The notes under the pieces: model-generated
What the model was told of the DNA's origin: nothing
Database searches by the model: none
The model's input: only the letters and a program-made list of their open reading frames with translations
Part shown: positions 1 through 64,000 of the stretch, piece by piece
How positions within the stretch are numbered: the stretch's first letter is position 1
Layout: each line of letters begins with the position of its first letter
Translations under genes and position numbers: made by a program
From: Alkalibacterium sp.
Lineage (GTDB): Bacteria > Bacillota > Bacilli > Lactobacillales > Carnobacteriaceae_A
NCBI GenBank assembly: GCA_020832185.1
Contig: JAFIFE010000006.1
Coordinates: 124,001-188,000 of the forward strand
Direction of reading: 5' to 3'
DNA: 64,000 nt

Positions 1-1
1 G

Positions 2-997
2 ATTTTTATTTCTATAGTCGCCATGCCACTCCTTCTCGGTGGATCCAATGTGTTCTGGAGTTACAATGTGTACCGTCATAATGCAAGACCTGCTTCCGCC
101 ATTGAAATAGAAAGACCAGAATCAGATGTAAGTGGAAATCGGCCGGAAAACAGTCTGAATCGTGGACAGGCAGTAGAAAACGAAACATTTATCTTTTATG
201 TAGAGAATCAGCTGAATCTCGTCAGGACAAATAAGGCCTTTGAGAGTAAAGAGTATCTGATTCAAAAAGAAGGTGGCCATGGAATAGGGGATCTGAATAT
301 AGTAGAAGACTGGCTGTACTTTACGGAAGGTGAAGTCCTTAAACGCATGCGTTTCGACGGGACAGAAGAGACCCCATTGTACGACTTGGGTTATCTGTTG
401 AACATGCGAATCCAGGGAAACTGGATTTATTTTGAAAGCATGGAAGATGGCTTCAGCATCTATAAAATGGATCTCAATGGACAACACCTCGGAAAAGTAC
501 TGGACGCTTCGGGAATAGGAATGACTATTCATGAAGACCGTCTCTTAGTGAGTCAAGAAGATAACGATCACCCACGAATCGAAAGTTATGACCTTGAGGG
601 TGGAGACAGGCAGGACGTTCTTGATGTCTATGCGCATGATGTAATAGTCTGGGAGGATGCTTACTATTACATTGGTGAAGACTCCGCTCTTTACCGTAGT
701 GAAAAAGGAGAAACAGCTGAGCCGCAGTTGCTGGTCAATGAAGAGGTTGCCTCATTTATACCTACTGATGAAAGCCTGATTTATACTCTTCTTTCAGAGG
801 AAAACAGGTATTACAGCACGGGTCTTTATCAGGTGAACTTTGATGGGACCGGACAAGCATTGTTATCCGCCTCAAATGATGTGGGTGGCTTTTCAAGAAT
901 TGGCGATTCTATCTTATTTTCTGCTCAAGATGGCTACGGCATGTATCAGGAAAAAATACTTGATTTGGACAGTGGACGTATTGACCTGCTGAAGTAA
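2..997 (+). CDS. DUF5050-type beta-propeller membrane protein, 5' end outside window
   Basis: The frame is open to the first base of the window, so the N-terminus is missing; the ATG at 23 is internal. The visible start (IFISIVAMPLLLGG) is a membrane segment that lines up with the second membrane segment of the neighbour at 1095. The rest is a chain of repeats of the form DWLYFTEG...RMRFDGTEE...LYDLG and NWIYFES...IYKMDLNG, the blade pattern of DUF5050/YWTD-like propellers. An extracytoplasmic sensor or binding role is inferred from topology; the ligand is unknown. Tandem paralog of the next gene. Confidence 0.7.
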   Translation: MFISIVAMPLLLGGSNVFWSYNVYRHNARPASAIEIERPESDVSGNRPENSLNRGQAVENETFIFYVENQLNLVRTNKAFESKEYLIQKEGGHGIGDLNIVEDWLYFTEGEVLKRMRFDGTEETPLYDLGYLLNMRIQGNWIYFESMEDGFSIYKMDLNGQHLGKVLDASGIGMTIHEDRLLVSQEDNDHPRIESYDLEGGDRQDVLDVYAHDVIVWEDAYYYIGEDSALYRSEKGETAEPQLLVNEEVASFIPTDESLIYTLLSEENRYYSTGLYQVNFDGTGQALLSASNDVGGFSRIGDSILFSAQDGYGMYQEKILDLDSGRIDLLK

Positions 998-1094
998 AGA
1001 CAAGGACGACCCCGGATTTATTGAGTGGGAAACGCCTGGAGCTATCTATAAATAAAGTATGCTCGGCTTTTAAAAAGAAAAGAGGAACAGTCTA

Positions 1095-2558
1095 ATGAAT
1101 AAAAAACGGGACTATTTAACTATCGGCATACGCACGACCCTGATTATTTTTATCCCTACCATGCTGATGATGTCAGTCATCTATCAGCTCGTTTTTGGTT
1201 CCACGATCCGATTTGACTGGTTTACAGTGTTGATGACACTGACTTTCTTTCTGCAGCTGATGATCAAACGTTACCAGACTCACGTGCTGTACAGGGACGT
1301 CAGTAGTGTAAAGCACCTGGAACACAAACTGCTGGACAACAACTGGGAAGTGACCGACCGCAGAAGAGGCGGGTGGAGCGTAAAACCTGCTTTTGATCGT
1401 CCATTAAGCTTTATACTTAACGGGACAATCGATATACAGTATCTGAATCAGAGAGTCAGGATCGAAGGGCCTACTCTTTATGTGGAAGCTTTGGGAAAAG
1501 AACTGCTTGGGGAGAGCAATCATAACAAAGAATCGGTAAAAACAAAACTGATGATCCTCGTGTCTGCTTTTATCGTACTAATGCCTTTTATCAGCGAGAG
1601 CGGCATCCTCTGGGAAGTGAAAGTATTGATGCATAATGTTCAGGCCAGTGAGACCCCTCCACTGACGTTCATGAATAAGACTCAAAGAGGAAATTCAGTC
1701 GAAAACAGTACAACCGGTGGGTACGGTGTATCAGATGATGAGTATTTCTATCTCATCGAGTATCAGGACAGTTTGGCTAAAATCAACAGAACCACAAACG
1801 AAAAAGAGTACAATCTCCAGTATGCCCCTGACTACTGGCTGGGAGAACTAAACCTGGTAAACGACTGGTTGTATTATACGAATATCGAAAGTTTGAACCG
1901 TATTAAAATAGATGGAACGGATGAACAGGTCATTTATGACTTAGGGTACCTGTCTGACGTCCACATTGTTAAGGACTGGATCTATTTTATCAATGAAGCA
2001 GATAACTGGAATCCTTATCGAATGAACCTTGAGGGAGGAGATGTCGAGCGCCTGCTTGATGTTCATGCTGAAGAACTCTCAGTGTACGATGATTTTATGC
2101 TGATCAGTTACTACACGGATGATTTTGAAAACAGACTTGACCGCATGGAACTTGACGGGTCAGGCAGACAGACCATACTGAAAAGCTATGCGGAGAATGT
2201 GCTGCATCAGGATAGCGACTACTATTATATTGGGGACAATCAGAGACTGTACAGAAAGAATACAAAAGACGGATCTGAACCGGAACTGCTGATCAATCAG
2301 GCCATCAGGACCTTCACATTGACTGATCAGAGCATCGTATTCGTGCTGGCACATTATGGGGACTACTATGAGTCAGATGGCATCTATCTGTCTGAACTGG
2401 ATGGCACAGACAGACGCCTCATCGATGAGACTAAGTACACTGACCGACTCATAAAAGTAGATGGTGAGATTCTTTACAACACGATGCAGGGGAGTGATTA
2501 TGAGAGTCTAGAGAAGGTCGACTGGTTAAATCTGGAAGCAATAGATACGTCTAACTAA
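1095..2558 (+). CDS. DUF5050-type beta-propeller membrane protein
   Basis: 487 residues. Two hydrophobic segments (about 10-32 and about 150-168) enclose a hydrophilic stretch with RRGGWSVKPAF. The C-terminal two thirds (about 200-487) is a repeat-rich domain with DWLYYTN, DWIYFIN and DLGYL motifs typical of DUF5050 propellers. An AGAGGA ribosome site precedes the ATG. It is a close paralog of the gene just upstream, so the pair arose by tandem duplication. The likely arrangement is a membrane-anchored propeller outside the cell. No catalytic motif is visible and the function is unknown. Confidence 0.75.
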   Translation: MNKKRDYLTIGIRTTLIIFIPTMLMMSVIYQLVFGSTIRFDWFTVLMTLTFFLQLMIKRYQTHVLYRDVSSVKHLEHKLLDNNWEVTDRRRGGWSVKPAFDRPLSFILNGTIDIQYLNQRVRIEGPTLYVEALGKELLGESNHNKESVKTKLMILVSAFIVLMPFISESGILWEVKVLMHNVQASETPPLTFMNKTQRGNSVENSTTGGYGVSDDEYFYLIEYQDSLAKINRTTNEKEYNLQYAPDYWLGELNLVNDWLYYTNIESLNRIKIDGTDEQVIYDLGYLSDVHIVKDWIYFINEADNWNPYRMNLEGGDVERLLDVHAEELSVYDDFMLISYYTDDFENRLDRMELDGSGRQTILKSYAENVLHQDSDYYYIGDNQRLYRKNTKDGSEPELLINQAIRTFTLTDQSIVFVLAHYGDYYESDGIYLSELDGTDRRLIDETKYTDRLIKVDGEILYNTMQGSDYESLEKVDWLNLEAIDTSN

Positions 2559-2605
2559 CAGTCAGTATAAAAAGGCCTTAACATCAGTTATAGAGGAGGA
2601 AGCGT

Positions 2606-3475
2606 TTGAATACAGATATGAATCAGGTTTCGCTGAAAGTTATATTTGGAGTGAGTGCTCTAGCTTTGGGAGTGTCATATTTTTTGACCGTTTCGTTTCT
2701 TCCAGAACTACAGGGGTATACGATGCTTTTTACAGCCTTTTTAATAGATTTGTCGTTTTTCTTAGCCATGTTGTTAATTACTACTCAGCAGTTGAAGAAG
2801 GGAAATGTTAACGTCTCGGCTATTTTCGGAAAAAGGGAAGTAACTATAAAAAAAGGTATACCCGCTGCCTTATTAATTTTACTGAATATGTGTGTAGTCG
2901 TTTTAGGTGTATTTTTTATCATCCGTTTAATGTTACTTACACAAACAGGGAGCGCTTTGACGCTGGAATTTCTAATGGAGATACCTGTGTCTTCACCGCT
3001 CTCACCACTCACATTGGCTTTAAGATTTATCATAACAGTTATTTGTGCACCTATTGTTGAAGAAATCTTATTTAGAGGTGTTTTGTTAAATAAGCTGGCG
3101 CTTACATTCGGTATAAGAAAAGGGATCTTATTTTCTTCTATTATATTTATGGTTTTTCACCTCAACAGCTTCTTTATCCCCCAACTGATTGGGGGCATTT
3201 TGCTGGGTATAATTTATATCAAAACCAAGCAGCTGATATATCCCATTCTGGCGCATGCTTTGAACAATCTGATTCCCTTCCTGCTCAATTTTATGCCGGA
3301 TGGAGACACACCAGAAGTATACATTGACATGAGTGAACTGATTACAGCATTAAATATACTCAGCCTGGTGTTTTTTGTAGTCCTGATTATTTTTATCATA
3401 GCTACTGTTAAATATGCTAAACAAATAAGTAACGAGAGTATACCCTACCGCTTTAACTACGAAATGTTTGGATGA
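2606..3475 (+). CDS. CPBP family intramembrane metalloprotease
   Basis: 289 residues with about seven or eight membrane segments. The CPBP (Abi/Rce1-like) motifs are present: EEILFRG with Glu152-Glu153 and Arg157, FHLN with His185, and HALNN with His217 and Asn220. Members of this family are membrane proteases, often linked to bacteriocin self-immunity or protein maturation. The start is TTG with AGGAGGA five bases upstream; an in-frame ATG four codons later is the alternative. It lies 47 bp after the propeller gene and may share its transcript. The substrate is unknown. Confidence 0.8.
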   Translation: MNTDMNQVSLKVIFGVSALALGVSYFLTVSFLPELQGYTMLFTAFLIDLSFFLAMLLITTQQLKKGNVNVSAIFGKREVTIKKGIPAALLILLNMCVVVLGVFFIIRLMLLTQTGSALTLEFLMEIPVSSPLSPLTLALRFIITVICAPIVEEILFRGVLLNKLALTFGIRKGILFSSIIFMVFHLNSFFIPQLIGGILLGIIYIKTKQLIYPILAHALNNLIPFLLNFMPDGDTPEVYIDMSELITALNILSLVFFVVLIIFIIATVKYAKQISNESIPYRFNYEMFG

Positions 3476-3566
3476 GAAGTGAGGCACTTGGACTAACAAA
3501 GGAGTATAATGACAATAAGAGATGATTTGAAATGCTTTATATTCAGTCTACATAAGGGAGAAAAAA

Positions 3567-3938
3567 ATGAACGAACTACAAACAATTCAAGCATGGACTT
3601 TTGTATCAGAATGTCCTATTCCAAATGATGTTTATGATCTGCTAATTCAAGGTGAAGAAGCAGTGGCCGCATACAAAACAATTAGAGACTCAGCTATTTT
3701 TACTTCAAAGCGGTTAATTATAAGAGATGCGCAGGGGATAACCGGAAAGAAAGTAGAAATTTATTCAATACCTTATTCTTCTATTAATATGTGGTCGACC
3801 GAGAATGCTGGATCAATGTTGGATTTTAATGCTGAAGTTGAACTATGGACACGAGCAGGACATTTAAAAATCAATTTAAAAAAAGGCGTAGATATTAGAA
3901 AGTTTGATAAACTCATAGCAACAGCACTCTTGGCTTAG
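3567..3938 (+). CDS. PH domain-containing protein (bPH_1 type)
   Basis: 123 residues, cytosolic, with no membrane segment. The pattern QGEEAVAAYKTIRDSAIFTS followed by KRLIIRD and IPYSSI matches the bacterial pleckstrin-homology family PF08000, found as stand-alone small proteins in Bacillota. A GGGAG site lies just upstream of the ATG. The biological role of these proteins is poorly known. It is followed by a strong hairpin shared with the convergent aldehyde dehydrogenase gene. Confidence 0.75.
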   Translation: MNELQTIQAWTFVSECPIPNDVYDLLIQGEEAVAAYKTIRDSAIFTSKRLIIRDAQGITGKKVEIYSIPYSSINMWSTENAGSMLDFNAEVELWTRAGHLKINLKKGVDIRKFDKLIATALLA

Positions 3939-3966
3939 TACTAATAAAGATATTCGGAAACAGCAA

Positions 3967-4005
3967 AATAACCCGGACACTCTTTTAATGAGTGTCCGGG
4001 TTATT
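3967..4005. terminator. Bidirectional terminator
   Basis: A perfect 16-bp inverted repeat (AATAACCCGGACACTC and its complement) encloses a 7-base loop between convergent genes. The A/T-rich stem ends give short T runs in both directions, so it probably ends both the PH-domain gene and the aldehyde dehydrogenase gene. Confidence 0.85.
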
Positions 4006-4019
4006 AATTAGCGTTATGA

Positions 4020-5423
4020 TTACTTAAATATCGCTTTAATCTCTACATAATCATCGATTCCGTAGACGCCTTTTTCGCGGCCGCGTCCGGATTGTTTGTA
4101 TCCTCCGAATGGGGCTTTTGGTGCAAGTTCACCGTCGTTGACCAGTACATTACCGGTTCTCAGCTGACGGGCAACTTTAAGTGCTTCGTCTTCTGGTCCG
4201 ACAACGCCTCCTGATAAGCCGTAGTCTGAATCATTAGCGAGTTCGATGGCTTCTTCAACTGAATCGTAAGTGATAACGACGAGGACAGGGCCGAAAATTT
4301 CTTCCTGTGCAATAGTCATGTCATTCGTCACGTTCACGAAGACAGTGGGTTCAACGAAGTAGCCTGTGCGGTCTACTTTGTTTCCGCCGAGAAGAATGTC
4401 TGCGCCTTCTTCTTTTCCTTTTTCGATGTAGTCTAAAACAGTCTGCATCTGGTCTTCAGAGACCATTGGCCCAACTGTAGTGTCTGCATCATTAGGATCT
4501 CCAACTTTAACGTCTTTATAATAATCTTTGATTACTTCTTTTGTGCGGTCCAGTTCGTCTTTCGGCACAAATAAACGAGTCAAGGCAGAACAGGTTTGTC
4601 CTTGGTTATCCAGGACCGTATCTGCGGCGTTTTTAACAGCCAGTTCAAGATCGCCACCTTTGAGGTAGACCATTGGAGACTTGCCGCCCAGTTCGAGAAC
4701 GAGTTGTTTAACCGTCGTTTTCGCTTTGTCGTATAAGCTTTTCCCCACACCAGTTGATCCTGTGAAGGAAATGACTGCAACGTCTTCATGACTGGTCAGG
4801 ATATCGCCTGTTTCGCTTCCGTTACCAGTGATCAGGTTAAAGACACCTTTAGGGAGACCAGCGTCGTGAATGATTTCTGTTAACATCATAGCCGTCAGTG
4901 GTGTCATATTAGCTGGTTTTACTACTACAGTATTACCGGCCAGTAAGGCGGGTGTGATTTTACGCTGAATCTGATTAAGAGGGAAATTCCATGGTGTAAT
5001 ACAAGCCACTACTCCATATCCTTCTTTAATGACTGTAGCGCCATCGATTTCTTCTTCAAATGGGTAGTCCTCAATGCCATCAAGTGTCCCCTGCATTTCA
5101 GCTTCTGAAATCGTCACTTGAGTGCCTTCTGAGAATTGTCTGGAGGTTCCCAGTTCTTTGATCATTAAGTCGATCAGTTCTTCTTTACGGTCTGAGATGC
5201 CTTTTAAGACTTTTTGTAAATACTCTGCTCTCTTTGCTGGAGCGAGGGTGTTCCATTCATTAAACGCCGCTTTAGCTGATGCGACTGCTTTATTGACGTC
5301 TTCTTCATTTGCGTTGACGACTTTACCGATCACTTCCTCGGTTGTCGGATTAATCACTTCGTCGTAATCTGTAGAATGCGCATCTTGCCACGCGCCATCA
5401 TAATATAAAGTTTGTTTAGTCAA
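4020..5423 (-). CDS. NAD(P)-dependent aldehyde dehydrogenase
   Basis: 467 residues, the usual family length. Aldehyde dehydrogenase hallmarks are all present: TPWNFP (Asn146), VVKPA (Lys169), the FTGSTGVG cofactor loop (221-228), LELGGKSP with catalytic Glu244, GQTCSA with nucleophile Cys278, and EEIFGPV near the C-terminus. It oxidises an aldehyde to the acid in the cytosol; the substrate cannot be told from sequence. The start is TTG with AGGAGGAG six bases upstream; no better ATG exists. It stands alone between a bidirectional terminator and a long leader. Confidence 0.9.
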   Translation of the reverse strand: MTKQTLYYDGAWQDAHSTDYDEVINPTTEEVIGKVVNANEEDVNKAVASAKAAFNEWNTLAPAKRAEYLQKVLKGISDRKEELIDLMIKELGTSRQFSEGTQVTISEAEMQGTLDGIEDYPFEEEIDGATVIKEGYGVVACITPWNFPLNQIQRKITPALLAGNTVVVKPANMTPLTAMMLTEIIHDAGLPKGVFNLITGNGSETGDILTSHEDVAVISFTGSTGVGKSLYDKAKTTVKQLVLELGGKSPMVYLKGGDLELAVKNAADTVLDNQGQTCSALTRLFVPKDELDRTKEVIKDYYKDVKVGDPNDADTTVGPMVSEDQMQTVLDYIEKGKEEGADILLGGNKVDRTGYFVEPTVFVNVTNDMTIAQEEIFGPVLVVITYDSVEEAIELANDSDYGLSGGVVGPEDEALKVARQLRTGNVLVNDGELAPKAPFGGYKQSGRGREKGVYGIDDYVEIKAIFK

Positions 5424-5467
5424 ATGTATCTCCTCCTGTATACCCCATTATCTTAAAAAGATAAGAA

Positions 5468-5507
5468 AATACCAAATCAAAAGCCTTACAAAAAGTTAGT
5501 TGGTATT
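5468..5507. promoter_or_regulatory. Inverted repeat upstream of the aldehyde dehydrogenase gene
   Basis: AATACCAA and TTGGTATT form perfect 8-base arms separated by 24 bases, centred about 65 bases upstream of the TTG start. It could be a spaced operator or a leader hairpin. No known regulator motif is recognised. Confidence 0.3.
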
Positions 5508-5625
5508 AAAAGAAAGAAAATATGTGATAAGGACGGGCTTTTTGCTGAAATAGTATTAAAAGTCTCTCATAAAAATAATAATTAGTGTATAATTAAATAA
5601 AATTAATGAAAGAGGAAGTGAAGCT

Positions 5626-5949
5626 TTGGAGAACAAATCAACAAAGAATTTACTGATAATAAACGCAATTATCTTGTTGTTTATTCTATTAAACCTTTCT
5701 TCAAATGAACAACCCAATTATAACTATATGGAAATGGATGATTCTGTGTATGGACAACCTTTACAGTATGATATCACTCAACTGAGTGATAACATCATTC
5801 TTATGGTAAACAATATATCTTATTCAGATGAGTACGGTAAAATGACTGTTCTTAAGTATGATCCGGAAACAAATATGTTCTCTACCATAAGTGACTACCA
5901 TCACGTTTATGATTTTGAATCTGATTTAGAGTGGTATAAAATAGACTGA
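5626..5949 (+). CDS. Small membrane-anchored protein of unknown function
   Basis: 107 residues. A hydrophobic N-terminal segment (LLIINAIILLFILLNLSS, about 9-26) acts as a membrane anchor or signal and is followed by an acidic, Tyr-rich domain with NNISYSDEYGKM. The start is TTG with AGAGGAAG seven bases upstream. A hairpin terminator follows directly. No family is recognised. Base composition is more AT-rich than the neighbours. Confidence 0.55.
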   Translation: MENKSTKNLLIINAIILLFILLNLSSNEQPNYNYMEMDDSVYGQPLQYDITQLSDNIILMVNNISYSDEYGKMTVLKYDPETNMFSTISDYHHVYDFESDLEWYKID

Positions 5950-5951
5950 CA

Positions 5952-6004
5952 AAGACGCTCTATCAGACCTTAACAACAGGCACCTGATGAGCGTCTTCTT
6001 TTTT
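5952..6004. terminator. Terminator after the small membrane protein
   Basis: A stem of AAGACGCTC and GAGCGTCTT around a 28-base loop is followed by CTTCTTTTTTA on the + strand. It lies between convergent genes. Confidence 0.65.
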
Positions 6005-6014
6005 ATCAAGACAT

Positions 6015-6617
6015 TTAATATTTCTTCTTCGGATGCTTATCGACCACGTCCTGATACTTCTTAAGCAATGCCTCTCCAGATTCGGTCAGCTCAAATCCTC
6101 TTAAATCAAACAACTCTCCTAGTTCATCTTCAGCAAACACGTCTCTGGTTTTATCCATCAACTCAGCTTTTTTAAACTTAGATAATCCCTTAACGTTTTT
6201 ACTTTTCAATAGGGCTTTTAATTGGGCAGCGCTCTGATGAGGCAGGGATTCAAATGGTGTCTGCTGTCTAGCGTAGCCTTTCGCCTGCACCTCATCCAGA
6301 GCTTGCTTAGCATTGATCCCGTAGTCATATTCGAAGTATTTAGGGTAGACACTATCGGTCGTATAGGTCCCAAAATTGATGCGCCACAGGAGTATGATAT
6401 GCCCAGGCAGGAAATCGTCGTCGATACGAACGGTATTGCGCTTGGGGACGAGAGATTCAGACCCAATAGAAACCTGGTCCAGCCATTCTCCCACATCCCG
6501 GTTCGGAGAAATATAAGGGGCTTCACTGTGGTCATCGTAAAGTGACAAGACCTTTTGTACGTGTTCATTTTCCAGATCCAGATGATTGTTTTGCTTGTTG
6601 ATGTTCGTTGTGTTCAT
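6015..6617 (-). CDS. SAP-like domain protein of unknown function
   Basis: 200 residues. The segment from about 120 to 150 (QLKALLKSKNV then GLSKFKKAELMDK) has the two-helix SAP/HeH pattern seen in small nucleic-acid-binding domains. The preceding part contains a Trp/Tyr-rich region (HIILLWRINFGTYTTD). The C-terminus is Lys-rich. ACGGAGG lies seven bases before the ATG. It sits 18 bp after the membrane protein gene at 6636-7430, so the two are probably one operon. DNA binding is inferred only from the SAP-like pattern. Confidence 0.55.
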   Translation of the reverse strand: MNTTNINKQNNHLDLENEHVQKVLSLYDDHSEAPYISPNRDVGEWLDQVSIGSESLVPKRNTVRIDDDFLPGHIILLWRINFGTYTTDSVYPKYFEYDYGINAKQALDEVQAKGYARQQTPFESLPHQSAAQLKALLKSKNVKGLSKFKKAELMDKTRDVFAEDELGELFDLRGFELTESGEALLKKYQDVVDKHPKKKY

Positions 6618-6635
6618 TGGATGGCCTCCGTAAAG

Positions 6636-7430
6636 TTATTTATTAAGCAGCTTGAGTAAGATGTAATAGAGCATCACGCCTATACTAACGGACAGGTAGA
6701 TGATCAGATTATTTAAGCCAAGGTCGGTAAAAAGGAACAAAAGAAGAATAGTGAGACTGAATAGGACTTGAGTGGTCAATAATCTGGCTCTACTGACTCT
6801 ATTGCCGTTGTCGTCCTCACATTCAGCTTTCGAAATGAACCAGAATACTATAAGAGAAAGCAGGAGTAGGGAAGTGGTCACTAAAGTTAAAGGCGCAGTG
6901 ACATCCACTCTATTGAGAACTAAATGATTCAGAAAAATGGTATGAATAATGAACAGACCTAAAGCCGTTCCACCGGCTGACCATGCGATTGCTGTTTTTT
7001 CTTTGATGAGTATGAAAAAGACCATCGAGAAAATAAAGGGAATTAAATACACACTGTTTTCTTCGCTGAAAGAAAGGAAGGTGGTCAGTGACAGAACCAG
7101 TACAGCATCGAGTATAGTTAGTTTTTTTCCTGTTATGCTAGTCGTCATTCGCAGGAGAAGCAGTAACCAGGCGATCTCCAGGAACTGAAAGGAGTCGTAG
7201 TAAAACAGGTTGAGTAAGGAAAGCGCAGCTGCAGCAAATGCGGAATACTCGTGTCTCGGATCCACTTCCCTGGAAAGTGCCCAAGTTAAAAACACACCTA
7301 AGCCAATGGACAAGCCTGACAGGAAGTCTCCAGTGTACATCCATCCTGCACCTGCTGTGAAGAAGGTCATTAATATGATGATCTGATTGGTTTTATAGCC
7401 TGGATCAATTTTTCTTCCAAGTGTAAACAT
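6636..7430 (-). CDS. Polytopic membrane protein of unknown function
   Basis: 264 residues made almost entirely of hydrophobic helices, about eight to nine segments, ending in YYILLKLLNK. No transporter signature or catalytic motif was seen. AAGGAG precedes the ATG by eight bases. It is the first gene of a likely two-gene operon with the SAP-like protein. Confidence 0.55.
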   Translation of the reverse strand: MFTLGRKIDPGYKTNQIIILMTFFTAGAGWMYTGDFLSGLSIGLGVFLTWALSREVDPRHEYSAFAAAALSLLNLFYYDSFQFLEIAWLLLLLRMTTSITGKKLTILDAVLVLSLTTFLSFSEENSVYLIPFIFSMVFFILIKEKTAIAWSAGGTALGLFIIHTIFLNHLVLNRVDVTAPLTLVTTSLLLLSLIVFWFISKAECEDDNGNRVSRARLLTTQVLFSLTILLLFLFTDLGLNNLIIYLSVSIGVMLYYILLKLLNK

Positions 7431-7476
7431 AAACCGGCTCCTTAATGAACAGATTGGTCTTATCTCTAACAGTAGA

Positions 7477-8217
7477 CTAGTTTAAGAGAGTGTAAAGTTG
7501 TTCTGCGATGACCTGATACCCTTCTTCATTTGGGTGAAAGAAATCTACGAAGAGATAGTCCTCCAGATGATCTTGAAATACATCATAGGTTGGGACATAA
7601 GTGAACCCGGGATCAGACTCCACGACTGAACGTGTCTGATCAGTCCATTCCAGAAGATAGCTGGTCAGTTCAGGAACAATTAAACTGTAGGGATTGTATA
7701 ATCCAATCAGGGCTAGTTGAGCGTCAGGATTGATGTCTCTGATTTCACTGGTCATCTCTTCCAGATTATGAGTATAGGTGTTAAGCGTTTCTTCAAATGC
7801 AACCGGCAAATTTATATTTCGTTGAAAGGCCAGACTATTTAAGTCATTTCCGCCAATAGAAATAACAATCAAATCTGCCTCTGCAATAGCGGCATTGTGC
7901 TCTCCGCTTGCGAGCATAGTCACGAGCTGGCTGCTGTCGTACCCTGAAACAGAAAGGTTGGTCAGGGTTTCATCTTCAATGTCTTCATCAAGGAGCTCAA
8001 GGTAACGTTCTCCAAGCCCAGATTTTTCTCCATCACCTACTCCGGACCCTATAGAGTCTCCAATAATGAGGATGTCATTCATATCCTCCTGAGGGAGCTC
8101 TTCTTCTAACGGTATAGCTTCCTCCGTATGATCAGGCAGAAAGACAGCCAAACCTGTGACAAGTAGAAGCAGTGTTAGCACACTTATTAATAGTATAAAC
8201 CATGTTTTCTTTTTCAA
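7477..8217 (-). CDS. SGNH/GDSL-family hydrolase, membrane-anchored or secreted
   Basis: About 247 residues. An N-terminal membrane segment (WFILLISVLTLLLLVTGL) is followed by block I (IIGDSIGSG, nucleophile Ser), block III (ISIGGNDL) and block V (FHPNEEGY, with catalytic His), the SGNH esterase signature. It resembles the YpmR/lysophospholipase-like lipases of Bacillota and probably acts on an ester outside the membrane. I prefer the TTG at 8217 because AAGGAG lies seven bases before it; the longer frame from TTG 8235 would place that site inside the gene. Confidence 0.85.
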   Translation of the reverse strand: MKKKTWFILLISVLTLLLLVTGLAVFLPDHTEEAIPLEEELPQEDMNDILIIGDSIGSGVGDGEKSGLGERYLELLDEDIEDETLTNLSVSGYDSSQLVTMLASGEHNAAIAEADLIVISIGGNDLNSLAFQRNINLPVAFEETLNTYTHNLEEMTSEIRDINPDAQLALIGLYNPYSLIVPELTSYLLEWTDQTRSVVESDPGFTYVPTYDVFQDHLEDYLFVDFFHPNEEGYQVIAEQLYTLLN

Positions 8218-8561
8218 AGGGATTCTCCTTATCAACTAATAAAATAGGAAATGAACAATGCAGTAAACGAGAAGCAGACCGTTCATTTTAAAGAACAGGA
8301 CTGTACAATTACTGTATATTTATTGCCCGGAATAGTCAACTGAATACAGTTTGCTTGCAAAATTAAAACATGAGCGCAATCGTCACAGGAACAAGACCCC
8401 CCGAGAATAAAATGAAACTAATGAAAACGTATAACTAAAAGGATACTTTGATGAGAATGTTCTAACAGTGGTTAATCATTTCAGAAATCTTCCGATAGTA
8501 AGAGAGTGCTCACATTATCATGAAGCATTAGACATTATACATAGCTATTGGAGGAACAAGA
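8218..8561. other. Intergenic region between divergent genes
   Basis: 344 bp between the hydrolase and the chemotaxis receptor. It must hold both promoters, but no near-consensus pair of -35/-10 boxes stands out and no RNA gene or repeat was recognised. Confidence 0.4.
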
Positions 8562-10244
8562 GTGAAAATTACAACTAAATTACTGGGGTCTTATTTGATT
8601 TTAGCGTTCATCGTACTGATTTTAGGTGGGCTGTCTCTTTTCGGATTAGAAAGGATGCATTCTAACTCAGATGAACTTTACACAGAACGTGTACAGCCAA
8701 CGATTGTTCTATCTGAAATTGCACAACTGATGGAAAATACGCGAGTGCATATGTTAACAGGGGTCATCAATGCCGATTCCTCTCGAGGAGAACCGGCGCT
8801 TGAGAATATCGAGCGCATAAATGAGCTGCTTGTGATTTATAACGACCGAGATATTCAGGGTGAAGAAGCTGAGCTTGTAGAAGAACTGAATAGAAGCTGG
8901 GTCAACTACTCGGAGGCACTGGTTGAAACAGGTGTAGCTTTAGCAGATCAGGATTTTACAGGAGCGATGGGCGGGATTCGTGCAGGCGGAGCCTGGTACG
9001 GTGCTGCGAATATGTATCTGAATGAGATGATGGATATGAAAGAAACGTTAGCGGCTCAAGCATTTGAAGAAAGTCAGACGGTATACGTCAATCTGCGTAG
9101 ATTGATTGTAACCGCGAGTATTTTAGCTATAGTCTTTGCCATTGTAGTGGGAATAGTCATGGGGAGACTGATTGGTAAACCATTGTCAATTATTTCTGGG
9201 AAACTGAATGACGTATCTGAAGGAAACTTGACAGGGGAAACGTTAAAAACAAAACGTAAAGATGAAATCGGGTTACTTGAACAAGCGACCAATAAGATGC
9301 AGGACGAACTGAGACACATTATCACATCAGTCGCCAATGCCACTAATCATGTCTTGAGTTCGAGTGAAGAGTTGACTCAGTCGACAAATGAAGTCGTTCA
9401 GGGCGCAGACCAAATTGCAATCACCATGCAGGAATTGGCTTCCGGATCAGAGTCGCAAGCAAACTACACAAGCGACTTATCTGAAAGTATGAGTGCGTTC
9501 GTTCATACTATTGAACAGTCTGTATCGGATAGTGAACGCGTATATAACACATCAAGCAAAGTTCGTGTGCTGACTGACGAAGGTCAGACAATGATGAATT
9601 CCTCAGTCGCTCAGATGCAGACGATCGATCAGATAGTGAAACAGTCTGTTGAAGGCATGAGAGGGCTTGATGCGAAGTCGAGTGAAGTCTCCTCATTAGT
9701 TACAGTGATTGAAGAAATTGCAGAACAGACGAATCTGCTTGCTTTGAATGCAGCCATCGAAGCCGCCCGTGCAGGTGATCAGGGCAGAGGGTTCGCAGTC
9801 GTTGCGGAAGAGGTGCGAAAGCTTTCCGAGCAGGTATCGGGATCTGTTGTTGAAATCACAGATATCGTGAAACGCATGCAGGAAGAATCATCGAGCGTTG
9901 TCAGCGCTCTTGAAGCAGGATATGGGGAAGTGCATAAAGGCACCACGCAGATTCAGGAAACCGGTAAGACATTCAACAGCATCTCGTCTTCAGTAGAACA
10001 AATGGAAAAAACAATCCGTTCCATCACGGAAAAGTTAGCGGATAATAAAGCACAGACGATTAAAATGAGTTCCAGTGTCGAAGAAATTGCATCAATCTCC
10101 GAACAATCTGCTGCAGGAATCGAACAGACTTCTGCTTCAGCACAGCAATCTACAAGCACGATGCAGGAAGTGTCCGCGAGTTCTGAAGAACTGGCCCGTC
10201 TGGCTGAAGAGTTGAATCACCTGGTTGAGCGATTTGAGCTGTAA
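8562..10244 (+). CDS. Methyl-accepting chemotaxis protein
   Basis: 560 residues. An N-terminal membrane helix (about 8-29), a 4HB_MCP-like helical sensor domain outside the cell (about 30-180), a second membrane helix (about 186-208), a HAMP domain (about 208-262) and a long signalling coiled coil. The highly conserved hairpin tip EIAEQTNLLALNAAIEAARA is present near residue 390. The protein controls CheA kinase activity in response to an unknown ligand. GTG start with GGAGGA upstream. No other chemotaxis gene is in the window. A terminator follows. Confidence 0.93.
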   Translation: MKITTKLLGSYLILAFIVLILGGLSLFGLERMHSNSDELYTERVQPTIVLSEIAQLMENTRVHMLTGVINADSSRGEPALENIERINELLVIYNDRDIQGEEAELVEELNRSWVNYSEALVETGVALADQDFTGAMGGIRAGGAWYGAANMYLNEMMDMKETLAAQAFEESQTVYVNLRRLIVTASILAIVFAIVVGIVMGRLIGKPLSIISGKLNDVSEGNLTGETLKTKRKDEIGLLEQATNKMQDELRHIITSVANATNHVLSSSEELTQSTNEVVQGADQIAITMQELASGSESQANYTSDLSESMSAFVHTIEQSVSDSERVYNTSSKVRVLTDEGQTMMNSSVAQMQTIDQIVKQSVEGMRGLDAKSSEVSSLVTVIEEIAEQTNLLALNAAIEAARAGDQGRGFAVVAEEVRKLSEQVSGSVVEITDIVKRMQEESSSVVSALEAGYGEVHKGTTQIQETGKTFNSISSSVEQMEKTIRSITEKLADNKAQTIKMSSSVEEIASISEQSAAGIEQTSASAQQSTSTMQEVSASSEELARLAEELNHLVERFEL

Positions 10245-10273
10245 ATAAAGAAAAAAGATAGATGAATAAGCTG

Positions 10274-10303
10274 AAAAAACTGTCTGTTACAGGCAGTTTT
10301 TTT
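10274..10303 (+). terminator. Terminator after the chemotaxis receptor
   Basis: A 13-bp stem beginning AAAAAACTG (one G-T pair) with a TTA loop runs into a T run. Confidence 0.8.
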
Positions 10304-10394
10304 ATATAAAATTATATTATTAGTCTGTATCTTTTTCACATGCAAAGGAGTAAACTGGTCTTAACTAAACATTACGGATGCGGAGTGTGTGACG

Positions 10395-11318
10395 ATGAAG
10401 ATGAGACGATTAGCCACAGGATTAGTTTTGGCTTTATTTTTAGCTGCTTGTGCGAGTGAGAGTGATTCAGGAAATGGGGATATGGCGGATAGTGAAGTAA
10501 GTGACGGCGCCAGTTATATGATGGACGACCAGGATACTGCTGAGTGGGAAGAAGAAGGCATGATGGAAGATAGGGAAAGTCCAGGCGAACGACTGATTGG
10601 AGAGAAAGTAATCAGAACAGCCAGTCTGGAATATGAAACCCTTGATTTCGAACGGACGAATGCTCACATCAGAGAAACCGTGGCTACTCATGATGCCTTT
10701 ATCGAATTTTCCTACGAATCTACGTATACGTCTTCTGGTGGCGGCGCATCATCCAGGCAGTACCGTATGGTCGATTATACGCTGCGAGTACCAACAGAAC
10801 GATTGAACGCATTTTTAAGTGAACTGGACGGTCTGGAAGCATACAAGATAAGCGAGCAGATGGGAACTGAGGATGTCACTCAATTTTATAGAGATACTGA
10901 AGCGCGTGTCACCGTTCTGGCCAATAAAGAGGACCGTCTGAATGAACTCCTTGAGCAGGCTGAAACTATCGAGGAAATTATTCAGATCGAGGACAGTTTG
11001 AGTGACACGATTGCGGAACGGGAAAGTCTGCAGTCCCAGCTGGATTATTATGATGATCTGATCGACTTCACTGTCGTGAACCTCACCGTTACGGAGCGGG
11101 CAAGAATTGCGAATGAACGTGGGGAAGGCGTGCCGTTCTTTACTCGGGTCCGTGAAGCGTTTGTGGATTCACTGTTTGCATTCTTCTATATTTTACAAGA
11201 TCTGGCCATCTTCCTGATTTACGCCATTCCATTTATTTTCGTTATCGGACTAGTCGCATGGCTCATCTGGTTTGTGAGAAAGCGCATGAGAAGGAATAAT
11301 AAAAAAGGTAACGACTAA
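10395..11318 (+). CDS. DUF4349 domain lipoprotein
   Basis: About 307 residues. It has a lipoprotein signal with lipobox LAAC, an acidic linker, the DUF4349 core (RTASLEYETLDFERT, then VPTERLNAFLSELDGL), a coiled coil (about 170-220) and a C-terminal membrane helix followed by Arg/Lys. So it is tethered at both ends with its core outside the membrane. The function is not established for the family. I choose the ATG at 10395 since GCGGAG is nine bases upstream; a GTG two codons earlier is also in frame. Confidence 0.8.
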   Translation: MKMRRLATGLVLALFLAACASESDSGNGDMADSEVSDGASYMMDDQDTAEWEEEGMMEDRESPGERLIGEKVIRTASLEYETLDFERTNAHIRETVATHDAFIEFSYESTYTSSGGGASSRQYRMVDYTLRVPTERLNAFLSELDGLEAYKISEQMGTEDVTQFYRDTEARVTVLANKEDRLNELLEQAETIEEIIQIEDSLSDTIAERESLQSQLDYYDDLIDFTVVNLTVTERARIANERGEGVPFFTRVREAFVDSLFAFFYILQDLAIFLIYAIPFIFVIGLVAWLIWFVRKRMRRNNKKGND

Positions 11319-11334
11319 GCCACACTATTGTGAG

Positions 11335-11363
11335 AAACACTTTCCCTCGGGAGGGTGTTTTTT
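11335..11363 (+). terminator. Terminator after the DUF4349 gene
   Basis: Stem AAACACTTTCC with its G-T-containing complement, a tight CTCG loop, then six or more T. Confidence 0.8.
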
Positions 11364-11438
11364 GCATATGATTAGTTTATGGAACAGAAATTGACTATAA
11401 TAAGAAGAGAATGAGTGTAAAGATTGCGAGGGGTATAA

Positions 11439-11819
11439 GTGAGAATAGAGCATATTGGGTTATGGACGAAAGACCTTGAAAAGATGAAAGACTTTTATCA
11501 GCGGTACTTTCATGTAACGAGTGGAGAACAGTATCACAATTCATCGAAAAAATTCACGTCTTATTTTTTGACGTTTGACTCAGGCAGTCGGCTGGAGTTG
11601 ATGCACCGTGAAGACATTTCCAAACCAGCGACTGAAGGGTTCGGCTATGCGCATTTGGCGTTGGCTGTAGGGAATAAATCGAAGGTCGATGACCTGGTTT
11701 CACGTTTGACTAGCGATGGCTATGAACTGATCAATGGGCCACGCACAACTGGTGACGGGTACTATGAAGCAGTGATTGAAGACCCTGAAGGCAATCTGAT
11801 CGAACTGATGGCTGATTAA
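11439..11819 (+). CDS. VOC (glyoxalase/bleomycin resistance) family protein
   Basis: 126 residues with the paired beta-alpha-beta-beta-beta pattern of the VOC fold: MRIEHIGLWTKDLEKM at the start with a His metal ligand candidate, GYAHLALAV in the middle and DPEGNLIELM at the end with a Glu ligand candidate. Glyoxalase-like or thiol-related metal enzyme; substrate unknown. GTG start. It lies 26 bp before the glutathionyl-hydroquinone reductase gene, suggesting a shared detoxification operon. Confidence 0.8.
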   Translation: MRIEHIGLWTKDLEKMKDFYQRYFHVTSGEQYHNSSKKFTSYFLTFDSGSRLELMHREDISKPATEGFGYAHLALAVGNKSKVDDLVSRLTSDGYELINGPRTTGDGYYEAVIEDPEGNLIELMAD

Positions 11820-11845
11820 CAGGTATACACTATAAGGAGGACATT

Positions 11846-12802
11846 ATGGGATTACTAGTAGATGGCAAGTGGCACGACAAATGGTATGATACAGAGAAAA
11901 ATGACGGTCGCTTTATCCGGGAAGAATCACAATTCAGAAACTGGGTAACCGCAGATGGAAGTGCAGGACCAAGTGGTGAAGGGGGATTCAAAGCAGAACC
12001 GGGACGATATCACCTGTATGTGGCGAATGCGTGTCCATGGGCGAACCGTGCAATGATCATGCGCAAATTAAAAGGACTGGAAGACATGATTTCTGTTTCA
12101 GTGGTCAATCCGCTGATGGCTGAAAACGGGTGGACATTTGAACCGGAAGAAGACGTTGTTCCTGATCCAGTGAACAATGCAGACTATCTATACGAAGTGT
12201 ACACGCACGTCGAACCAGAATACAGTGGACGTGTGACCGTACCTGTCTTGTATGATTTGAAACAGGACACAATCGTCAACAATGAATCATCTGAAATCAT
12301 GCGTATGCTGAATTCAGCTTTTGACGAAGTGGGCGCTAAAGAAGGCGACTACTATCCAGAAGACTTGCGTGAAGACATCGATGAAATCAACGACCGAGTG
12401 TACAATGCCGTCAATAACGGTGTGTATAAAGCGGGATTTGCGACAAAACAGGACGTATACAATGAAGAAGTCTCTAACCTGTTTGAAGCCTTAGATGAAC
12501 TGGAAGAACGACTCGAAACGAATCAGTATCTAGTGGGAGACCAGATGACTGAAGCAGACTGGCGTTTATTTACAACCTTAGTCCGTTTCGACAGTGTGTA
12601 CTACACTCACTTCAAGTGTAACGTCAGACGCATCAGCGATTATAAAAATCTCTGGAGACTGACCAGGGAACTTTATAACGTGCCTGGCATCTCGGACACG
12701 ATTCATTTCCGACACATCAAAGAACACTACTTCCGCAGTCACAAAAATATCAACCCGACAGGCATCGTTCCAGTCGGACCCGATTTGGACTTTAGTATTT
12801 AA
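11846..12802 (+). CDS. Glutathionyl-hydroquinone reductase (Xi-class GST, YqjG-like)
   Basis: 318 residues, the length of the Xi-class family. The active-site motif NACPWANR (nucleophile Cys near residue 60) replaces the usual thioredoxin-fold GST site and is diagnostic for enzymes that reduce glutathionyl-(hydro)quinones. The helical C-terminal GST domain includes YLVGDQMTEADWRLF. AAGGAGG precedes the ATG. It sits behind a VOC gene. The presence of such an enzyme implies that the cell makes or imports glutathione, which is inference. It fits with the mhqO/mhqD quinone genes found elsewhere in the window. Confidence 0.87.
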   Translation: MGLLVDGKWHDKWYDTEKNDGRFIREESQFRNWVTADGSAGPSGEGGFKAEPGRYHLYVANACPWANRAMIMRKLKGLEDMISVSVVNPLMAENGWTFEPEEDVVPDPVNNADYLYEVYTHVEPEYSGRVTVPVLYDLKQDTIVNNESSEIMRMLNSAFDEVGAKEGDYYPEDLREDIDEINDRVYNAVNNGVYKAGFATKQDVYNEEVSNLFEALDELEERLETNQYLVGDQMTEADWRLFTTLVRFDSVYYTHFKCNVRRISDYKNLWRLTRELYNVPGISDTIHFRHIKEHYFRSHKNINPTGIVPVGPDLDFSI

Positions 12803-12807
12803 TACGG

Positions 12808-12836
12808 TAGCCTTCCAGAACACTGGAAGGCTATTT
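12808..12836 (+). terminator. Terminator after the hydroquinone reductase gene
   Basis: Perfect 11-bp stem TAGCCTTCCAG with an AACA loop, followed by TTTCTAT. Confidence 0.75.
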
Positions 12837-12883
12837 CTATATAGACCATAGGGATTTGCCTGTATATGGTGGCTAGTGTTTCG

Positions 12884-12979
12884 ACACAGAGGGGATTTAG
12901 AGTCGAGTGGATAAGCAAATCCTTCAGCTTACCCACTCAAACTGAGAATAGAAGCGAGCAGGCAAGTAAAAACGACTCG
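12884..12979 (+). repeat. Solitary copy of the 52-bp GAGT/ACTC element
   Basis: GAGT at 12905, ACTC at 12935 and GAG at 12956 give spacings of 30 and 21 bases, the same frame as the arrays at 24.6 and 32.9 kb. The inner part is a near-perfect hairpin: GAGTGGATAAGC against GCTTACCCACTC with a 10-base loop. The linker after ACTC (AAACTGAGAATAGAAGC) resembles that of the 32.9-kb array. A weaker half unit ends with CGACTCG near 12979. Confidence 0.6.
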
Positions 12980-13036
12980 TCTTGATTTGAATATAAAATC
13001 AGGTGGCGCTTAAAACATAAAGAGTAATATATTAAA

Positions 13037-13065
13037 TTGAATATAAAAAGAAACTGCTTTATACT
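13037..13065 (+). promoter_or_regulatory. Promoter for the gene at 13150
   Basis: TTGAAT, 17 bases, TATACT, about 85 bases upstream of the ATG. Confidence 0.6.
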
Positions 13066-13149
13066 TAAATAAAGTCTTAAAATAGACACTGTTTCGCAAC
13101 TAGACATTACATATAAGAGAATCAGCAAAGCAGAAAAGGAGCTAAATAA

Positions 13150-13524
13150 ATGACGATCAAAATCACTAGGCAGCCTGCTTTTTCAGGTTATTTTGGAAAG
13201 GTGAAACTAAACATAGACGGGTATTCTAAAGTCAAAATAAAAAGTGGAGAAACAAAAGTCATTGAGTGTGACCGCAGAGAAGTTATTTTGCAGGTAAAAG
13301 AATTTGGATCTTGGAGCAATAAATTGTCAGTCAATGAGGGAGACCATGTGGAAATCACAAAGAAATCATGGGACTTCTGGTATGTCTTTTTCATCTCGGC
13401 TTTTTCAGGAATATATTTGATGTTCAGTCCAGTTGCTATCTGGATAACATTCATCTGGATCTTATTCATTACTGCGATGCCCTTTTTTCTGTTTCCAACA
13501 TATGAATTAACTAAAATTGAATAA
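13150..13524 (+). CDS. Small membrane protein with N-terminal beta domain, unknown function
   Basis: 124 residues. The first 75 residues are predicted beta-rich and basic (KVKLNIDG, EGDHVEI). Two membrane helices follow (about 78-117) with a short loop. AAAGGAG precedes the ATG. The same arrangement is found in the protein at 15228-15638 (SSQMIKLKIKCDG then DGDIIEIQAK and two helices), so they are distant paralogs 2 kb apart. No known family is recognised. Confidence 0.6.
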   Translation: MTIKITRQPAFSGYFGKVKLNIDGYSKVKIKSGETKVIECDRREVILQVKEFGSWSNKLSVNEGDHVEITKKSWDFWYVFFISAFSGIYLMFSPVAIWITFIWILFITAMPFFLFPTYELTKIE

Positions 13525-13550
13525 TACAGCTTGAAATAACAGGGTTTTCT

Positions 13551-13580
13551 TTGATTAAGCCTCTTTGAAAGCGGTATAAT
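13551..13580 (+). promoter_or_regulatory. Promoter for the FMN-binding/flavodoxin operon
   Basis: TTGATT, 18 bases, TATAAT, about 95 bases before the ATG at 13678. Confidence 0.6.
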
Positions 13581-13677
13581 TAGGCTGACCTTCTTCTTTC
13601 GATAAACCATTGGCACCCTACTTGTAATCAGTCGTTATTTTCCTATATGTATCGTTTCAGCTAAAGGAGCTGCCGGG

Positions 13678-14076
13678 ATGAAAAAGCTGTTTAAAGGGAT
13701 TGCTGTGTTGTTTGGTGTACTACTGATTAGTGCTGGAGGGCTTTTTGTGTATACAGTGCGTGGGGTCGATCAGGAGATCCCACTTGAAGGCAGGAGTGCT
13801 GTCGGATTGGAAGATGGACGTTACCGCGGTGCATTTGAAGGTGGCAGATGGTCAAACGAAGTGGAAGTGGTGGTTGAAGAGGAGGAAATCATTGATATTA
13901 TCATTATCGATGATATGCGTCTGACGACGGCTTCGTTCAGTCAGGAAATTATTGGAAATGTCCTGGAAGATCAGCAGACTGATACGGACGTCATCACCGG
14001 TTCGACGGTCACCTCGCGAGCTTATTTGAAAGCCATTGAAAATGCCCTGGACACACAAGAGGAGGAGACAAGATGA
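13678..14076 (+). CDS. FMN-binding domain protein, membrane-anchored
   Basis: 132 residues. An N-terminal membrane helix (about 6-27) precedes an FMN-binding domain (PF04205). The C-terminal TGSTVTSRAYLKAIENAL matches the family motif in which a Thr is joined to FMN by ApbE/Ftp-type transferases, so the protein probably carries covalent FMN outside the membrane. The domain is acidic. Its stop overlaps the ATG of the flavodoxin gene by four bases (ATGA), so they are translationally coupled. An electron-transfer role is inferred from the pair. Confidence 0.8.
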   Translation: MKKLFKGIAVLFGVLLISAGGLFVYTVRGVDQEIPLEGRSAVGLEDGRYRGAFEGGRWSNEVEVVVEEEEIIDIIIIDDMRLTTASFSQEIIGNVLEDQQTDTDVITGSTVTSRAYLKAIENALDTQEEETR

Positions 14077-14555
14077 AGACACTGATTGCTTATGCGAGTA
14101 AACATGGCTGTACTGAAAAATGTGCACGCCTGCTTGAAGAGCACCTGGACGGAGAAGTGGAGAGAGTCAATTTAAAAAAGCAGACCAACGTTGATTTTTC
14201 TAAATATGACAAAGTCGTGCTTGGCAGTCCCGTCTATGTAGGAAAAATATTGAAAGAAGTAGATACCTTTGCCAACGTACATGTTAATGAAATTAAACAG
14301 AAGACAGTGGGTCTCTTTATCTGTGGCATGCAGGAAGAACATACGCTGAGAAACGAACTGGACGTCAATTACCCTCAACAATTACAGGAAAAAGCGGTAG
14401 TCAGAGACTGTTTTGGAGGAGCGTTTGACTTCAGTGACATGAATTATGTGGAAAAAATGATCACAAAAAAAGTGGCAAAAGTCGACAAGGATGTATCGGC
14501 TATCCGAAAAGATGTGATCCTCAGTTTTGCGGACACAATGAATAAGCAGCACTGA
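14073..14555 (+). CDS. Flavodoxin domain protein (Flavodoxin_5/HemG-like)
   Basis: 160 residues, cytosolic. The N-terminal YASKHGCTEKCA is the phosphate-binding loop of flavodoxin-like proteins, followed by VVLGSPVYVGKI and VGLFICGM. The length and motifs resemble the HemG/Flavodoxin_5 group of menaquinone-dependent protoporphyrinogen oxidases, but many Lactobacillales members have unknown substrates. It overlaps the FMN-binding gene by four bases. Confidence 0.8.
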   Translation: MKTLIAYASKHGCTEKCARLLEEHLDGEVERVNLKKQTNVDFSKYDKVVLGSPVYVGKILKEVDTFANVHVNEIKQKTVGLFICGMQEEHTLRNELDVNYPQQLQEKAVVRDCFGGAFDFSDMNYVEKMITKKVAKVDKDVSAIRKDVILSFADTMNKQH

Positions 14556-14629
14556 AAAAAGATACAAAAAGTGCTTCTGAGAATACTCACGGCTATGAGG
14601 ATCCATTCCGCATGTGTTGAACAGACCAA

Positions 14630-14663
14630 TACCCCATGACAGTGACTGTAAAATCATGGGGTA
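14630..14663. terminator. Hairpin between convergent flavodoxin and DinB genes
   Basis: Perfect 10-bp stem TACCCCATGA with a 14-base loop. There is no clear T run on either strand, so termination is plausible but not certain. Confidence 0.45.
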
Positions 14664-14678
14664 AAAGTATAGTGATGC

Positions 14679-15104
14679 CTACACGGTATATCGCTCATTC
14701 CAGCTCTTCGAAAACAGCAGTTTGTTTCCGTACATATACCGGATCAGCTGACCATGGTGCTGGATTTCATGCTCCAGAAGTGTGAATAGATAGTCAGTTT
14801 GTTTTGCAGTCAAATCTAAGGATTGAATAGATTTTTTGAAGGGATTGGAGCTGTCTTTCAGGCTGTCCATCACATGCGAATGGGATCCTAAATCGGTAAG
14901 TGAGCACGAGAAACCGACCCAATCATTATGGATGACTGCCTGGAGGTAGCTTTCTCTTGCGCCGACGATGCACCATATCTGTTCACCTATCGTATTTGAC
15001 GGCAGGTCACCCAGTGTCAGTTTTAAATCTTGAACACTTAAGCTGGAGACTAAATCTTCTGTTAAACTAAACGCGGCGTTCAGTCGGTCGATTACTATTT
15101 TCAT
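14679..15104 (-). CDS. DinB-like four-helix protein
   Basis: 141 residues, all helical. The C-terminal LLEHEIQHHGQLIRYMYG holds the conserved His residues of the DinB/DUF664 fold, which usually bind a divalent metal with a further His in an earlier helix (here a less obvious site). Members include metal-dependent thiol S-transferases, but most are uncharacterised. GAGGAG lies nine bases before the ATG. Confidence 0.75.
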   Translation of the reverse strand: MKIVIDRLNAAFSLTEDLVSSLSVQDLKLTLGDLPSNTIGEQIWCIVGARESYLQAVIHNDWVGFSCSLTDLGSHSHVMDSLKDSSNPFKKSIQSLDLTAKQTDYLFTLLEHEIQHHGQLIRYMYGNKLLFSKSWNERYTV

Positions 15105-15227
15105 CGCACATACTCCTCAATTTATTGTCTTATGGAAATAGTATACCTTAAGTTGAATGAAAAGGACCAAATAGTCTGTCAGTTTTCAGTACGCCTTCCT
15201 ATAAGCAGTCAAAAAGGAGAGGATTTT

Positions 15228-15638
15228 ATGCCGGTCATCGTTAAAAGAAAAGATAGTATACAGTCACAAATGATCAAACTGAAAATCAAATGTGATGGGA
15301 AAGTCGTGGGAAAAATAAACAGTGGAGAAGCCGAAATGATTTACCCCAAGAGGAACCAGTCGGTGTTGAGTGTCACTGAGTTTATCTCCAGCAGTAATGA
15401 GATTTTAGTGGAAGACGGAGATATCATTGAAATTCAGGCAAAACTGTGGCCGCTCTGGTATTTCATTATCATCAGTGTCCTGTCTGTCTTTTTAAGGTCA
15501 ACGCTATTAAATACATACTCTACGTGGATGATGACGCTGCTCTTGGCCGTCCTCTATTTAGTCCCCATCAAATTATTTAAAACGTACAGATTGATTAAGC
15601 TTCCCGATTTAAACGAAACGCATAACAGTAAGGAGTAG
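15228..15638 (+). CDS. Small membrane protein, paralog of the 13150 gene
   Basis: 136 residues. An N-terminal beta-rich basic domain is followed by two membrane helices (about 80-120) and a short basic tail. I place the start at 15228 because AAGGAGAGG lies directly upstream; the longer open frame from 15132 has no ribosome site and encodes an unrelated leader. It ends five bases before the AAA ATPase gene, so they form an operon. Function unknown. Confidence 0.6.
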   Translation: MPVIVKRKDSIQSQMIKLKIKCDGKVVGKINSGEAEMIYPKRNQSVLSVTEFISSSNEILVEDGDIIEIQAKLWPLWYFIIISVLSVFLRSTLLNTYSTWMMTLLLAVLYLVPIKLFKTYRLIKLPDLNETHNSKE

Positions 15639-15643
15639 GTCAC

Positions 15644-16504
15644 ATGTATCTCAAGTCGATTGCTTTTACTGATATGAATATGGAATATGAAGTGTTTAAA
15701 AAGATTAAGCGAACCGTGTATACGAGTGTCTACCCATTTCAGGTACTGTCCACTCATCAGTTCGAGCGAATTGATTTTGAGCCGATCACTATTTTATACG
15801 GAGGGAACGGCTCCGGTAAAACGACCGTTTTAAATGTGATTGCTGAGAAAGTAGAAGCAGAACGGGACTCACGTTACAATAAGTCCTCTTTCTTTCCAGA
15901 GTACCTTAAGTACTGCAGTATCGAAAAAAGTCTAACTGAGCCAGAGTTCAAACGGATCATTACGAGTGATGATGTATTTGATTTTGTTTTAACACTGCGT
16001 TTAGTCAATGAGTCAGTGGATGAAAAAAGGGAAGAACTTTTTGACGATTATTTGGAAACTAAATATGCTAAGTTTCAGCTCAAGTCACTGGACGATTATG
16101 ACCGACTGAAGAAAATGAACGAAGCAAGAAGCAGGACCCAGTCTAAATTTGTAAAAGCCCGCTTGATGAACAATATCCGTGAGCAGTCCAACGGCGAAAG
16201 TGCCTTCCGTTATTTTGTGGAAAAAATTGAAGAGAATGGGTTGTACATATTAGATGAGCCAGAGAACAGTTTGTCTCCAGAAAGGCAACTTGAACTGAAA
16301 CACTTCATTGAAGATTCAGCTCGGTTCTTTAATTGCCAGTTCATCATCTCTACGCACTCTCCATTCTTTTTATCAATAAAGGACGCAAAAATTTATGACC
16401 TCGATTCAGATCCTGTTGACGTAAAGAAATGGACGGACCTGGAAAATGTCAGGTCGTATTTCGAATTCTTTCAGGCTCATCGCGATGAGTTTGAACAGGA
16501 ATGA
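15644..16504 (+). CDS. AAA family ATPase (ABC/SMC-like)
   Basis: 286 residues. Walker A GGNGSGKTT near residue 50, then a short insertion, and a Walker B/signature region LDEPENSLSPERQLEL near residue 205, followed by the switch STHSPFFLS. This belongs to the AAA_21/AAA_15 group of small ABC-type ATPases, several of which act in toxin or phage-defence pairs, but there is no nuclease partner here. The partner by position is the membrane protein just upstream. AAGGAG precedes the ATG. Confidence 0.8.
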   Translation: MYLKSIAFTDMNMEYEVFKKIKRTVYTSVYPFQVLSTHQFERIDFEPITILYGGNGSGKTTVLNVIAEKVEAERDSRYNKSSFFPEYLKYCSIEKSLTEPEFKRIITSDDVFDFVLTLRLVNESVDEKREELFDDYLETKYAKFQLKSLDDYDRLKKMNEARSRTQSKFVKARLMNNIREQSNGESAFRYFVEKIEENGLYILDEPENSLSPERQLELKHFIEDSARFFNCQFIISTHSPFFLSIKDAKIYDLDSDPVDVKKWTDLENVRSYFEFFQAHRDEFEQE

Positions 16505-16522
16505 TTGTCTGAGAAGGGACAG

Positions 16523-17128
16523 TCAGATGACCGAAATCCCAAGGATGGTCAGGTTCGCATTACCGACCAGTTTCATAATGAGTTTTGCCAGCTGGTCTTC
16601 GGGATAGGCACAGTCATTTTTCAGCCACCAGTTTATGGTCATGAATAGAATACCCAGGCTGTAATCAATAATGAGTTCGACCGGGACTTCCATATCCGAT
16701 TCCATAATACGCAGGTTAGTTAAGATATCCTGATAGGCATCGGTCACGATTTTCTTGAATTTATCTGTCAAAATATGTTTATCAATAATGGAGAGGATAA
16801 GGACATATGTGTCTTTGTCCTCTTTAATTTGTTTCAGGAGCTGGGTGAGAACGAGCTGAATATGCATGAGCTTCACTTCATTATTCCTGTTGAGCAAGGA
16901 AATATCCATGATCGAGCGGATAGAGTCAAGTTTTTTCTCAATAATCTGCTCGACCAGATCGTCCTTGTCTTTAAAGTAAGCATAAAATGTCGACCGGTTG
17001 ATCAGGGCTTCATCGGCAATATCTTGAATGGTGATTTCCGTGTACTCTTTTTGAGTGAGCAAGGTGAAAAAAGAAGCGTAAATGGCCCGGTGCGTTTTCA
17101 GCACACGTAAGTCCGGTTTTTTAGTCAT
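16523..17128 (-). CDS. TetR/AcrR family transcriptional regulator
   Basis: About 201 residues from the ATG at 17128, chosen because GGAGG lies seven bases upstream; the longer frame from 17176 has no ribosome site. The N-terminal helix-turn-helix is clear (ITIQDIADEALINRSTFYAY followed by FKDKDDL). The C-terminal part resembles the TetR_C_8/DhaS-like ligand domain. It is divergent from the large activase gene, with overlapping promoters and a perfect inverted repeat between them, so it most likely controls that gene and itself. Confidence 0.88.
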   Translation of the reverse strand: MTKKPDLRVLKTHRAIYASFFTLLTQKEYTEITIQDIADEALINRSTFYAYFKDKDDLVEQIIEKKLDSIRSIMDISLLNRNNEVKLMHIQLVLTQLLKQIKEDKDTYVLILSIIDKHILTDKFKKIVTDAYQDILTNLRIMESDMEVPVELIIDYSLGILFMTINWWLKNDCAYPEDQLAKLIMKLVGNANLTILGISVI

Positions 17129-17193
17129 AGGGTGCCTCCATCCGACAATATAAGATAGGTGTTGGTTATCCGACATTTGACTGGTTTTAGTGA

Positions 17194-17230
17194 TTGTTAA
17201 TAGTATAACAAGTCTCTATACTAGAATCAA
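17194..17230. promoter_or_regulatory. Overlapping divergent promoters with TetR operator candidate
   Basis: The + strand has TTGTTA (17194-17199), 17 bases, TATACT (17217-17222). The - strand has TTGATT (17230-17225), 17 bases, TATACT (17207-17202). The two -10 boxes are the arms of a perfect inverted repeat TAGTATA-N9-TATACTA (17201-17223). A single bound repressor would block both promoters, which fits the flanking TetR gene. Confidence 0.7.
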
Positions 17231-17286
17231 AGTTTAAGTGAGCGTTTTCATACGTACTTTGTGAACAAAAGAGGGAGCGAGATGAT

Positions 17287-20200
17287 ATGGAGGATAAACA
17301 GCTATATGCCGGTATGGATGTGGGGTCGACGACCATCAAGCTGGTGGTCCTGGATGAACTGAACCAAGTCGTTTACAAAAAATATGAACGCCATTATTCG
17401 GATATAAAAGAAGCCTCTACACGTCTGATCAACGATGCTCGTTCTGTATTTCACAACATCCCATTATATATGAAAATTACCGGGTCAGGTGGGATCGGAA
17501 TAGCGGAAGTTCTGGATATTTCGTTTATTCAGGAAGTGATTGCGTGTTCGAAGACTGTGGAGCAAGTGATTCCAGCGACAGATGTGGCTATTGAACTTGG
17601 TGGAGAAGATGCGAAAATTACTTTTTTTGGGCAGTCAATGGAGCAGCGGATGAATGGCAGCTGTGCTGGTGGGACAGGGGCCTTTATCGATCAGATGGCC
17701 GGTCTGCTCAAAACAGATGCAAGCGGGCTGAATGAGCTGGCGAAAGCACACAAGAAACTATACCCGATCGCTTCGAGGTGTGGGGTGTTTGCGAAGACAG
17801 ATGTGCAACCCCTGATTAATGACGGCGTGGCAAGAGAAGATATCGCAGCTTCGATTTTTCAGGCAGTAGTGAATCAGACGATCGCAGGACTGGCCTCCGG
17901 TCGGAAGATAAAAGGGAAGGTTGCTTTCCTTGGCGGGCCACTTTATTTCTTAAGCGAATTGCGTCAGCGGTTTATCGAAACGCTGAAAGTGAAAGCAGAA
18001 GATGCGCTCTTTCCTGAGGACCCTCAGCTCTTTGTGGCCATGGGAGCGGCCTTTGATGCTCGAGAAACAGACCCAACCTCATTTACTGACCTGTACAGGC
18101 GCATGACGGAAGAAGATGCCATGGCCCTTGATCCCTCCATTCGTCTTTCTCCATTATTTAGAGATGAAGATGAATTAAATGACTTCAGAGGTCGGCATGC
18201 TGAAGCAAAAATTGATGAGCACCCCCTGCAACAGTATAGTGGGGTGGCATTTCTGGGCATCGATGCCGGATCGACGACAACAAAAGTAACGCTGATCAAT
18301 CCGGAAGGGGAGGTCCTCTGGAAGTATTATGGCTCAAATGAAGGGGACCCGTTAAATAAAACGATTAGTATTTTAAAGGCGTGCTACAATGACATGCCGG
18401 AAGATGTATACATTGGTCGTACCGTAACAACGGGCTACGGCGAAGCGCTGATTAAAAATGCCCTGCAGGTCGATCAGGGTGAAGTAGAAACCATATGTCA
18501 CTATAAAGCAGCGGAACGTTTTCAGCCGGGGGTCGATTTCATTCTAGATATCGGCGGCCAGGATATGAAGGCCATGACGGTTAAAGACGGAGTATTGACA
18601 TCGATCAAGTTAAATGAGGCCTGTTCCAGTGGGTGTGGGTCATTTATCGAAACCTTGGCAAAATCACTGAATTATAATGTGTACGACTTTGCGGATGCGG
18701 CGTTAACCTCTAGAAATCCTGTTGATTTAGGGTCAAGGTGTACGGTGTTTATGAATTCGAAAGTCAGACAGATGCAGAAAGAAGGCGCGAGTGTCGCGGA
18801 TTTGTCGGCAGGTCTGGCAATGTCGGTCATCAAAAACGCGCTTTTCAAAGTCATTAAAATCAAGGACCCGAAGCAGCTGGGTGAAAAAATTGTCTGCCAG
18901 GGCGGGACTTTCAACAATGAATCTGTGCTGAGGTCCTTTGAGAAACTATCCAATCGTGAAGTGATCAGGCCCAACTTAGCCGGTCTAATGGGGGCATACG
19001 GCTGTGCGCTGATTGCTTTGGAAAATTACTGTGCGGGTGAAAATTCAACACTGCTGTCTTTAGAGGAACTTGACAGCTTTACAGCAGAAAAGAAATTTAC
19101 ACGGTGCACTTTATGTGAGGACAAGTGTGCTTTGACGATGACTATCTTTAAAGATGGGCGCCGGTTCGTGACGGGAAACCGCTGCGAAAAAGGGGCAGAT
19201 ATGCATCTCAAAGGACGTGAAAAAGGAGACCGGATCAATTTATATGACTATAAGTATCAGAGACTGTTCGATTATCAGTCACTGAAGAAAAAGGAAGCCC
19301 CACGAGGAACAGTGGGAATTCCAAGAGTCTTGAATATGTATGAGGATTACCCCTTATGGTTCACCTTTTTTAATAAGCTTGGTTTCAGTGTTCAGTTGTC
19401 AGGGCGCTCAAATCAGAAACTTTACGAGGATGGGATCGACACGATTCCTGATGATACGGTCTGTTACCCGGCTAAACTGGTTCATGGACATATCAAGCAG
19501 CTGATACGGAAAAAAGTGGGCCTGATTTTCTTTCCGTGTGTGAATTACCAGCGTAAAGAAGAGAAAACAGCTGTGAATTCATACAACTGTCCGATCGTTA
19601 TTTCATACCCTGACCTGATTTCTGTAAATGTAGACGAGATCCGGGACAGAGAAATCGATTACCTGCACCCTCATCTGAATTTGCTGAATGAGGAGCATGT
19701 GGTCACGACCTTATTTAAGTGTCTAGAAGACAGAGGGGTGTCGCTTGAAGAGGTGAGAGATGCGTATCAATCAGGAATGAATGAGCTGGAGGCGTTCAAA
19801 AAAGAGTTGAAAATAAAGGGCGAAGAAACGCTGAGACATATGCAGATGCATAATGAACAGGGAATTGTGTTGTCAGGACGCCCTTATCATACAGATCCTG
19901 AAGTCAATCACGGCATAGCGAATGTGGTTTCTGAAGAAGGGTTCCATGTGTTGACGGAAGACAGTGTGTTTCATTTACAAGAAGTAGGGGAACTGCGAGT
20001 GGTCAATCAATGGGCCTATCATTCAAGGCTGTATGCGACTGCACGCGTCGTGACGAAGTTTTCCAATCTGGAGATGATTCAGCTGAATTCCTTCGGCTGT
20101 GGACTCGATGCAGTTACCACTGAACAGGTTCAGGACATTCTGGAGCAGTTTGGAAAGATTCATACCGTTCTGAAAATTGATGAGACATCCAACTTAGGTG

Positions 20201-21519
20201 CGATTCGTATCAGGGTGAGATCGCTTAAGGCGGCGATGAAAGCTAGAAATCTCCAGCACATCACTCCTGTGAAGACATACGATTTGCCAGAAACCATCAC
20301 TTTTACAAAAGAAATGAAGACAAAGCACACCCTTCTGCTGCCGATGATGTCACCCATTCACCAGACCGGGTTGATTGACGAAGCATTCAGGGCAAGCGGC
20401 TACGATGTGGTTCAAATTAGTGAAGACACAGGTGTCGAAGGGATTGAAGAAGGGCTGAAATATGTCAATAACGATGCCTGTTTCCCTGCAATCATCACGA
20501 TTGGGCAATTGGTCGAGGCTTTAAAGAGTGGGACTTATGATTTAAATCATACCTCTGTCATGATGACTCAGACAGGGGGAGGGTGCCGAGCGACTAATTA
20601 TATCCCTCTTCTCAAAAAAGCATTAAGCGATGCAGGCTTTCCGGACATTCCTGTTGTGTCAATTTCCGCCGGGAATACGGGCACTCAAAAGCAGGCAGGG
20701 TTCAAGTTGACCCTGCCACTGATTATGAGGATTTCGCTTGGAAGTCTGTATGGCGATCTGTTCCAGAAAGTCGTCTATCGGACACGTCCCTATGAAGTCA
20801 TTGAAGGATCAGTCGATTCTCTGCACCGCTACTGGGTAGAAAAAGTGAAACCCAATATCTACAACGGAAGTGTGCGAGAGTTTAATAGAAACATGAAACA
20901 GATCATTGCTGATTTTGAAGCAATCGAGATAAGCGACACATCGAAGCCTAAAGTCGGGATCGTAGGAGAAATTCTGGTGAAATACTCACCAACGGCTAAC
21001 AATGATGTCGTCAGGCTGCTTGAAAAAGAAGGAGCGGAAGTAGTCGTTCCGGACCTGGTCGGCTTTATGAACTACACTCTTTATACGAAGCAGTATATGG
21101 CAGATGAACTCGGCTTTTCCAAGTGGAGCAAGTCTATTTCCCAGTTTCTGATCAAGCTTATTGAACTGGCTGAAAAACCCATGAACAAGCAGCTAAAGGA
21201 GTCCACAAGGTTTTCTCCGTTCCATTCGATCCATGCTATCGCTGAGGGAGCTCAGTCCATTACGTCAATCGGCAATCACACAGGGGAAGGATGGTACCTG
21301 ACGGGAGAAATCGTTCAGTTCCTCGAAACGGACGTTTTGAATATTCTGATCATGCAGCCGTTCGGGTGTCTGCCGAACCACATCGTCGGAAAGGGGATGC
21401 TGAAGGAGTTTCGAAGACAGTATCCGCATTCCAATATTACAGCGGTGGATTACGACCCGGGATTGTCGATTGTCAACCAGTTGAACCGCATTCGTTTGAT
21501 GCTCGCGGGGGCAAGATAA
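17287..21519 (+). CDS. 2-hydroxyacyl-CoA dehydratase activase fusion protein (BadF/HgdC type)
   Basis: 1410 residues, the usual size of this large fused family. Two BadF/BadG-type ATPase domains with ASKHA folds (DVGSTTIKLVVLD near residue 8 and GIDAGSTTTKVTLI near 325), each followed by the Cys loop that holds the bridging [4Fe-4S] cluster (GSCAGGTGAF and CSSGCGSF). Next a Cys cluster CTLCEDKC...NRCEKG (about 613-640), a DUF2229 domain and a C-terminal HgdB-like domain (about 1010-1410). Such activases drive ATP-dependent one-electron transfer to dehydratases; the substrate here is unknown. Oxygen-sensitive clusters are expected. Controlled by the divergent TetR gene. Confidence 0.88.
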   Translation: MEDKQLYAGMDVGSTTIKLVVLDELNQVVYKKYERHYSDIKEASTRLINDARSVFHNIPLYMKITGSGGIGIAEVLDISFIQEVIACSKTVEQVIPATDVAIELGGEDAKITFFGQSMEQRMNGSCAGGTGAFIDQMAGLLKTDASGLNELAKAHKKLYPIASRCGVFAKTDVQPLINDGVAREDIAASIFQAVVNQTIAGLASGRKIKGKVAFLGGPLYFLSELRQRFIETLKVKAEDALFPEDPQLFVAMGAAFDARETDPTSFTDLYRRMTEEDAMALDPSIRLSPLFRDEDELNDFRGRHAEAKIDEHPLQQYSGVAFLGIDAGSTTTKVTLINPEGEVLWKYYGSNEGDPLNKTISILKACYNDMPEDVYIGRTVTTGYGEALIKNALQVDQGEVETICHYKAAERFQPGVDFILDIGGQDMKAMTVKDGVLTSIKLNEACSSGCGSFIETLAKSLNYNVYDFADAALTSRNPVDLGSRCTVFMNSKVRQMQKEGASVADLSAGLAMSVIKNALFKVIKIKDPKQLGEKIVCQGGTFNNESVLRSFEKLSNREVIRPNLAGLMGAYGCALIALENYCAGENSTLLSLEELDSFTAEKKFTRCTLCEDKCALTMTIFKDGRRFVTGNRCEKGADMHLKGREKGDRINLYDYKYQRLFDYQSLKKKEAPRGTVGIPRVLNMYEDYPLWFTFFNKLGFSVQLSGRSNQKLYEDGIDTIPDDTVCYPAKLVHGHIKQLIRKKVGLIFFPCVNYQRKEEKTAVNSYNCPIVISYPDLISVNVDEIRDREIDYLHPHLNLLNEEHVVTTLFKCLEDRGVSLEEVRDAYQSGMNELEAFKKELKIKGEETLRHMQMHNEQGIVLSGRPYHTDPEVNHGIANVVSEEGFHVLTEDSVFHLQEVGELRVVNQWAYHSRLYATARVVTKFSNLEMIQLNSFGCGLDAVTTEQVQDILEQFGKIHTVLKIDETSNLGAIRIRVRSLKAAMKARNLQHITPVKTYDLPETITFTKEMKTKHTLLLPMMSPIHQTGLIDEAFRASGYDVVQISEDTGVEGIEEGLKYVNNDACFPAIITIGQLVEALKSGTYDLNHTSVMMTQTGGGCRATNYIPLLKKALSDAGFPDIPVVSISAGNTGTQKQAGFKLTLPLIMRISLGSLYGDLFQKVVYRTRPYEVIEGSVDSLHRYWVEKVKPNIYNGSVREFNRNMKQIIADFEAIEISDTSKPKVGIVGEILVKYSPTANNDVVRLLEKEGAEVVVPDLVGFMNYTLYTKQYMADELGFSKWSKSISQFLIKLIELAEKPMNKQLKESTRFSPFHSIHAIAEGAQSITSIGNHTGEGWYLTGEIVQFLETDVLNILIMQPFGCLPNHIVGKGMLKEFRRQYPHSNITAVDYDPGLSIVNQLNRIRLMLAGAR

Positions 21520-21530
21520 ACCAGTCGATC

Positions 21531-21560
21531 AGGAGTCACTGTGCATAAGGCAACTCCTTT
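21531..21560 (+). terminator. Possible terminator after the activase gene
   Basis: AGGAGT and ACTCCT arms around a 16-base loop, followed by TTTTG. Weak. Confidence 0.4.
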
Positions 21561-21623
21561 TGAATTGTGCAGAAAGTCAGGTAAACTAAGGACCACACTG
21601 AAAGAAAAGGATGGATCGAACGA

Positions 21624-22250
21624 GTGGACTCAGAACAAAAGAAAGTCAGCATTTTAAATAAGCTGGTCTCACACTATGGGTATCAGCACTGGTGGGAGAG
21701 TGACAACCGAATCAAGGATTGGGTGTCTATGATCCTCATCCAACAGACCACGCAGCTAAATATGGAACGGGCGCTAGGAAATCTGGAGCCTTACCTGACT
21801 GTTGGACAGCTTTTGAATATGACAGAGGAGAAGCTTCAGGAACTGATTTTACCTGCAGGCTTTTATAAGCAGAAAAGTGCGTATATCAAAGCATTGATGG
21901 AGTGGTTTGACAGTCATGGTCAGGATTTAAAGAAGTTTAAGCAGATTTCTACAGAGGCCTTACGGACAGAGCTGCTTTCGATCAAAGGCGTCGGTCCGGA
22001 AACAGCGGATGCGATGCTGCTGTATATATTTGATCGGAAAGTGTTTATCGGAGATCAGTATGCGATCCGGTTATTCACGCGATTGGGCTTTGGTCCTTAT
22101 AAGAACCTGGGACATATGAGAAGAGAATTCAATCACCTTACCGCAGAGGCATCGCTGAAAGGATGTAAAGAATGGCACGCAGCTATCGATGTCCACGGGA
22201 AAATGTTCCGGACAACGAAAGACCTGGATGAATCCTGGCTGTTTGAGTAA
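21624..22250 (+). CDS. Endonuclease III-like HhH-GPD DNA glycosylase without Fe-S cluster
   Basis: 208 residues. The helix-hairpin-helix (LLSIKGVGPETADAMLLYI) and the catalytic Asp in IGDQYAIRL are present. The Lys that makes EndoIII a lyase is Glu here (GPETAD instead of G-K-TA), and the four C-terminal cluster cysteines are missing. It is therefore probably a monofunctional base glycosylase similar to MagIII-type 3-methyladenine glycosylases. GTG start with only a weak AAAGGA site 14 bases upstream, so the start is uncertain. Confidence 0.75.
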   Translation: MDSEQKKVSILNKLVSHYGYQHWWESDNRIKDWVSMILIQQTTQLNMERALGNLEPYLTVGQLLNMTEEKLQELILPAGFYKQKSAYIKALMEWFDSHGQDLKKFKQISTEALRTELLSIKGVGPETADAMLLYIFDRKVFIGDQYAIRLFTRLGFGPYKNLGHMRREFNHLTAEASLKGCKEWHAAIDVHGKMFRTTKDLDESWLFE

Positions 22251-22281
22251 GAGAGGAAAACAGTAAAATAGATTACGAATG

Positions 22282-22361
22282 AGCGACTGTCTTTGGGGCA
22301 CCCCTTTTAGAGATTTGGAGACGAATTTTTGAAAAAAGGGAGTGCAGACAGTCGCTTTTTT
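22282..22361 (+). terminator. Long hairpin terminator after the glycosylase gene
   Basis: Outer arms AGCGACTGTCT and complement pair perfectly over 11 bp and run into six T. Inner segments (GCACCCCTTTT against AAAAAAGGGAGTGC) extend the pairing, giving an unusually long interrupted stem of about 75 bases. Confidence 0.75.
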
Positions 22362-22393
22362 CAGTAAATGAGTATAAAAGTGAGGGGAAAGGT

Positions 22394-22422
22394 TTGACAA
22401 TAGATGCTATTATGGCTATACT
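22394..22422 (+). promoter_or_regulatory. copB promoter
   Basis: Consensus TTGACA, 17 bases, TATACT. An imperfect inverted repeat CGATTAC-AAGC-GTAAACG (22431-22448) lies just downstream and could be the operator for metal control; it does not match the classic CopY TACANNTGTA box exactly. Confidence 0.75.
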
Positions 22423-22466
22423 CTACTTAACGATTACAAGCGTAAACGATAAAAGGAGGACTTGAA

Positions 22467-24545
22467 ATGAATCATACAGATAAGCACCACAAGCAGCATA
22501 AAAGTCATGATGAAGGTCAGTCTCATGACGGACATATTCACCATGCTCATCATGAAGAGCAACTGGAGCATGACACACATGATTCTCATGAAGGGGGCGG
22601 GCATGAGCACCATCACCATGGAAACTTTAAGGAGCTCTTCCTCAGATCTCTTCCGCTGGGCGTTGTTATCATGATCCTTTCACCTCTGATGGGTATCACC
22701 TTGCCTTTGCAGTTTACTTTTATGTATTCAGATATCCTGGTAGCCGTATTGTCTACTATTTTATTAGCTTACGGTGGCCGGCCATTTTATCAGGGAGCTG
22801 TGGATGAATTCAGACAGAAAGAACCGGGTATGATGTCCCTGATATCTTTAGGGATCACAGTATCATACGTGTATAGTGTGTACGCAGTGATTGCTCATTA
22901 CGTCACCGGACAACATGTCATGGAGTTCTTCTTCGAGTTCGCTTCGCTACTGCTCATCATGCTTTTAGGACACTGGATCGAAATGAGAGCTGTAGGAGAA
23001 GCCGGAGATGCTCAGCGCTCGCTTGCTGAACTTTTACCAAAGGATGCACACGTGGTTCTTGAAGACGAGTCGATCGATACGCGACCCGTCTCTGAACTGA
23101 GAGTAGGAGACATTGTTCGCGTGCAGGGTGGGGAAAACATTCCGGCAGACGGTATTATCATAAAAGGTCAATCCAGGGTCAACGAAGCATTATTAACAGG
23201 CGAATCAAAACCTACTGAGAAAAAAGTCGGAGATGAAGCCATCGGTGGATCCACAAACGGAGACGGTGTGTTATTCGTAAAAGTGAAAGAAACGGGAGAC
23301 AAATCGTTTATTTCTCAAGTACAGACCCTGATTGGTCAAGCCCAGAATCAGCCATCGCGAGCAGAAAATATCGCCCAGAGAGTGGCAGGGTTGTTGTTTT
23401 ATATTGCGGTCATTGTTGCGTTTATTGCCTTTGTTTTCTGGTTATTCGTCGTTGACTTGCAGACAGCCGTTATCTTTACAGTAACCACGTTAGTTATCGC
23501 TTGTCCACATGCTCTAGGATTGGCTATCCCGCTGGTTACTGCAAGAAGTACGAGTCTGGGAGCCAGTAGAGGATTGCTAGTCAAAGACCGTGAAGCACTC
23601 GAACTTGCAGTCAAGTCAGACATCATGATTCTGGACAAGACAGGGACACTGACAACGGGTGAATTTAAAGTGTTGAATGTAGAGGCGATTGGTGACACGT
23701 ACTCTCAAGAGGAAGTCATTGGTTTAATGGCAGGAATCGAAGGGGGATCTAGTCACCCGATTGCGCAATCCATCATTAGTTTTGCACAAGAGGAAAAGGT
23801 CGCTTCTACTGAATTTGACTCAAACGAAGTGGTATCTGGTTCAGGAGTAGAAGGCGAATCAAATGGAAGAAAGTACCAGCTGGTCAGCCAGAAAGCGTAT
23901 GGAAAAGAGCTGGATATCACTATTCCCAAAGGCTCTACAGTCAGTATCTTAACTGAAAATGGGCAGGCAATCGGGACAGTCTCTTTAGGAGATGAACTGA
24001 AGCAGACAAGTAGAGAACTGATCAACGTTCTTAAGTCAAAAGGCATTCAACCACTAATGGCTACTGGAGACAATGAAAAAGCAGCTCAAGGGGTAGCCGA
24101 TGAATTAGGGATCGAGTACAGAGCAAACCAGTCTCCGCAAGACAAGTATGATTTAGTAGAATCAATGAAGAACCAAGGGAAGACAGTCATCATGGTGGGG
24201 GACGGTGTAAACGATGCACCATCCCTGTCACTCGCAGATGTAGGAGTAGCAGTCGGTGCAGGCACACAGGTCGCATTGGATTCAGCTGATATCGTACTGA
24301 CACAGTCCAATCCTGGCGATATCATTTCTTTCATCGAACTGGCAGGCAAGACGACACGTAAAATGAAACAAAATCTAGTTTGGGGAGCGGGTTACAACTT
24401 TATTGCCATCCCTATAGCGGCCGGCATTTTGACCCCAATTGGTATTTCGCTGACCCCGGCAGTCGGAGCTATTTTAATGTCCCTTTCAACAGTTATCGTA
24501 GCAGTGAATGCCATGTTCCTGAAATTGGACAAAGTTGAAGCATAA
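22467..24545 (+). CDS. copB: CopB-type copper-exporting P1B-ATPase
   Basis: 692 residues. The N-terminus has 19 His in the first 51 residues and no CXXC domain. The membrane metal site is CPH (346-348, in IACPHALG), the mark of the CopB group rather than CPC CopA. The phosphorylation site is DKTGTLTTG (Asp390), the A-domain has LLTGES and the P-domain [10 protein letters not shown]. The last helices show [12 protein letters not shown] and [12 protein letters not shown]. It exports copper across the membrane using ATP. Monocistronic with its own strong promoter; no copY, copZ or copA is beside it. Confidence 0.92.
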
Positions 24546-24548
24546 TTA

Positions 24549-24951
24549 CTAAAAGGTGGTTTTCATAACGGAATAGGTAGCACTCGAGGGAAGAGAATTA
24601 GTCGAGTGCGACACAAAACTGAGTTACTGTAGGACTCGAGAGAAGAAGATTAGTCGAGTGCGACACAAAACTGAGTTACTGTAGGACTCGAGGGAAGAAG
24701 ACTGGTTGAGTGTGACACAAAACTGAGTTACTGTAGGACTCGAGAGAAGAAGACTGGGTGAGTGTGACACAAAACCGAGTTACTGTAGCACTCGAGAGGA
24801 AAAGACTGGGTGAGTGTGACACAAAACTGAGTTACTGTAGGACTCGAGAGAAGAAAATCAGGTGAGTGCGACATAAAACTGAGTTACTGTAGGACTCGAG
24901 GGAAGAAGATTAGTCGAGTGCGACACAACACTTGAAAATAGCTGGGACTTA
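24549..24951 (+). repeat. Tandem array of 52-bp GAGT/ACTC elements (array 1)
   Basis: Seven GAGT cores at 24604, 24656, 24708, 24760, 24812, 24864 and 24916, exactly 52 bp apart. ACTC lies 30 bases after each, then 22 bases lead to the next GAGT. A decayed GACTT closes the array at 24946, and a partial first unit starts with ACTC at 24582. Units differ by few substitutions. ACTCGA and TCGAGT arms around the linker form a hairpin; changes in later copies (TTGAGT, GTGAGT) keep G-T pairing. There are no unique spacers and no open frame. It lies between convergent copB and oxidoreductase genes. Confidence 0.9.
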
Positions 24952-24996
24952 AACGGGCTAACAGGAGCGAATGACTAAATATAATATCAAATGCAG

Positions 24997-25045
24997 AAAA
25001 AGAAGGTGACTGAATCGGAACATTCGATTCTGTCACCTTCTTTTT
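24997..25045. terminator. Strong bidirectional terminator
   Basis: AAAAAGAAGGTGAC pairs perfectly with GTCACCTTCTTTTT, and the inner GAATCG/CGATTC extends the stem. T runs exist on both strands. It sits just after the end of the oxidoreductase gene. Confidence 0.85.
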
Positions 25046-25058
25046 ATATCGATTTGAA

Positions 25059-26267
25059 TTAGTCTTCTTCTTTTTCTCTGATCAAGCCTTTCAATCCTTC
25101 CTTAGATGCGGGAGGACTTTGTAGAACGGCTCTGACTTCATCTAAATCAGGTTCAACGTTCCATGTGATGATACCGACGGGTTTGTCGTCTTTCAAGTAG
25201 TACACGACTTTTCCGCCGTCCACTTCATCAATATAATAGTCGAGTTCCGGATCCAGGGTGCCGATTGCTTTCCAGGAAATATCGAAGACAACTGAATAAA
25301 AGTAGGGGGTGTAATCATACGGCACATGGGCACCAGCCATATTTTTCCCAGCTGTCGTCCCGGATTTTCTAGCATGGTCCACGTGTTCAATTCGGTTACG
25401 TCCTAAAATTGGATCGGGATAAGACACGATATCGCCTGCAGCATAAATGTCTGGGTCGGAAGTTTTCAGATACTCGTCTGCTGTCACACCATCGTCCACA
25501 CCTAAACCGGCTTCTTCTGCTAAACTCAATCGTGGTTTGACGCCGACACCTAACACAAGCGCATCGCCTTTGAGTGTTTCCCCATTTTCAAGTGTCAAAA
25601 TGACTTGATCCTCTTCGATTGAATAAGAATCCGCGCGGGTACTGTTCATCAGCGTGATGCCATGATTTTTGTAATGTTCTTCATATTCCTTAGCCAGCTC
25701 TTCAGGAAATCGGTTGCCACTCAGCATGTCCTGAGGATAAATGAACGTGACTTTCGTATCATTGAGTGCCAGGTTGGCGGCCAGTTCGGTGCCGATATAG
25801 CTCCCGCCCACGACCAACACATGTTTTCCTTCCCCAGCATACTTACCTCTAAGATCCCGGTAGTCTTTCCATGAACGAAACGCCAGAACGCGGTCATCTT
25901 CAGGTCCTTCGATGCGCTTAGGCTCCCCGCCCGTTGAAAGCAGACATTTTTTGTACTCAAATTGTCGCCCGTCTGATGTTTTAACAATCTTATTTTTTGT
26001 ATCGATGGAAACGACTTCAGCCTCAAGGAAAATATCTGCGTCCGTTTTTTCCGATGTGTTTAATGAGACTTTATCTTCTGTAAATTCTTCGTCTGTCCAG
26101 AGTTTTTTAGATAAGGCTGGTCTAGTATAGGGTTCATCCTGATCAGTAGTGATAATACCGATCGACCCAGTGCTGTCCACTTCACGAATGCCTTCTGCTG
26201 CATAAGCTGCGGACATTCCGCCACCGACCATTAAGTAATCATAGTATTTGACTGTTTCTTCCATCAT
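25059..26267 (-). CDS. FAD-dependent pyridine nucleotide-disulfide-type oxidoreductase
   Basis: 402 residues. FAD site VGGGMSAAYAA at the N-terminus, NAD(P) site VVGGSYIGTELA near 155, a second FAD motif IYAAGDIVSYPDP near 270 and a C-terminal dimer-like domain. The set matches ferredoxin/rubredoxin reductase or AIF-like enzymes. No redox-active CXXXXC is seen, so it is not a disulfide reductase. The electron acceptor is unknown. Start at the double ATG after AAAAGGA. It is the second gene of an operon, 24 bp behind an SDR. Confidence 0.85.
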   Translation of the reverse strand: MMEETVKYYDYLMVGGGMSAAYAAEGIREVDSTGSIGIITTDQDEPYTRPALSKKLWTDEEFTEDKVSLNTSEKTDADIFLEAEVVSIDTKNKIVKTSDGRQFEYKKCLLSTGGEPKRIEGPEDDRVLAFRSWKDYRDLRGKYAGEGKHVLVVGGSYIGTELAANLALNDTKVTFIYPQDMLSGNRFPEELAKEYEEHYKNHGITLMNSTRADSYSIEEDQVILTLENGETLKGDALVLGVGVKPRLSLAEEAGLGVDDGVTADEYLKTSDPDIYAAGDIVSYPDPILGRNRIEHVDHARKSGTTAGKNMAGAHVPYDYTPYFYSVVFDISWKAIGTLDPELDYYIDEVDGGKVVYYLKDDKPVGIITWNVEPDLDEVRAVLQSPPASKEGLKGLIREKEED

Positions 26268-26291
26268 AGGTGCATGCTCCTTTTAGTTTAT

Positions 26292-27089
26292 TTATATTGT
26301 TGCGACTGAACCGGCATCGACTCTATAGTTCGATCCATTTACAAATGAAGCTTTATCTGAACATAAGAAGGCAATAACGGGTGCGACTTCTTCCACTTTT
26401 CCGCGCCGTTTCAATTCAATATGTGGACGCTCTTCATCTAAGAATGACTCGACCGCTTCGTCAAATGACACACCCAGTTTCTCAGAGCGTTTTTCCATCA
26501 TGCCATCCGTCATGGGTGTTTCAATAAAGGCTGGTGAAACGGTATTCACGAGTAATCCTTCTGTTGCGTATGAGCGGGAGAGGCCTTTAGAAAAGGCTAA
26601 AATCGCCGCTTTGGAACAATCATAAGGCAGCTCATCTTTATAAGGCTGAAGGCCATTTTCAGACGAGACAAACACCAGTCGGCCCCATCCACCACTTCTG
26701 AGATCTGGCAGGAATTCCCGTACCACTCGAACCGGTCCAAGCAGATCATCTTCAATTGTCTGAACCCATCCATCATCATCGATTTCATGGAAAAGACCTT
26801 GAACCCCAACCGTTCCTGCATTTTGAACGAGTATGTCTATTTCGCCGACTTCATTCTTGACATAATCATGTAGCTTACTTAAGTCCGTCAGACTAGTGAT
26901 ATCAGCCGGATAAGCGTAAACTTTCTTACTGCTGTCTAACGAAAGTACGGTTTCTTTTAAAGCGTCTTCTTTAATATCCGTCAGTACCAGAGTGACTCCT
27001 TCATTTAAAAGAGCTTTAGCTGTTTCACGCCCGATTCCTGATGCAGCTCCCGTAATCAGAGCAACTTTTCCGTCTATTCCTAAATCCAT
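26292..27089 (-). CDS. SDR family oxidoreductase
   Basis: 265 residues. Rossmann motif TGAASGIG, NAG motif (QNAGTVG), Ser of VSSENG and the YxxxK pair in PYDCSKAA, then VSPAFIETPM and a C-terminal FVNGSNYRVDAG. It is a classical short-chain dehydrogenase using NAD(P)H; Asp in VLTDIKED suggests NAD(H) preference. Substrate unknown. First gene of a two-gene operon with the FAD oxidoreductase, so both may serve one redox pathway. Confidence 0.88.
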   Translation of the reverse strand: MDLGIDGKVALITGAASGIGRETAKALLNEGVTLVLTDIKEDALKETVLSLDSSKKVYAYPADITSLTDLSKLHDYVKNEVGEIDILVQNAGTVGVQGLFHEIDDDGWVQTIEDDLLGPVRVVREFLPDLRSGGWGRLVFVSSENGLQPYKDELPYDCSKAAILAFSKGLSRSYATEGLLVNTVSPAFIETPMTDGMMEKRSEKLGVSFDEAVESFLDEERPHIELKRRGKVEEVAPVIAFLCSDKASFVNGSNYRVDAGSVATI

Positions 27090-27330
27090 ATGTTTCCCTC
27101 CTATGTGTTATCACTGTTAATGTTCACTGTTGCCTAGTTAATATAAAGATTACTCCTCAACTATAAAAACTTCAATTAATAGGATTGAGTCACCATTAGA
27201 AAGTCAGTCCCTTTGCACTTTTTAGGGATTTTCAAAGTGAAATGAGCTGAAATATGTTATTCTGTAAGAAAGAAAGATCTTAGGTAGACGAACTGATTTG
27301 AACACTGTCTTTTCTAGAGGAGGTGTGATC

Positions 27331-29985
27331 ATGTCTAATGAAAAATGGTTCAACTTAACAGTGGATGATGTGATGAAAAATCTCACCACTGATCTGGAAC
27401 AGGGGTTATCCGAAGAGGAAGTGGCTGACAGACTTGAAGAGTCCGGCCCAAACCAGTTACCTGAGAAGGAAAGAACACCTGAATGGATCAAATTCTTCAG
27501 TCATTTTAATGATATCCTGATTTATATTTTACTCGTCGCTGCTGTCGTCACCCTAATATTAGGGCATTATGTGGATACGATTGTTATTTTACTTGTTGCT
27601 GTCATCAATGCACTGATCGGGTATGTTCAGGAGAATAAAGCTGAGAAAGCACTGGAAGGAATCAAGGAGCTTTTATCTCTGCAAGCCACCGTTTTAAGAA
27701 GCGGGAAGAGAGAAGACATCGAGTCAAAAGAGCTGGTTCCCGGAGATGTGGTATTACTTAAAGCAGGCGATAAAGTGCCGGCGGATATCCGCCTTGTACA
27801 AGCTGACCGTTTAAATGCTGAAGAATCTCCGTTGACGGGGGAATCTACTTCTGTAGAAAAGCAGACAGAGAGACTTCCTGAAGAGACAGTGCTGGCTGAA
27901 CGGACTAATCTGGTATTTTCCGGAACGGCTATATCATCTGGTTCAGGAAAAGGGATCGTCATTGCAACAGGTGAGCAGACTGAGTTAGGGAAAATCAACC
28001 GGTCAATGAGCGATGTGGAAGATATGAAGACCCCTCTGCTCAAACAGATTGATACATTCGGAAAAACTATTTCCATTGTCATTCTTGTATTAGCCGTTGT
28101 TCTGTTTGGATTTGGTCTTATTATTCATGATTATGAATGGGGCGAGTTGCTCCTGTCAGTCATCGGGTTGACGGTAGCGGCTATTCCAGAAGGCTTACCT
28201 GCTATCTTGACGATCATACTGGCTTTAGGTGTGCAGTCAATGGCAGACAAAAAAGCGATCATGAGAACACTCCCGTCTGTCGAGACGTTGGGTGCTGTCA
28301 CTGTGATTTGTACAGATAAAACAGGAACCTTAACGAAAAATGAAATGACCGTAAAGTCGGTCATCACTAGAAAATCTGACTATGACATCACAGGAACAGG
28401 TTATGAACCAGAAGGCTCAATTATGTACAAAGGCAAAGAAGCCGATTTGTCAAAGCATGATGAGCTACATGAGTTACTTACTGCTGTGCAGACAGTCAAC
28501 GATGCTGATATTCAAGAAAAAGACGGTCAATGGACGGTGAGAGGGGATCCGACAGAAGGGTGCCTGATCACCCTGGCAAAAAAAGCGGACAGAGAAATCA
28601 GTCGGTTAGATCTTTTATCGAAAATCCCGTTTGATTCAGAGTATAAATACATGGCGGGACTAGTTGAAATAAAGGGTGAGAAAAAGATATTTGTAAAAGG
28701 GGCGCCAGACCGGTTATTTGAAATGGCTGAGCTGGATGCCGATTCAGAGGAAAGAGAGTACTGGGAAAATCAGATGATCACCCGGTCCAAAAAAGGAGAG
28801 CGCGTACTGGCTGCTGCGTTGAAAAATGTAGGTCAGGACACTTCAAAAATTGATCACGAGGATGTCTTGTCCGGGCTGACGATGCTGGGACTGACGGGTA
28901 TCATCGATCCTCCCCGGGAGAACGTGATAGATGCGGTAGACACCTGTAAACAAGCAGGTATTCAAGTGAAGATGATAACAGGTGACCATAAAGAAACGGC
29001 GCTGGCTATTGCTAAACAGCTTGGGATAACAGATCACGATGATGTGATTGAAGGGCGCGAACTGGATGTGATGAGTCCCTCTGAACTGAAAGAAGCCGCT
29101 ATGAAGTCTGATGTCTTTGCACGTACCAGTCCCAATAACAAACTGCAGCTGGTCGAAGCCTTACAGGAAATGGGGCATATAAGTGCAATGACAGGTGATG
29201 GGGTGAACGATGCGCCAGCGCTTAAACGAGCTGATATCGGTGTAGCAATGGGAATAAAAGGAACAGAAGTGGCGAAAGAAGCATCGGAAATGGTACTGGC
29301 TGATGATAACTTTTCAACAATCGTCAATGCTGTCAGAGAAGGCAGACGAGTCTATGACAATCTGAAGAAAACCATATTATTTATCTTGCCGACGAATGGA
29401 GCGGAAGCCTTTCTAGTGATGGCGGCCTTGCTGATCGGGATGGAGATGCCGTTGACTCCTGTTCAAATTTTATATGTCAACATGGTGACTGCGGTTACTG
29501 TTGCACTGGCACTGGCATTTGAGCCGCTCGAAGAGGGATCAATGACTAAACCTCCCCGAAAAGCAAACGAGAAATTACTAAGCCCCTACTATATCTTTCG
29601 AATCCTATTCGTGTCTCTGCTTATCGGTGGAGTCATAATGTGGATGAACGGTCAGTTGTTAACTAATTATTCAATAGAACATGTGAATACGGTCACTTTA
29701 CACTCCATCGTATTTGCCCAGCTGTTCCACTTGTTCAACGTGAGAAATGAACGTCATTTCAGCCTGAACAAACACTTTTTTGAAAATAAAGCAGCGTTTA
29801 TCGTCTCTGGTCTGCTGATAGTCTTTCAGTTGATCGTAACCTACGTTCCATTTTTTGCTCAGGCACTGGGACTCTATCCGATTGAAGCACTATACTGGAT
29901 ATTTCCTGTTATAATAGGAGTAACGGTATTCGTTGTTGTAGAGATCGAAAAATATATTACACATACTGTATTTAAACGAAAATAA
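27331..29985 (+). CDS. Type II cation-transporting P-type ATPase
   Basis: 884 residues from the ATG at 27331 (AGAGGAGG seven bases upstream); the longer frame from 27298 is unlikely. It has an N-terminal cation ATPase domain, the LTGES actuator loop, IPEGLPA in M4, phosphorylation site [20 protein letters not shown], and six C-terminal helices. Compared with SERCA-type calcium pumps, the M4 Glu and the M5 Asn and Glu (TNGAEAF) are kept, but the M6 Asp is Ala (NMVTAVTV). Calcium, sodium or proton transport cannot be decided from sequence. Confidence 0.88.
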   Translation: MSNEKWFNLTVDDVMKNLTTDLEQGLSEEEVADRLEESGPNQLPEKERTPEWIKFFSHFNDILIYILLVAAVVTLILGHYVDTIVILLVAVINALIGYVQENKAEKALEGIKELLSLQATVLRSGKREDIESKELVPGDVVLLKAGDKVPADIRLVQADRLNAEESPLTGESTSVEKQTERLPEETVLAERTNLVFSGTAISSGSGKGIVIATGEQTELGKINRSMSDVEDMKTPLLKQIDTFGKTISIVILVLAVVLFGFGLIIHDYEWGELLLSVIGLTVAAIPEGLPAILTIILALGVQSMADKKAIMRTLPSVETLGAVTVICTDKTGTLTKNEMTVKSVITRKSDYDITGTGYEPEGSIMYKGKEADLSKHDELHELLTAVQTVNDADIQEKDGQWTVRGDPTEGCLITLAKKADREISRLDLLSKIPFDSEYKYMAGLVEIKGEKKIFVKGAPDRLFEMAELDADSEEREYWENQMITRSKKGERVLAAALKNVGQDTSKIDHEDVLSGLTMLGLTGIIDPPRENVIDAVDTCKQAGIQVKMITGDHKETALAIAKQLGITDHDDVIEGRELDVMSPSELKEAAMKSDVFARTSPNNKLQLVEALQEMGHISAMTGDGVNDAPALKRADIGVAMGIKGTEVAKEASEMVLADDNFSTIVNAVREGRRVYDNLKKTILFILPTNGAEAFLVMAALLIGMEMPLTPVQILYVNMVTAVTVALALAFEPLEEGSMTKPPRKANEKLLSPYYIFRILFVSLLIGGVIMWMNGQLLTNYSIEHVNTVTLHSIVFAQLFHLFNVRNERHFSLNKHFFENKAAFIVSGLLIVFQLIVTYVPFFAQALGLYPIEALYWIFPVIIGVTVFVVVEIEKYITHTVFKRK

Positions 29986-30020
29986 ACTAAGGTAAGGGAA
30001 GACCTGTCAGGAGGACTAAT

Positions 30021-31310
30021 ATGGGTGTAAAACGAAATAAACCAGTAGATGTACTGGTGGTTGGAGCAGGTTTAGCAGGGTTATCTGCGGCTCTAACAGT
30101 AAAAGAAAAAGGCTTATCCTATGCGGTGCTGGAGGCAAGTGAACGAGCTGGAGGTAAAGTATATACCGAATTCTCAGAGGATGGCAAGCGGTTCTATGAG
30201 CAGGGGGCTCAATTCGTCAATAAAGATATGACTGAGATGATTTCTCTGATCAGAGAATCTGGAATGGATCTCGAACATACTAATATCTCAGATGAGTCGA
30301 TTGTCATCAATGAGAAGAATAAAAAAGCGATCAAGTTGAGTGTGAGTGAAGGCAGGCAGCTGCTTGACAACTTAACCATCGACAGTGATGCGGCCCTTTC
30401 AGAGGTGTTAAACCAGTCGATCGATAATAAATGGGAAAAAAGAATGCTGAAAAGTTACATTGCAGCAGAAACAACGGTCAGCAGTGAACACATCAACGCC
30501 AGGTCAGCCAAGAAAATGGTCAGCCGAATTACCACTCATGAAAATGAATTAAAGTACCAGGCGAATGGTCCACTGAATAACGTAATCGGGCATCTGGAAA
30601 AGCAGCTGGATGAAGCGATTCATTACTGTGAGCCTGTTGTCTCAGTTAAGAAAGATGAGACAGGGTATCTTGTGACCACAGAAAATAACAATGCCTTTAC
30701 TGCAAAAGCAGTTATGCTGGCTGTCCCCCCAACGGTTGCGAACCACATTGACATCAGTCCTGAACTGAAAGCGCACTTCGGTAGTGCTTTAAATAGTTTC
30801 CTGGACGGCGCAGTGATCAAGTTGACGTTTGTGTATGCAGATGATTTCTGGCGTCATCATGAAGTGAATGGAAAAGAGAAAAAAGTATTTGGTGTGATCT
30901 ACGTCGGCAATGAAGGTGTAAATGTGATGGATTCATCTAAGGGTGACGATGAGAATCGTTTGACTATGTTCATTGGAGGCGATAAAGCCAAAGACCTGGT
31001 CAAAGTTCCCCCTCAAGTGAGAGAGAACTTTGCACTGGACCGCCTGGTCGAAGTCTTCGGAGAAAAAGCTGAAAACTACAAAGATGTGGAAGAAAGCTTG
31101 TGGGTCGATGATCCTTATTATGGCGGCGGATATGGAGCAATGGTTCGTACTGAAGGAGATATAGATGCGGAAGAGGTTTTGAGCAGTCCTTATGAGCGAG
31201 TGGTCTTTGCGAGTACAGAGCTAGCTCCTGAATTCCCTCACTTTATGGAAGGGGCCATACGGTCAGGAAGACAGAATGCTGAGCGACTGTTAAATACTCT
31301 AACAGACTAA
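30021..31310 (+). CDS. FAD-dependent amine oxidase-like flavoprotein
   Basis: 429 residues. Dinucleotide-binding VVGAGLAGLSAAL at the N-terminus followed by EASERAGGKVYT, the flavin amine oxidase/protoporphyrinogen oxidase signature, and a C-terminal FASTELAPEFPHFMEGAIRSG that contacts the flavin. It oxidises a C-N or C-C bond of an unknown substrate. CAGGAGG before the ATG. It lies 35 bp after the P-ATPase gene on the same strand, so co-transcription is possible. Confidence 0.82.
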   Translation: MGVKRNKPVDVLVVGAGLAGLSAALTVKEKGLSYAVLEASERAGGKVYTEFSEDGKRFYEQGAQFVNKDMTEMISLIRESGMDLEHTNISDESIVINEKNKKAIKLSVSEGRQLLDNLTIDSDAALSEVLNQSIDNKWEKRMLKSYIAAETTVSSEHINARSAKKMVSRITTHENELKYQANGPLNNVIGHLEKQLDEAIHYCEPVVSVKKDETGYLVTTENNNAFTAKAVMLAVPPTVANHIDISPELKAHFGSALNSFLDGAVIKLTFVYADDFWRHHEVNGKEKKVFGVIYVGNEGVNVMDSSKGDDENRLTMFIGGDKAKDLVKVPPQVRENFALDRLVEVFGEKAENYKDVEESLWVDDPYYGGGYGAMVRTEGDIDAEEVLSSPYERVVFASTELAPEFPHFMEGAIRSGRQNAERLLNTLTD

Positions 31311-31321
31311 AGATAGAAATG

Positions 31322-31366
31322 AAAAACAGACAGTTACTGAGTGAGCGCTCAGTTACTGTCTGTTTT
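31322..31366. terminator. Bidirectional terminator
   Basis: AAAACAGACAG...TGA and complement form a 17-bp stem with one mismatch; T run on the + strand and a matching A run for the - strand. It serves the flavoprotein gene and the convergent symporter. Confidence 0.85.
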
Positions 31367-31383
31367 ATTAGCTGTATTGGTCT

Positions 31384-32631
31384 TTAAACTTCCGGTAACT
31401 CAGCAACTGGATCGTCCTGAACGGCAGGTGCACCTTTCAGGAAGTATGAAGAATACACTTTGTCGATAACCAGTGCGATGGCGTTATCACCAGATACGTT
31501 AGCAGCAGTACCGAAGCTGTCTTGAGTAATGTATAGCGTAATCAGCAAGTTACCCAATGTTCCAGTCGGATCGATTCCGACAAGATAAACAAACGGCAGG
31601 GCACTCATTATGGCTCCACCTGGTGCGCCTGGTGCAGCGACCATAGCCACACCTAATGTAGCAATAAATCCTGCCATCATTCCAATACCATGAGGCATAT
31701 CGAACATTAAAAGAACGGCAGTCACACAAGAAGTGATCGTTACAATACTTCCCATTAAATGAATGGTTGCACTTAATGGAATGACGAATTCTCTTATTTC
31801 CTTGGACACGCCATTTTTACGTGCACATTCCATATTGACCGGAATAGTGGCAGCTGAAGATTGTGTGCCTAAAGCGGTAAAGTAACCAGGGATCTGGTTT
31901 TTTAGCAAGATAAATGGATTTTTCCCAGTATAGAAGCCTGCCATCAGGAACATCATGGTGACTAAGAATAACTGAAGCGCAATAACGACGAGGAAAACTC
32001 TCCAGAAGACAGATAGTAAGGAGAAAGCTGTCCCTGTGTAGCTTAGGTTAAGGAAGTTACCAAAGATGTAGATAGGCAGACCAGGAATAATGATCGATTT
32101 CAGAATCATGGTGATGATTGCTCCAAACTCTGAAAAGAAGCCGTACATAACTTCGCCCTTGCCTTCAGATCTCAGCCAGGAAATAAAGACGCCGAAAAGG
32201 AAGGCGAAGATTATGGCTGATGTGACACCGAATAGCGGCTCAAGTGGAAGAGTGAAAATAGGTTCTAGAGCAGCTGTTTCTGATTGAACCGTGTCTCTGA
32301 CCGATGCGTCAATAAAGAGAGGGAATACAGTTGAAGCGATCAGGTAGGCAATAAAGCCTCCTACAAGTGTTGAGCCATATGCCAGAATAGCATTCAAGCC
32401 CAGCAATTTACCTGCCCCTTGACTAATATCAGAAATTCCTTTAATGACATAGCCCACGATCATCAAGGGAATAATGAATGCCAGCAGACTACTGAATAAA
32501 CTGGAAATCGTGATAGGAATGCGCAGGATGAAGTCGGGAATAAAAGTCATCTGTCCAACAGTCACCCCTAAAATGATAGCAATAATCAGTTTGGGTACTA
32601 ACCCTAATTTAAATTTCTTATCTTTTTGCAA
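31384..32631 (-). CDS. Dicarboxylate/amino acid:cation symporter (DAACS family), copy 1
   Basis: 415 residues, about eight membrane helices plus two re-entrant loops. Family motifs include SSAATIPVNMECA and the C-terminal helix NVSGDNAIALVIDK that line the substrate site. It imports a dicarboxylate or acidic/neutral amino acid with Na+ or H+. I choose TTG 32631 because GGAGGAG lies seven bases before it and would be inside the frame if TTG 32646 were used. It is nearly identical along its whole length to the copy at 33635. Candidate cre sites lie upstream. Confidence 0.85.
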   Translation of the reverse strand: MQKDKKFKLGLVPKLIIAIILGVTVGQMTFIPDFILRIPITISSLFSSLLAFIIPLMIVGYVIKGISDISQGAGKLLGLNAILAYGSTLVGGFIAYLIASTVFPLFIDASVRDTVQSETAALEPIFTLPLEPLFGVTSAIIFAFLFGVFISWLRSEGKGEVMYGFFSEFGAIITMILKSIIIPGLPIYIFGNFLNLSYTGTAFSLLSVFWRVFLVVIALQLFLVTMMFLMAGFYTGKNPFILLKNQIPGYFTALGTQSSAATIPVNMECARKNGVSKEIREFVIPLSATIHLMGSIVTITSCVTAVLLMFDMPHGIGMMAGFIATLGVAMVAAPGAPGGAIMSALPFVYLVGIDPTGTLGNLLITLYITQDSFGTAANVSGDNAIALVIDKVYSSYFLKGAPAVQDDPVAELPEV

Positions 32632-32782
32632 TACTAACTCCTCCAATACGTTAATTTTTAGTAAGTCAAAAATAAAGCCTTAAATAAGTTAACCCTTTGA
32701 CAACCAGCGATTTGTAATCCCTTACATTTATATACACTCAACGTATAAATTAGTCACCCCCAATAAAAATGAACTTGTGAAT

Positions 32783-32811
32783 AGTATACAACAATAAAAT
32801 ATAATTAGTAA
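32783..32811 (-). promoter_or_regulatory. Promoter of symporter copy 1
   Basis: On the - strand TTACTA (32811-32806), 17 bases, TATACT (32788-32783). The same -35 box, spacing and flanking ATATTACTAATT occur before symporter copy 2, so the promoter was duplicated with the gene. The leader is about 145 nt. Confidence 0.6.
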
Positions 32812-32846
32812 TATAATTCAAATAGGAGTTAGTGAAAGTTTTGTCA

Positions 32847-32877
32847 TGTAAAACACGTTTACATTAAAACGCTTTCA
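32847..32877. promoter_or_regulatory. Candidate CcpA cre site and adjacent inverted repeat
   Basis: On the - strand TGAAAGCGTTTTAA (32877-32864) matches 13 of 14 positions of the cre consensus TGWNANCGNTNWCA. Next to it is TGTAAA-N5-TTTACA (32847-32863). Both lie upstream of the -35 box of symporter copy 1, the position from which CcpA often activates. Confidence 0.5.
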
Positions 32878-32939
32878 TAAACACCTGACCTCATTTCAAA
32901 AAACCAATCCTATTCCATTCACAAAACGCTTAGAAGATA

Positions 32940-33450
32940 GAGCAGCAATAATAGGTGATCTATTATCAGAACTCAACAAGAATAGGGAGTGAGTACAGAT
33001 AATAGGTGACGGATTATCAGAACTCAATAAGAAATGGGGAACGAGTGCAGATAATAGGCGACAGATTGTCAGAACTCAAGAAAAATGGGGAGCGAGTGCA
33101 GATAATAGGCGACAGATTATCAGAACTCACTAAGAAATGGGGAGCGAGTACAGATAATAGGTGATCTATTATCAGAACTCAACAAGAATGGGGAGTGAGT
33201 GCAGATAATAGGTGACGAATTATCTGTACTCAAGAAGAATAGGGAGCGAGTGCAGATAATAGGTGACAGATTATCAGAACTCACTAAGAAATGGGGAGTG
33301 AGTACAGATAATAGGTGACGGATTATCAGAACTCACTAAGAAATAGGGAGCGAGTGCAGATAATAAATGATTAATAGGTAGAAACCATATAGTAAAGAGA
33401 ATTGAGTAACGGGTTTCGTATTAATAGGCAAAACTCAAGAGAGACGAGTA
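32940..33450 (+). repeat. Tandem array of 51-52-bp GAGT/ACTC elements (array 2)
   Basis: GAGT cores at 32991, 33043, 33094, 33146, 33197, 33248, 33300, 33352 and 33404, with GAGC at 32940 and a last GAGT at 33446. ACTC follows 31 bases after GAGT and the next GAGT 21 bases later. Each unit holds the hairpin GATAAT-N9-ATTATC; the copy at 33197 pairs over 13 bp (GAGTGCAGATAAT against ATTATCTGTACTC). The last two units are decayed but keep the 52-bp frame. The sequence is unrelated to array 1 except for the frame and an AAGAA-containing linker. It lies between the two symporter copies. Confidence 0.9.
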
Positions 33451-33532
33451 TCGTCTATATTAAAGAATCTACAGAAGACAAGTCATATTAGCTTTCTGAC
33501 AAAGTGAGCCCTGACCTCAAGCGAAAGACATT

Positions 33533-33594
33533 AAAAAATCCGAACGCGTGCAAATGGACTCAGAGGTGAGGACCATTCGCAGCATTCGGATTTA
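33533..33594 (-). terminator. Terminator of symporter copy 2
   Basis: Arms AAATCCGAA... and ...TTCGGATTT with imperfect pairing over about 22 bp, followed on the - strand by a run of T. Confidence 0.75.
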
Positions 33595-33634
33595 ATAAAA
33601 GTAACGACGAAATGAAGCGTGTCGGGCAGCGGAA

Positions 33635-34879
33635 TCAGTCAGTTGCTTCAGCTTCAACCCTGACATCAGCCGCAGCTGGTTCTTTCATCAAGTAAGATGA
33701 ATAGACCTTGTCTATGATCAATGCGATGGCATTGTCGCCAGAGACATTAGCTGCAGTTCCAAAACTGTCTTGTGTGATATAGAGTGTAATCAGTAAGTTT
33801 CCAAGTGTACCTGTTGGGTCTATGCCAACCATATAGACAAATGGAAGAGCACTCATGATGGCTCCACCAGGCGCTCCTGGGGCGGCTACCATTGCAACAC
33901 CCAGTGTCGCAATGAAGCTTGCCATCATACCGAAACCATGAGGCATATCGAACATTAACAGGACAGCAGTGACACATGATGTGATCGTTACGATACTTCC
34001 CATCAGATGGATCGTTGCGCTCAATGGGATAACAAATTCTCTGATTTCTTTTGACACGCCATTATTTTTAGCACATTCCATATTGACTGGAATCGTAGCA
34101 GCAGATGATTGCGTACCTAACGCTGTGAAATACCCTGGAATCTGATTTTTCAGCAGGAATAAAGGATTTTTTCCAGTGTAGAATCCTGCAATCAAAAAGA
34201 GAATCAGGATCAGGAGCAGCTGTAGAGCAATAACTACAAGGAAAACTCGCCAGAAGACTGATAATAGTGAGAAAGCTGTGCCAGTGTAACTTAGGTTAAG
34301 GAAGTTCCCGAAAATATAGATCGGCAAACCGGGAATGATGATTGTTTTAAGAATCATAGTGATGATGAGTCCGAATTCAGTGAAGAAACCGTACATCACT
34401 TCTCCTTTGCCTTCTTCGCGAAGCCAGGAGATAAATATACCGAATAAGAATGCAAAGATAATAGCTGATGTGACACCGAATAATGGCTCTAACGGCAATG
34501 TGAAAATAGGCTCCAGCTCAGCTGTTTCAGTTTGAACAGTATTTCTGACCGACGCATCAATGAAGAGTGGAAATACACTTGATGCGACCAAGTAGGCGAT
34601 GAATCCACCAATCAGCGTAGATGAATAAGCAAGGACTGCATTTAAACTCAGTAGTTTCCCAGCCCCTTGACTTAAATCAGAAATTCCTTTAACCACGTAT
34701 CCCACAATCATCAACGGAATAATAAATGCCAGCAGACTACTGAATAAACTTGAAAGTGTGACTGGTATTCTCAGTAAAAATTCTGGTATGAAAGGCAGAC
34801 GGCCAATCACTACCCCCAGTAAAATCGCAATGAGTAGTTTAGGTACTAACCCAACCTTTAAATCATTAATCTTTTTCAT
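33635..34879 (-). CDS. Dicarboxylate/amino acid:cation symporter (DAACS family), copy 2
   Basis: 414 residues. It has the same motifs as copy 1 (SSAATIPVNMECA, NVSGDNAIALIIDK) and the two proteins align without gaps over nearly the full length, with most changes at the termini (DLKVGLVPK against FKLGLVPK). GGGGGAG lies eight bases before the ATG at 34879; an ATG two codons earlier is also in frame. A tandem duplicate with its own promoter and terminator, separated from copy 1 by array 2. Different ligand preference or expression is possible but not shown. Confidence 0.85.
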   Translation of the reverse strand: MKKINDLKVGLVPKLLIAILLGVVIGRLPFIPEFLLRIPVTLSSLFSSLLAFIIPLMIVGYVVKGISDLSQGAGKLLSLNAVLAYSSTLIGGFIAYLVASSVFPLFIDASVRNTVQTETAELEPIFTLPLEPLFGVTSAIIFAFLFGIFISWLREEGKGEVMYGFFTEFGLIITMILKTIIIPGLPIYIFGNFLNLSYTGTAFSLLSVFWRVFLVVIALQLLLILILFLIAGFYTGKNPLFLLKNQIPGYFTALGTQSSAATIPVNMECAKNNGVSKEIREFVIPLSATIHLMGSIVTITSCVTAVLLMFDMPHGFGMMASFIATLGVAMVAAPGAPGGAIMSALPFVYMVGIDPTGTLGNLLITLYITQDSFGTAANVSGDNAIALIIDKVYSSYLMKEPAAADVRVEAEATD

Positions 34880-34955
34880 AATCATTCTCCCCCAAGAATG
34901 GTCACCTTTTAAGGATGCCCGTCTTTTTTTGCTACCTTATCAGGTAGGTCAAATC

Positions 34956-34984
34956 ATTATACTACATTAAAATACAATTAGTAA
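34956..34984 (-). promoter_or_regulatory. Promoter of symporter copy 2
   Basis: On the - strand TTACTA (34984-34979), 17 bases, TATAAT (34961-34956). A small hairpin CTACC-TGATAA-GGTAG follows in the leader. Confidence 0.65.
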
Positions 34985-35166
34985 TATAAAAGAGGAAATT
35001 AATTAAAAAAAGTGTGAATAATTGACTGTGTCTCGTCTTGAGGCTTGAATAAAAGGGGAAACTCACGAAAAAAAAAAGAGAAGACCATTTTTTAACGGCT
35101 TTTCACTTTCTAAAAGTTAGTAAAATGGTATAGTAGAGTTACGATTAATTGAAGGGTTGTTGAAAA

Positions 35167-36162
35167 ATGAGATTAAGTGTATTAGATCAGGCGCCGATAA
35201 CGAGTGGGCATACCCCTCAAGGCGCGCTGGAAAAAGCTGTAGAATTAGCAGAAGTTGCAGAAAAATTAGGATATTACCGCATGTGGATGGCAGAACACCA
35301 TGGGAGTAATGCATTTGCAAGTTCAGCTCCTGAAATTGTGCTGGCCTACCTGGCTGCTAAAACAAGCACGATCAGATTGGGCACGGGCGGGACTATGATG
35401 ATGCACTATTCTCCTTTGAAAATGGCGGAAGTTTTCAAAACGCTCAGTGCACTTGCACCTGGACGGATCGATTACGGCGTTGGACGCGCACCGGGTGGAG
35501 ATCAGCGTGCGATTTACGCATTATCACAGGGAAATGATCCGAATTTTGATCATCTTTATGATAATCTGGATGTCACTCTGGAGTTACTAAAGGATAAAAT
35601 TCCGGATAATGCATTGTATAGATACACAATAGCCTCACCTGAAAAAATCTCACTACCGGAAGCATGGCTGCTGGGCTCGAGTGGAAATAGTGCGATACAG
35701 GCTGGTAAAATGGGATTGGGCTACTCTTTTGCACAATTTTTCATGTTAGGTGCCATGCGAAAAGAACTATTTGACTTGTACAGAGACAACTTTGTCCCGT
35801 CTACATTCATGGACAAACCGGACATCAGTGTCGCTTACCTTGTGACTGTAGCAGAAACTACAGAAGAAGCTGAGTTTCAGGCAAAACCTCAGGATATTGC
35901 AAGGATCAGACTGAGTCAGGGACGAATGGACCCATTGATGACGCCAGAAGAAGCTAGAGATCATCCACTGACTGATGACGAAAAACAGGCAATCCAGACT
36001 AATCGTGAGATCCATTTAGTGGGAACAGCTAAAGAAGTTGCTGATAAGTTGAGACACGATCAGGATGTTTACGGATTTGATGAAGCGATGATTTGCAGTA
36101 TCGCTCACACTCAGGCCCAGAGACTTCAGACATACGAATTATTAGCAAAAGAACTCCTATAA
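35167..36162 (+). CDS. Luciferase-like monooxygenase (LLM class flavin-dependent oxidoreductase)
   Basis: 331 residues. Family features include WMAEHHG near residue 40, RLGTGGTMMMHYSPLKMAE and the GVGRAPGG loop, as in the YhbW/YtmO-like subgroup common in Bacillota. It uses reduced FMN and oxygen on an unknown substrate. It precedes the 2-hydroxyacid dehydrogenase gene by 26 bp on the same strand. Confidence 0.85.
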   Translation: MRLSVLDQAPITSGHTPQGALEKAVELAEVAEKLGYYRMWMAEHHGSNAFASSAPEIVLAYLAAKTSTIRLGTGGTMMMHYSPLKMAEVFKTLSALAPGRIDYGVGRAPGGDQRAIYALSQGNDPNFDHLYDNLDVTLELLKDKIPDNALYRYTIASPEKISLPEAWLLGSSGNSAIQAGKMGLGYSFAQFFMLGAMRKELFDLYRDNFVPSTFMDKPDISVAYLVTVAETTEEAEFQAKPQDIARIRLSQGRMDPLMTPEEARDHPLTDDEKQAIQTNREIHLVGTAKEVADKLRHDQDVYGFDEAMICSIAHTQAQRLQTYELLAKELL

Positions 36163-36188
36163 TAACTGGAAGCGAAAGGAAGAATAAG

Positions 36189-37142
36189 ATGAAAGTCGCA
36201 TTGATTGAACCATTAAGAGTCCCGAAAGAGCTGATTGATGAGCTGGCTCAGCCGATTAAAGATAAAGGGCATGAGTTCGTTTACTATGAAGAGAAAACAA
36301 CGGATTCAGATGAATTATATAATAGAAGCAAAGAAGCTGATATTGTTATGATCGGAAATAATCCCTTTCCTGAAGAAGTCGTTGAAAGGTTGGATAAAAC
36401 ACAATTGATCAATGTGGCCTTCACTGGTGTGGATCATGTCGGAAGAGACGCTGCAAAAGAAAATGGCATCCAAATTGCAAACGCAGCAGGGTATTCTGAT
36501 CAGTCTGTGGCTGAACTAGTTATCGGATTGACACTTGATGTGTCCCGTTCGATTTCAAAAGGCAATCAGGCTATTCGCTCAAATGATTTTCCTGGCATGA
36601 TTCAGGGTAGAGAAATCCGCGGGAAAACAGTTGGAATTATCGGGACGGGAAAAATCGGCTTTAAGACAGCTGAATTGTTTAAAGCATTCGGGGCTGAGCT
36701 GATTGGCTATAACCGTACTGAAAAAAGTGAGGCGGAAGCATTAGGGCTGACGTATCAGCCTTTAGATGACGTACTGGAACAAAGTGATATCGTGTCTGTC
36801 CATCTGCCATTAAACGACGAAACAAAAGGCTTTTTATCAGCAGAGAAGTTAGGAAAAATGAAGCGGTCTGCTATATTGATCAACTGCGCAAGAGGTCCAA
36901 TTATTGACAATGAAGCATTGGCGCATCTTTTAAATGAGGAGAAGATTGCAGGAGCAGGAATCGACGTGTTCGAGATGGAACCGCCCATTCCTTCTGATTA
37001 CCCGCTGCTGGAAGCAAAAAATGCAGTACTTACACCCCATGTCGCTTACCTGACAGATGAAGCGATGGTAGCAAGAGCGCAGATTGCTTTTGATAATACG
37101 CTGGCTTTTCTGGATGGCAATCCTCAAAATATAATCGAATAA
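36189..37142 (+). CDS. D-2-hydroxyacid dehydrogenase (NAD-binding)
   Basis: 317 residues from the ATG at 36189, after a GAAAGGAAG site; the longer frame overlaps the upstream gene and is not used. NAD-binding GIIGTGKIG (149-157), catalytic Arg235 (NCARGPIID), Glu264 (FEMEPP) and His284 (TPHVAY) are all present. It reduces a 2-keto acid to a D-hydroxyacid or the reverse; the substrate cannot be assigned. It is followed by a strong terminator. Confidence 0.9.
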   Translation: MKVALIEPLRVPKELIDELAQPIKDKGHEFVYYEEKTTDSDELYNRSKEADIVMIGNNPFPEEVVERLDKTQLINVAFTGVDHVGRDAAKENGIQIANAAGYSDQSVAELVIGLTLDVSRSISKGNQAIRSNDFPGMIQGREIRGKTVGIIGTGKIGFKTAELFKAFGAELIGYNRTEKSEAEALGLTYQPLDDVLEQSDIVSVHLPLNDETKGFLSAEKLGKMKRSAILINCARGPIIDNEALAHLLNEEKIAGAGIDVFEMEPPIPSDYPLLEAKNAVLTPHVAYLTDEAMVARAQIAFDNTLAFLDGNPQNIIE

Positions 37143-37143
37143 G

Positions 37144-37184
37144 AAAAAGGGGAAACATCTACTTATAAGATGTTTCCCCTTTTT
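37144..37184. terminator. Bidirectional terminator
   Basis: Perfect 17-bp stem AAAAAGGGGAAACATCT with a 7-base loop, shared by convergent genes. Confidence 0.9.
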
Positions 37185-37189
37185 GACTG

Positions 37190-38113
37190 CTAAAGGTTAG
37201 TTAATTCGGTCTTCAAGTATTTCGCCAGTTCAAGCATCGCAAATTGTCCGGCTTCTTTTTCAGCGTCTTCATTGTAGTTGGTATTGGTGTTGACGTCATA
37301 GGTATATACCTCGCCTTTTTCGTCAATGATAAATTCGAGTGCTGCTACATCAATAGCCTGATTGTTCATAAAGGTCTGATACCGACTGATTTGATTTTCG
37401 GGCAGGCGGTCGATAATTTTGAATTTACTTTCTTCAGTAATCGGTTTGCCGTCCGGTCCAATCTGGCAGGCATCGGCAGGGCATAATTCAAATCCTTCAC
37501 TTGAATCGACTTTCACTGCGTAGACATATTCTCTACCGACGAATTCTGAGCGGACAATATGTCCGTCTACTGACTTGATGTACTGTTGAATCAGACTCAG
37601 CCCGTCAATCGACTCTTCAAATTCAGGTCCGTTCACATAGTCTTTTAACTCATCAAGCGTATAAAGTAAGCGAACGCCTAAGCCTTTTCCAGCACGGTTA
37701 TGCTTGATGATAAAGGGAAACTCATTTAATTTTTCAGCTGCTTTAATAATGTTTTCTTTACCGACAGCTCCAATCGTCCGTGGGGTTTTGATGCCATTAG
37801 CTTGAAGGGCTAGGTACTGCTTCAATTTGCTGACTTCCAGTTCGATCGCGCCAGTACCATTGATGACGCGGGCACCTTTCTGTTCAAGCCACGTCAGGAC
37901 TTGATCGGTCAATTCCGGTGCATATCGGTGACCTCTAGTATGAGAAGAGGCGCTCATTCGATTATAGTACACAGCGTCGTCAGGCAAGTCCTGAATATCA
38001 AGCATCCCATCAGATAAATCCCATTCTTCGTAGGGAACATCCAGCTCTTCCAGGCGTTTGATTAAATGTATCGTCCAATCCATGTTTTCATGTAAAATAA
38101 CTACTTTACTCAT
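37190..38113 (-). CDS. ATP-grasp family ligase (RimK-like)
   Basis: 307 residues from the ATG at 38113 with AAAGGAG eight bases upstream; an ATG 11 codons earlier overlaps that site. The fold is shown by FIIKHNRAGKGLGVRLL (the ATP-covering loop) and the Mg2+-binding TYDVNTNTNYN near the C-terminus. RimK-like ATP-grasp enzymes join a carboxylate to an amine or thiol. The N-terminal HENMDWTIHL and NRMSASSHTRGH are family features without known function. Substrate unknown; it stands alone. Confidence 0.8.
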   Translation of the reverse strand: MSKVVILHENMDWTIHLIKRLEELDVPYEEWDLSDGMLDIQDLPDDAVYYNRMSASSHTRGHRYAPELTDQVLTWLEQKGARVINGTGAIELEVSKLKQYLALQANGIKTPRTIGAVGKENIIKAAEKLNEFPFIIKHNRAGKGLGVRLLYTLDELKDYVNGPEFEESIDGLSLIQQYIKSVDGHIVRSEFVGREYVYAVKVDSSEGFELCPADACQIGPDGKPITEESKFKIIDRLPENQISRYQTFMNNQAIDVAALEFIIDEKGEVYTYDVNTNTNYNEDAEKEAGQFAMLELAKYLKTELTNL

Positions 38114-38445
38114 ATATGAAGCTCCTTTGATCTGTTTTAAACTCACTACCTATTATCTTTAAAATACTTACTTTTTGCAAGTGGTTTAACTAATCGACTT
38201 GAAACTATGGGAAATTCCAGCATCCGTTTCGTATGCAGGAAAAAGCTGATTATCCTTTTGATATAACACAACATGGAGTTTCGTCTTATTGCATATGATG
38301 GGTACTTGAGAAGGGTTAAAAATTGAGGGAGGAAAAAAGTAAAAGGCAGACTGACCCTGTCAATGTAAGCCCTTTCACTTGTATTGTTAAACTAGACTTG
38401 TTACATTTAGAATAGAAGTAAAAATCGTGTAAAGGAGCGGATATA
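38114..38445. other. Intergenic region with promoter and cre-like site
   Basis: 332 bp between divergent genes. Before the SDR gene lie TTGTTA (38384-38389), 18 bases, TAGAAT (38408-38413). TGTAAGCCCTTTCA (38364-38377) fits the cre consensus except for one base in the central CG, so CcpA binding is doubtful. Nothing else is recognised. Confidence 0.4.
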
Positions 38446-39189
38446 ATGGGTCGTTTAGATGGGAAAGTGGCAATCATTACAGGTGGAGCCGGCGGAATGG
38501 GCAGGACGCATGGAGAGTATTTTGTCAGAGAGGGAGCAAAAGTGGTCGTGGCAGATCTGGAGTCTTCTGATGGGCAGATAGTAGCGGACGATTTAGGAGA
38601 ACATGCGCTATTTGTAGCGTTTGACGTGACAAGCGAATCGAGTTGGGAAAGTTTAGTCAAACAAGCTGAGGATACATTCGGACCGGTCAGTATATTAGTC
38701 AATAATGCAGGAATCGTCAAGCAGAATTCTATTGCCGAGACCTCACTTGAAGAATACAGACAAACGATTCACATCAATCAGGATGGGGTATTCTTAGGTA
38801 TGAAATATGTCCTTCCATCCATGAAGAAAACTGAAAATGGCTCGATCATCAATATTTCATCTGTTGCAGGAATGGTAGGTGGAACGGCTAACCTTGCGTA
38901 TACGGCTTCCAAGTTTGCAGTCAGAGGAATGACAAAAGCCGCAGCTGCTGAGTTTGCTGAATTTGGGATCCGAGTGAATTCGGTGCACCCAGGAGTCATT
39001 CGCACACCGATGACAGAACAGGAAGGCATTAAAGAAATGATCAAGGAAATGGAAAAAGATATTCCTATGAAACGTATTGCTGAACCGGAAGAAATCACCA
39101 ACTTAGTCTTATATCTTGCCTCAGATGAATCCAGTTACTCAACAGGAACAGAATTCGTTGCAGATGGCGGATTGATTCAGGTTATGTAA
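38446..39189 (+). CDS. SDR family oxidoreductase
   Basis: 247 residues. TGGAGGMGRTHG at the cofactor loop, NNAGIV, the Ser in INISSVAG, YTASK (Tyr and Lys of the active site) and VHPGVIRTPM. The THGE after the glycine loop and overall pattern resemble 3-alpha/20-beta-hydroxysteroid dehydrogenase-like SDRs, a group with many unknown substrates. Asp in VADLES suggests NAD(H). AAAGGAG precedes the ATG. Confidence 0.88.
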   Translation: MGRLDGKVAIITGGAGGMGRTHGEYFVREGAKVVVADLESSDGQIVADDLGEHALFVAFDVTSESSWESLVKQAEDTFGPVSILVNNAGIVKQNSIAETSLEEYRQTIHINQDGVFLGMKYVLPSMKKTENGSIINISSVAGMVGGTANLAYTASKFAVRGMTKAAAAEFAEFGIRVNSVHPGVIRTPMTEQEGIKEMIKEMEKDIPMKRIAEPEEITNLVLYLASDESSYSTGTEFVADGGLIQVM

Positions 39190-39198
39190 AAAACACAG

Positions 39199-39232
39199 AA
39201 AAAATCGCCTAATTAGTTTAGGCGATTTTTTT
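39199..39232. terminator. Bidirectional terminator overlapping the end of the mhqD-like gene
   Basis: Perfect 14-bp stem AAAAAATCGCCTAA. The stop codon of the - strand hydrolase (39213-39215) lies in its loop, so its last residues are encoded by the terminator arm. Confidence 0.85.
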
Positions 39233-39830
39233 GTGCAGTATACCATTTTGAAGCGGCTTGTACTTCTGTTGCTGACAATTGGTGACCGTAATTTTCCCAG
39301 TGAAGCATCACATCAGCTCCCGCTTTTGACAGTAAGGTTTCCAGCTCTGTGGATTCTTCGGAAGGGCAGATCGGGTCATTTGTTCCAGCTCCAATAAATA
39401 CTGGAATATCAGTTAAGTCTGGTAAATCCAGTCCTCTTAAAGGGACCATTGGGTGATGCAAAATGGCACCAGCCAGTGCATCGTTGAAGTGGAACAAGAG
39501 GCTTCCAGCAATATTTGCGCCATTTGAGTAGCCTACAGCGACCACTTTATCACGGTTAAACCCGTAATCGCCTGCAGCTTCATCGATAAAATCATTTAAT
39601 TCTTTTGTTCTGAACTTTAAGTCTTCTTCGTCAAAAACGCCGGCTGCAAGTCGTTTGAAGTATCGCGCCATACCGTTTTCGCTTATATTTCCTAAAACAC
39701 TCAACACGTTCGCATCAGGGTCAATTTCATCGGCTAGGGGTAGGAGATCGCGTTCAGTTCCACCCGTTCCGTGTAAAAGAAGCAACGTCGTTCCGTTTAA
39801 ATCCGTACCTTCTTTAAATATGTGTTTCAT
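39213..39830 (-). CDS. mhqD: Alpha/beta hydrolase, MhqD-like
   Basis: 205 residues. LLHGTGG oxyanion loop, nucleophile Ser in VGYSNGA, Asp in GTNDPICP and His in YGHQLS form the catalytic set of the carboxylesterase/phospholipase family. B. subtilis MhqD is the closest named relative and is induced by quinones and catechols. It follows the ring-cleaving dioxygenase gene by 22 bp, the arrangement expected if it hydrolyses ring-fission products. The symbol rests on family and operon context. Confidence 0.82.
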   Translation of the reverse strand: MKHIFKEGTDLNGTTLLLLHGTGGTERDLLPLADEIDPDANVLSVLGNISENGMARYFKRLAAGVFDEEDLKFRTKELNDFIDEAAGDYGFNRDKVVAVGYSNGANIAGSLLFHFNDALAGAILHHPMVPLRGLDLPDLTDIPVFIGAGTNDPICPSEESTELETLLSKAGADVMLHWENYGHQLSATEVQAASKWYTAQKNRLN

Positions 39831-39852
39831 ATGATCAGTCTCCTTTGTTTAT

Positions 39853-40779
39853 TTAGTTAGTCACTTCGATTGGTGGCAATAGGCCTTCGAGCTTTTCTCT
39901 GTGCTGTTCATATTGTTCCGGTAATTTTAGGGCTGTGCCCATTTCGTCTGCCGTTTCATCGACGGTGAATCCCGGAGTATCCGAAGCAATTTCAAACAGA
40001 ATTTGTCCATACTCTCTAAAGTACAAAGCCTTAAAATACTGTCTGTCTTTAATTTCGGTAACGTGATACCCGTCAGTCCTGACGTGAGACTGCCAGTCAG
40101 CATGATCCTCTTCATCAAGTGCACGCCAAGCGATATGGTGGACCGTTCCTACACCCATATGCCCAGGTTCAGTAACATTCAGAGGGATATCAATCAGGTT
40201 GCCCAGTTCTCCATCGGCCTGCAGGCGGACGACATTCTGTTCTTCCTTTAAATAAGTTAAGCCCATTGTATCAGTTAAGGTTTCGATTGTCGCTTTAGGG
40301 TTATTTGAATAGAGGACAGCTCCGCCGAATCCCTTGATAGCGACGTCTGACGGGATTGTATTAGACCAGGTGTTTAATGGACCCGACTCGCGTTCGACTA
40401 GCTCAAGTTTCAGTCCGTGAACATCTTCGAATTGGAGAACCTCTTCACCAAAGCGAATCGTTTTCTCAAATGTGACTGATTGATCGTTTAAACGATTTTC
40501 CCAAAAGGATAGGCTTTCTGGTGGGATGGCATACGTGGTGACGCCGACCTGGCCGCTGCCGATCGTTCCTTTTTTTCCAGATGCCCATGGAAAGAAAGTA
40601 ATAATCGTTCCGGGTTGTGCCTCTTTATTTCCAAAGTAAAGGTGATAGGTCTGTGGGTCATCAAAGTTGACGGTCTTCTTAACTAACCGCAAACCTAACA
40701 CACCAGCATAAAAGTCCACGTTCTCCTGTGGGTGACCAACAATGGATGTAATGTGATGAATCCCTTGTGTTCTTTTCAT
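39853..40779 (-). CDS. mhqO: Ring-cleaving dioxygenase, MhqO-like (VOC family)
   Basis: 308 residues with two VOC modules. His ligand candidates are in GIHHITSIVG and TVHHIAWRA and a Glu in ILFEIASDTPGF, the metal site pattern of extradiol-type dioxygenases. YHLYFGN and GTIITFFPW are typical of MhqO/MhqA/MhqE proteins. It probably opens hydroquinone or catechol rings. AAAAGGAG precedes the ATG. The gene has a near-perfect promoter with an MhqR-like operator downstream of the -10 box. Confidence 0.87.
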   Translation of the reverse strand: MKRTQGIHHITSIVGHPQENVDFYAGVLGLRLVKKTVNFDDPQTYHLYFGNKEAQPGTIITFFPWASGKKGTIGSGQVGVTTYAIPPESLSFWENRLNDQSVTFEKTIRFGEEVLQFEDVHGLKLELVERESGPLNTWSNTIPSDVAIKGFGGAVLYSNNPKATIETLTDTMGLTYLKEEQNVVRLQADGELGNLIDIPLNVTEPGHMGVGTVHHIAWRALDEEDHADWQSHVRTDGYHVTEIKDRQYFKALYFREYGQILFEIASDTPGFTVDETADEMGTALKLPEQYEQHREKLEGLLPPIEVTN

Positions 40780-40819
40780 ATTAAAAAACTCCTTTTATAA
40801 AAGTGATGGACACTTCAAT

Positions 40820-40876
40820 TAGTACGAATTCGAGATATAGCAGATTAAGTATACCTTCTGGCTTACTTTTTGTCAA
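40820..40876 (-). promoter_or_regulatory. mhqO promoter with MhqR-like operator
   Basis: On the - strand TTGACA (40876-40871), 17 bases, TATACT (40853-40848). Downstream is TATCTCGAATTCG followed by TACTA (40838-40820). In B. subtilis the MhqR box has the form TATCTCGAATTCGAGATA; one half plus the centre match fully, the other half partly. The position inside the transcribed region suits a repressor. Confidence 0.7.
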
Positions 40877-41045
40877 TGAAAACTGCTGAGGGCGTACCTA
40901 AACTGAGTTCGGAAGGAAACGATTCAGATGAATTTTTAGCTCAGAAAGGATACACTAGGGGAAACGTGTGCAATGTTTAGAGACTCGCCAAACAGTGGGG
41001 TGTTTTTGAACCAGTCACAGCAGCCGATGACAGGAGATGAGGAAA

Positions 41046-42035
41046 ATGAATATGAACGTATGGACCATTGAAACACCGGGTGGAAGAGAGCAACTGTCGC
41101 TTGAGAAGCGAGAGGCCCCGACGCCGAAAGAGGGAGAACTGCTTATTGAAGTCAAAGCAGCTGGAATCAACAGGACAGATACACTGACCAGACAAAATAC
41201 GCAATTAAAAGCACCTTATCCAGTTCTGGGAGTTGAAGTCAGTGGAGTAGTCGTAAAAAACGAATCAAACTCCAGCGCCTTTAAAATAGGAACACGAGTA
41301 GCGGGACTCGTCAATCAGGGAGGCTACGCTGAATATGCCGTCATGCCTGCAGATCGGGCGATAATTATCCCGGAGAGCCTGTCTTATGTGGAAGCCGCTG
41401 CTGTACCAGAAGTATTCCTTACCGCTTATCAGACGCTATACTGGCTGGGGGAATTAAAAAATAATGAAAAAGTTCTGATCCATGCGGCTGGAAGTGGGGT
41501 AGGAACGGCGGCAATCCAGCTGGCTCGTCAACTTAGTGACGCCACCATTTTTGCGACGGCGGGGCACGCTGATAAGCTGGAAATGTCAAGGCAACTTGGA
41601 GCTGATGTGCTGACGAATTACAAAGAGCGCGCGTTCGATAAAGACGTAGCGTCACACACAGAGGGGACAGGCGTCGATGTGATTCTTGATTTCGTGGGTG
41701 CATCTTACTGGGATATGAATCTGGCAAGTTGTGCAGTGGATGCCAGATGGGTACTGATTGGAACGCTTGGAGGATCACAAATCAAGTCACTCTCAATAGG
41801 AGATCTGATGATGAAAAGAATCGCGTTGAAAGGCACCGTGCTGACCCCTAGAAGTGATGATTACAAAGCACGATTGACGCGTGAATTTTCAGAAAAAGCA
41901 CTGCCATTATTCAATGAGGGGAAACTTAAGCCGATCATTTACTCAGTTATTCCGTTTTCAGAGTTGCCGGAAGCTCACAGACAAATGGAAGAGAATGAAA
42001 ATACAGGAAAAATTATTCTATCTCTGGAAAAATAA
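41046..42035 (+). CDS. NADPH:quinone oxidoreductase/zinc-independent MDR protein
   Basis: About 329 residues. It has an N-terminal GroES-like domain (GEVVKAAGINRTD region), the AAGSGVGTAAIQLA nucleotide-binding loop and a C-terminus GKIILSLEK as in PIG3-type quinone oxidoreductases. Zinc ligands of alcohol dehydrogenases are absent. Three in-frame ATGs (41037, 41046, 41052) lie close together; AGGAG at 41032 and GAGG at 41039 favour one of the latter two. Divergent from the mhqO operon, which supports a quinone-related role. Confidence 0.82.
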   Translation: MNMNVWTIETPGGREQLSLEKREAPTPKEGELLIEVKAAGINRTDTLTRQNTQLKAPYPVLGVEVSGVVVKNESNSSAFKIGTRVAGLVNQGGYAEYAVMPADRAIIIPESLSYVEAAAVPEVFLTAYQTLYWLGELKNNEKVLIHAAGSGVGTAAIQLARQLSDATIFATAGHADKLEMSRQLGADVLTNYKERAFDKDVASHTEGTGVDVILDFVGASYWDMNLASCAVDARWVLIGTLGGSQIKSLSIGDLMMKRIALKGTVLTPRSDDYKARLTREFSEKALPLFNEGKLKPIIYSVIPFSELPEAHRQMEENENTGKIILSLEK

Positions 42036-42098
42036 AAAAAACCACTCCCACACCCAGGACCTGCTGAACTAAGCCGGTTTGGATGCGGGGGTGGTTTA
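42034..42098 (-). terminator. Terminator between convergent genes
   Basis: AAACCACTCCCACACC and GGATGCGGGGGTGGTTT pair imperfectly around a long loop; on the - strand it ends in an eight-base T run. Confidence 0.65.
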
Positions 42099-42974
42099 AT
42101 AGTAAAACGAAGATTCTTCGACTTGTCTTTTCAAATCTGATTTACGCCTCGTCAATTTCTTTTGAACGCTTAGAACTTCATCATAAACGTCTTCGAGCAT
42201 ATCCATATTACGATTGATGGTGTCCTTCGTGTCCCAATCCGAGAAAATATTGTCGAAAAAGACATCAAAGAAACGGCGCATATTTCCAAGCTGCTCGTAA
42301 TTCAAAATCCCTTCCAGATCAACATCCTTTAATTCTTTTCGGTACCTGTCAATCAACGCTTCTAAAAAAGCGAGTTCTTTTTCTGCTTTATCGATGTGGC
42401 TATATTTGACCATATCGACCAAAAGGCTATCGGTAAACAAGTCCCAAGTAGCCATCGAGTTAGCTGACTGGAGTTTATCTAAAGCAGTATCCAGCCCACT
42501 CAAAACATTTTTCCCTGCTTCAACGGCTTCGTCTACCTCACGTATTTCTTCCAACCATTCAAACCGTTTACGTTTTTCCTGAGATACCTTATCTTGAAAA
42601 GCAGGGTCCGAATGGATCAAGGTGGATTTTAATCTAGTCAGTTCCTGTTGAACGCGCGTAATCCTGTCAGTCAACCCAGTAAATTCTTCGCGTGCTTCAA
42701 GATATAGTGCGGCGGTTCGATCAAGGGCTACTTTTGCTTCGACGCGCTCTTTCTTTTCTTTGTCCAGTTTTCGCTCATACGTCCCGATCAGATTGTATAA
42801 AAAAGAAGTAAGGGACTGGGCTTCCAGTTTTTCAACATCAGCGTTCTCTTCTTCGAAATAGTGCTGAGCTTCATGGTAATCTCTCTCATTGGATACGAGT
42901 CGTTCCTTAGCGGTCAATTGTTTCTTTATCAGCCGATCACATTACAGTTGCAGTTGGTCATATGTATGGGTCAT
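42096..42974 (-). pseudogene. Coiled-coil protein gene with early in-frame stop
   Basis: The natural start appears to be the ATG at 42974 with AAGGAGG upstream: MTHTYDQLQL, then TAA at 42944-42942, then CDRLIKKQ and an open frame of 273 residues in the same register from the TTG at 42917. A single CAA or GAA to TAA change would explain it. The remaining product is long coiled coil (heptads through most of 1-190) ending in KKLTRRKSDLKRQVEE. It could still be made by restart at the TTG, which lacks a ribosome site. No family is recognised. Confidence 0.6.
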
Positions 42975-43105
42975 CTTTTCTGCCTCCTTAATATGTATTA
43001 GTGTACCATAATCAGGGGGGCTGTTAATGAGTCCAAAGACCGATTTAACAGCGGATAGACCAGCAGTGGATAGACGTGAAGCAGTAAACCTAAACTTGAT
43101 GATAT

Positions 43106-43147
43106 AAAAAACCAGCCAGCTGAATTAACCTTCAACTGGCTGGTTTA
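43106..43147 (-). terminator. Terminator of the NhaC gene
   Basis: AAACCAGCCAGCTGAA and its near-complement form a 16-bp stem; T run on the - strand. Confidence 0.8.
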
Positions 43148-43156
43148 ATAGAAAAT

Positions 43157-44596
43157 TTAAGCATTTGATAAGTGGGCTTTCTTAGAAACATTCTGTTTTT
43201 TCGTCTTCTGAATACTTGTTTTCTCAGTCATTGTAAAGCCGGTAGCTGCATAAATCAGCGTAATGACTGGGGTAATGAACGCAAGGAAGGTGTAAGGTAA
43301 ATAAGCACTAACTGGAATTCCCAGTGTACTGGTTGCGAACATCCCTGCCCCAACCCAAGGGAATAATGTTCCTGAAAGTGTAGCTGCCGCTTCAACAGTT
43401 CTGGACAGATTTTCAGGTTTCAGGTTCATGCGGTCATATAAGGGTTTCATGATCGTACCAGTCATAACGGAAGAGAAATATATCGCTCCGCCTATAGCCA
43501 GCGTGAAATAGCCAACTAATAGGGTGACTAGTGTCAATGAGAAGTTAGTCTGTATTTTATGCGCAAAGGAATTGATGATGGCTTCAAGCACACCAGATTC
43601 TGCCAGCATTCCGCCTAGTCCAAGTGCAAACAGGAAGAGGACGATTAGAGGAAGCATGCTGGTTATACCTCCGCGTTGAAGAAGGTCATTGACTGTTCCA
43701 TTACCGGAATCAGCAGTATAGCCGTCATACATAATATTAAACACCGCAGACATACTATAGCCCTGGTAAAATACGGCTAACACGCCACCATACATAGCAG
43801 CTGAAAAGATAGAAATCACTGCCGGTTTTTTCATCATCATTAAGCCTATTAAAAGAAAGATTGGTGTGAAGGCGATCCAGTTAATAGTGAAGTTCGAAGA
43901 AAGCTCAGCCAGCAGTGTGTTCACATGTGCTGAGTCAATAGTGTCGACACTATACTGAAGACCGATCACTGTAAAGAGAATGGCGGTAATAATAAACGAA
44001 GGCACCGCAGTATACATCATATGCTTGATGTGACCAAAAAGAGTCGCTCCGGTAACGGTTGGTGTCAGATTCGTGGTGTCAGACAGTGGAGACATTTTAT
44101 CCCCAAAGTAAGCCCCACTTAAAATAGCACCGGCAGTTATTCCAGATGGGATACCGATCGTCTCACCCACACCCATCATCGCGACACCGGCAGTACCGAT
44201 TGCTCCCCATGATGTGCCCGTCGTGGTGGCCACCACTGAAGTGAACAGTAGAGTCGTCAGTAAAAAGAAACGGGGGGAAATCATGTTTATCCCGTAATAG
44301 ACTAACGCGGGTACTGTACCGGAAGCAATCCAGGTCCCAATCAGAATCCCGACATTGATCAGAATCAGGACAGATTCAAGGGACTGTCCCATCGACTTGA
44401 ACATCACGTCTTGTATATTTGAATAAGTGTAACCCAGCTTCATCATGAAGGGGATGAGCACAAACATTCCAATGAACATCAGGACTTGAATGGGTGCATC
44501 GAACACCAGGATCCCTACAGATATAATTGAAACGATACTGAGCAGCATGGTTAAGGCAAATAAAAAACCAGGTTTTTTAATGTCTTCGTTTAGCAA
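43157..44596 (-). CDS. nhaC: Na+/H+ antiporter, NhaC family
   Basis: 479 residues, about 11-12 membrane helices. Typical NhaC sequence: GTIASGTVPALVYYG-like region, the polar helix TTTGTSWGAIGTAGVA, GDKMSPLSDTTNL with the conserved acidic and Ser residues, and SGTLFPWVGAGMF. It exchanges Na+ for H+ and serves in alkaline or salty conditions. Some NhaC-like proteins exchange malate and lactate, so substrate is not certain. TTG start with AAAGGAG seven bases upstream. Confidence 0.87.
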   Translation of the reverse strand: MLNEDIKKPGFLFALTMLLSIVSIISVGILVFDAPIQVLMFIGMFVLIPFMMKLGYTYSNIQDVMFKSMGQSLESVLILINVGILIGTWIASGTVPALVYYGINMISPRFFLLTTLLFTSVVATTTGTSWGAIGTAGVAMMGVGETIGIPSGITAGAILSGAYFGDKMSPLSDTTNLTPTVTGATLFGHIKHMMYTAVPSFIITAILFTVIGLQYSVDTIDSAHVNTLLAELSSNFTINWIAFTPIFLLIGLMMMKKPAVISIFSAAMYGGVLAVFYQGYSMSAVFNIMYDGYTADSGNGTVNDLLQRGGITSMLPLIVLFLFALGLGGMLAESGVLEAIINSFAHKIQTNFSLTLVTLLVGYFTLAIGGAIYFSSVMTGTIMKPLYDRMNLKPENLSRTVEAAATLSGTLFPWVGAGMFATSTLGIPVSAYLPYTFLAFITPVITLIYAATGFTMTEKTSIQKTKKQNVSKKAHLSNA

Positions 44597-44726
44597 AATA
44601 AAATCTCCTTTATCTATTTTGTTTTTATTAAATTGTTATTAAGTGTGTAAAGAGTCATCTGTTACGTGTTTAAACTATAAGTGGCTGACTGATATGGCAT
44701 AAGTGAATCGCACGTTTTACAAAAAG

Positions 44727-44763
44727 AAAAGAGCTTGAAGGATAATCCCGAAAGCTCTTTTTC
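44727..44763 (-). terminator. Hairpin terminator of the OpuAC-like gene
   Basis: AAAAGAGCTT and AAGCTCTTTT arms around a 15-base loop, with T/A runs at both ends. Confidence 0.75.
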
Positions 44764-44774
44764 ATCTGGTACAT

Positions 44775-45671
44775 TTACTCTTGGGAATTCAGGTCTTCGA
44801 TAGAATCGATATCCATATACTCAGGAACAACTAAACCAATAACCGTTCCTTCCATATTTGGACCCATATCCACAATATCGTCGCCGTATTCTTCGAGGTA
44901 GGCCCCTTGAGTCGTCGGCAGCCATGGGGCAACTGTCGCATCTACTTCACCTTGAGCCAATGCCTGGAAAAGAATCGATGGATCGACATTTGAAAGAGTG
45001 ACGTCAAAGCCGTGTTCTTCCAGTACTTGAGTTAAAACAAGCGAAGAGGCACGTTCTGAATCCCAAGGGAATGATCCCAGTTCAATCGACTGACCATCCA
45101 CTTCGTCGACATTTTCTGTCCAGCTGTCAACTGTTTCACGATTTTCTTCGATCCAGTTGGATGCAGCTTCCTCAAATTCGATATCTTGAGCAGCCAGCAT
45201 GATTTCCTGCATGTCATCTATATCCCATGAGAAGTTATCTAAAATAGCATATGCTTCAGGCATCTCTTCTTCGAATCCCATCCGTGACATGGTGTGGACG
45301 TACTCGCTTTCTCCATATACACCTTCTGGGTCTTCAAGGAATTTCAAGTCGTATTGTTCAAATTTATAGTGAGGCATCCATCCGGTTACAACAATGGGCT
45401 CTTCGTTGTTTATGGCAGTCTCTATTTGTCCCATCATTCCGGCAGTAGAACTTGTTTCGAGTTCCCAGTCTTCCAGGTTTTCATAGTCCTCTAGAGCACG
45501 TTCTGTTGTTTCAGTAATGCCGGCTCCGGGTTCGATCCCTGTAATGGTGTAACTAAGTTGTTCGCCAATGCTAGCATCTTCGTTGTTGTTTCCGTCGTCA
45601 GCACCACAGGCTGCGAGCAGTAAGGGTACAGATGCTAAAGTGACTAATCTTAAGGGTGTTGAATTTTTCAA
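44775..45671 (-). CDS. opuAC: Glycine betaine-type substrate-binding lipoprotein (OpuAC-like)
   Basis: About 298 residues. Lipobox LAAC at the N-terminus. The order of the two lobes (TGIEPGAGI...VTGWMPHYKF first, then GSFPWDSERASS...APWLPTT and the end SIEDLN) is that of B. subtilis OpuAC, and the Trp residues in GWMPH, PWDSE and APWLP are those that hold the quaternary ammonium group. No ATPase or permease is next to it, so it must work with a transporter coded elsewhere. I choose TTG 45671 (GGAGGA eight bases upstream) over TTG 45677. Confidence 0.87.
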   Translation of the reverse strand: MKNSTPLRLVTLASVPLLLAACGADDGNNNEDASIGEQLSYTITGIEPGAGITETTERALEDYENLEDWELETSSTAGMMGQIETAINNEEPIVVTGWMPHYKFEQYDLKFLEDPEGVYGESEYVHTMSRMGFEEEMPEAYAILDNFSWDIDDMQEIMLAAQDIEFEEAASNWIEENRETVDSWTENVDEVDGQSIELGSFPWDSERASSLVLTQVLEEHGFDVTLSNVDPSILFQALAQGEVDATVAPWLPTTQGAYLEEYGDDIVDMGPNMEGTVIGLVVPEYMDIDSIEDLNSQE

Positions 45672-46008
45672 AATCAATGTCCTCCATAGGTAGTTATAGT
45701 ATTTTCATGAAATTTTCATGAGTTTTTCACTCCACATATAAGCGTATCATAAATAGTTGGCTCATGCAAAGTCCCACTCGTAGCGGTAAAATGAGTGTCA
45801 GAATATTAATCTATACGCTTTAAATACACTAATATAATTAAAACGAAAGGAAAAAGGTGGTGGGGAGAAAACTGAATGAAACCAGACCTGTAAACAGTGA
45901 ATCCAGGTATATTTTGAGCTCAGCCAGGAAGCATTGAGGATGCATTGTGAACGGGAAAACGGTATCATTGTGATTAGGAGAGAGATTACTTAAGGAGTGT
46001 TGAATCAA
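45672..46008. other. Intergenic region upstream of opuAC
   Basis: 337 bp between divergent genes. A 7-1-7 inverted repeat CATGAAA-T-TTTCATG (45706-45720) lies 35-50 bases before the opuAC start and could be an operator. CACTC...GAGTG (about 45776-45798) is a short inverted repeat. No clear promoter pair was assigned for the + strand gene. Confidence 0.35.
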
Positions 46009-46944
46009 ATGAAGAAACGGTCACTGGGTCAAACAGGAATCGAAGTATCAGAAGTCGGATTTGGAGCCTGGCAGTTAGGTAATGAAAAAGACTGGGGGAA
46101 AATGGAGGACAAGGCAGCCATCGAATTAGTAAATGAAGCGATAGATAAAGGGTGTAATTTATTTGATACAGCCCCCAATTATGGCCTTGGCAGCAGTGAA
46201 GACCTTCTCGGGCGTGCACTGAAAGGAAAGAGAGACCAAGTCGTCATTAACAGCAAATGCGGGCACCAGTCAAATGATGTGCAAAGTTTTGACCCTGAAG
46301 ATCTGATTAAGTCAGTTGAGGGAAGTCTGAAACGTCTGAATACGGATTATCTGGATAGCCTTTTGCTTCATAATCCGCCCTTTGAAAGCCTGGATAATCA
46401 GTCGCCCCAATTTGAAGCATTGAAACAATTGAAGCAGCAGGGAAAAATCAGAGCATACGGGGCTTCGGTCGATACGGGCAAAGAAGTGGAACAGATTTTG
46501 ACTCATACTGACAGTGAAGTTATCGAAGTCATGTTCAATATTCTTTATCAGGAACCGTTGGATGCTATGAAAAAAGCGCATGAACAAGGAGTCGGCCTGA
46601 TCGTTAAGGTGCCGCTGGATTCAGGATGGCTGACTGGTAAGTATGATGGTAACAGTTCCTTCACAGGAATCAGAAGCAGATGGAGCAGTGAAGACATCAA
46701 GCAGCGAGGAAAGCTGGTCAGACAGGTTCGTGACATTATAGGACCTGACACATCGATGGTCAAAGCCTCACTTCAGTATATTTTATCCTTTTCAGAAGTG
46801 TCTTCTGTCATACCGGGAGCCAGAAACAGTCAGCAGCTGAATCAGAACCTGTCGGCCTCTGATGAAGTGTTGTCTAATGATCTGCAGCAGGCCTTGAGAG
46901 CGCTCTGGGTGAATGGAATCAAGGGAACAGACTTCCCCTGGTAA
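46009..46944 (+). CDS. Aldo/keto reductase
   Basis: About 311 residues. FDTAPNYGLG holds the catalytic Asp and Tyr, with Lys in INSKCGHQ and a His in SLLLHNPP, the tetrad of the family. A TIM-barrel NADPH enzyme of unknown substrate; the sequence resembles the D-threo-aldose dehydrogenase-like group. I choose ATG 46009 with AAGGAG 11 bases upstream; a GTG at 45997 is also in frame. Confidence 0.85.
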   Translation: MKKRSLGQTGIEVSEVGFGAWQLGNEKDWGKMEDKAAIELVNEAIDKGCNLFDTAPNYGLGSSEDLLGRALKGKRDQVVINSKCGHQSNDVQSFDPEDLIKSVEGSLKRLNTDYLDSLLLHNPPFESLDNQSPQFEALKQLKQQGKIRAYGASVDTGKEVEQILTHTDSEVIEVMFNILYQEPLDAMKKAHEQGVGLIVKVPLDSGWLTGKYDGNSSFTGIRSRWSSEDIKQRGKLVRQVRDIIGPDTSMVKASLQYILSFSEVSSVIPGARNSQQLNQNLSASDEVLSNDLQQALRALWVNGIKGTDFPW

Positions 46945-46956
46945 GAAATCTAAAAA

Positions 46957-47008
46957 AGACAGACCTCTTCTCAGTCCATTTTAGGGGACAAGGAGAGGTC
47001 AGTCAGTC
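46957..47008. terminator. Probable terminator between convergent genes
   Basis: GACAGACCTCTTCT and AAGGAGAGGTCAGTC pair imperfectly; A run before and short T content after. Confidence 0.5.
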
Positions 47009-47010
47009 TA

Positions 47011-47445
47011 TTAAACGGTGTGATTCATGCGGATAAACGCCACCGCCTCAACATCCTCAGCAGCAGAAAACCCGAGAGACTGGTAGAAGGCTTTTGTTTT
47101 TTCCGTATTATCCGTCATCAGCACAATTTGGCGAATATGGGCATAATCCTTTAATAGAGAGTCTAAGAGGTGACGCCCGATTCCTTTTCTCTGGAACTCA
47201 GGGTGAACTAGGATATCCTGGACATACACTATCGATGCGTTGTCACTTAAGGCACGAACCAATCCGACCAGGTGATCACCATCCCATGCGCTTATTAAGT
47301 TTACCGCCCCGGATAACAGTTTAGCCATCTTGTCAGGATGATCGGTATAAGCACTCCACCCTACACTGGAATATAAAGATAGTAAATCGTCCATAGTAAT
47401 TTCAGCCTGTGTGATATATGTAATGGTCCTTTTTTCATGAGTCAT
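47011..47445 (-). CDS. GNAT family N-acetyltransferase
   Basis: 144 residues from the ATG at 47445 (AAAGGAG about ten bases upstream); the longer frame from 47493 lacks a site. The acetyl-CoA motif is VHPEFQRKGIGRHLL, preceded by the strand IVYVQDIL, and followed by KAFYQSLGF. Substrate unknown. Confidence 0.85.
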   Translation of the reverse strand: MTHEKRTITYITQAEITMDDLLSLYSSVGWSAYTDHPDKMAKLLSGAVNLISAWDGDHLVGLVRALSDNASIVYVQDILVHPEFQRKGIGRHLLDSLLKDYAHIRQIVLMTDNTEKTKAFYQSLGFSAAEDVEAVAFIRMNHTV

Positions 47446-47566
47446 GTCAGTAGCACTCCTTTTATAGAAGAGTATACAATTTACATGCATCATTTAAAAG
47501 GAGAATTCAAAAAAACGATAGAATGTAAGGGCACTGAATTAATAAAGTAAACGGAGGAAAGAGTGA

Positions 47567-48403
47567 ATGACTAAAGAAGTGAGTAACCAGTTGAAACCAG
47601 AGTTAGTGTTTTATGCAGGAAGTACGTTACTTGAAGGACCTGTATGGGATAGTGAAGCCCATCTAATTTATTGTGTGTCGATTCCTGACCAGATTATTTA
47701 TCGGATCGACCCAGTGACCACTGAGATGAGGTCCTATAAGACAAATGGTCCGGTGGGAGCGGTGGTTCTGGATAAAGAGGGAATGCTGCTGTCAGCAGAG
47801 AAAAATGGAATTTACTCTATTCATCCTGAAACAAAAGAGCGGACCTTTGTGACGCATCCAAATTCAGATGAGCGTATGCGCTACAATGATGGAAAAATGC
47901 TTCCTAATGGACAGTTTCTCATTGGAACAATGGGAGATCCAGACGTCATAGATAATGCGGCAACCTTATACGTCATAGAGGGAGAAGAAACGAAAGAGGT
48001 ATTAACGGGATTGACGATTTCAAACGGGATAGGCTGGACAGAAGATGGCCAGTTTATCTACCATATTGACACCCCAACCAGGCAAGTGAAACGATACGCC
48101 TATCACAGCGATACGAAGACTGTATCGGATGAAGTGGTGGTGGCTGAAATTCCCGGGGACAGTTTTCCAGACGGCATGTGTGTCGACTTGGACGGTATGC
48201 TCTGGGTCGCTGAATACGGCGGCAGTAAAGTCTGCAAATGGAACCCTGAAACAGGAGAGAAAGAAATCGAAATCCCCATGCCCGTAACAAACGTCACCTC
48301 CTGCTGCCTGGGCGGTGAAAACCTCGAGTACCTTTACATCACAACGGCTAAAGAGCAGGATGAAGCATTGTCCGGTGGCCTGTTTAGAGTAAAATTAAGA
48401 TGA
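47567..48403 (+). CDS. SMP-30/gluconolactonase/LRE family protein
   Basis: 278 residues of six-bladed beta-propeller. Metal-site and family motifs: EGPVWD (Glu ligand), YNDGKMLPNGQFLIGTM (Asn/Asp), SNGIGW (Asn) and FPDGMCVDLDGMLWVAEYGG (Asp). These enzymes hydrolyse sugar lactones with a divalent metal. Stand-alone gene with a good GGAGGA site. It is followed by a degenerate 52-bp repeat region. Confidence 0.87.
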   Translation: MTKEVSNQLKPELVFYAGSTLLEGPVWDSEAHLIYCVSIPDQIIYRIDPVTTEMRSYKTNGPVGAVVLDKEGMLLSAEKNGIYSIHPETKERTFVTHPNSDERMRYNDGKMLPNGQFLIGTMGDPDVIDNAATLYVIEGEETKEVLTGLTISNGIGWTEDGQFIYHIDTPTRQVKRYAYHSDTKTVSDEVVVAEIPGDSFPDGMCVDLDGMLWVAEYGGSKVCKWNPETGEKEIEIPMPVTNVTSCCLGGENLEYLYITTAKEQDEALSGGLFRVKLR

Positions 48404-48463
48404 TTTGCTTAATCTACCACGTGTGATGAGCTATTACATACAGCCCAAAAATAAGATCACACT

Positions 48464-48670
48464 GAGATGACTCTAAAAATCAATTAACACGGAGCTCAAA
48501 CTTAATCACTATCCGAGTTGCACTTAGTCAGCAGCACCACCTGTAACTGAAAATATAATCTGGAGTGAGTTGTGTGTAGTGGTCGCCACTACATGTAGCT
48601 CACTCTTCTTAATTATCTGAGTTACAGTTAGTCTGTCCAGCTACATGCAGCTCAGTGAGCAAGTCTCTTT
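48464..48670 (-). repeat. Degenerate 52-bp GAGT/ACTC array (array 3)
   Basis: GAGTT cores on the + strand at 48515, 48567 and 48619 are exactly 52 bp apart, with a weaker GAG at 48464. GAGTTGCACTTAGTC and GAGTTACAGTTAGTC, 104 bp apart, are clearly related. A 20-bp hairpin with a TCG loop (48563-48605) runs from GAGTGAG to CTCACTC; its four non-Watson-Crick positions are all G-T. Linker similarity (AATTAAGAAGAGT on the - strand) suggests opposite orientation to arrays 1 and 2. Confidence 0.65.
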
Positions 48671-48690
48671 CAGTTGAAGGATAAACACGT

Positions 48691-48735
48691 ATAAGGGGTC
48701 ACTCAAAATAGGAGGATCTTTGAGTGACCTCTTAT
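48691..48735. repeat. Hairpin downstream of array 3
   Basis: ATAAGGGGTCACTCAAA pairs with TTTGAGTGACCTCTTAT over 17 bp with one G-T pair and an 11-base loop. It holds ACTC and GAGT near the loop. There is no T run, so it may be a stray element rather than a terminator. Confidence 0.5.
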
Positions 48736-48773
48736 AACACATTATTTCGGAATAGAAAGAGAATTATATGAAA

Positions 48774-48811
48774 AAAGCTCATGTTCCCATAGCTAGGGGA
48801 CATGAGCTTTC
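48774..48811 (-). terminator. Terminator of the DUF302 gene
   Basis: AAAGCTCATGTTCCC and GGGGACATGAGCTTT pair over about 14 bp; T run on the - strand. Confidence 0.75.
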
Positions 48812-48827
48812 TGAATGTTTCTGATTA

Positions 48828-49220
48828 CTAAGGTGCTACTGCTGCTTTAACCGCTTTAATCAAGATCTCTTCAACTTCTTCAGCAGCGGCTTTTAATGAA
48901 CTGTTGTCGACCATATCGATCAGGATCGTCGGTTTTAGTACGCCGGCGTAAACAGCGTCATCTTTTTCGTAAACAACCACTTTACATGGAAGAAAGTACC
49001 CAACTTCGATTTGTTCATCCAGCACATCTTTAGCCAGTTTTGGATTACAGACATCCATCACTGTAAAATTCGGTTCAAAATCCAATCCTTTTCCATTGAT
49101 TTTATTTTTCAAATTGACTTCGTATAATATCCCGAATGACTGGTCTTTTACAGCATACTTCAACTTAGTGAGGGTCTCTTCGAATGAGCGGGAACTTTTT
49201 TCTTCATAAGCATAATTCAT
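48828..49220 (-). CDS. DUF302 domain protein
   Basis: 130 residues. FEETLTKLKYAVKDQSFGILYEVNL at the N-terminus and the central VCNPKLAKDVLDEQIEVGYFLPCKVVVYE with its two Cys are the DUF302 pattern. Function is not established for the family; the Cys residues suggest redox or metal contact. GGAGGA precedes the ATG by about nine bases. Confidence 0.85.
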   Translation of the reverse strand: MNYAYEEKSSRSFEETLTKLKYAVKDQSFGILYEVNLKNKINGKGLDFEPNFTVMDVCNPKLAKDVLDEQIEVGYFLPCKVVVYEKDDAVYAGVLKPTILIDMVDNSSLKAAAEEVEEILIKAVKAAVAP

Positions 49221-49456
49221 CTGGTATTCCTCCTAAATAATATATGGTATCTTTACTTGCCCATTGTGTTCCAGATAGGGAAAATTATCAATCAATCTGC
49301 TTGGAAGTCTTCGAAAAAAGGAACGAATGTGTGTTCAGCTGAGTCAAAAATATAATGTCAAAATAATTACTCAAGTAGGTCTTAAGTCTCTGGTGTTTTT
49401 GTGAAGAAAATGGTTAACTTAGAGTACCTAAACGATTACTTTAAGGAGGAGAAAAC

Positions 49457-49660
49457 ATGTCGATCAACTTTATGGAATATTTGCCAATTATTATCCCGTT
49501 GCTTATTCTTCAGCTTATTTTACTTGTAACAGCTATTATTCACCTAGTCAAAAATGACCGATTGAAGCAGAATGATAAAATCATCTGGGCGCTGGTCATT
49601 ATCTTTATCAATATTATCGGACCGATCATTTATCTGATTTTCGGAAGGAAAGAAGACTGA
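49457..49660 (+). CDS. Small PLDc_N-type membrane protein (YxlE-like)
   Basis: 67 residues with two membrane helices separated by KNDRLKQNDKIIW, ending in IGPIIYLIFGRKED, the PLDc_N (PF13396) pattern. It is the first gene of a three-gene operon with an ABC ATPase and permease, the same order as yxlE-yxlF-yxlG of B. subtilis. AAGGAGGAG precedes the ATG. Its stop overlaps the next start by one base. Confidence 0.8.
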   Translation: MSINFMEYLPIIIPLLILQLILLVTAIIHLVKNDRLKQNDKIIWALVIIFINIIGPIIYLIFGRKED

Positions 49661-50577
49661 TGGCAGTACTCGAAATCAAGGCGTTGAAGAAAACGTTTGG
49701 AACTCAACAGGTTTTGAATGATGTCACTTTTTCAGTTGAGAAAGGATCCGTTTACGGCTTTATCGGTAAAAATGGAGCGGGTAAAACAACAACAATGAAT
49801 ATTGCGCTGGGTTTGCTTAAGGCAGACGAAGGATCAATTATGATCAACGATGAATATGTCCATTACGGGGATACAAAAACGAATCAGTATGTGGGCTATC
49901 TGCCGGATGTACCCGAATTTTACTCTTTTCTGACAGCTGGTGAGTACATGACCCTGTGTGCTGACATCAGTGGACTGGATAAACAAAGAGGAAAAGAGAA
50001 GAGTGCCGAGCTTCTGAAAATGGTCGGTCTTGAGGATAATAAAAAACGCATCAAGAATTATTCACGTGGAATGAAGCAGCGTTTAGGGATCGCGCAGGCA
50101 CTGATTAATGACCCTATGCTGCTGATCTGTGATGAACCAACGTCGGCTCTGGACCCTATAGGCAGACAACAACTGCTTTCGGTCCTTCAGAAAGTGAAAG
50201 AGCATACCACCGTTATTTTCTCTACACATATCCTAAGTGATGTGGAAGCCATCTGCGATGAAGTTGCGATTCTAAATGATGGACGCATTGTCAAACAAGG
50301 AACAGTGAAGCAGTTAAAAGCGGGCATTGATTCTGAAAACTGGACAGTGGTCTTTGAGAGTGAAGAGGATGCCAAGGTGTTTTATGACATACTGTTAACA
50401 GAAAAAGAAATCAACAGCCTCGTGATAAACGGAGCCACCGTTGATGGAGCAGCAACTGATGCCAAGAAAGCCATGATAACGATCCTGAAGCATTTGAATC
50501 GTTTATCTTTAATACCTGTCAAAGTGGAGAGAAAAGAAGCCACTATGGAAGAAGTATTTATGGAGGCGATCAGATGA
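49660..50577 (+). CDS. ABC transporter ATP-binding protein (YxlF-like)
   Basis: 305 residues. Walker A GKNGAGKTT, signature YSRGMKQRLGIAQAL, Walker B LLICDEPTSALDP and switch His in FSTHIL. A C-terminal extension of about 90 residues is usual for ABC-2-type exporters. Works with the permease encoded next, with which it overlaps by four bases. The exported substrate is unknown; related systems give immunity to antibiotics or toxins. Confidence 0.9.
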   Translation: MAVLEIKALKKTFGTQQVLNDVTFSVEKGSVYGFIGKNGAGKTTTMNIALGLLKADEGSIMINDEYVHYGDTKTNQYVGYLPDVPEFYSFLTAGEYMTLCADISGLDKQRGKEKSAELLKMVGLEDNKKRIKNYSRGMKQRLGIAQALINDPMLLICDEPTSALDPIGRQQLLSVLQKVKEHTTVIFSTHILSDVEAICDEVAILNDGRIVKQGTVKQLKAGIDSENWTVVFESEEDAKVFYDILLTEKEINSLVINGATVDGAATDAKKAMITILKHLNRLSLIPVKVERKEATMEEVFMEAIR

Positions 50578-51341
50578 GAGGATTCAATGCATTTGTCAGT
50601 AAAGAACTGAAAGAGAATATGAGGAATTACAAGTTTTTCATTCTGGGTATTGTATTTGCGATTGTTGGGCTGTTGAGTCCGTTGAGCGCCAAATTTTTAC
50701 CTGAATTAATGGAAAACCTGCTTGATGAGACTATCACTATTATTCTGGCAGAACCGACGTATATTGATTCGTGGCTGCAGTTTTTCTCTAACATCAGTCA
50801 AATTGCCTTAGTGGCTTTCGTGCTGGTCTTCAGTTCTGTGATGTCGAAAGAATATGAACAAGGAACGCTCGTACACATGGTCACAAAAGGTCTGCCGCGC
50901 CTCACTATCTACGCCGCTAAACTGAGTGTACTGGCATTAAGCTGGACGGTCTTTTACTGGCTCAGTTTCGCCATTACTTTAGGATACACTGCGTTCTATT
51001 TTCCGGACGGCACAACAGAGGGGTTACTGATTTCAGCTGGAAGTTTTTACCTCTTCGGACTTCTTTTGATCAGTGTGCTGATGGTCGCCGGTGTCGTGTT
51101 TAAAAATACGTACACACCGCTCTTAGTTGTAGGAGGATTTATTGGCCTGTTATTCATTGGCAATATTGTACCCGCTGTCGAAAGGTGGAGCCCGCTGCAG
51201 TTATCTACACGCAACATAGAGCTGCTGACGACGCTTGAGGCGGATAGAGCGTTCACACAGGGTCTGATCGTCACTTTGGTCTCGATCCTGGTGTTAAGCA
51301 TTCTAGGTGGAGTAATTTTTAAACGAAAAGCATTGCAATAA
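50574..51341 (+). CDS. ABC-2 type transporter permease (YxlG-like)
   Basis: 255 residues, six membrane helices. The FVSKELKENMRNYKF start and VFSSVMSKEYEQGTL loop are typical of ABC-2 permeases. Overlaps the ATPase gene by ATGA and is followed by a hairpin terminator. Forms the membrane half of the exporter. Confidence 0.88.
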   Translation: MRGFNAFVSKELKENMRNYKFFILGIVFAIVGLLSPLSAKFLPELMENLLDETITIILAEPTYIDSWLQFFSNISQIALVAFVLVFSSVMSKEYEQGTLVHMVTKGLPRLTIYAAKLSVLALSWTVFYWLSFAITLGYTAFYFPDGTTEGLLISAGSFYLFGLLLISVLMVAGVVFKNTYTPLLVVGGFIGLLFIGNIVPAVERWSPLQLSTRNIELLTTLEADRAFTQGLIVTLVSILVLSILGGVIFKRKALQ

Positions 51342-51343
51342 AA

Positions 51344-51384
51344 TAAGCCAGCAGATGAGAATGTAACTCGTCTGCTGGCTTTTA
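51344..51384. terminator. Bidirectional terminator
   Basis: AAGCCAGCAGA and its complement form an 11-bp stem that extends with G-T pairs; T run on the + strand. Confidence 0.8.
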
Positions 51385-51397
51385 GTGTGAATCTGAA

Positions 51398-51901
51398 TCA
51401 AGTGAACTGAACAAAAATATCCAATCCGGCTGGTGATTCACCTTCTACAGGTTTATTTTCGTCTTGACTGTATTCAATATACGGGCCGCCTGTCACGTAG
51501 ACAAAGGCCGTCAGCAGAAAGCGTGACTGATAATCCTGAATCGTCTTCGCCTGTTCTTCAGGAACAAAGCCGATCGGTGTCCCTTCTACAACAACGAGAA
51601 TACGGTCTTTTTCCTTTGTATGAAAATCAACATTTACTGTAGTGATCGATTCATACTTGTATAATCGTTTCGTTAAAGGAGTCATATCCTCCAGTGTTTT
51701 TCCATTGTAATAATGTTTGAATGGATCTTCTTCTACCATCTTGTCAACGACCTTTTTGATCGTAGCGTCATCAGCTTTCAGCTCATGTGCAGTAAATTTT
51801 GTTTCATACTGGATCTTGATCTGATCAGAGTCTGTTGTACTGACAGGATCAGAGTGCGACTCTTCTTTCTGTTTTCCTTTGAAAAAATCGAATAGTCCCA
51901 T
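51398..51901 (-). CDS. Hypothetical cytosolic protein, possibly HIRAN-like
   Basis: 167 residues from the ATG at 51901 (AAAGGAG eight bases upstream); the longer frame from 51946 is unlikely. After the start MGLFDFFKGKQ comes an acidic linker, then FKHYYNGKT, and near 125-145 the segment VVVEGTPIGFVPEEQAKTI, which resembles the end of HIRAN domains (K-IGYVP). That likeness is weak. Function unknown. Confidence 0.6.
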   Translation of the reverse strand: MGLFDFFKGKQKEESHSDPVSTTDSDQIKIQYETKFTAHELKADDATIKKVVDKMVEEDPFKHYYNGKTLEDMTPLTKRLYKYESITTVNVDFHTKEKDRILVVVEGTPIGFVPEEQAKTIQDYQSRFLLTAFVYVTGGPYIEYSQDENKPVEGESPAGLDIFVQFT

Positions 51902-52068
51902 ATATAATCTCCTTTCTAAATGTTGTCCTAAGTTAAGAATACTCAACTAATGAACGATAGTCAATTCACTCATGATTTTGCAGCCGAAAATGAGAGGGTT
52001 TTATTTGACGTTTTCAATCCGGAGTGACAAACTGAATAAAAGACCAATACAATGAAGGAGGACTAAGC

Positions 52069-52590
52069 ATGGTTGAACTATTTCGTCTGGAAGAAAATCC
52101 CCCGTTTCCTAATCACCCACTGCCTGTTTTATTTTACCCGGAGGCCTTGATCAATTTAATTGAGAACAGTAAGGACCCCGGTAATGAGACGATTGCCTTT
52201 TTTGAGGAAAAAGGGTATACAAACGGATGGGTAAATGGAATCCATGACTTTCATCATTTTCATTCCAATACCCACGAGGTGCTGGCCTGCATAAAAGGCA
52301 GTGCCACAGTTCAAATAGGCGGCCCTCAAGCTGAAGAGCATACATTTACTACGGGCGATGTGGTCCTGATTCCGGCGGGTGTGGCGCATAAACGTTTGAC
52401 CGCAACAGATGACTTTAAGGTCGTGGGAGCGTATCCGAATGGGAAGAGTCCCGATATGCACCGAGGGGATGCGCCGGATTATGAAGACGTGCAGCAGAGG
52501 TGTTACGATGTCCTGGTACCGGATACCGATCCTGTCTATAAATATGATGGACCCGTTCAAAAACACTGGTCACTATCGGAAGATAATTAA
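52069..52590 (+). CDS. Cupin protein, YjlB-like
   Basis: 173 residues. Cupin motif 1 is HFHSNTHEVLACIKG and motif 2 GDVVLIPAGVAHKRL, giving His/His/Glu/His metal ligands. The start FRLEENPPFPNHPLPVLFYP and end KSPDMHRGD are as in B. subtilis YjlB, whose function is unknown. AAGGAGG before the ATG; a strong terminator follows. Confidence 0.85.
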   Translation: MVELFRLEENPPFPNHPLPVLFYPEALINLIENSKDPGNETIAFFEEKGYTNGWVNGIHDFHHFHSNTHEVLACIKGSATVQIGGPQAEEHTFTTGDVVLIPAGVAHKRLTATDDFKVVGAYPNGKSPDMHRGDAPDYEDVQQRCYDVLVPDTDPVYKYDGPVQKHWSLSEDN

Positions 52591-52610
52591 TTAAGAGACT
52601 AAATGAATCA

Positions 52611-52663
52611 AAGTCTGTTCGGCTCATGAGACCTGCCTGTCTCGTGCCGAACAGACTTTTTTG
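52611..52663 (+). terminator. Terminator of the cupin gene
   Basis: AAGTCTGTTCGGC and GCCGAACAGACTT form a 13-bp stem followed by six T. Confidence 0.88.
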
Positions 52664-52691
52664 TTGTGACACCGCTTATGGATAAGATAGT

Positions 52692-52792
52692 GGTAATCGC
52701 TAACATCATAAGTTTTACTTATACTATATATAAAAATTAACAGTTAGACTTTTAATGTTAAAGCCGGTATTATCACTTTGTAAGCGATTGCT
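52692..52792 (+). promoter_or_regulatory. Two candidate cre sites upstream of the hydroxybutyrate operon
   Basis: GGTAATCGCTAACA (52692-52705) fits TGWNANCGNTNWCA at 13 of 14 positions, and TGTAAGCGATTGCT (52779-52792) at 12 of 14. They suggest carbon catabolite control of the operon. A TATACT lies at 52720 but without a good -35 box. Confidence 0.5.
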
Positions 52793-52866
52793 ATAAACGG
52801 AATGGGTGATTAAGCAATCCTTCACAAGTGAGGTAAACGTATATAAAAACTTATAGGAGGAAAAAG

Positions 52867-54045
52867 ATGAGAGAAGTAGTTATTGTGGAAGCGGCTCGTA
52901 CTGCAGTCGGGTCACACGGTGGGGTATTCAAGGATGTTTCAGCAGTCGATTTAGGTGTTTCGGTCGTCAAAGGGGCGATGGAGAGAGCGAAACTCGACCC
53001 GAGCCAAGTGGATGAACTCATTTTCGGAAATATCTTGAGTGCGGGGTTAGGGCAGAACGTGGCTCGTCAAGTTGCGATACACTCAGGTATTCCAAAAGAA
53101 GTTCCTTCATTTGCCATAAACAAACTGTGTGGATCTGGCCTCAAGTCAGTCGCACTGGCAGCTCAAGCCATCATGGTCGGAGATGCAGACGTCATCATCG
53201 CAGGTGGAACTGAAAGCATGAGTAATGCCGCACATGTGATGGAAGGAGCCAGATGGGGCAAACGTATGGGAGACATGACGGTCGTCGACACAATGCTTAA
53301 AGATGGATTAGTTGATGCATTTAATGATTATCATATGGGAATCACAGCGGAGAATATCAATGAGAAATATGGGTTTACTAGAGAAGAACAAGATAAGTTC
53401 GCGGTCACCAGTCAGAACCGTGCAGAAGCGGCAATCACATCCGGGAAATTTAAAGATGAAATCATTCCTGTACAGGTCCCTCAAAGACGTGGAGACCCAG
53501 TCGTGATCGACACTGATGAATACCCTAAGTTTGGCATGACATTTGAAAAACTACAGAAGCTGCGTCCTGCCTTTAAAAAAGAGGGCTCAGTCACAGCTGG
53601 TAATGCTTCAGGAATCAATGATGGAGCGGCAGCGCTGATTTTAATGAGTAAAGAAAAAGCGGAAGAATTAGGTATGAAGCCTTTAGTTACTTTGAAAGCT
53701 TACGCTAGTGCAGGTGTCAGTCCTGAAATCATGGGGTGCGGACCGATTCCAGCTACTAAAAAGGTACTGGAAAAAGCAGGCATGACCATTGATGACCTTG
53801 ATCTGATCGAAGCAAACGAAGCGTTTGCTGCTCAGGCATTAAGTTTGGTTAAAGATCTGGATTTGAATACGGACATTGTCAATGTCAACGGAGGGGCCAT
53901 TGCATTAGGTCATCCGATTGGAGCAAGTGGGGCCCGCATATTAGTGACACTGATTCACGAAATGCTTAAAAGAGAGTCTAAAAAAGGATTAGCTACTTTA
54001 TGTATTGGTGGCGGTCAGGGAATCGCTGTTGTAGTAGAAAGGTAG
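52867..54045 (+). CDS. Acetyl-CoA C-acetyltransferase (thiolase)
   Basis: 392 residues. Active-site Cys88 ([10 protein letters not shown]), His349 ([10 protein letters not shown]) and Cys379 (CIGGGQG) are in place. It splits acetoacetyl-CoA into two acetyl-CoA, or runs the reverse condensation. It is the first gene of a cluster with both CoA-transferase subunits, 3-hydroxybutyrate dehydrogenase and a GntP permease, so the breakdown direction is likely here. TAGGAGG precedes the ATG. Confidence 0.92.
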
Positions 54046-54055
54046 GAGAATATGA

Positions 54056-54718
54056 ATGGATAAAGTAGTCGATATCAAAGAAGCAATCAAAGACATCAGA
54101 GACGGTGATACACTGATGATTGGTGGGTTCATGGCAAATGGGGCACCTGAGAAACTGATCGATGCATTAATTGAACAAGGAATTAAAGATATTACGTTAA
54201 TCAGCACCGATACCGGCCTAGTCACAACGGGTTCAGGAAAACTGATTTCCCGTAAATTAGTGAAAAAGCTGTATGCCTCTCATATAGGAACAAACAAAGA
54301 AACAGGACGCCAGATGAATGAAGGAGAAACCGATGTAGAACTGGTCCCTCAGGGCACATTGGCAGAACGTATTCGTGCTGGTGGATATGGAATTGGTGGA
54401 TTTTTAACAGAGACTGGGGTAGGGACTCTGGTAGAAGAAGGAAAACAGAAAATCACGGTCGACGGCGTAGAGTATCTGCTTGAGACCCCTTTAACAGCGG
54501 ATTATGCGCTGATTCACGCAGCAAAAGCTGACCGCAATGGAAATCTGGTGTATAAAGGATCGACCAACAACTTTAGTAATGTCATGGCTTCGGCCGCTAA
54601 AGTAACGATCGTAGAAGCTGATGAAGTAGTGGAAAATGGAGAAATCGATCCTAACACTGTGCATACTCCTGGAGTATTCGTCAACCGTATCGTCAATGGA
54701 GGTGCAATCAATGGATAA
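54056..54718 (+). CDS. atoD: 3-oxoacid CoA-transferase subunit A
   Basis: 220 residues. The [20 protein letters not shown] start is the family-I CoA-transferase alpha-subunit signature (usually GGFG-x-G-P). It transfers CoA from acetyl-CoA or succinyl-CoA to acetoacetate together with subunit B. It lies ten bases after the thiolase gene and overlaps subunit B by eight bases. The symbol is by family and context; ScoA is an alternative name. Confidence 0.88.
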
Positions 54719-55370
54719 ACATGAATTACAGGAATTTATTGCAAAACGTGTAGCAAAAGAGCTGGAAGACGGATCGATCGTCAACCTCGGCATTGGCTTA
54801 CCGACGAAAGTAGCCAACTATATTCCTGATGATGTGGAAGTTCTTTTCCAGTCAGAAAACGGATTTGTTGGTCTGGGTCCTTCTCAGACTGAGGAGACAG
54901 CAGACCCGAACATCGTCAATGCAGGTGGACAGCCTGTCACAATCAAACCGGGCGGTGCATTCTTTGACTCAGCCGTCTCATTTGGAATTATTCGTGGAGG
55001 ACACGTTGATTTAACGGTTTTAGGTGCCTTGCAGGTCGACGAAAAAGGGAATATTGCCAACTATATGATTCCGGGGAAACTGGTCCCGGGCATGGGTGGA
55101 GCAATGGATTTGTTGAATGGCGCCAAAAAAGTGATTGTAGCAATGCAGCACACAGCTAAAGGCAGCCATAAAATCTTGAAGGAATGTAACCTTCCTTTAA
55201 CTGCCAAAGCAGCAGTCGATACAATCATTACTGAAATGGGTGTCATAAAAGTCACTACAGAAGGCTTACTGTTAACTGAAATCAATCCGGAATTTACAGT
55301 TGAAGAGGTACAGGAAGCAACAGAAGCTAAACTATATGTAGACAAAGATTTAAAAAAAATGAAAGCTTAA
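54711..55370 (+). CDS. atoA: 3-oxoacid CoA-transferase subunit B
   Basis: 219 residues from ATG 54711 with GGAGG eight bases upstream; the longer frame from 54636 lies inside subunit A and is wrong. The catalytic Glu49 is in [10 protein letters not shown], with [14 protein letters not shown] before it. Completes the acetoacetate CoA-transferase. Confidence 0.9.
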
Positions 55371-55396
55371 AACTAAAACTATTGGAGGAATAAGAC

Positions 55397-56173
55397 ATGG
55401 TAGAGGGACAAGTTATTTTTATTACAGGTGCAGCAAGTGGAATCGGACACGCAATTGGTATGGAATTTTTAGAAGCGGGTGCTAAAGTTGTCTTTACGGA
55501 CATCAATGAAGATAAACTGAACGAGGTTACAAAAAAACTTCAAGACAGTGGAAAAGACTGTTTGGGTATCAAAGTCGATGTAACCAATGAAGAAGACATT
55601 AAAGCTGCGATTGAAAAAACGGTAGAAAAATATGGACGACTGGATGTCTTACTTAACAATGCCGGTTTACAGCATGTGTCACCTATTGAAGATTTCCCGA
55701 CTGCTAAATATGAGTTCATGATTAAGGTGATGCTGACAGCTCCATTCATGGCAATCAAACATGCCATGCCCGTTATGAAAAAACAAGGATTTGGACGTAT
55801 CCTGAATATGGCTTCGATCAATGGACTGATTGGATTCTCAGGTAAAGCGGCCTATAACAGTGCCAAGCATGGTGTGATCGGATTGACCAAAGTCGCTGCT
55901 TTAGAAGCTGCAGAACACGGCATTACCGTTAATGCCATCTGTCCTGGATATGTGGATACCCCACTTGTAAGAGGACAGTTGAATGACCTGGCTAAAACAC
56001 GTAATGTGCCACTGGAGAGTGTACTGGAAGATGTCATTTATCCACTGGTTCCTCAAAAGAGATTGTTAGATGTATCTGAAATCGCTCATTACGCGATGTT
56101 CCTCAGCAGCGAAAAAGCTAAAGGGATCACAGGGCAGGCTGTTGTTCTGGATGGCGGCTATACTGCACAATAA
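55397..56173 (+). CDS. 3-hydroxybutyrate dehydrogenase
   Basis: 258 residues. SDR motifs TGAASGIG, NNAG, Ser140, Tyr153 and Lys157. LQHVSPIEDFP after the NNAG strand and the YVDTPLVRGQL loop are characteristic of D-3-hydroxybutyrate dehydrogenases. Asp in VVFTDINED points to NAD+. It oxidises 3-hydroxybutyrate to acetoacetate, feeding the CoA-transferase and thiolase coded just upstream. TTGGAGGA precedes the ATG. Confidence 0.9.
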   Translation: MVEGQVIFITGAASGIGHAIGMEFLEAGAKVVFTDINEDKLNEVTKKLQDSGKDCLGIKVDVTNEEDIKAAIEKTVEKYGRLDVLLNNAGLQHVSPIEDFPTAKYEFMIKVMLTAPFMAIKHAMPVMKKQGFGRILNMASINGLIGFSGKAAYNSAKHGVIGLTKVAALEAAEHGITVNAICPGYVDTPLVRGQLNDLAKTRNVPLESVLEDVIYPLVPQKRLLDVSEIAHYAMFLSSEKAKGITGQAVVLDGGYTAQ

Positions 56174-56325
56174 GGGATGGGTTTGAGGCCTTACTAAAGG
56201 AACGGTGGGAGCAGACACGGTCTGTTTCTACCGGTATTTCCTTGTTGTCTTACTGATATCACAAGGTATGGGAATGCCGATCAGTCATTTATAAAAGCAT
56301 CTACTTAGGAAGAGGAGTGACAAAC

Positions 56326-57621
56326 GTGGAAGTATTAGGTATTATCATTGGGTTATTTATATTAATGGGGTTAGCATATCTGGGGTATTCGATTATCTGG
56401 GTAGCCCCTCTTGCCGCAGGATTTGTAGCATGGACAGGCGGTCTTGACTTACTCGAAGCGTATACTGGAATTTATATGTCAGGGCTGGTAGGATTCCTGC
56501 AGACCTGGTTCCCGGTATTTATGCTGAGTTCGATTTTCGGGAAATTGATGGAAGACACAGGGATGGCTCGCTCTGTCGCTTTAACACTCTCAAGGTTATT
56601 AGGTAAAAAACGCGCCATTTTAGGGGTATTCTTATCCGCTGCTGTATTGACGTACGGCGGAATCAGTTTATTCGTTGTGGTATTCGCCGTTTATCCTCTG
56701 GCCTTGTCTTTATTCAGACAAGCTAATCTGCCAAGACGTCTGATACCGGCAACCATCGCGTTAGGCGCATTTACATTTACAATGACAGCTTTACCGGGAA
56801 CCCCTCAGATCCAGAATCTGATTCCCATGCCTTATTTCAACACCACGCCAACAGCTGCACCGATCATGGGAATCGCAGCGGCATTAGTTATGGCATTGGG
56901 CGGATATTTTTACTTGATGTGGAGACAAACCCAGCTAGTGAACAAAGGGGAAGTCTTTGATGAACCTAAAGATAATACCATTGTTGAAGTAACTGAAGAA
57001 CCACCAAATGTGTTCTTGTCACTTATTCCCCTTCTATCTGTTCTAATCACACTGAACATATTTGAATGGAATATCGTGGTCTCTCTGATAGTAGGGATTA
57101 TTCTTATCTTACTACTGAGTCTCCCAAGAATCAGAAGTATTGGTGTCACCAGTTCAATTAATGATGGAGCTAAAGGATCCGTTACAGCTATACTGAATAC
57201 TAGTGCTGCAGTTGGTTTTGGTACGATTGTACAAGCTGTACCGGGATTTGCAATGCTGACATCAGGATTGATGGCTATTCCAGGAAATCCGCTAGTTTCT
57301 TTAGCTGTAGCAGTCAACTTGCTGGCTGGAGCAACAGGGTCTGCTTCCGGCGGTATGGGAATCGCTCTTGAAGCACTCGGAGAACAGTATTACCAGTTAT
57401 CACAAACCTCAGGGATCGCACCAGAGGCGTTTCACCGGATTGCATCGATCTCATCTGGCGGGCTGGATGTGCTGCCTCACAATGGCGCAGTATTAACACT
57501 CCTGACAATTACGACTTTATCACATAAAGAGAGTTATTTGGATATTGCCGTAGTAGGCATCATTATTCCGATTCTTTCTGCCGTAGTGGGCATTATCTTA
57601 GCTTCAATCGGTCTATATTAA
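56326..57621 (+). CDS. GntP-family permease, likely for 3-hydroxybutyrate
   Basis: About 431 residues, 12 or so membrane helices, with the GntP-type segments LTYGGISLFVVVFAVYPLA, TALPGTPQIQNLIP and SSGGLDVLPHNGAVLT. Its place at the end of the operon suggests uptake of 3-hydroxybutyrate or acetoacetate; this is inference. GTG at 56326 has GAGGAG eight bases upstream and is preferred over GTG 56317. A gap of 143 bp without clear terminator separates it from the dehydrogenase gene. Confidence 0.85.
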   Translation: MEVLGIIIGLFILMGLAYLGYSIIWVAPLAAGFVAWTGGLDLLEAYTGIYMSGLVGFLQTWFPVFMLSSIFGKLMEDTGMARSVALTLSRLLGKKRAILGVFLSAAVLTYGGISLFVVVFAVYPLALSLFRQANLPRRLIPATIALGAFTFTMTALPGTPQIQNLIPMPYFNTTPTAAPIMGIAAALVMALGGYFYLMWRQTQLVNKGEVFDEPKDNTIVEVTEEPPNVFLSLIPLLSVLITLNIFEWNIVVSLIVGIILILLLSLPRIRSIGVTSSINDGAKGSVTAILNTSAAVGFGTIVQAVPGFAMLTSGLMAIPGNPLVSLAVAVNLLAGATGSASGGMGIALEALGEQYYQLSQTSGIAPEAFHRIASISSGGLDVLPHNGAVLTLLTITTLSHKESYLDIAVVGIIIPILSAVVGIILASIGLY

Positions 57622-57634
57622 ACAGAACGGTCAA

Positions 57635-57684
57635 TTAAAAAACGAAGGAATAGAGGGGCTATCCTCTATCTCCTTCGTTTTTTA
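57635..57684. terminator. Bidirectional terminator overlapping the end of the LysR gene
   Basis: AAAAAACGAAGGA...TAGAGG and complement with a short loop; T runs both ways. The LysR stop codon (57659) is in the loop. Confidence 0.85.
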
Positions 57685-58573
57685 TTTCGTAATAATCACG
57701 CATGTAATTGAAGACATAATCTTCCACACGGGAGTAGCGCTTTTGTTTTCGTCTGCATAAGGCTACTTCCCAGTAGATCGGTTGATCGAAATCTTTACGA
57801 ATGACTTCATTCATGGAATAGTATTTTGCAACTGGAGTCGGCATGACGGTGATCAAGTTGGAATGTCGTGTCGAGTTCAGCAGCAGATCCCAGGAAGCTG
57901 ACTGCAATGACAGTTGTGGTTTGATCTGCTCACTCGCAAATTTTTTCAAGAGCTGATGGTGAATCATATACGTTGAGTCAAAAATCGCCATGGGCTGATT
58001 ATGTAAATCTTTCCAGCTTAACTTGTCTTTTTTGGCAAGTGGATTATCGATACTCATAAAGGCAGACAGCGTGTCTTTTGACAGCGTTACTTCCTCAGTG
58101 CTGCTGCTGTCCAGACCGGTCGGTTTCAGAAGAACGGCAATAGGTATTTCTTGAAGCAGCAAATCTTTCTTTAATTCCATCGCTCCAGCTTCTTTTACTT
58201 CAAATCCAATTTTGGGATTTTCAGCAAGAAGTTTGGGTAATATCTCAGGGAATACCACCGAAATGACCACTGGGGGAATCCCGATTCGTATATTACCTTT
58301 GAGCTGAGTGGACTCTTCCTGCAGGTCTTCCATCATGACCTCGTACTTTTCAATGATGTCTCTCGCATGGACGAGCAGGATTTCACCAGTAGCGGTGAGA
58401 TTCTGAAGGCGACCATGCGACCGTTCAAACAACTGAATATTCTCATTTTTTTCTAAATTAGAAATGGTCTGGCTAAGCGCCGGTTGAGACAAATGCAGAT
58501 ATTTGGAAGCCTGAGACATATTAAAATCATGCTCTACAACAGCGATAAAATAGACTAATTGCTTGATATCCAT
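57659..58573 (-). CDS. LysR family transcriptional regulator
   Basis: 304 residues. Winged helix-turn-helix at the N-terminus (FNMSQASKYLHLSQPALSQTI) and a periplasmic-binding-like effector domain with IRIGIPPVV. It lies convergent at the end of the hydroxybutyrate operon and is its likely regulator, although LysR genes are more often divergent from their target. The last residues are encoded inside the shared terminator. Confidence 0.88.
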   Translation of the reverse strand: MDIKQLVYFIAVVEHDFNMSQASKYLHLSQPALSQTISNLEKNENIQLFERSHGRLQNLTATGEILLVHARDIIEKYEVMMEDLQEESTQLKGNIRIGIPPVVISVVFPEILPKLLAENPKIGFEVKEAGAMELKKDLLLQEIPIAVLLKPTGLDSSSTEEVTLSKDTLSAFMSIDNPLAKKDKLSWKDLHNQPMAIFDSTYMIHHQLLKKFASEQIKPQLSLQSASWDLLLNSTRHSNLITVMPTPVAKYYSMNEVIRKDFDQPIYWEVALCRRKQKRYSRVEDYVFNYMRDYYEIKNEGDRG

Positions 58574-58700
58574 ACAGTATCCACTCTCCTTAGTGATGAC
58601 CCCCGTTTAATGTACAAGTAGACTAGAAACGGGCGATCAGACTGAAAAATCACTGAACGGATACAGTGACCTTTAGGCATGCTCACCCTTAAATGAATGC

Positions 58701-60689
58701 TTAGGATGATACAAGGATCAGCGCTTCTTTAGGGTTGATGATCAGACGGTTGCCTAGAATAGTTCCCAGAGGACTTAAGCCGGCAGCGTGTCTGTTTGCA
58801 ATAATCGTCCATTCTTTGGGAAGGGGATAGCTGCTCTTAAGTTCAACTCGACTGGGTGCACCATTCGTGTTGACAATAACAGCCATCATTGTCCAGTCTC
58901 CCTCGCCAGTCGTATTTGGAATGGTATACGCAAGCAGGTTGTCATGCAGTTGAGAAAAGTAAACGGCGTCCCCTGTCTTGTTTGTGTCATCTCTCAGAGG
59001 AGGGTAGGCCTTGCGTATGGCAATCATGCCTTTGTAATAAGATACCAGATCTTTGTTTTCATACGTGCGGTTCCAGTCCAGCAGATTGATGTCGATCGAT
59101 GATTTAAAGCTGTTCTCATCTCCGTATTTGGTTCGTCCCCATTCTTCACCAGCCTGCATAAAGATGCCTCCAAGTGAAGTGAAGAGAAGTGCGGCATGCA
59201 GTTTATTGAGCTGAATCAGTTCGACTTCTCGGCCGAATGAAAAGTCTCCATTGGTCGCCGCGACCAGCTTATCATATAGTGTCAAGTTATCATGGGCTGA
59301 TGCATACGTGACGACTTGGCTTGGATTTCTTGCCCACTGTTTTTCATCAGGCAGTCGGAAACGTCCAACATCTGATTGTGTATTAGCAAGGATGCTGGCA
59401 ATCAGGTCATTAGTCGAATAAGCACTGTCTTCAAGTCCGTTGGCTCCCTGAAGGAAACCGCCCTTGCTGTCGTCGAACACTGGACCTTTGATGGAGTCTC
59501 TGTACTCATCATTAAATACAGCGATCCCGTCGGCTAAATCGCCAATATGAAATTTGTCAGCTGGCTTATTGGGTTCGTAAATAGCCACGCTTCCTGCGTT
59601 CCACGGTTCGCCGTAAAGAAGAACGTTTTTATGGCCGCGTTCATTCAATGTTTTACGCAGCAGATTCATTGTCTTAACATCGTGAAGCCCCATCAAGTCA
59701 AAACGGAACCCGTCGATATGATACTCTTCGACCCAATATAAGACAGAATCGATCAAGTATTTACGCATCATTTTGCGCTCGCTGGCTGTTTCATTTCCAC
59801 ATCCAGAGCCATTTGTAGGGAACCCGTCGTGTGTCTGGCGGTAATAGTAATCCGGCACTGTCAGCTGGAACCAGGACTCTTCATATGAGTAAGTGTGATT
59901 GTAAACAACATCCAATACAACTCCGATGGCTTGTCGATGAAGGCTGGCCACCATTTCTTTAAATTCTCTGATTCTGCTGGAAGGGTCTGCTGGATCCGAG
60001 GAATATTTCCCTTCAGGGACCATGTAATTTTTAGGATCGTATCCCCAGTTATAAGCAGGCAGGGTTTCGTCATTTTCATAATCAAATGCGGGTAAAAGAT
60101 GGACATAGTTGATGCCTAGAGAGGTTAAATAAGAAAGACCTGCAGGCTGATCAACCTGATCCTCCACAGTCACATCTTCTTCAGTAAAAGCCAGATATTT
60201 CCCGCGGTTTTCAGATGCGAATGAAGCGGACTGATCACTTGAAAAATCCTCAATGTGTATTTCCCAGATGACAGCGTCGGTTATGCGGGTGACTTGTTCA
60301 AACGAATCCTGCTCCCACCCTTGAGGATTTGTTTCATCCAGATCGATAATGGCCGATCGGTTTCCGTTCAATCCAACGGCTTTACAGTATAAGTCTGCAG
60401 ATTCCACCTCTTTTTCGTCATGGATAAAACTGTACGTATAAAAAAGGCCCTTCAAGTCCTTGGCTACTGTAAGCGCCCAGACAGTGTCTTCCATAGTCAT
60501 TTCGATTTTGTCAGACGGGTTTTCGGCTCCTGCTGATTCATAAATGTTGACCCAGACTTTTTTTGCAAGTGGAGACCAGACTTTAAATGTTGAAGAGTCT
60601 TTAGCATAACTAAGCCCTAAATCGTTCTGTTTGTACATATGATCTTCTAAATAGGGGATGCGTTTTTCTAATGGATGCGTACTGTTCAT
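58701..60689 (-). CDS. pulA: Type I pullulanase
   Basis: 662 residues. An N-terminal carbohydrate-binding-like domain (about 20-125) precedes a GH13 barrel. YNWGYDP (213-219) is the type I pullulanase mark. Other conserved regions are VVYNHT (261-266), GFRFDLMG with nucleophile Asp331, LYGEPW with acid Glu361, and ASAHDN with His466-Asp467. It cuts alpha-1,6 branches in glycogen or maltodextrins. There is no signal peptide, so it acts inside the cell (as B. subtilis AmyX). No other glycogen genes are adjacent. Confidence 0.93.
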   Translation of the reverse strand: MNSTHPLEKRIPYLEDHMYKQNDLGLSYAKDSSTFKVWSPLAKKVWVNIYESAGAENPSDKIEMTMEDTVWALTVAKDLKGLFYTYSFIHDEKEVESADLYCKAVGLNGNRSAIIDLDETNPQGWEQDSFEQVTRITDAVIWEIHIEDFSSDQSASFASENRGKYLAFTEEDVTVEDQVDQPAGLSYLTSLGINYVHLLPAFDYENDETLPAYNWGYDPKNYMVPEGKYSSDPADPSSRIREFKEMVASLHRQAIGVVLDVVYNHTYSYEESWFQLTVPDYYYRQTHDGFPTNGSGCGNETASERKMMRKYLIDSVLYWVEEYHIDGFRFDLMGLHDVKTMNLLRKTLNERGHKNVLLYGEPWNAGSVAIYEPNKPADKFHIGDLADGIAVFNDEYRDSIKGPVFDDSKGGFLQGANGLEDSAYSTNDLIASILANTQSDVGRFRLPDEKQWARNPSQVVTYASAHDNLTLYDKLVAATNGDFSFGREVELIQLNKLHAALLFTSLGGIFMQAGEEWGRTKYGDENSFKSSIDINLLDWNRTYENKDLVSYYKGMIAIRKAYPPLRDDTNKTGDAVYFSQLHDNLLAYTIPNTTGEGDWTMMAVIVNTNGAPSRVELKSSYPLPKEWTIIANRHAAGLSPLGTILGNRLIINPKEALILVSS

Positions 60690-60754
60690 TGTAACGTTCC
60701 TTTCCTTTTCATCCTACAGTATACCATGCAGACCGTCTTTAAATCGAAAAAAAA

Positions 60755-60788
60755 GATAAAAACACCTGAATAACAGGCTTTTTATCGC
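60755..60788 (-). terminator. Terminator of the TVP38 gene
   Basis: GATAAAAA...CCTG and CAGG...TTTTTATC form a stem with small bulges, followed on the - strand by an eight-base T run. Confidence 0.8.
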
Positions 60789-60799
60789 GTGTCCGTTAG

Positions 60800-61393
60800 T
60801 TAAATGATACCGATCAGTTCAAGTAAAGTGGTCCATCCCAGACTATATAATGCGATTGATAAAGGTTTGCCCAATAAGATGATAAAGGAGACCTTTTTGA
60901 TCGACATATCTGAAAGTCCTGCAAGGTAGCAGATCACGTTGTCAGGGGCAAAAGGAGTAAAGATGACAATCGTAAAAAAACGTTCAAACGTTTTCCCGTG
61001 AGTCAGCTTGTCTTCATATTTCCTGATTTTCTTTTCACTAACCAATTTCTCAAGAGCGGATTCTCCATACCGTCTGACAATTAGAAAGGCTAATATCGAA
61101 CCGATACTGATGCCGATATAATTATACAGCACACCGATCACAGGGCCATAGAGGACTACGCCGGCGGTGACCGTTATGGCAGAAGGGAGCAAAGGTAAAA
61201 AGAGCTGGAGGATCTGAAGAAAAATGAAGATAACCACTGAATAACGGCCAAAGCTATGTACATAAGCAACAAAATCATCTCTCGACTCAAAAACGCCTCC
61301 CTGCCAGGCAAAGTAAATAAGAATCAGTGATATACAGAGTCCAATCAGGCTTAATACATCAAGCCACTCCCATTTTCTATGCAGCACGTCCAT
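60800..61393 (-). CDS. TVP38/TMEM64 (DedA-like, SNARE-associated) membrane protein
   Basis: About 197 residues from ATG 61393 (GAAGGGA upstream); an ATG six codons earlier has no site. Five or six membrane helices. The conserved G-x-x-x-G-x-x-x-A-F region GISIGSILAFLIVRRYG and the FTPFAPDNVICYLAGL re-entrant motif are the family signature. Members are linked to lipid flipping and membrane stress in bacteria. Function here unknown. Confidence 0.85.
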   Translation of the reverse strand: MDVLHRKWEWLDVLSLIGLCISLILIYFAWQGGVFESRDDFVAYVHSFGRYSVVIFIFLQILQLFLPLLPSAITVTAGVVLYGPVIGVLYNYIGISIGSILAFLIVRRYGESALEKLVSEKKIRKYEDKLTHGKTFERFFTIVIFTPFAPDNVICYLAGLSDMSIKKVSFIILLGKPLSIALYSLGWTTLLELIGII

Positions 61394-61439
61394 CTCGATC
61401 CCTTCTTTCATACTGACTAGCTTTATTTTATCAGGGAAA

Positions 61440-61472
61440 TAAAAAAAACGCTCATAAGAACGCTTTTTTAGG
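61440..61472. terminator. Probable terminator of the DtxR-type regulator gene
   Basis: A-run and T-run arms with an imperfect CG-containing stem (AAAAAACGCTC...GAACGCTTTTTT). Confidence 0.5.
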
Positions 61473-62126
61473 TTAGTCGATTAACTCGACCAGAATTTTA
61501 AATGCCGCTTTGTGACCGATGATCGTTTCTTCTCCACTCGTTGATTTCAACGTCAGAGGACCGTCATAAGGCTCGATATCCACCAGCGTGTATTCTTTTC
61601 CAAGATGGACTTTTTTATAGAGTAAATATTCCAGGAACTCTTCCTGATCATCCACTTCTTTGATCTTAAACTGCACGCCTTTTGTACATTCAATCAGAGG
61701 AGTCGAATGGATTTCCGGAATGGATCCGTCCTTGTTAGGAATCACTCCACCATGTGGATCGAAAGTGGGCTCCCCCAGAAATATATTCAGTCGTTCAATC
61801 AGCAAATCTGAGGATGCGTGTTCTAAAAGGTCAGCATCAGAATGGACTTCATTCCAGTCATATCCCAGTTTTTCAGCTAAGAATACTTCCCAGATACGAT
61901 GCTTGCGGATCAGCTGATTGGCAATAGTCAGCCCTTTTTCAGTCAGAATGACCCCTTGATAGGGCAGGTGAGTGATCAGTCCCTCTTTCAGTAAGCGGGT
62001 ATTCATTTCAGTTACAGAAGCAGCTGAAATAGATAATGTACGAACCAGGTCTTTATTTGTGACCACTTGAGTCTGTCCGCCTAATTCAAAAATAGCTTTA
62101 ATAAAATCTTCTTTGTTGGGTGTCAT
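61473..62126 (-). CDS. DtxR/MntR family metal-dependent repressor
   Basis: 217 residues. N-terminal winged helix-turn-helix (NKDLVRTLSISAASVTEMNTRL), the metal-binding/dimerisation domain (HSDADLLEHASSDLLIERLN) and a C-terminal FeoA/SH3-like domain. The three-domain build matches the Mn2+-sensing SloR/ScaR/MtsR group of Lactobacillales. It is divergent from the metal ABC transporter genes and would repress them when metal is plentiful. AAAGGGG precedes the ATG. Confidence 0.88.
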   Translation of the reverse strand: MTPNKEDFIKAIFELGGQTQVVTNKDLVRTLSISAASVTEMNTRLLKEGLITHLPYQGVILTEKGLTIANQLIRKHRIWEVFLAEKLGYDWNEVHSDADLLEHASSDLLIERLNIFLGEPTFDPHGGVIPNKDGSIPEIHSTPLIECTKGVQFKIKEVDDQEEFLEYLLYKKVHLGKEYTLVDIEPYDGPLTLKSTSGEETIIGHKAAFKILVELID

Positions 62127-62216
62127 TAGTATACCCCTTTACCTTATTCGATTACTTTAAAATTGTACCACAGTTTGCTGTTTCTTATCAAAGGTGATTT
62201 AAAAACGGGTCCATGG

Positions 62217-62249
62217 TTGACTAAAAACTTTTTTTAGGATAGACTAAAA
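62217..62249 (+). promoter_or_regulatory. Metal transporter promoter and DtxR-type operator
   Basis: TTGACT (62217-62222), 17 bases, TAGACT (62240-62245). The palindrome TTTTAGGATAGACTAAAA (62232-62249, six-base perfect arms) covers the -10 box and matches the SirR/DtxR-type box TTAGGNTAGNCTAA with the flanking divergent regulator as likely ligand. Confidence 0.75.
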
Positions 62250-62295
62250 ATTAATAAAACACACATTTAAATGAATGAAAAGGAAGGGTCATTTT

Positions 62296-63234
62296 ATGAT
62301 TTTGTTAAAATATTTTAGCTTGATTTTGGGAATCAGCATGCTGGCGGCATGTGGGAATGGTCAGGAAACGGAGATTTCCGAAGAAAACCCACTGAACGTT
62401 GTGGCGACTACATCTATGATCGCCGACTTAATGGAACGAATCGGGGGAGAAACAGTGGAAGTGTCTGGGTTGATGGGACCGGGTGTGGATCCTCATGATT
62501 ATCAGCCATCTACATCGGATGTCAACACAATGGCAGAAGCAGACTTGATTGCCTATAACGGATTAATGCTTGAAGAACGGTTTGTTGAAGTGTTCGAGCA
62601 GCTGGATCAGCGTGGAGTGCCATCGATAATCATGGCTGATGCACTGAATGAAGGGGACCTTTTAGATCCTGAGGAAGACGAAGAGAGCCTCGAATTCGAT
62701 CCGCATATCTGGTTCAGCGTGACACACTGGGAAGCTGTGACAGCTCATGCAGCAGATCAGTTAAGTGAAATTGATCCGGATAATGAGGATTATTATCAGG
62801 AGAATGCAGATTCGTATCTAACTGAACTGGATGAATTAAGAACATATATAGAAGAAAGAATCGAGGAAGTCCCTGAACAGTCCCGCTATTTAGTGACTGC
62901 TCACGATGCTTTTCAGTATTTCGGAGAAGAATTCGGATTTGATGTTATTGGACTGCAAGGTCTAAACACTCAAACAGAAGCAGGAACGGGAGACATCAGT
63001 GGGCTCGCAGATTTTCTTGTAGATAATCAAATCAATGCCGTATTCGTTGAAAGTTCTGTGTCCCCACGAAACATTGAAGCACTGATCGAGGCAGCTAGAA
63101 GCAGGGGACATGAAGTTGAAAATGCAGGGGAGTTATACTCTGATGCACTCGGCAGTTCTGAAGCTGATGCAGACACCTATCTGAAAATGTATCGGTCAAA
63201 TATCGATACGATAGTGGATGGTCTGGCAGATTAA
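62296..63234 (+). CDS. Mn/Zn ABC transporter substrate-binding lipoprotein
   Basis: 312 residues from ATG 62296 (GGAAGGG nine bases upstream), preferred over ATG 62275. Lipobox LAAC. Metal ligands by alignment are His in VDPHDYQPS, His in FDPHIWFS, His in TAHDAFQYFG and Asp in YSDALGS, the three-His-one-Asp set of TroA/MntA-like proteins. GLQGLNTQTEAG and FVESSVSPRNIE fit this group. An acidic stretch EEDEES precedes the second His, close to the ligand. Manganese is favoured because the regulator is SloR/MntR-like. Confidence 0.88.
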   Translation: MILLKYFSLILGISMLAACGNGQETEISEENPLNVVATTSMIADLMERIGGETVEVSGLMGPGVDPHDYQPSTSDVNTMAEADLIAYNGLMLEERFVEVFEQLDQRGVPSIIMADALNEGDLLDPEEDEESLEFDPHIWFSVTHWEAVTAHAADQLSEIDPDNEDYYQENADSYLTELDELRTYIEERIEEVPEQSRYLVTAHDAFQYFGEEFGFDVIGLQGLNTQTEAGTGDISGLADFLVDNQINAVFVESSVSPRNIEALIEAARSRGHEVENAGELYSDALGSSEADADTYLKMYRSNIDTIVDGLAD

Positions 63235-63275
63235 TTGTCAGTCGGATACTCCTCATACAGAAAGAAGGATCGGAT

Positions 63276-64000
63276 ATGGAACATAAAAAGGCGATAGCGA
63301 TTAATCATTTAACGGTAGCCTATGATGCAAAGCCTGTCTTGTGGGATATTTCCTGCGGGTTCAATGAAGGACACCTCACAGCAATCATAGGTCCAAATGG
63401 TGCAGGGAAGTCAACGCTGATCAAGTCAATGTTGAGCTTCATTCAGCCCATAACAGGAACGATCGATTTCACAGTATCGGGGGAGCAGAAGGTCCCTTAT
63501 AAAAAAGTGAAGAATAAGATAGCGTATGTCCCTCAAAACACAACGGTGGATTGGGATTTTCCGGCTACAGTACTGGACGTTGTACTAATGGGAAGATATG
63601 GGCACCTGGGATGGCTTAAACGTCCTGGGAAAAAAGATAAAGATGTCGCTAAGCAGATGCTGTTAAAAGTCGGCTTGCCGACATTTGCATCAAGACAAAT
63701 CAGCCAGTTATCTGGTGGTCAGAGACAACGTGTGTTTTTAGCACGTGCGCTGGCACAGGAAGCGGACATATACATTATGGATGAACCCCTGTCGGGTGTC
63801 GATATGAAAACAGAACGCATTATTATGAAGCTATTAAAAAGACTGGTCAAAAAGGGAAAAACCGTTATTGTGGTCCATCATGATTTGCAGACCGTTGAAG
63901 AATACTTTGACAACGTGGTCTTCATTAATCAGGAAGTCATTGCACAAGGCCCGATACAAACGGCCTTTACGAAAGAAAACATAGATAAGACCTACCATCA
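63276..64000 (+). CDS. Mn/Zn ABC transporter ATP-binding protein, 3' end outside window
   Basis: At least 241 residues; the frame is open at the window end. Walker A GPNGAGKST, signature LSGGQRQRVFLARAL, Walker B YIMDEPLSGVD and switch HHDL. It also has MGRYGHLGWLKRP, typical of MntB/ZnuC-like ATPases. GAAGGAT precedes the ATG. It follows the binding protein gene by 41 bp; the permease gene should lie just past the window. Confidence 0.9.
   Translation, partial: MEHKKAIAINHLTVAYDAKPVLWDISCGFNEGHLTAIIGPNGAGKSTLIKSMLSFIQPITGTIDFTVSGEQKVPYKKVKNKIAYVPQNTTVDWDFPATVLDVVLMGRYGHLGWLKRPGKKDKDVAKQMLLKVGLPTFASRQISQLSGGQRQRVFLARALAQEADIYIMDEPLSGVDMKTERIIMKLLKRLVKKGKTVIVVHHDLQTVEEYFDNVVFINQEVIAQGPIQTAFTKENIDKTYH

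Follow-up and report, generated by a model that had tools for sequence, protein, structure and literature searches.

Repeat families are normally recognised by a sequence which their members have in common. A stretch of 64,000 nucleotides from Alkalibacterium sp. (contig JAFIFE010000006.1, positions 124,001 to 188,000; hereafter the window) raises the question of what holds a family together when its tandem arrays agree in layout and differ in sequence. In these arrays spacing is the common property, and the frame outlasts most of the sequence.

The arrays of the window

Array 2 (32948..33365, without assigned strand) contains 8.1 tandem copies of a 51/52-bp unit, as given by TRF (periods of 51, 103 and 154), by motif positions and by motif-free self-similarity at a lag of 52. 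An earlier note on this DNA had counted about ten units; about eight is the correct figure. Each unit starts with GAGT and ends with ACTC. The seven complete units begin at 32991, 33043, 33094, 33146, 33197, 33248 and 33300, the distance from GAGT to ACTC being 31 in all seven and that from ACTC to the next in-frame GAGT 20 or 21. Inner parts and linkers both recur with few changes between units. In the decayed tail (33352..33450, without assigned strand), one more step of 52 leads from GAGT at 33352 to GAGT at 33404, after which the frame is lost: ACTC at 33433, 29 past the latter GAGT, and GAGT at 33446 are both out of frame. The claim that this tail keeps the frame thus holds for a single step.

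The array lies between two tandem SDF symporter genes (31384-34885) which are 87% identical and are both encoded on the minus strand. The gene at 31384..32646 faces the array with its 5′ end at a distance of 302 bp, and the gene at 33635..34885 points its 3′ end towards it. Between the array and this second gene, the arms and T run of an inverted repeat (33531..33598, minus strand) mark the probable terminator of the 33635-34885 gene; because its loop is long, it was unscored in the terminator test reported below, which takes stems within 32 nt. On the far side of the first symporter gene, a 19-bp inverted repeat with a 6-bp loop (CTCAGTTACTGTCTGTTTT, 31323-31366) forms a terminator-like hairpin after the gene at 30021-31310.

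Array 1 (24577..24932, without assigned strand) is located between convergent genes and comprises 6.8 copies of a 52-bp unit. Its inner sequence is unrelated to that of array 2, whose inner dyad boxes, GATAAT/ATTATC, have no counterpart in it; here the earlier reading is confirmed. Its spacings are 30 and 22, with an extra internal GAGT 17 bp after the first. The spacings of 31 and 21 once ascribed to both arrays are therefore not common to them, and only the 52-bp sum is. Within the window arrays, GTAG occurs in array 1 units only. Array 3 (48515..48725, without assigned strand) is strongly diverged and lies between convergent ORFs; it is recognised by GAGT at 48515, 48567 and 48619, that is, in steps of 52, and by a best lag of 104, found at C22:172486.

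The frame and the period

The frame is commoner than chance would allow. In the genome of the window, matches to the loose pattern GAGT-N24-30-ACTC-N14-20-GAGT number 66+68, against 8+9 for the reversed pattern used as control. With both gaps narrowed to three lengths (9 of 49 combinations), 64+62 matches are retained against 0+2, so nearly all real matches are narrow-spaced. The window is part of contig C22 (305,096 bp), where no other of the 256 tetramers fits the 30-32/20-22 frame as often as GAGT: it has 17 matches, against 1 in the control geometry, and the next tetramer, GTAG, has 6.

The period can also be detected without any motif. Self-similarity was computed at every lag from 30 to 120 in the 93 intergenic segments of C22 of at least 160 bp. 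Seven of them pass the threshold of 0.58, where shuffles predict 0.25, and all seven do so at a lag of 51, 52, 102 or 104. Three are the arrays of the window and four lie outside it, among them C22:102399 (array 102401-102514), which is built from AACTAGTC/GACTAGTT and not from GAGT. A decayed array at C22:28060-28300, also outside the window, has TATA...TATA inner boxes, GAGT/GACT ends and a lag that is still 102.

TRF reports 90 rows of period 51 or 52 on 697 kb of loci, a count biased by the fact that these loci were mostly picked for GAGT; examples of other periods are 21 (11 rows), 30 (2), 36 (2), 39 (1) and 76 (1). Ten TRF arrays of period 51 or 52 are without an exact GAGT frame. Judged by their consensus, four look like decayed GAGT arrays and six have other end motifs (L047:5223-5478, L049:4349-4514, L065:3876-4382, L071:7227-8000, L206 and L208), CCTTCAC/GTGAAGG, CGTG/CACG and CGTGGAC/GTCCACG among them. 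Since arrays with other ends share the 51/52-bp period, spacing is a deeper invariant than the ends.

A table of intervals had been restricted to steps of 50-53 and shows low identity within the frame only; a masked-lag test was therefore run as an unconditioned check. With GAGT/ACTC masked, 81 of 88 arrays still have their best lag between 30 and 120 at 50-53 or 101-105; all 88 had originally been found by the motif now hidden. Even among the 19 arrays with a similarity under 0.62, 14 are in frame. Of the seven misses, two with a similarity of 1.0 at the shortest lag probably represent runs of N; the other five are genuine (0.46-0.52).

Anatomy of the unit

The units analysed number 340, from 88 arrays in 12 genomes, and 294 of them have a following linker. 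Inner and linker lengths are (31,21) in 110 cases, (30,22) in 85, (30,21) in 53, (31,20) in 43, (31,22) in 2 and (30,20) in 1, and 291 of the 294 pairs add up to 51 or 52. The two lengths compensate: a linker of 22 accompanies an inner part of 30 in 85 cases vs 2 (23 vs 1 when counted by array), and a linker of 20 accompanies an inner part of 31 in 43 vs 1 (13 vs 1 by array). As units were gathered with an inner part of 30 or 31, the choice of linker is the informative part. The base preceding GAGT is T or C in 95%.

Shuffle comparison across 67 arrays reveals that the two half-sites of a unit covary, with a significance that the shuffles overstate because arrays of one genome are not independent. 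From an initial 83 arrays, 16 had been removed beforehand, namely 14 of Promicromonospora, Humibacillus, Bacillus, L063 and L047 and two duplicates (L072, L073). In the 31-type, covariation concerns positions 5-11 and 13; position 9 is paired in 30.2 of 43 against 11.6 expected, and position 11 in 34.6 against 17.2. In the 30-type it concerns positions 6, 7 and 10-14, with none at position 9 (11.1 vs 11.1). From position 15 on, covariation is absent from the 67 arrays, apart from a borderline value for position 17 of the 31-type. Only 28 of 71 GAGT arrays have a whole-unit dyad score at p<=0.05, as do about three of the ten arrays scored as without the GAGT frame.

Diverged arrays indicate which parts are retained. 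When seven of them are aligned on GAGT, the best-kept columns are 9 and 11-14 (0.59-0.77), two mirror-box columns are kept as well, and so is the ACT of ACTC (0.62-0.77, in a right-hand register which was fitted to ACTC and so favours that motif). Linker columns range from 0.23 to 0.50. A box about 10 bp inside GAGT is thus preserved while most other columns drift.

Grouped by inner sequence, the units of the 88 arrays form many types, with the sum of 51 or 52 kept in nearly all pairs. The modular element put forward in the earlier note, defined by its ends and its spacing, gains support from this breadth: the frame is not confined to the loci of the window, and its ends recur in other copies. 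It has to be amended in two respects. Spacing stands as proposed, but the ends are not universal, as other end motifs occur at the same period. Moreover, the middle, described as free or type-specific, is type-specific rather than free, because the two half-sites of a unit covary.

Distribution across genomes

Sixty genomes were searched, and the GAGT frame has matches in all 12 Alkalibacterium genomes among them. In two of these the reversed control is high (24+19 against 29+23 for the pattern in G002, 32+33 against 47+47 in G005), so that they are not clean positives; CTCA within inner sequences is apparently the cause. Three of the other 48 genomes are rich, all of them Lactobacillales (G013 with 65 matches, G021 with 94, G027 with 409), and the remainder have at most 5 each.

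A longer frame pattern, run over a species collection in which records near the genome of the window may be missing, gives 37 stretches. They belong to Alkalibacterium (12), Marinilactibacillus piezotolerans (6), a Bacillota MAG (7) and Promicromonospora sp. MEB111 (8), and single stretches come from Humibacillus, an Acidimicrobiales MAG, Bacillus FJAT-27225 and Bacillus P14.5. The hits at L063 and L047 seem to be accidental or incomplete. The frame is at control level in Bacillus FJAT-27225, and Bacillus sp. P14.5 (G063) is not a clean positive, with 28+26 for the pattern against 21+25 for the reversed control. At L080 in the latter genome, arrays have a period of 53 and GGATACAT motifs, and the reversed control is as high as the pattern.

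The frame is found against a low control in Promicromonospora (26+29 vs 1+1) and Humibacillus (12+12 vs 1+1). Among 28 further relatives of Promicromonospora, one is clear (G065, 11+12 vs 0+0) and one less clear (G067, 7+8 vs 3+3). The inner palindromes of these actinobacteria, GAGTCAG...GGTCSGACC...CTGACTC and GAGTGCCCA...TGGGCACTC, are other inner sequences than those of the Alkalibacterium arrays. In IMG/VR, no viral contig matches the longer frame pattern, and array 2 has no blastn match in plasmid and phage records. A full-text search of open-licence literature returned, among the matches listed, no description of such arrays.

Genomic setting

Simple ORF calls place an ORF on both sides of 76 arrays. 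The flanking ORFs are convergent in 31 cases, co-directional in 39 and divergent in 6. At 64 of 106 gene ends the stop codon is separated from the array by a terminator-like hairpin, against 43 of 106 on the opposite strand, which makes the effect modest. According to Pfam, 20 neighbour genes scanned outside the window have ordinary functions, such as the gyrase/topoisomerase IV A subunit, ribose-5-phosphate isomerase, an ABC-F-like ATPase, arginyl-tRNA synthetase, CbiQ and pseudouridine synthase. Among 357 array-neighbour ORFs compared by blastp there is one large cluster of 22 members, three of which were scanned and are ABC ATPases.

Turnover at corresponding sites

Corresponding positions in different species can carry arrays with different inner sequence. 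The neighbouring SDF symporter pair is also present in G003, G007 and G011. The gap between the two genes measures 988 bp with the array in the genome of the window, and 380 bp (G003) and 364 bp (G007) without an array; in G011 it holds a short array of another type.

A second such site is located downstream of one ABC-F-like gene, where GAGT arrays occur in the genome of the window, in A. olivapovliticus, in M. piezotolerans and in G027, which belongs to another family. The first two arrays are diverged relatives, next to ATPases that are 98% identical: the linker TTCCTCT.G..TT is common to both, and the inner parts are alike in places. The types in M. piezotolerans and G027 differ from these and from each other. 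The GAGT frame is present at this site in none of the 20 further genomes examined, of 26 with the gene; in four of the 20 the contig ends close by and leaves a stub no longer than 500 bp. At this site G002 and G008 carry 52-bp repeats that lack the GAGT frame. The contigs of four genus members (L206, L207, L209, L210) stop within 500 bp of this gene, as if repeats there had broken the assembly.

Array types also differ in two more gaps with orthologous genes on both flanks (L090/L157 and L060/L091). Individual sites can gain and lose arrays, and two-unit higher-order repeats are seen. Read by eye, an array of M. piezotolerans (L153, G021:C1:510304-510433) and one of G002 (G002:C31:35081-35210) are nearly identical, linkers included, a sign of block transfer between genera.

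A proposed lattice of dimer-binding sites and its alternatives

We lean, with moderate confidence, towards reading the arrays as DNA-level lattices of sites for a sequence-specific dimer-binding protein, or for a small protein family with different specificities. We favour helically phased dimer binding because lengths compensate, half-sites covary, boxes lie about one turn apart and the frame outlives the sequence. The arrays have dyad half-sites at a fixed helical spacing, the property which marks arrays of this kind. Each unit is a 34/35-bp dyad bounded on both sides by GAGT; a further, type-specific box lies about one helical turn inside GAGT, and the centre carries no dyad constraint. As the 51/52-bp repeat corresponds to about five turns, the protein would make its contacts from the same side of the helix throughout, and adjacent dimers might be in touch. 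The arrays lie between genes, favour 3′ ends and often stand past a terminator-like site. Geometry, dispersal, half-site covariation, the persistence of frame and boxes in diverged arrays and the change of type at corresponding sites are observed; the protein, its dimeric binding and the contact between dimers are what we infer.

The main rival holds that the arrays are transcribed from neighbour genes and that the resulting strings of RNA hairpins stabilise or end the message or yield small RNAs. Folding agrees with this to some extent: array 2 reaches a z of -8.1 and array 1 of -3.9 against shuffles, inner units average -7.7 vs -4.8 kcal/mol when shuffled, and the gene strand is weakly favoured, which is no more than suggestive (21 of 33 for co-directional arrays, and 10 of 13 where the difference exceeds 2 kcal). 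The arrays also favour 3′ ends. However, 9 of 88 arrays have no strand that folds better than shuffled sequence does on average, G.T is not preferred over A.C at mismatched dyad positions (counted by array, 51 vs a null of 47.5, p 0.31), many arrays lie past a terminator-like site, and no Rfam 15 family reaches its gathering score in the window. In addition, inner and linker lengths compensate to hold their sum, for which stem-loops have no need. We judge the RNA account unlikely, and slightly less likely still an origin as neutral satellites, in which the copying process itself would measure out 51/52 bp and the frame would record how units are made, with no need for binding. Such a process would suit a single period across different sequences and end motifs, as well as arrays that come and go at a site and form two-unit higher-order repeats. 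Yet units that age neutrally would be expected to gain indels and to lose their boxes as readily as their linkers, whereas diverged units keep GAGT/ACT and the inner box better than the linkers, half-sites covary and the frame persists at low similarity.

Mobile and recombining elements fare worse. That each dyad is a recombination core site, in which a spacer is flanked by two 13-14-bp arms, is suggested by the covarying arms around a centre without dyad constraint, which resemble lox/FRT core sites. Tyrosine recombinase numbers do not track the arrays, however: G001, with 127+125 frame matches and several array types, has only 2 PF00589 matches at 1e-10, while the array-poor G019 and G014 have 9 and 8, and we regard this explanation as very unlikely. 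REP/BIME-like palindromes spread by a Y1 (RAYT) transposase would likewise be dispersed, extragenic and tandem, with a terminal tetranucleotide and many types. A Y1_Tnp (PF01797) match is present in five array-bearing genomes (G003, G010, G013, G063, G064), but seven of the 12 have none (G000, the genome of the window, G001, G008, G021, G027, G060 and G061), and no transposase recurs among the 357 neighbour ORFs; spread of this sort is hardly credible. Sites of HrcA/CIRCE, Lrp, ComK and LysR-type regulators were considered as candidates and dropped for a wrong spacing or motif.

Returning to the proposed dimer-bound lattice, two extensions can be considered. Going by location alone, a coated stretch might serve as a boundary at gene ends, either as a roadblock to run-on transcription or as a supercoiling barrier, a role we find conceivable rather than probable. 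The arrays may also obey a spacing rule without a sequence rule, with obligatory 51/52-bp (five-turn) lattices here and perhaps separately in some actinobacteria. The recognised sequence would then be replaced over time at fixed sites, and a fast-diverging DNA-binding family would co-evolve with the arrays like eukaryotic centromere satellites and their proteins. This scenario is equally tentative. Spacing-based arrays point to an undescribed protein lattice on bacterial DNA, and they might represent a bacterial equivalent of satellite arrays that evolve rapidly.

Relation to known systems

REP superfamilies with GTAG and with CGTC tags are among those described (PMC3733652). The units of array 2 have GAGT/ACTC ends and neither of these tags at the end, and an identity with REP elements was rejected. 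Both systems present dispersed extragenic palindromes, tandem clusters and several sequence types per genome. The present arrays differ in having a GAGT tag at both ends, or another motif, in their strict 51/52-bp period over unrelated sequences and in the absence of a Y1 transposase from the genome of the window and six other array-bearing genomes.

Plasmid centromeres such as sopC of F consist of tandem units at a fixed period, each an inverted repeat bound by a dimer. There, one array of one sequence is found per plasmid, in contrast to dozens of chromosomal arrays of many types here. MIRU-type minisatellites, whose intergenic tandem units measure about 50 bp and occupy dozens of loci, have a sequence common to these loci, whereas here the loci share the frame, the inner sequence differs and the units are dyads.

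CRISPR and TIGR arrays also contain regular tandem units with palindromic parts. Unlike them, the present arrays have no associated gene that recurs beside them among the 357 neighbour ORFs. A Pfam scan of 26 array-flanking proteins (6 in the window, 20 elsewhere) named none as Cas. A CRISPR pattern does not fit array 2, whose units are near-copies including the linkers and not identical repeats with unique spacers. In TIGR-Tas systems, too, the spacer pairs differ between units, in contrast to the near-copies of array 2.
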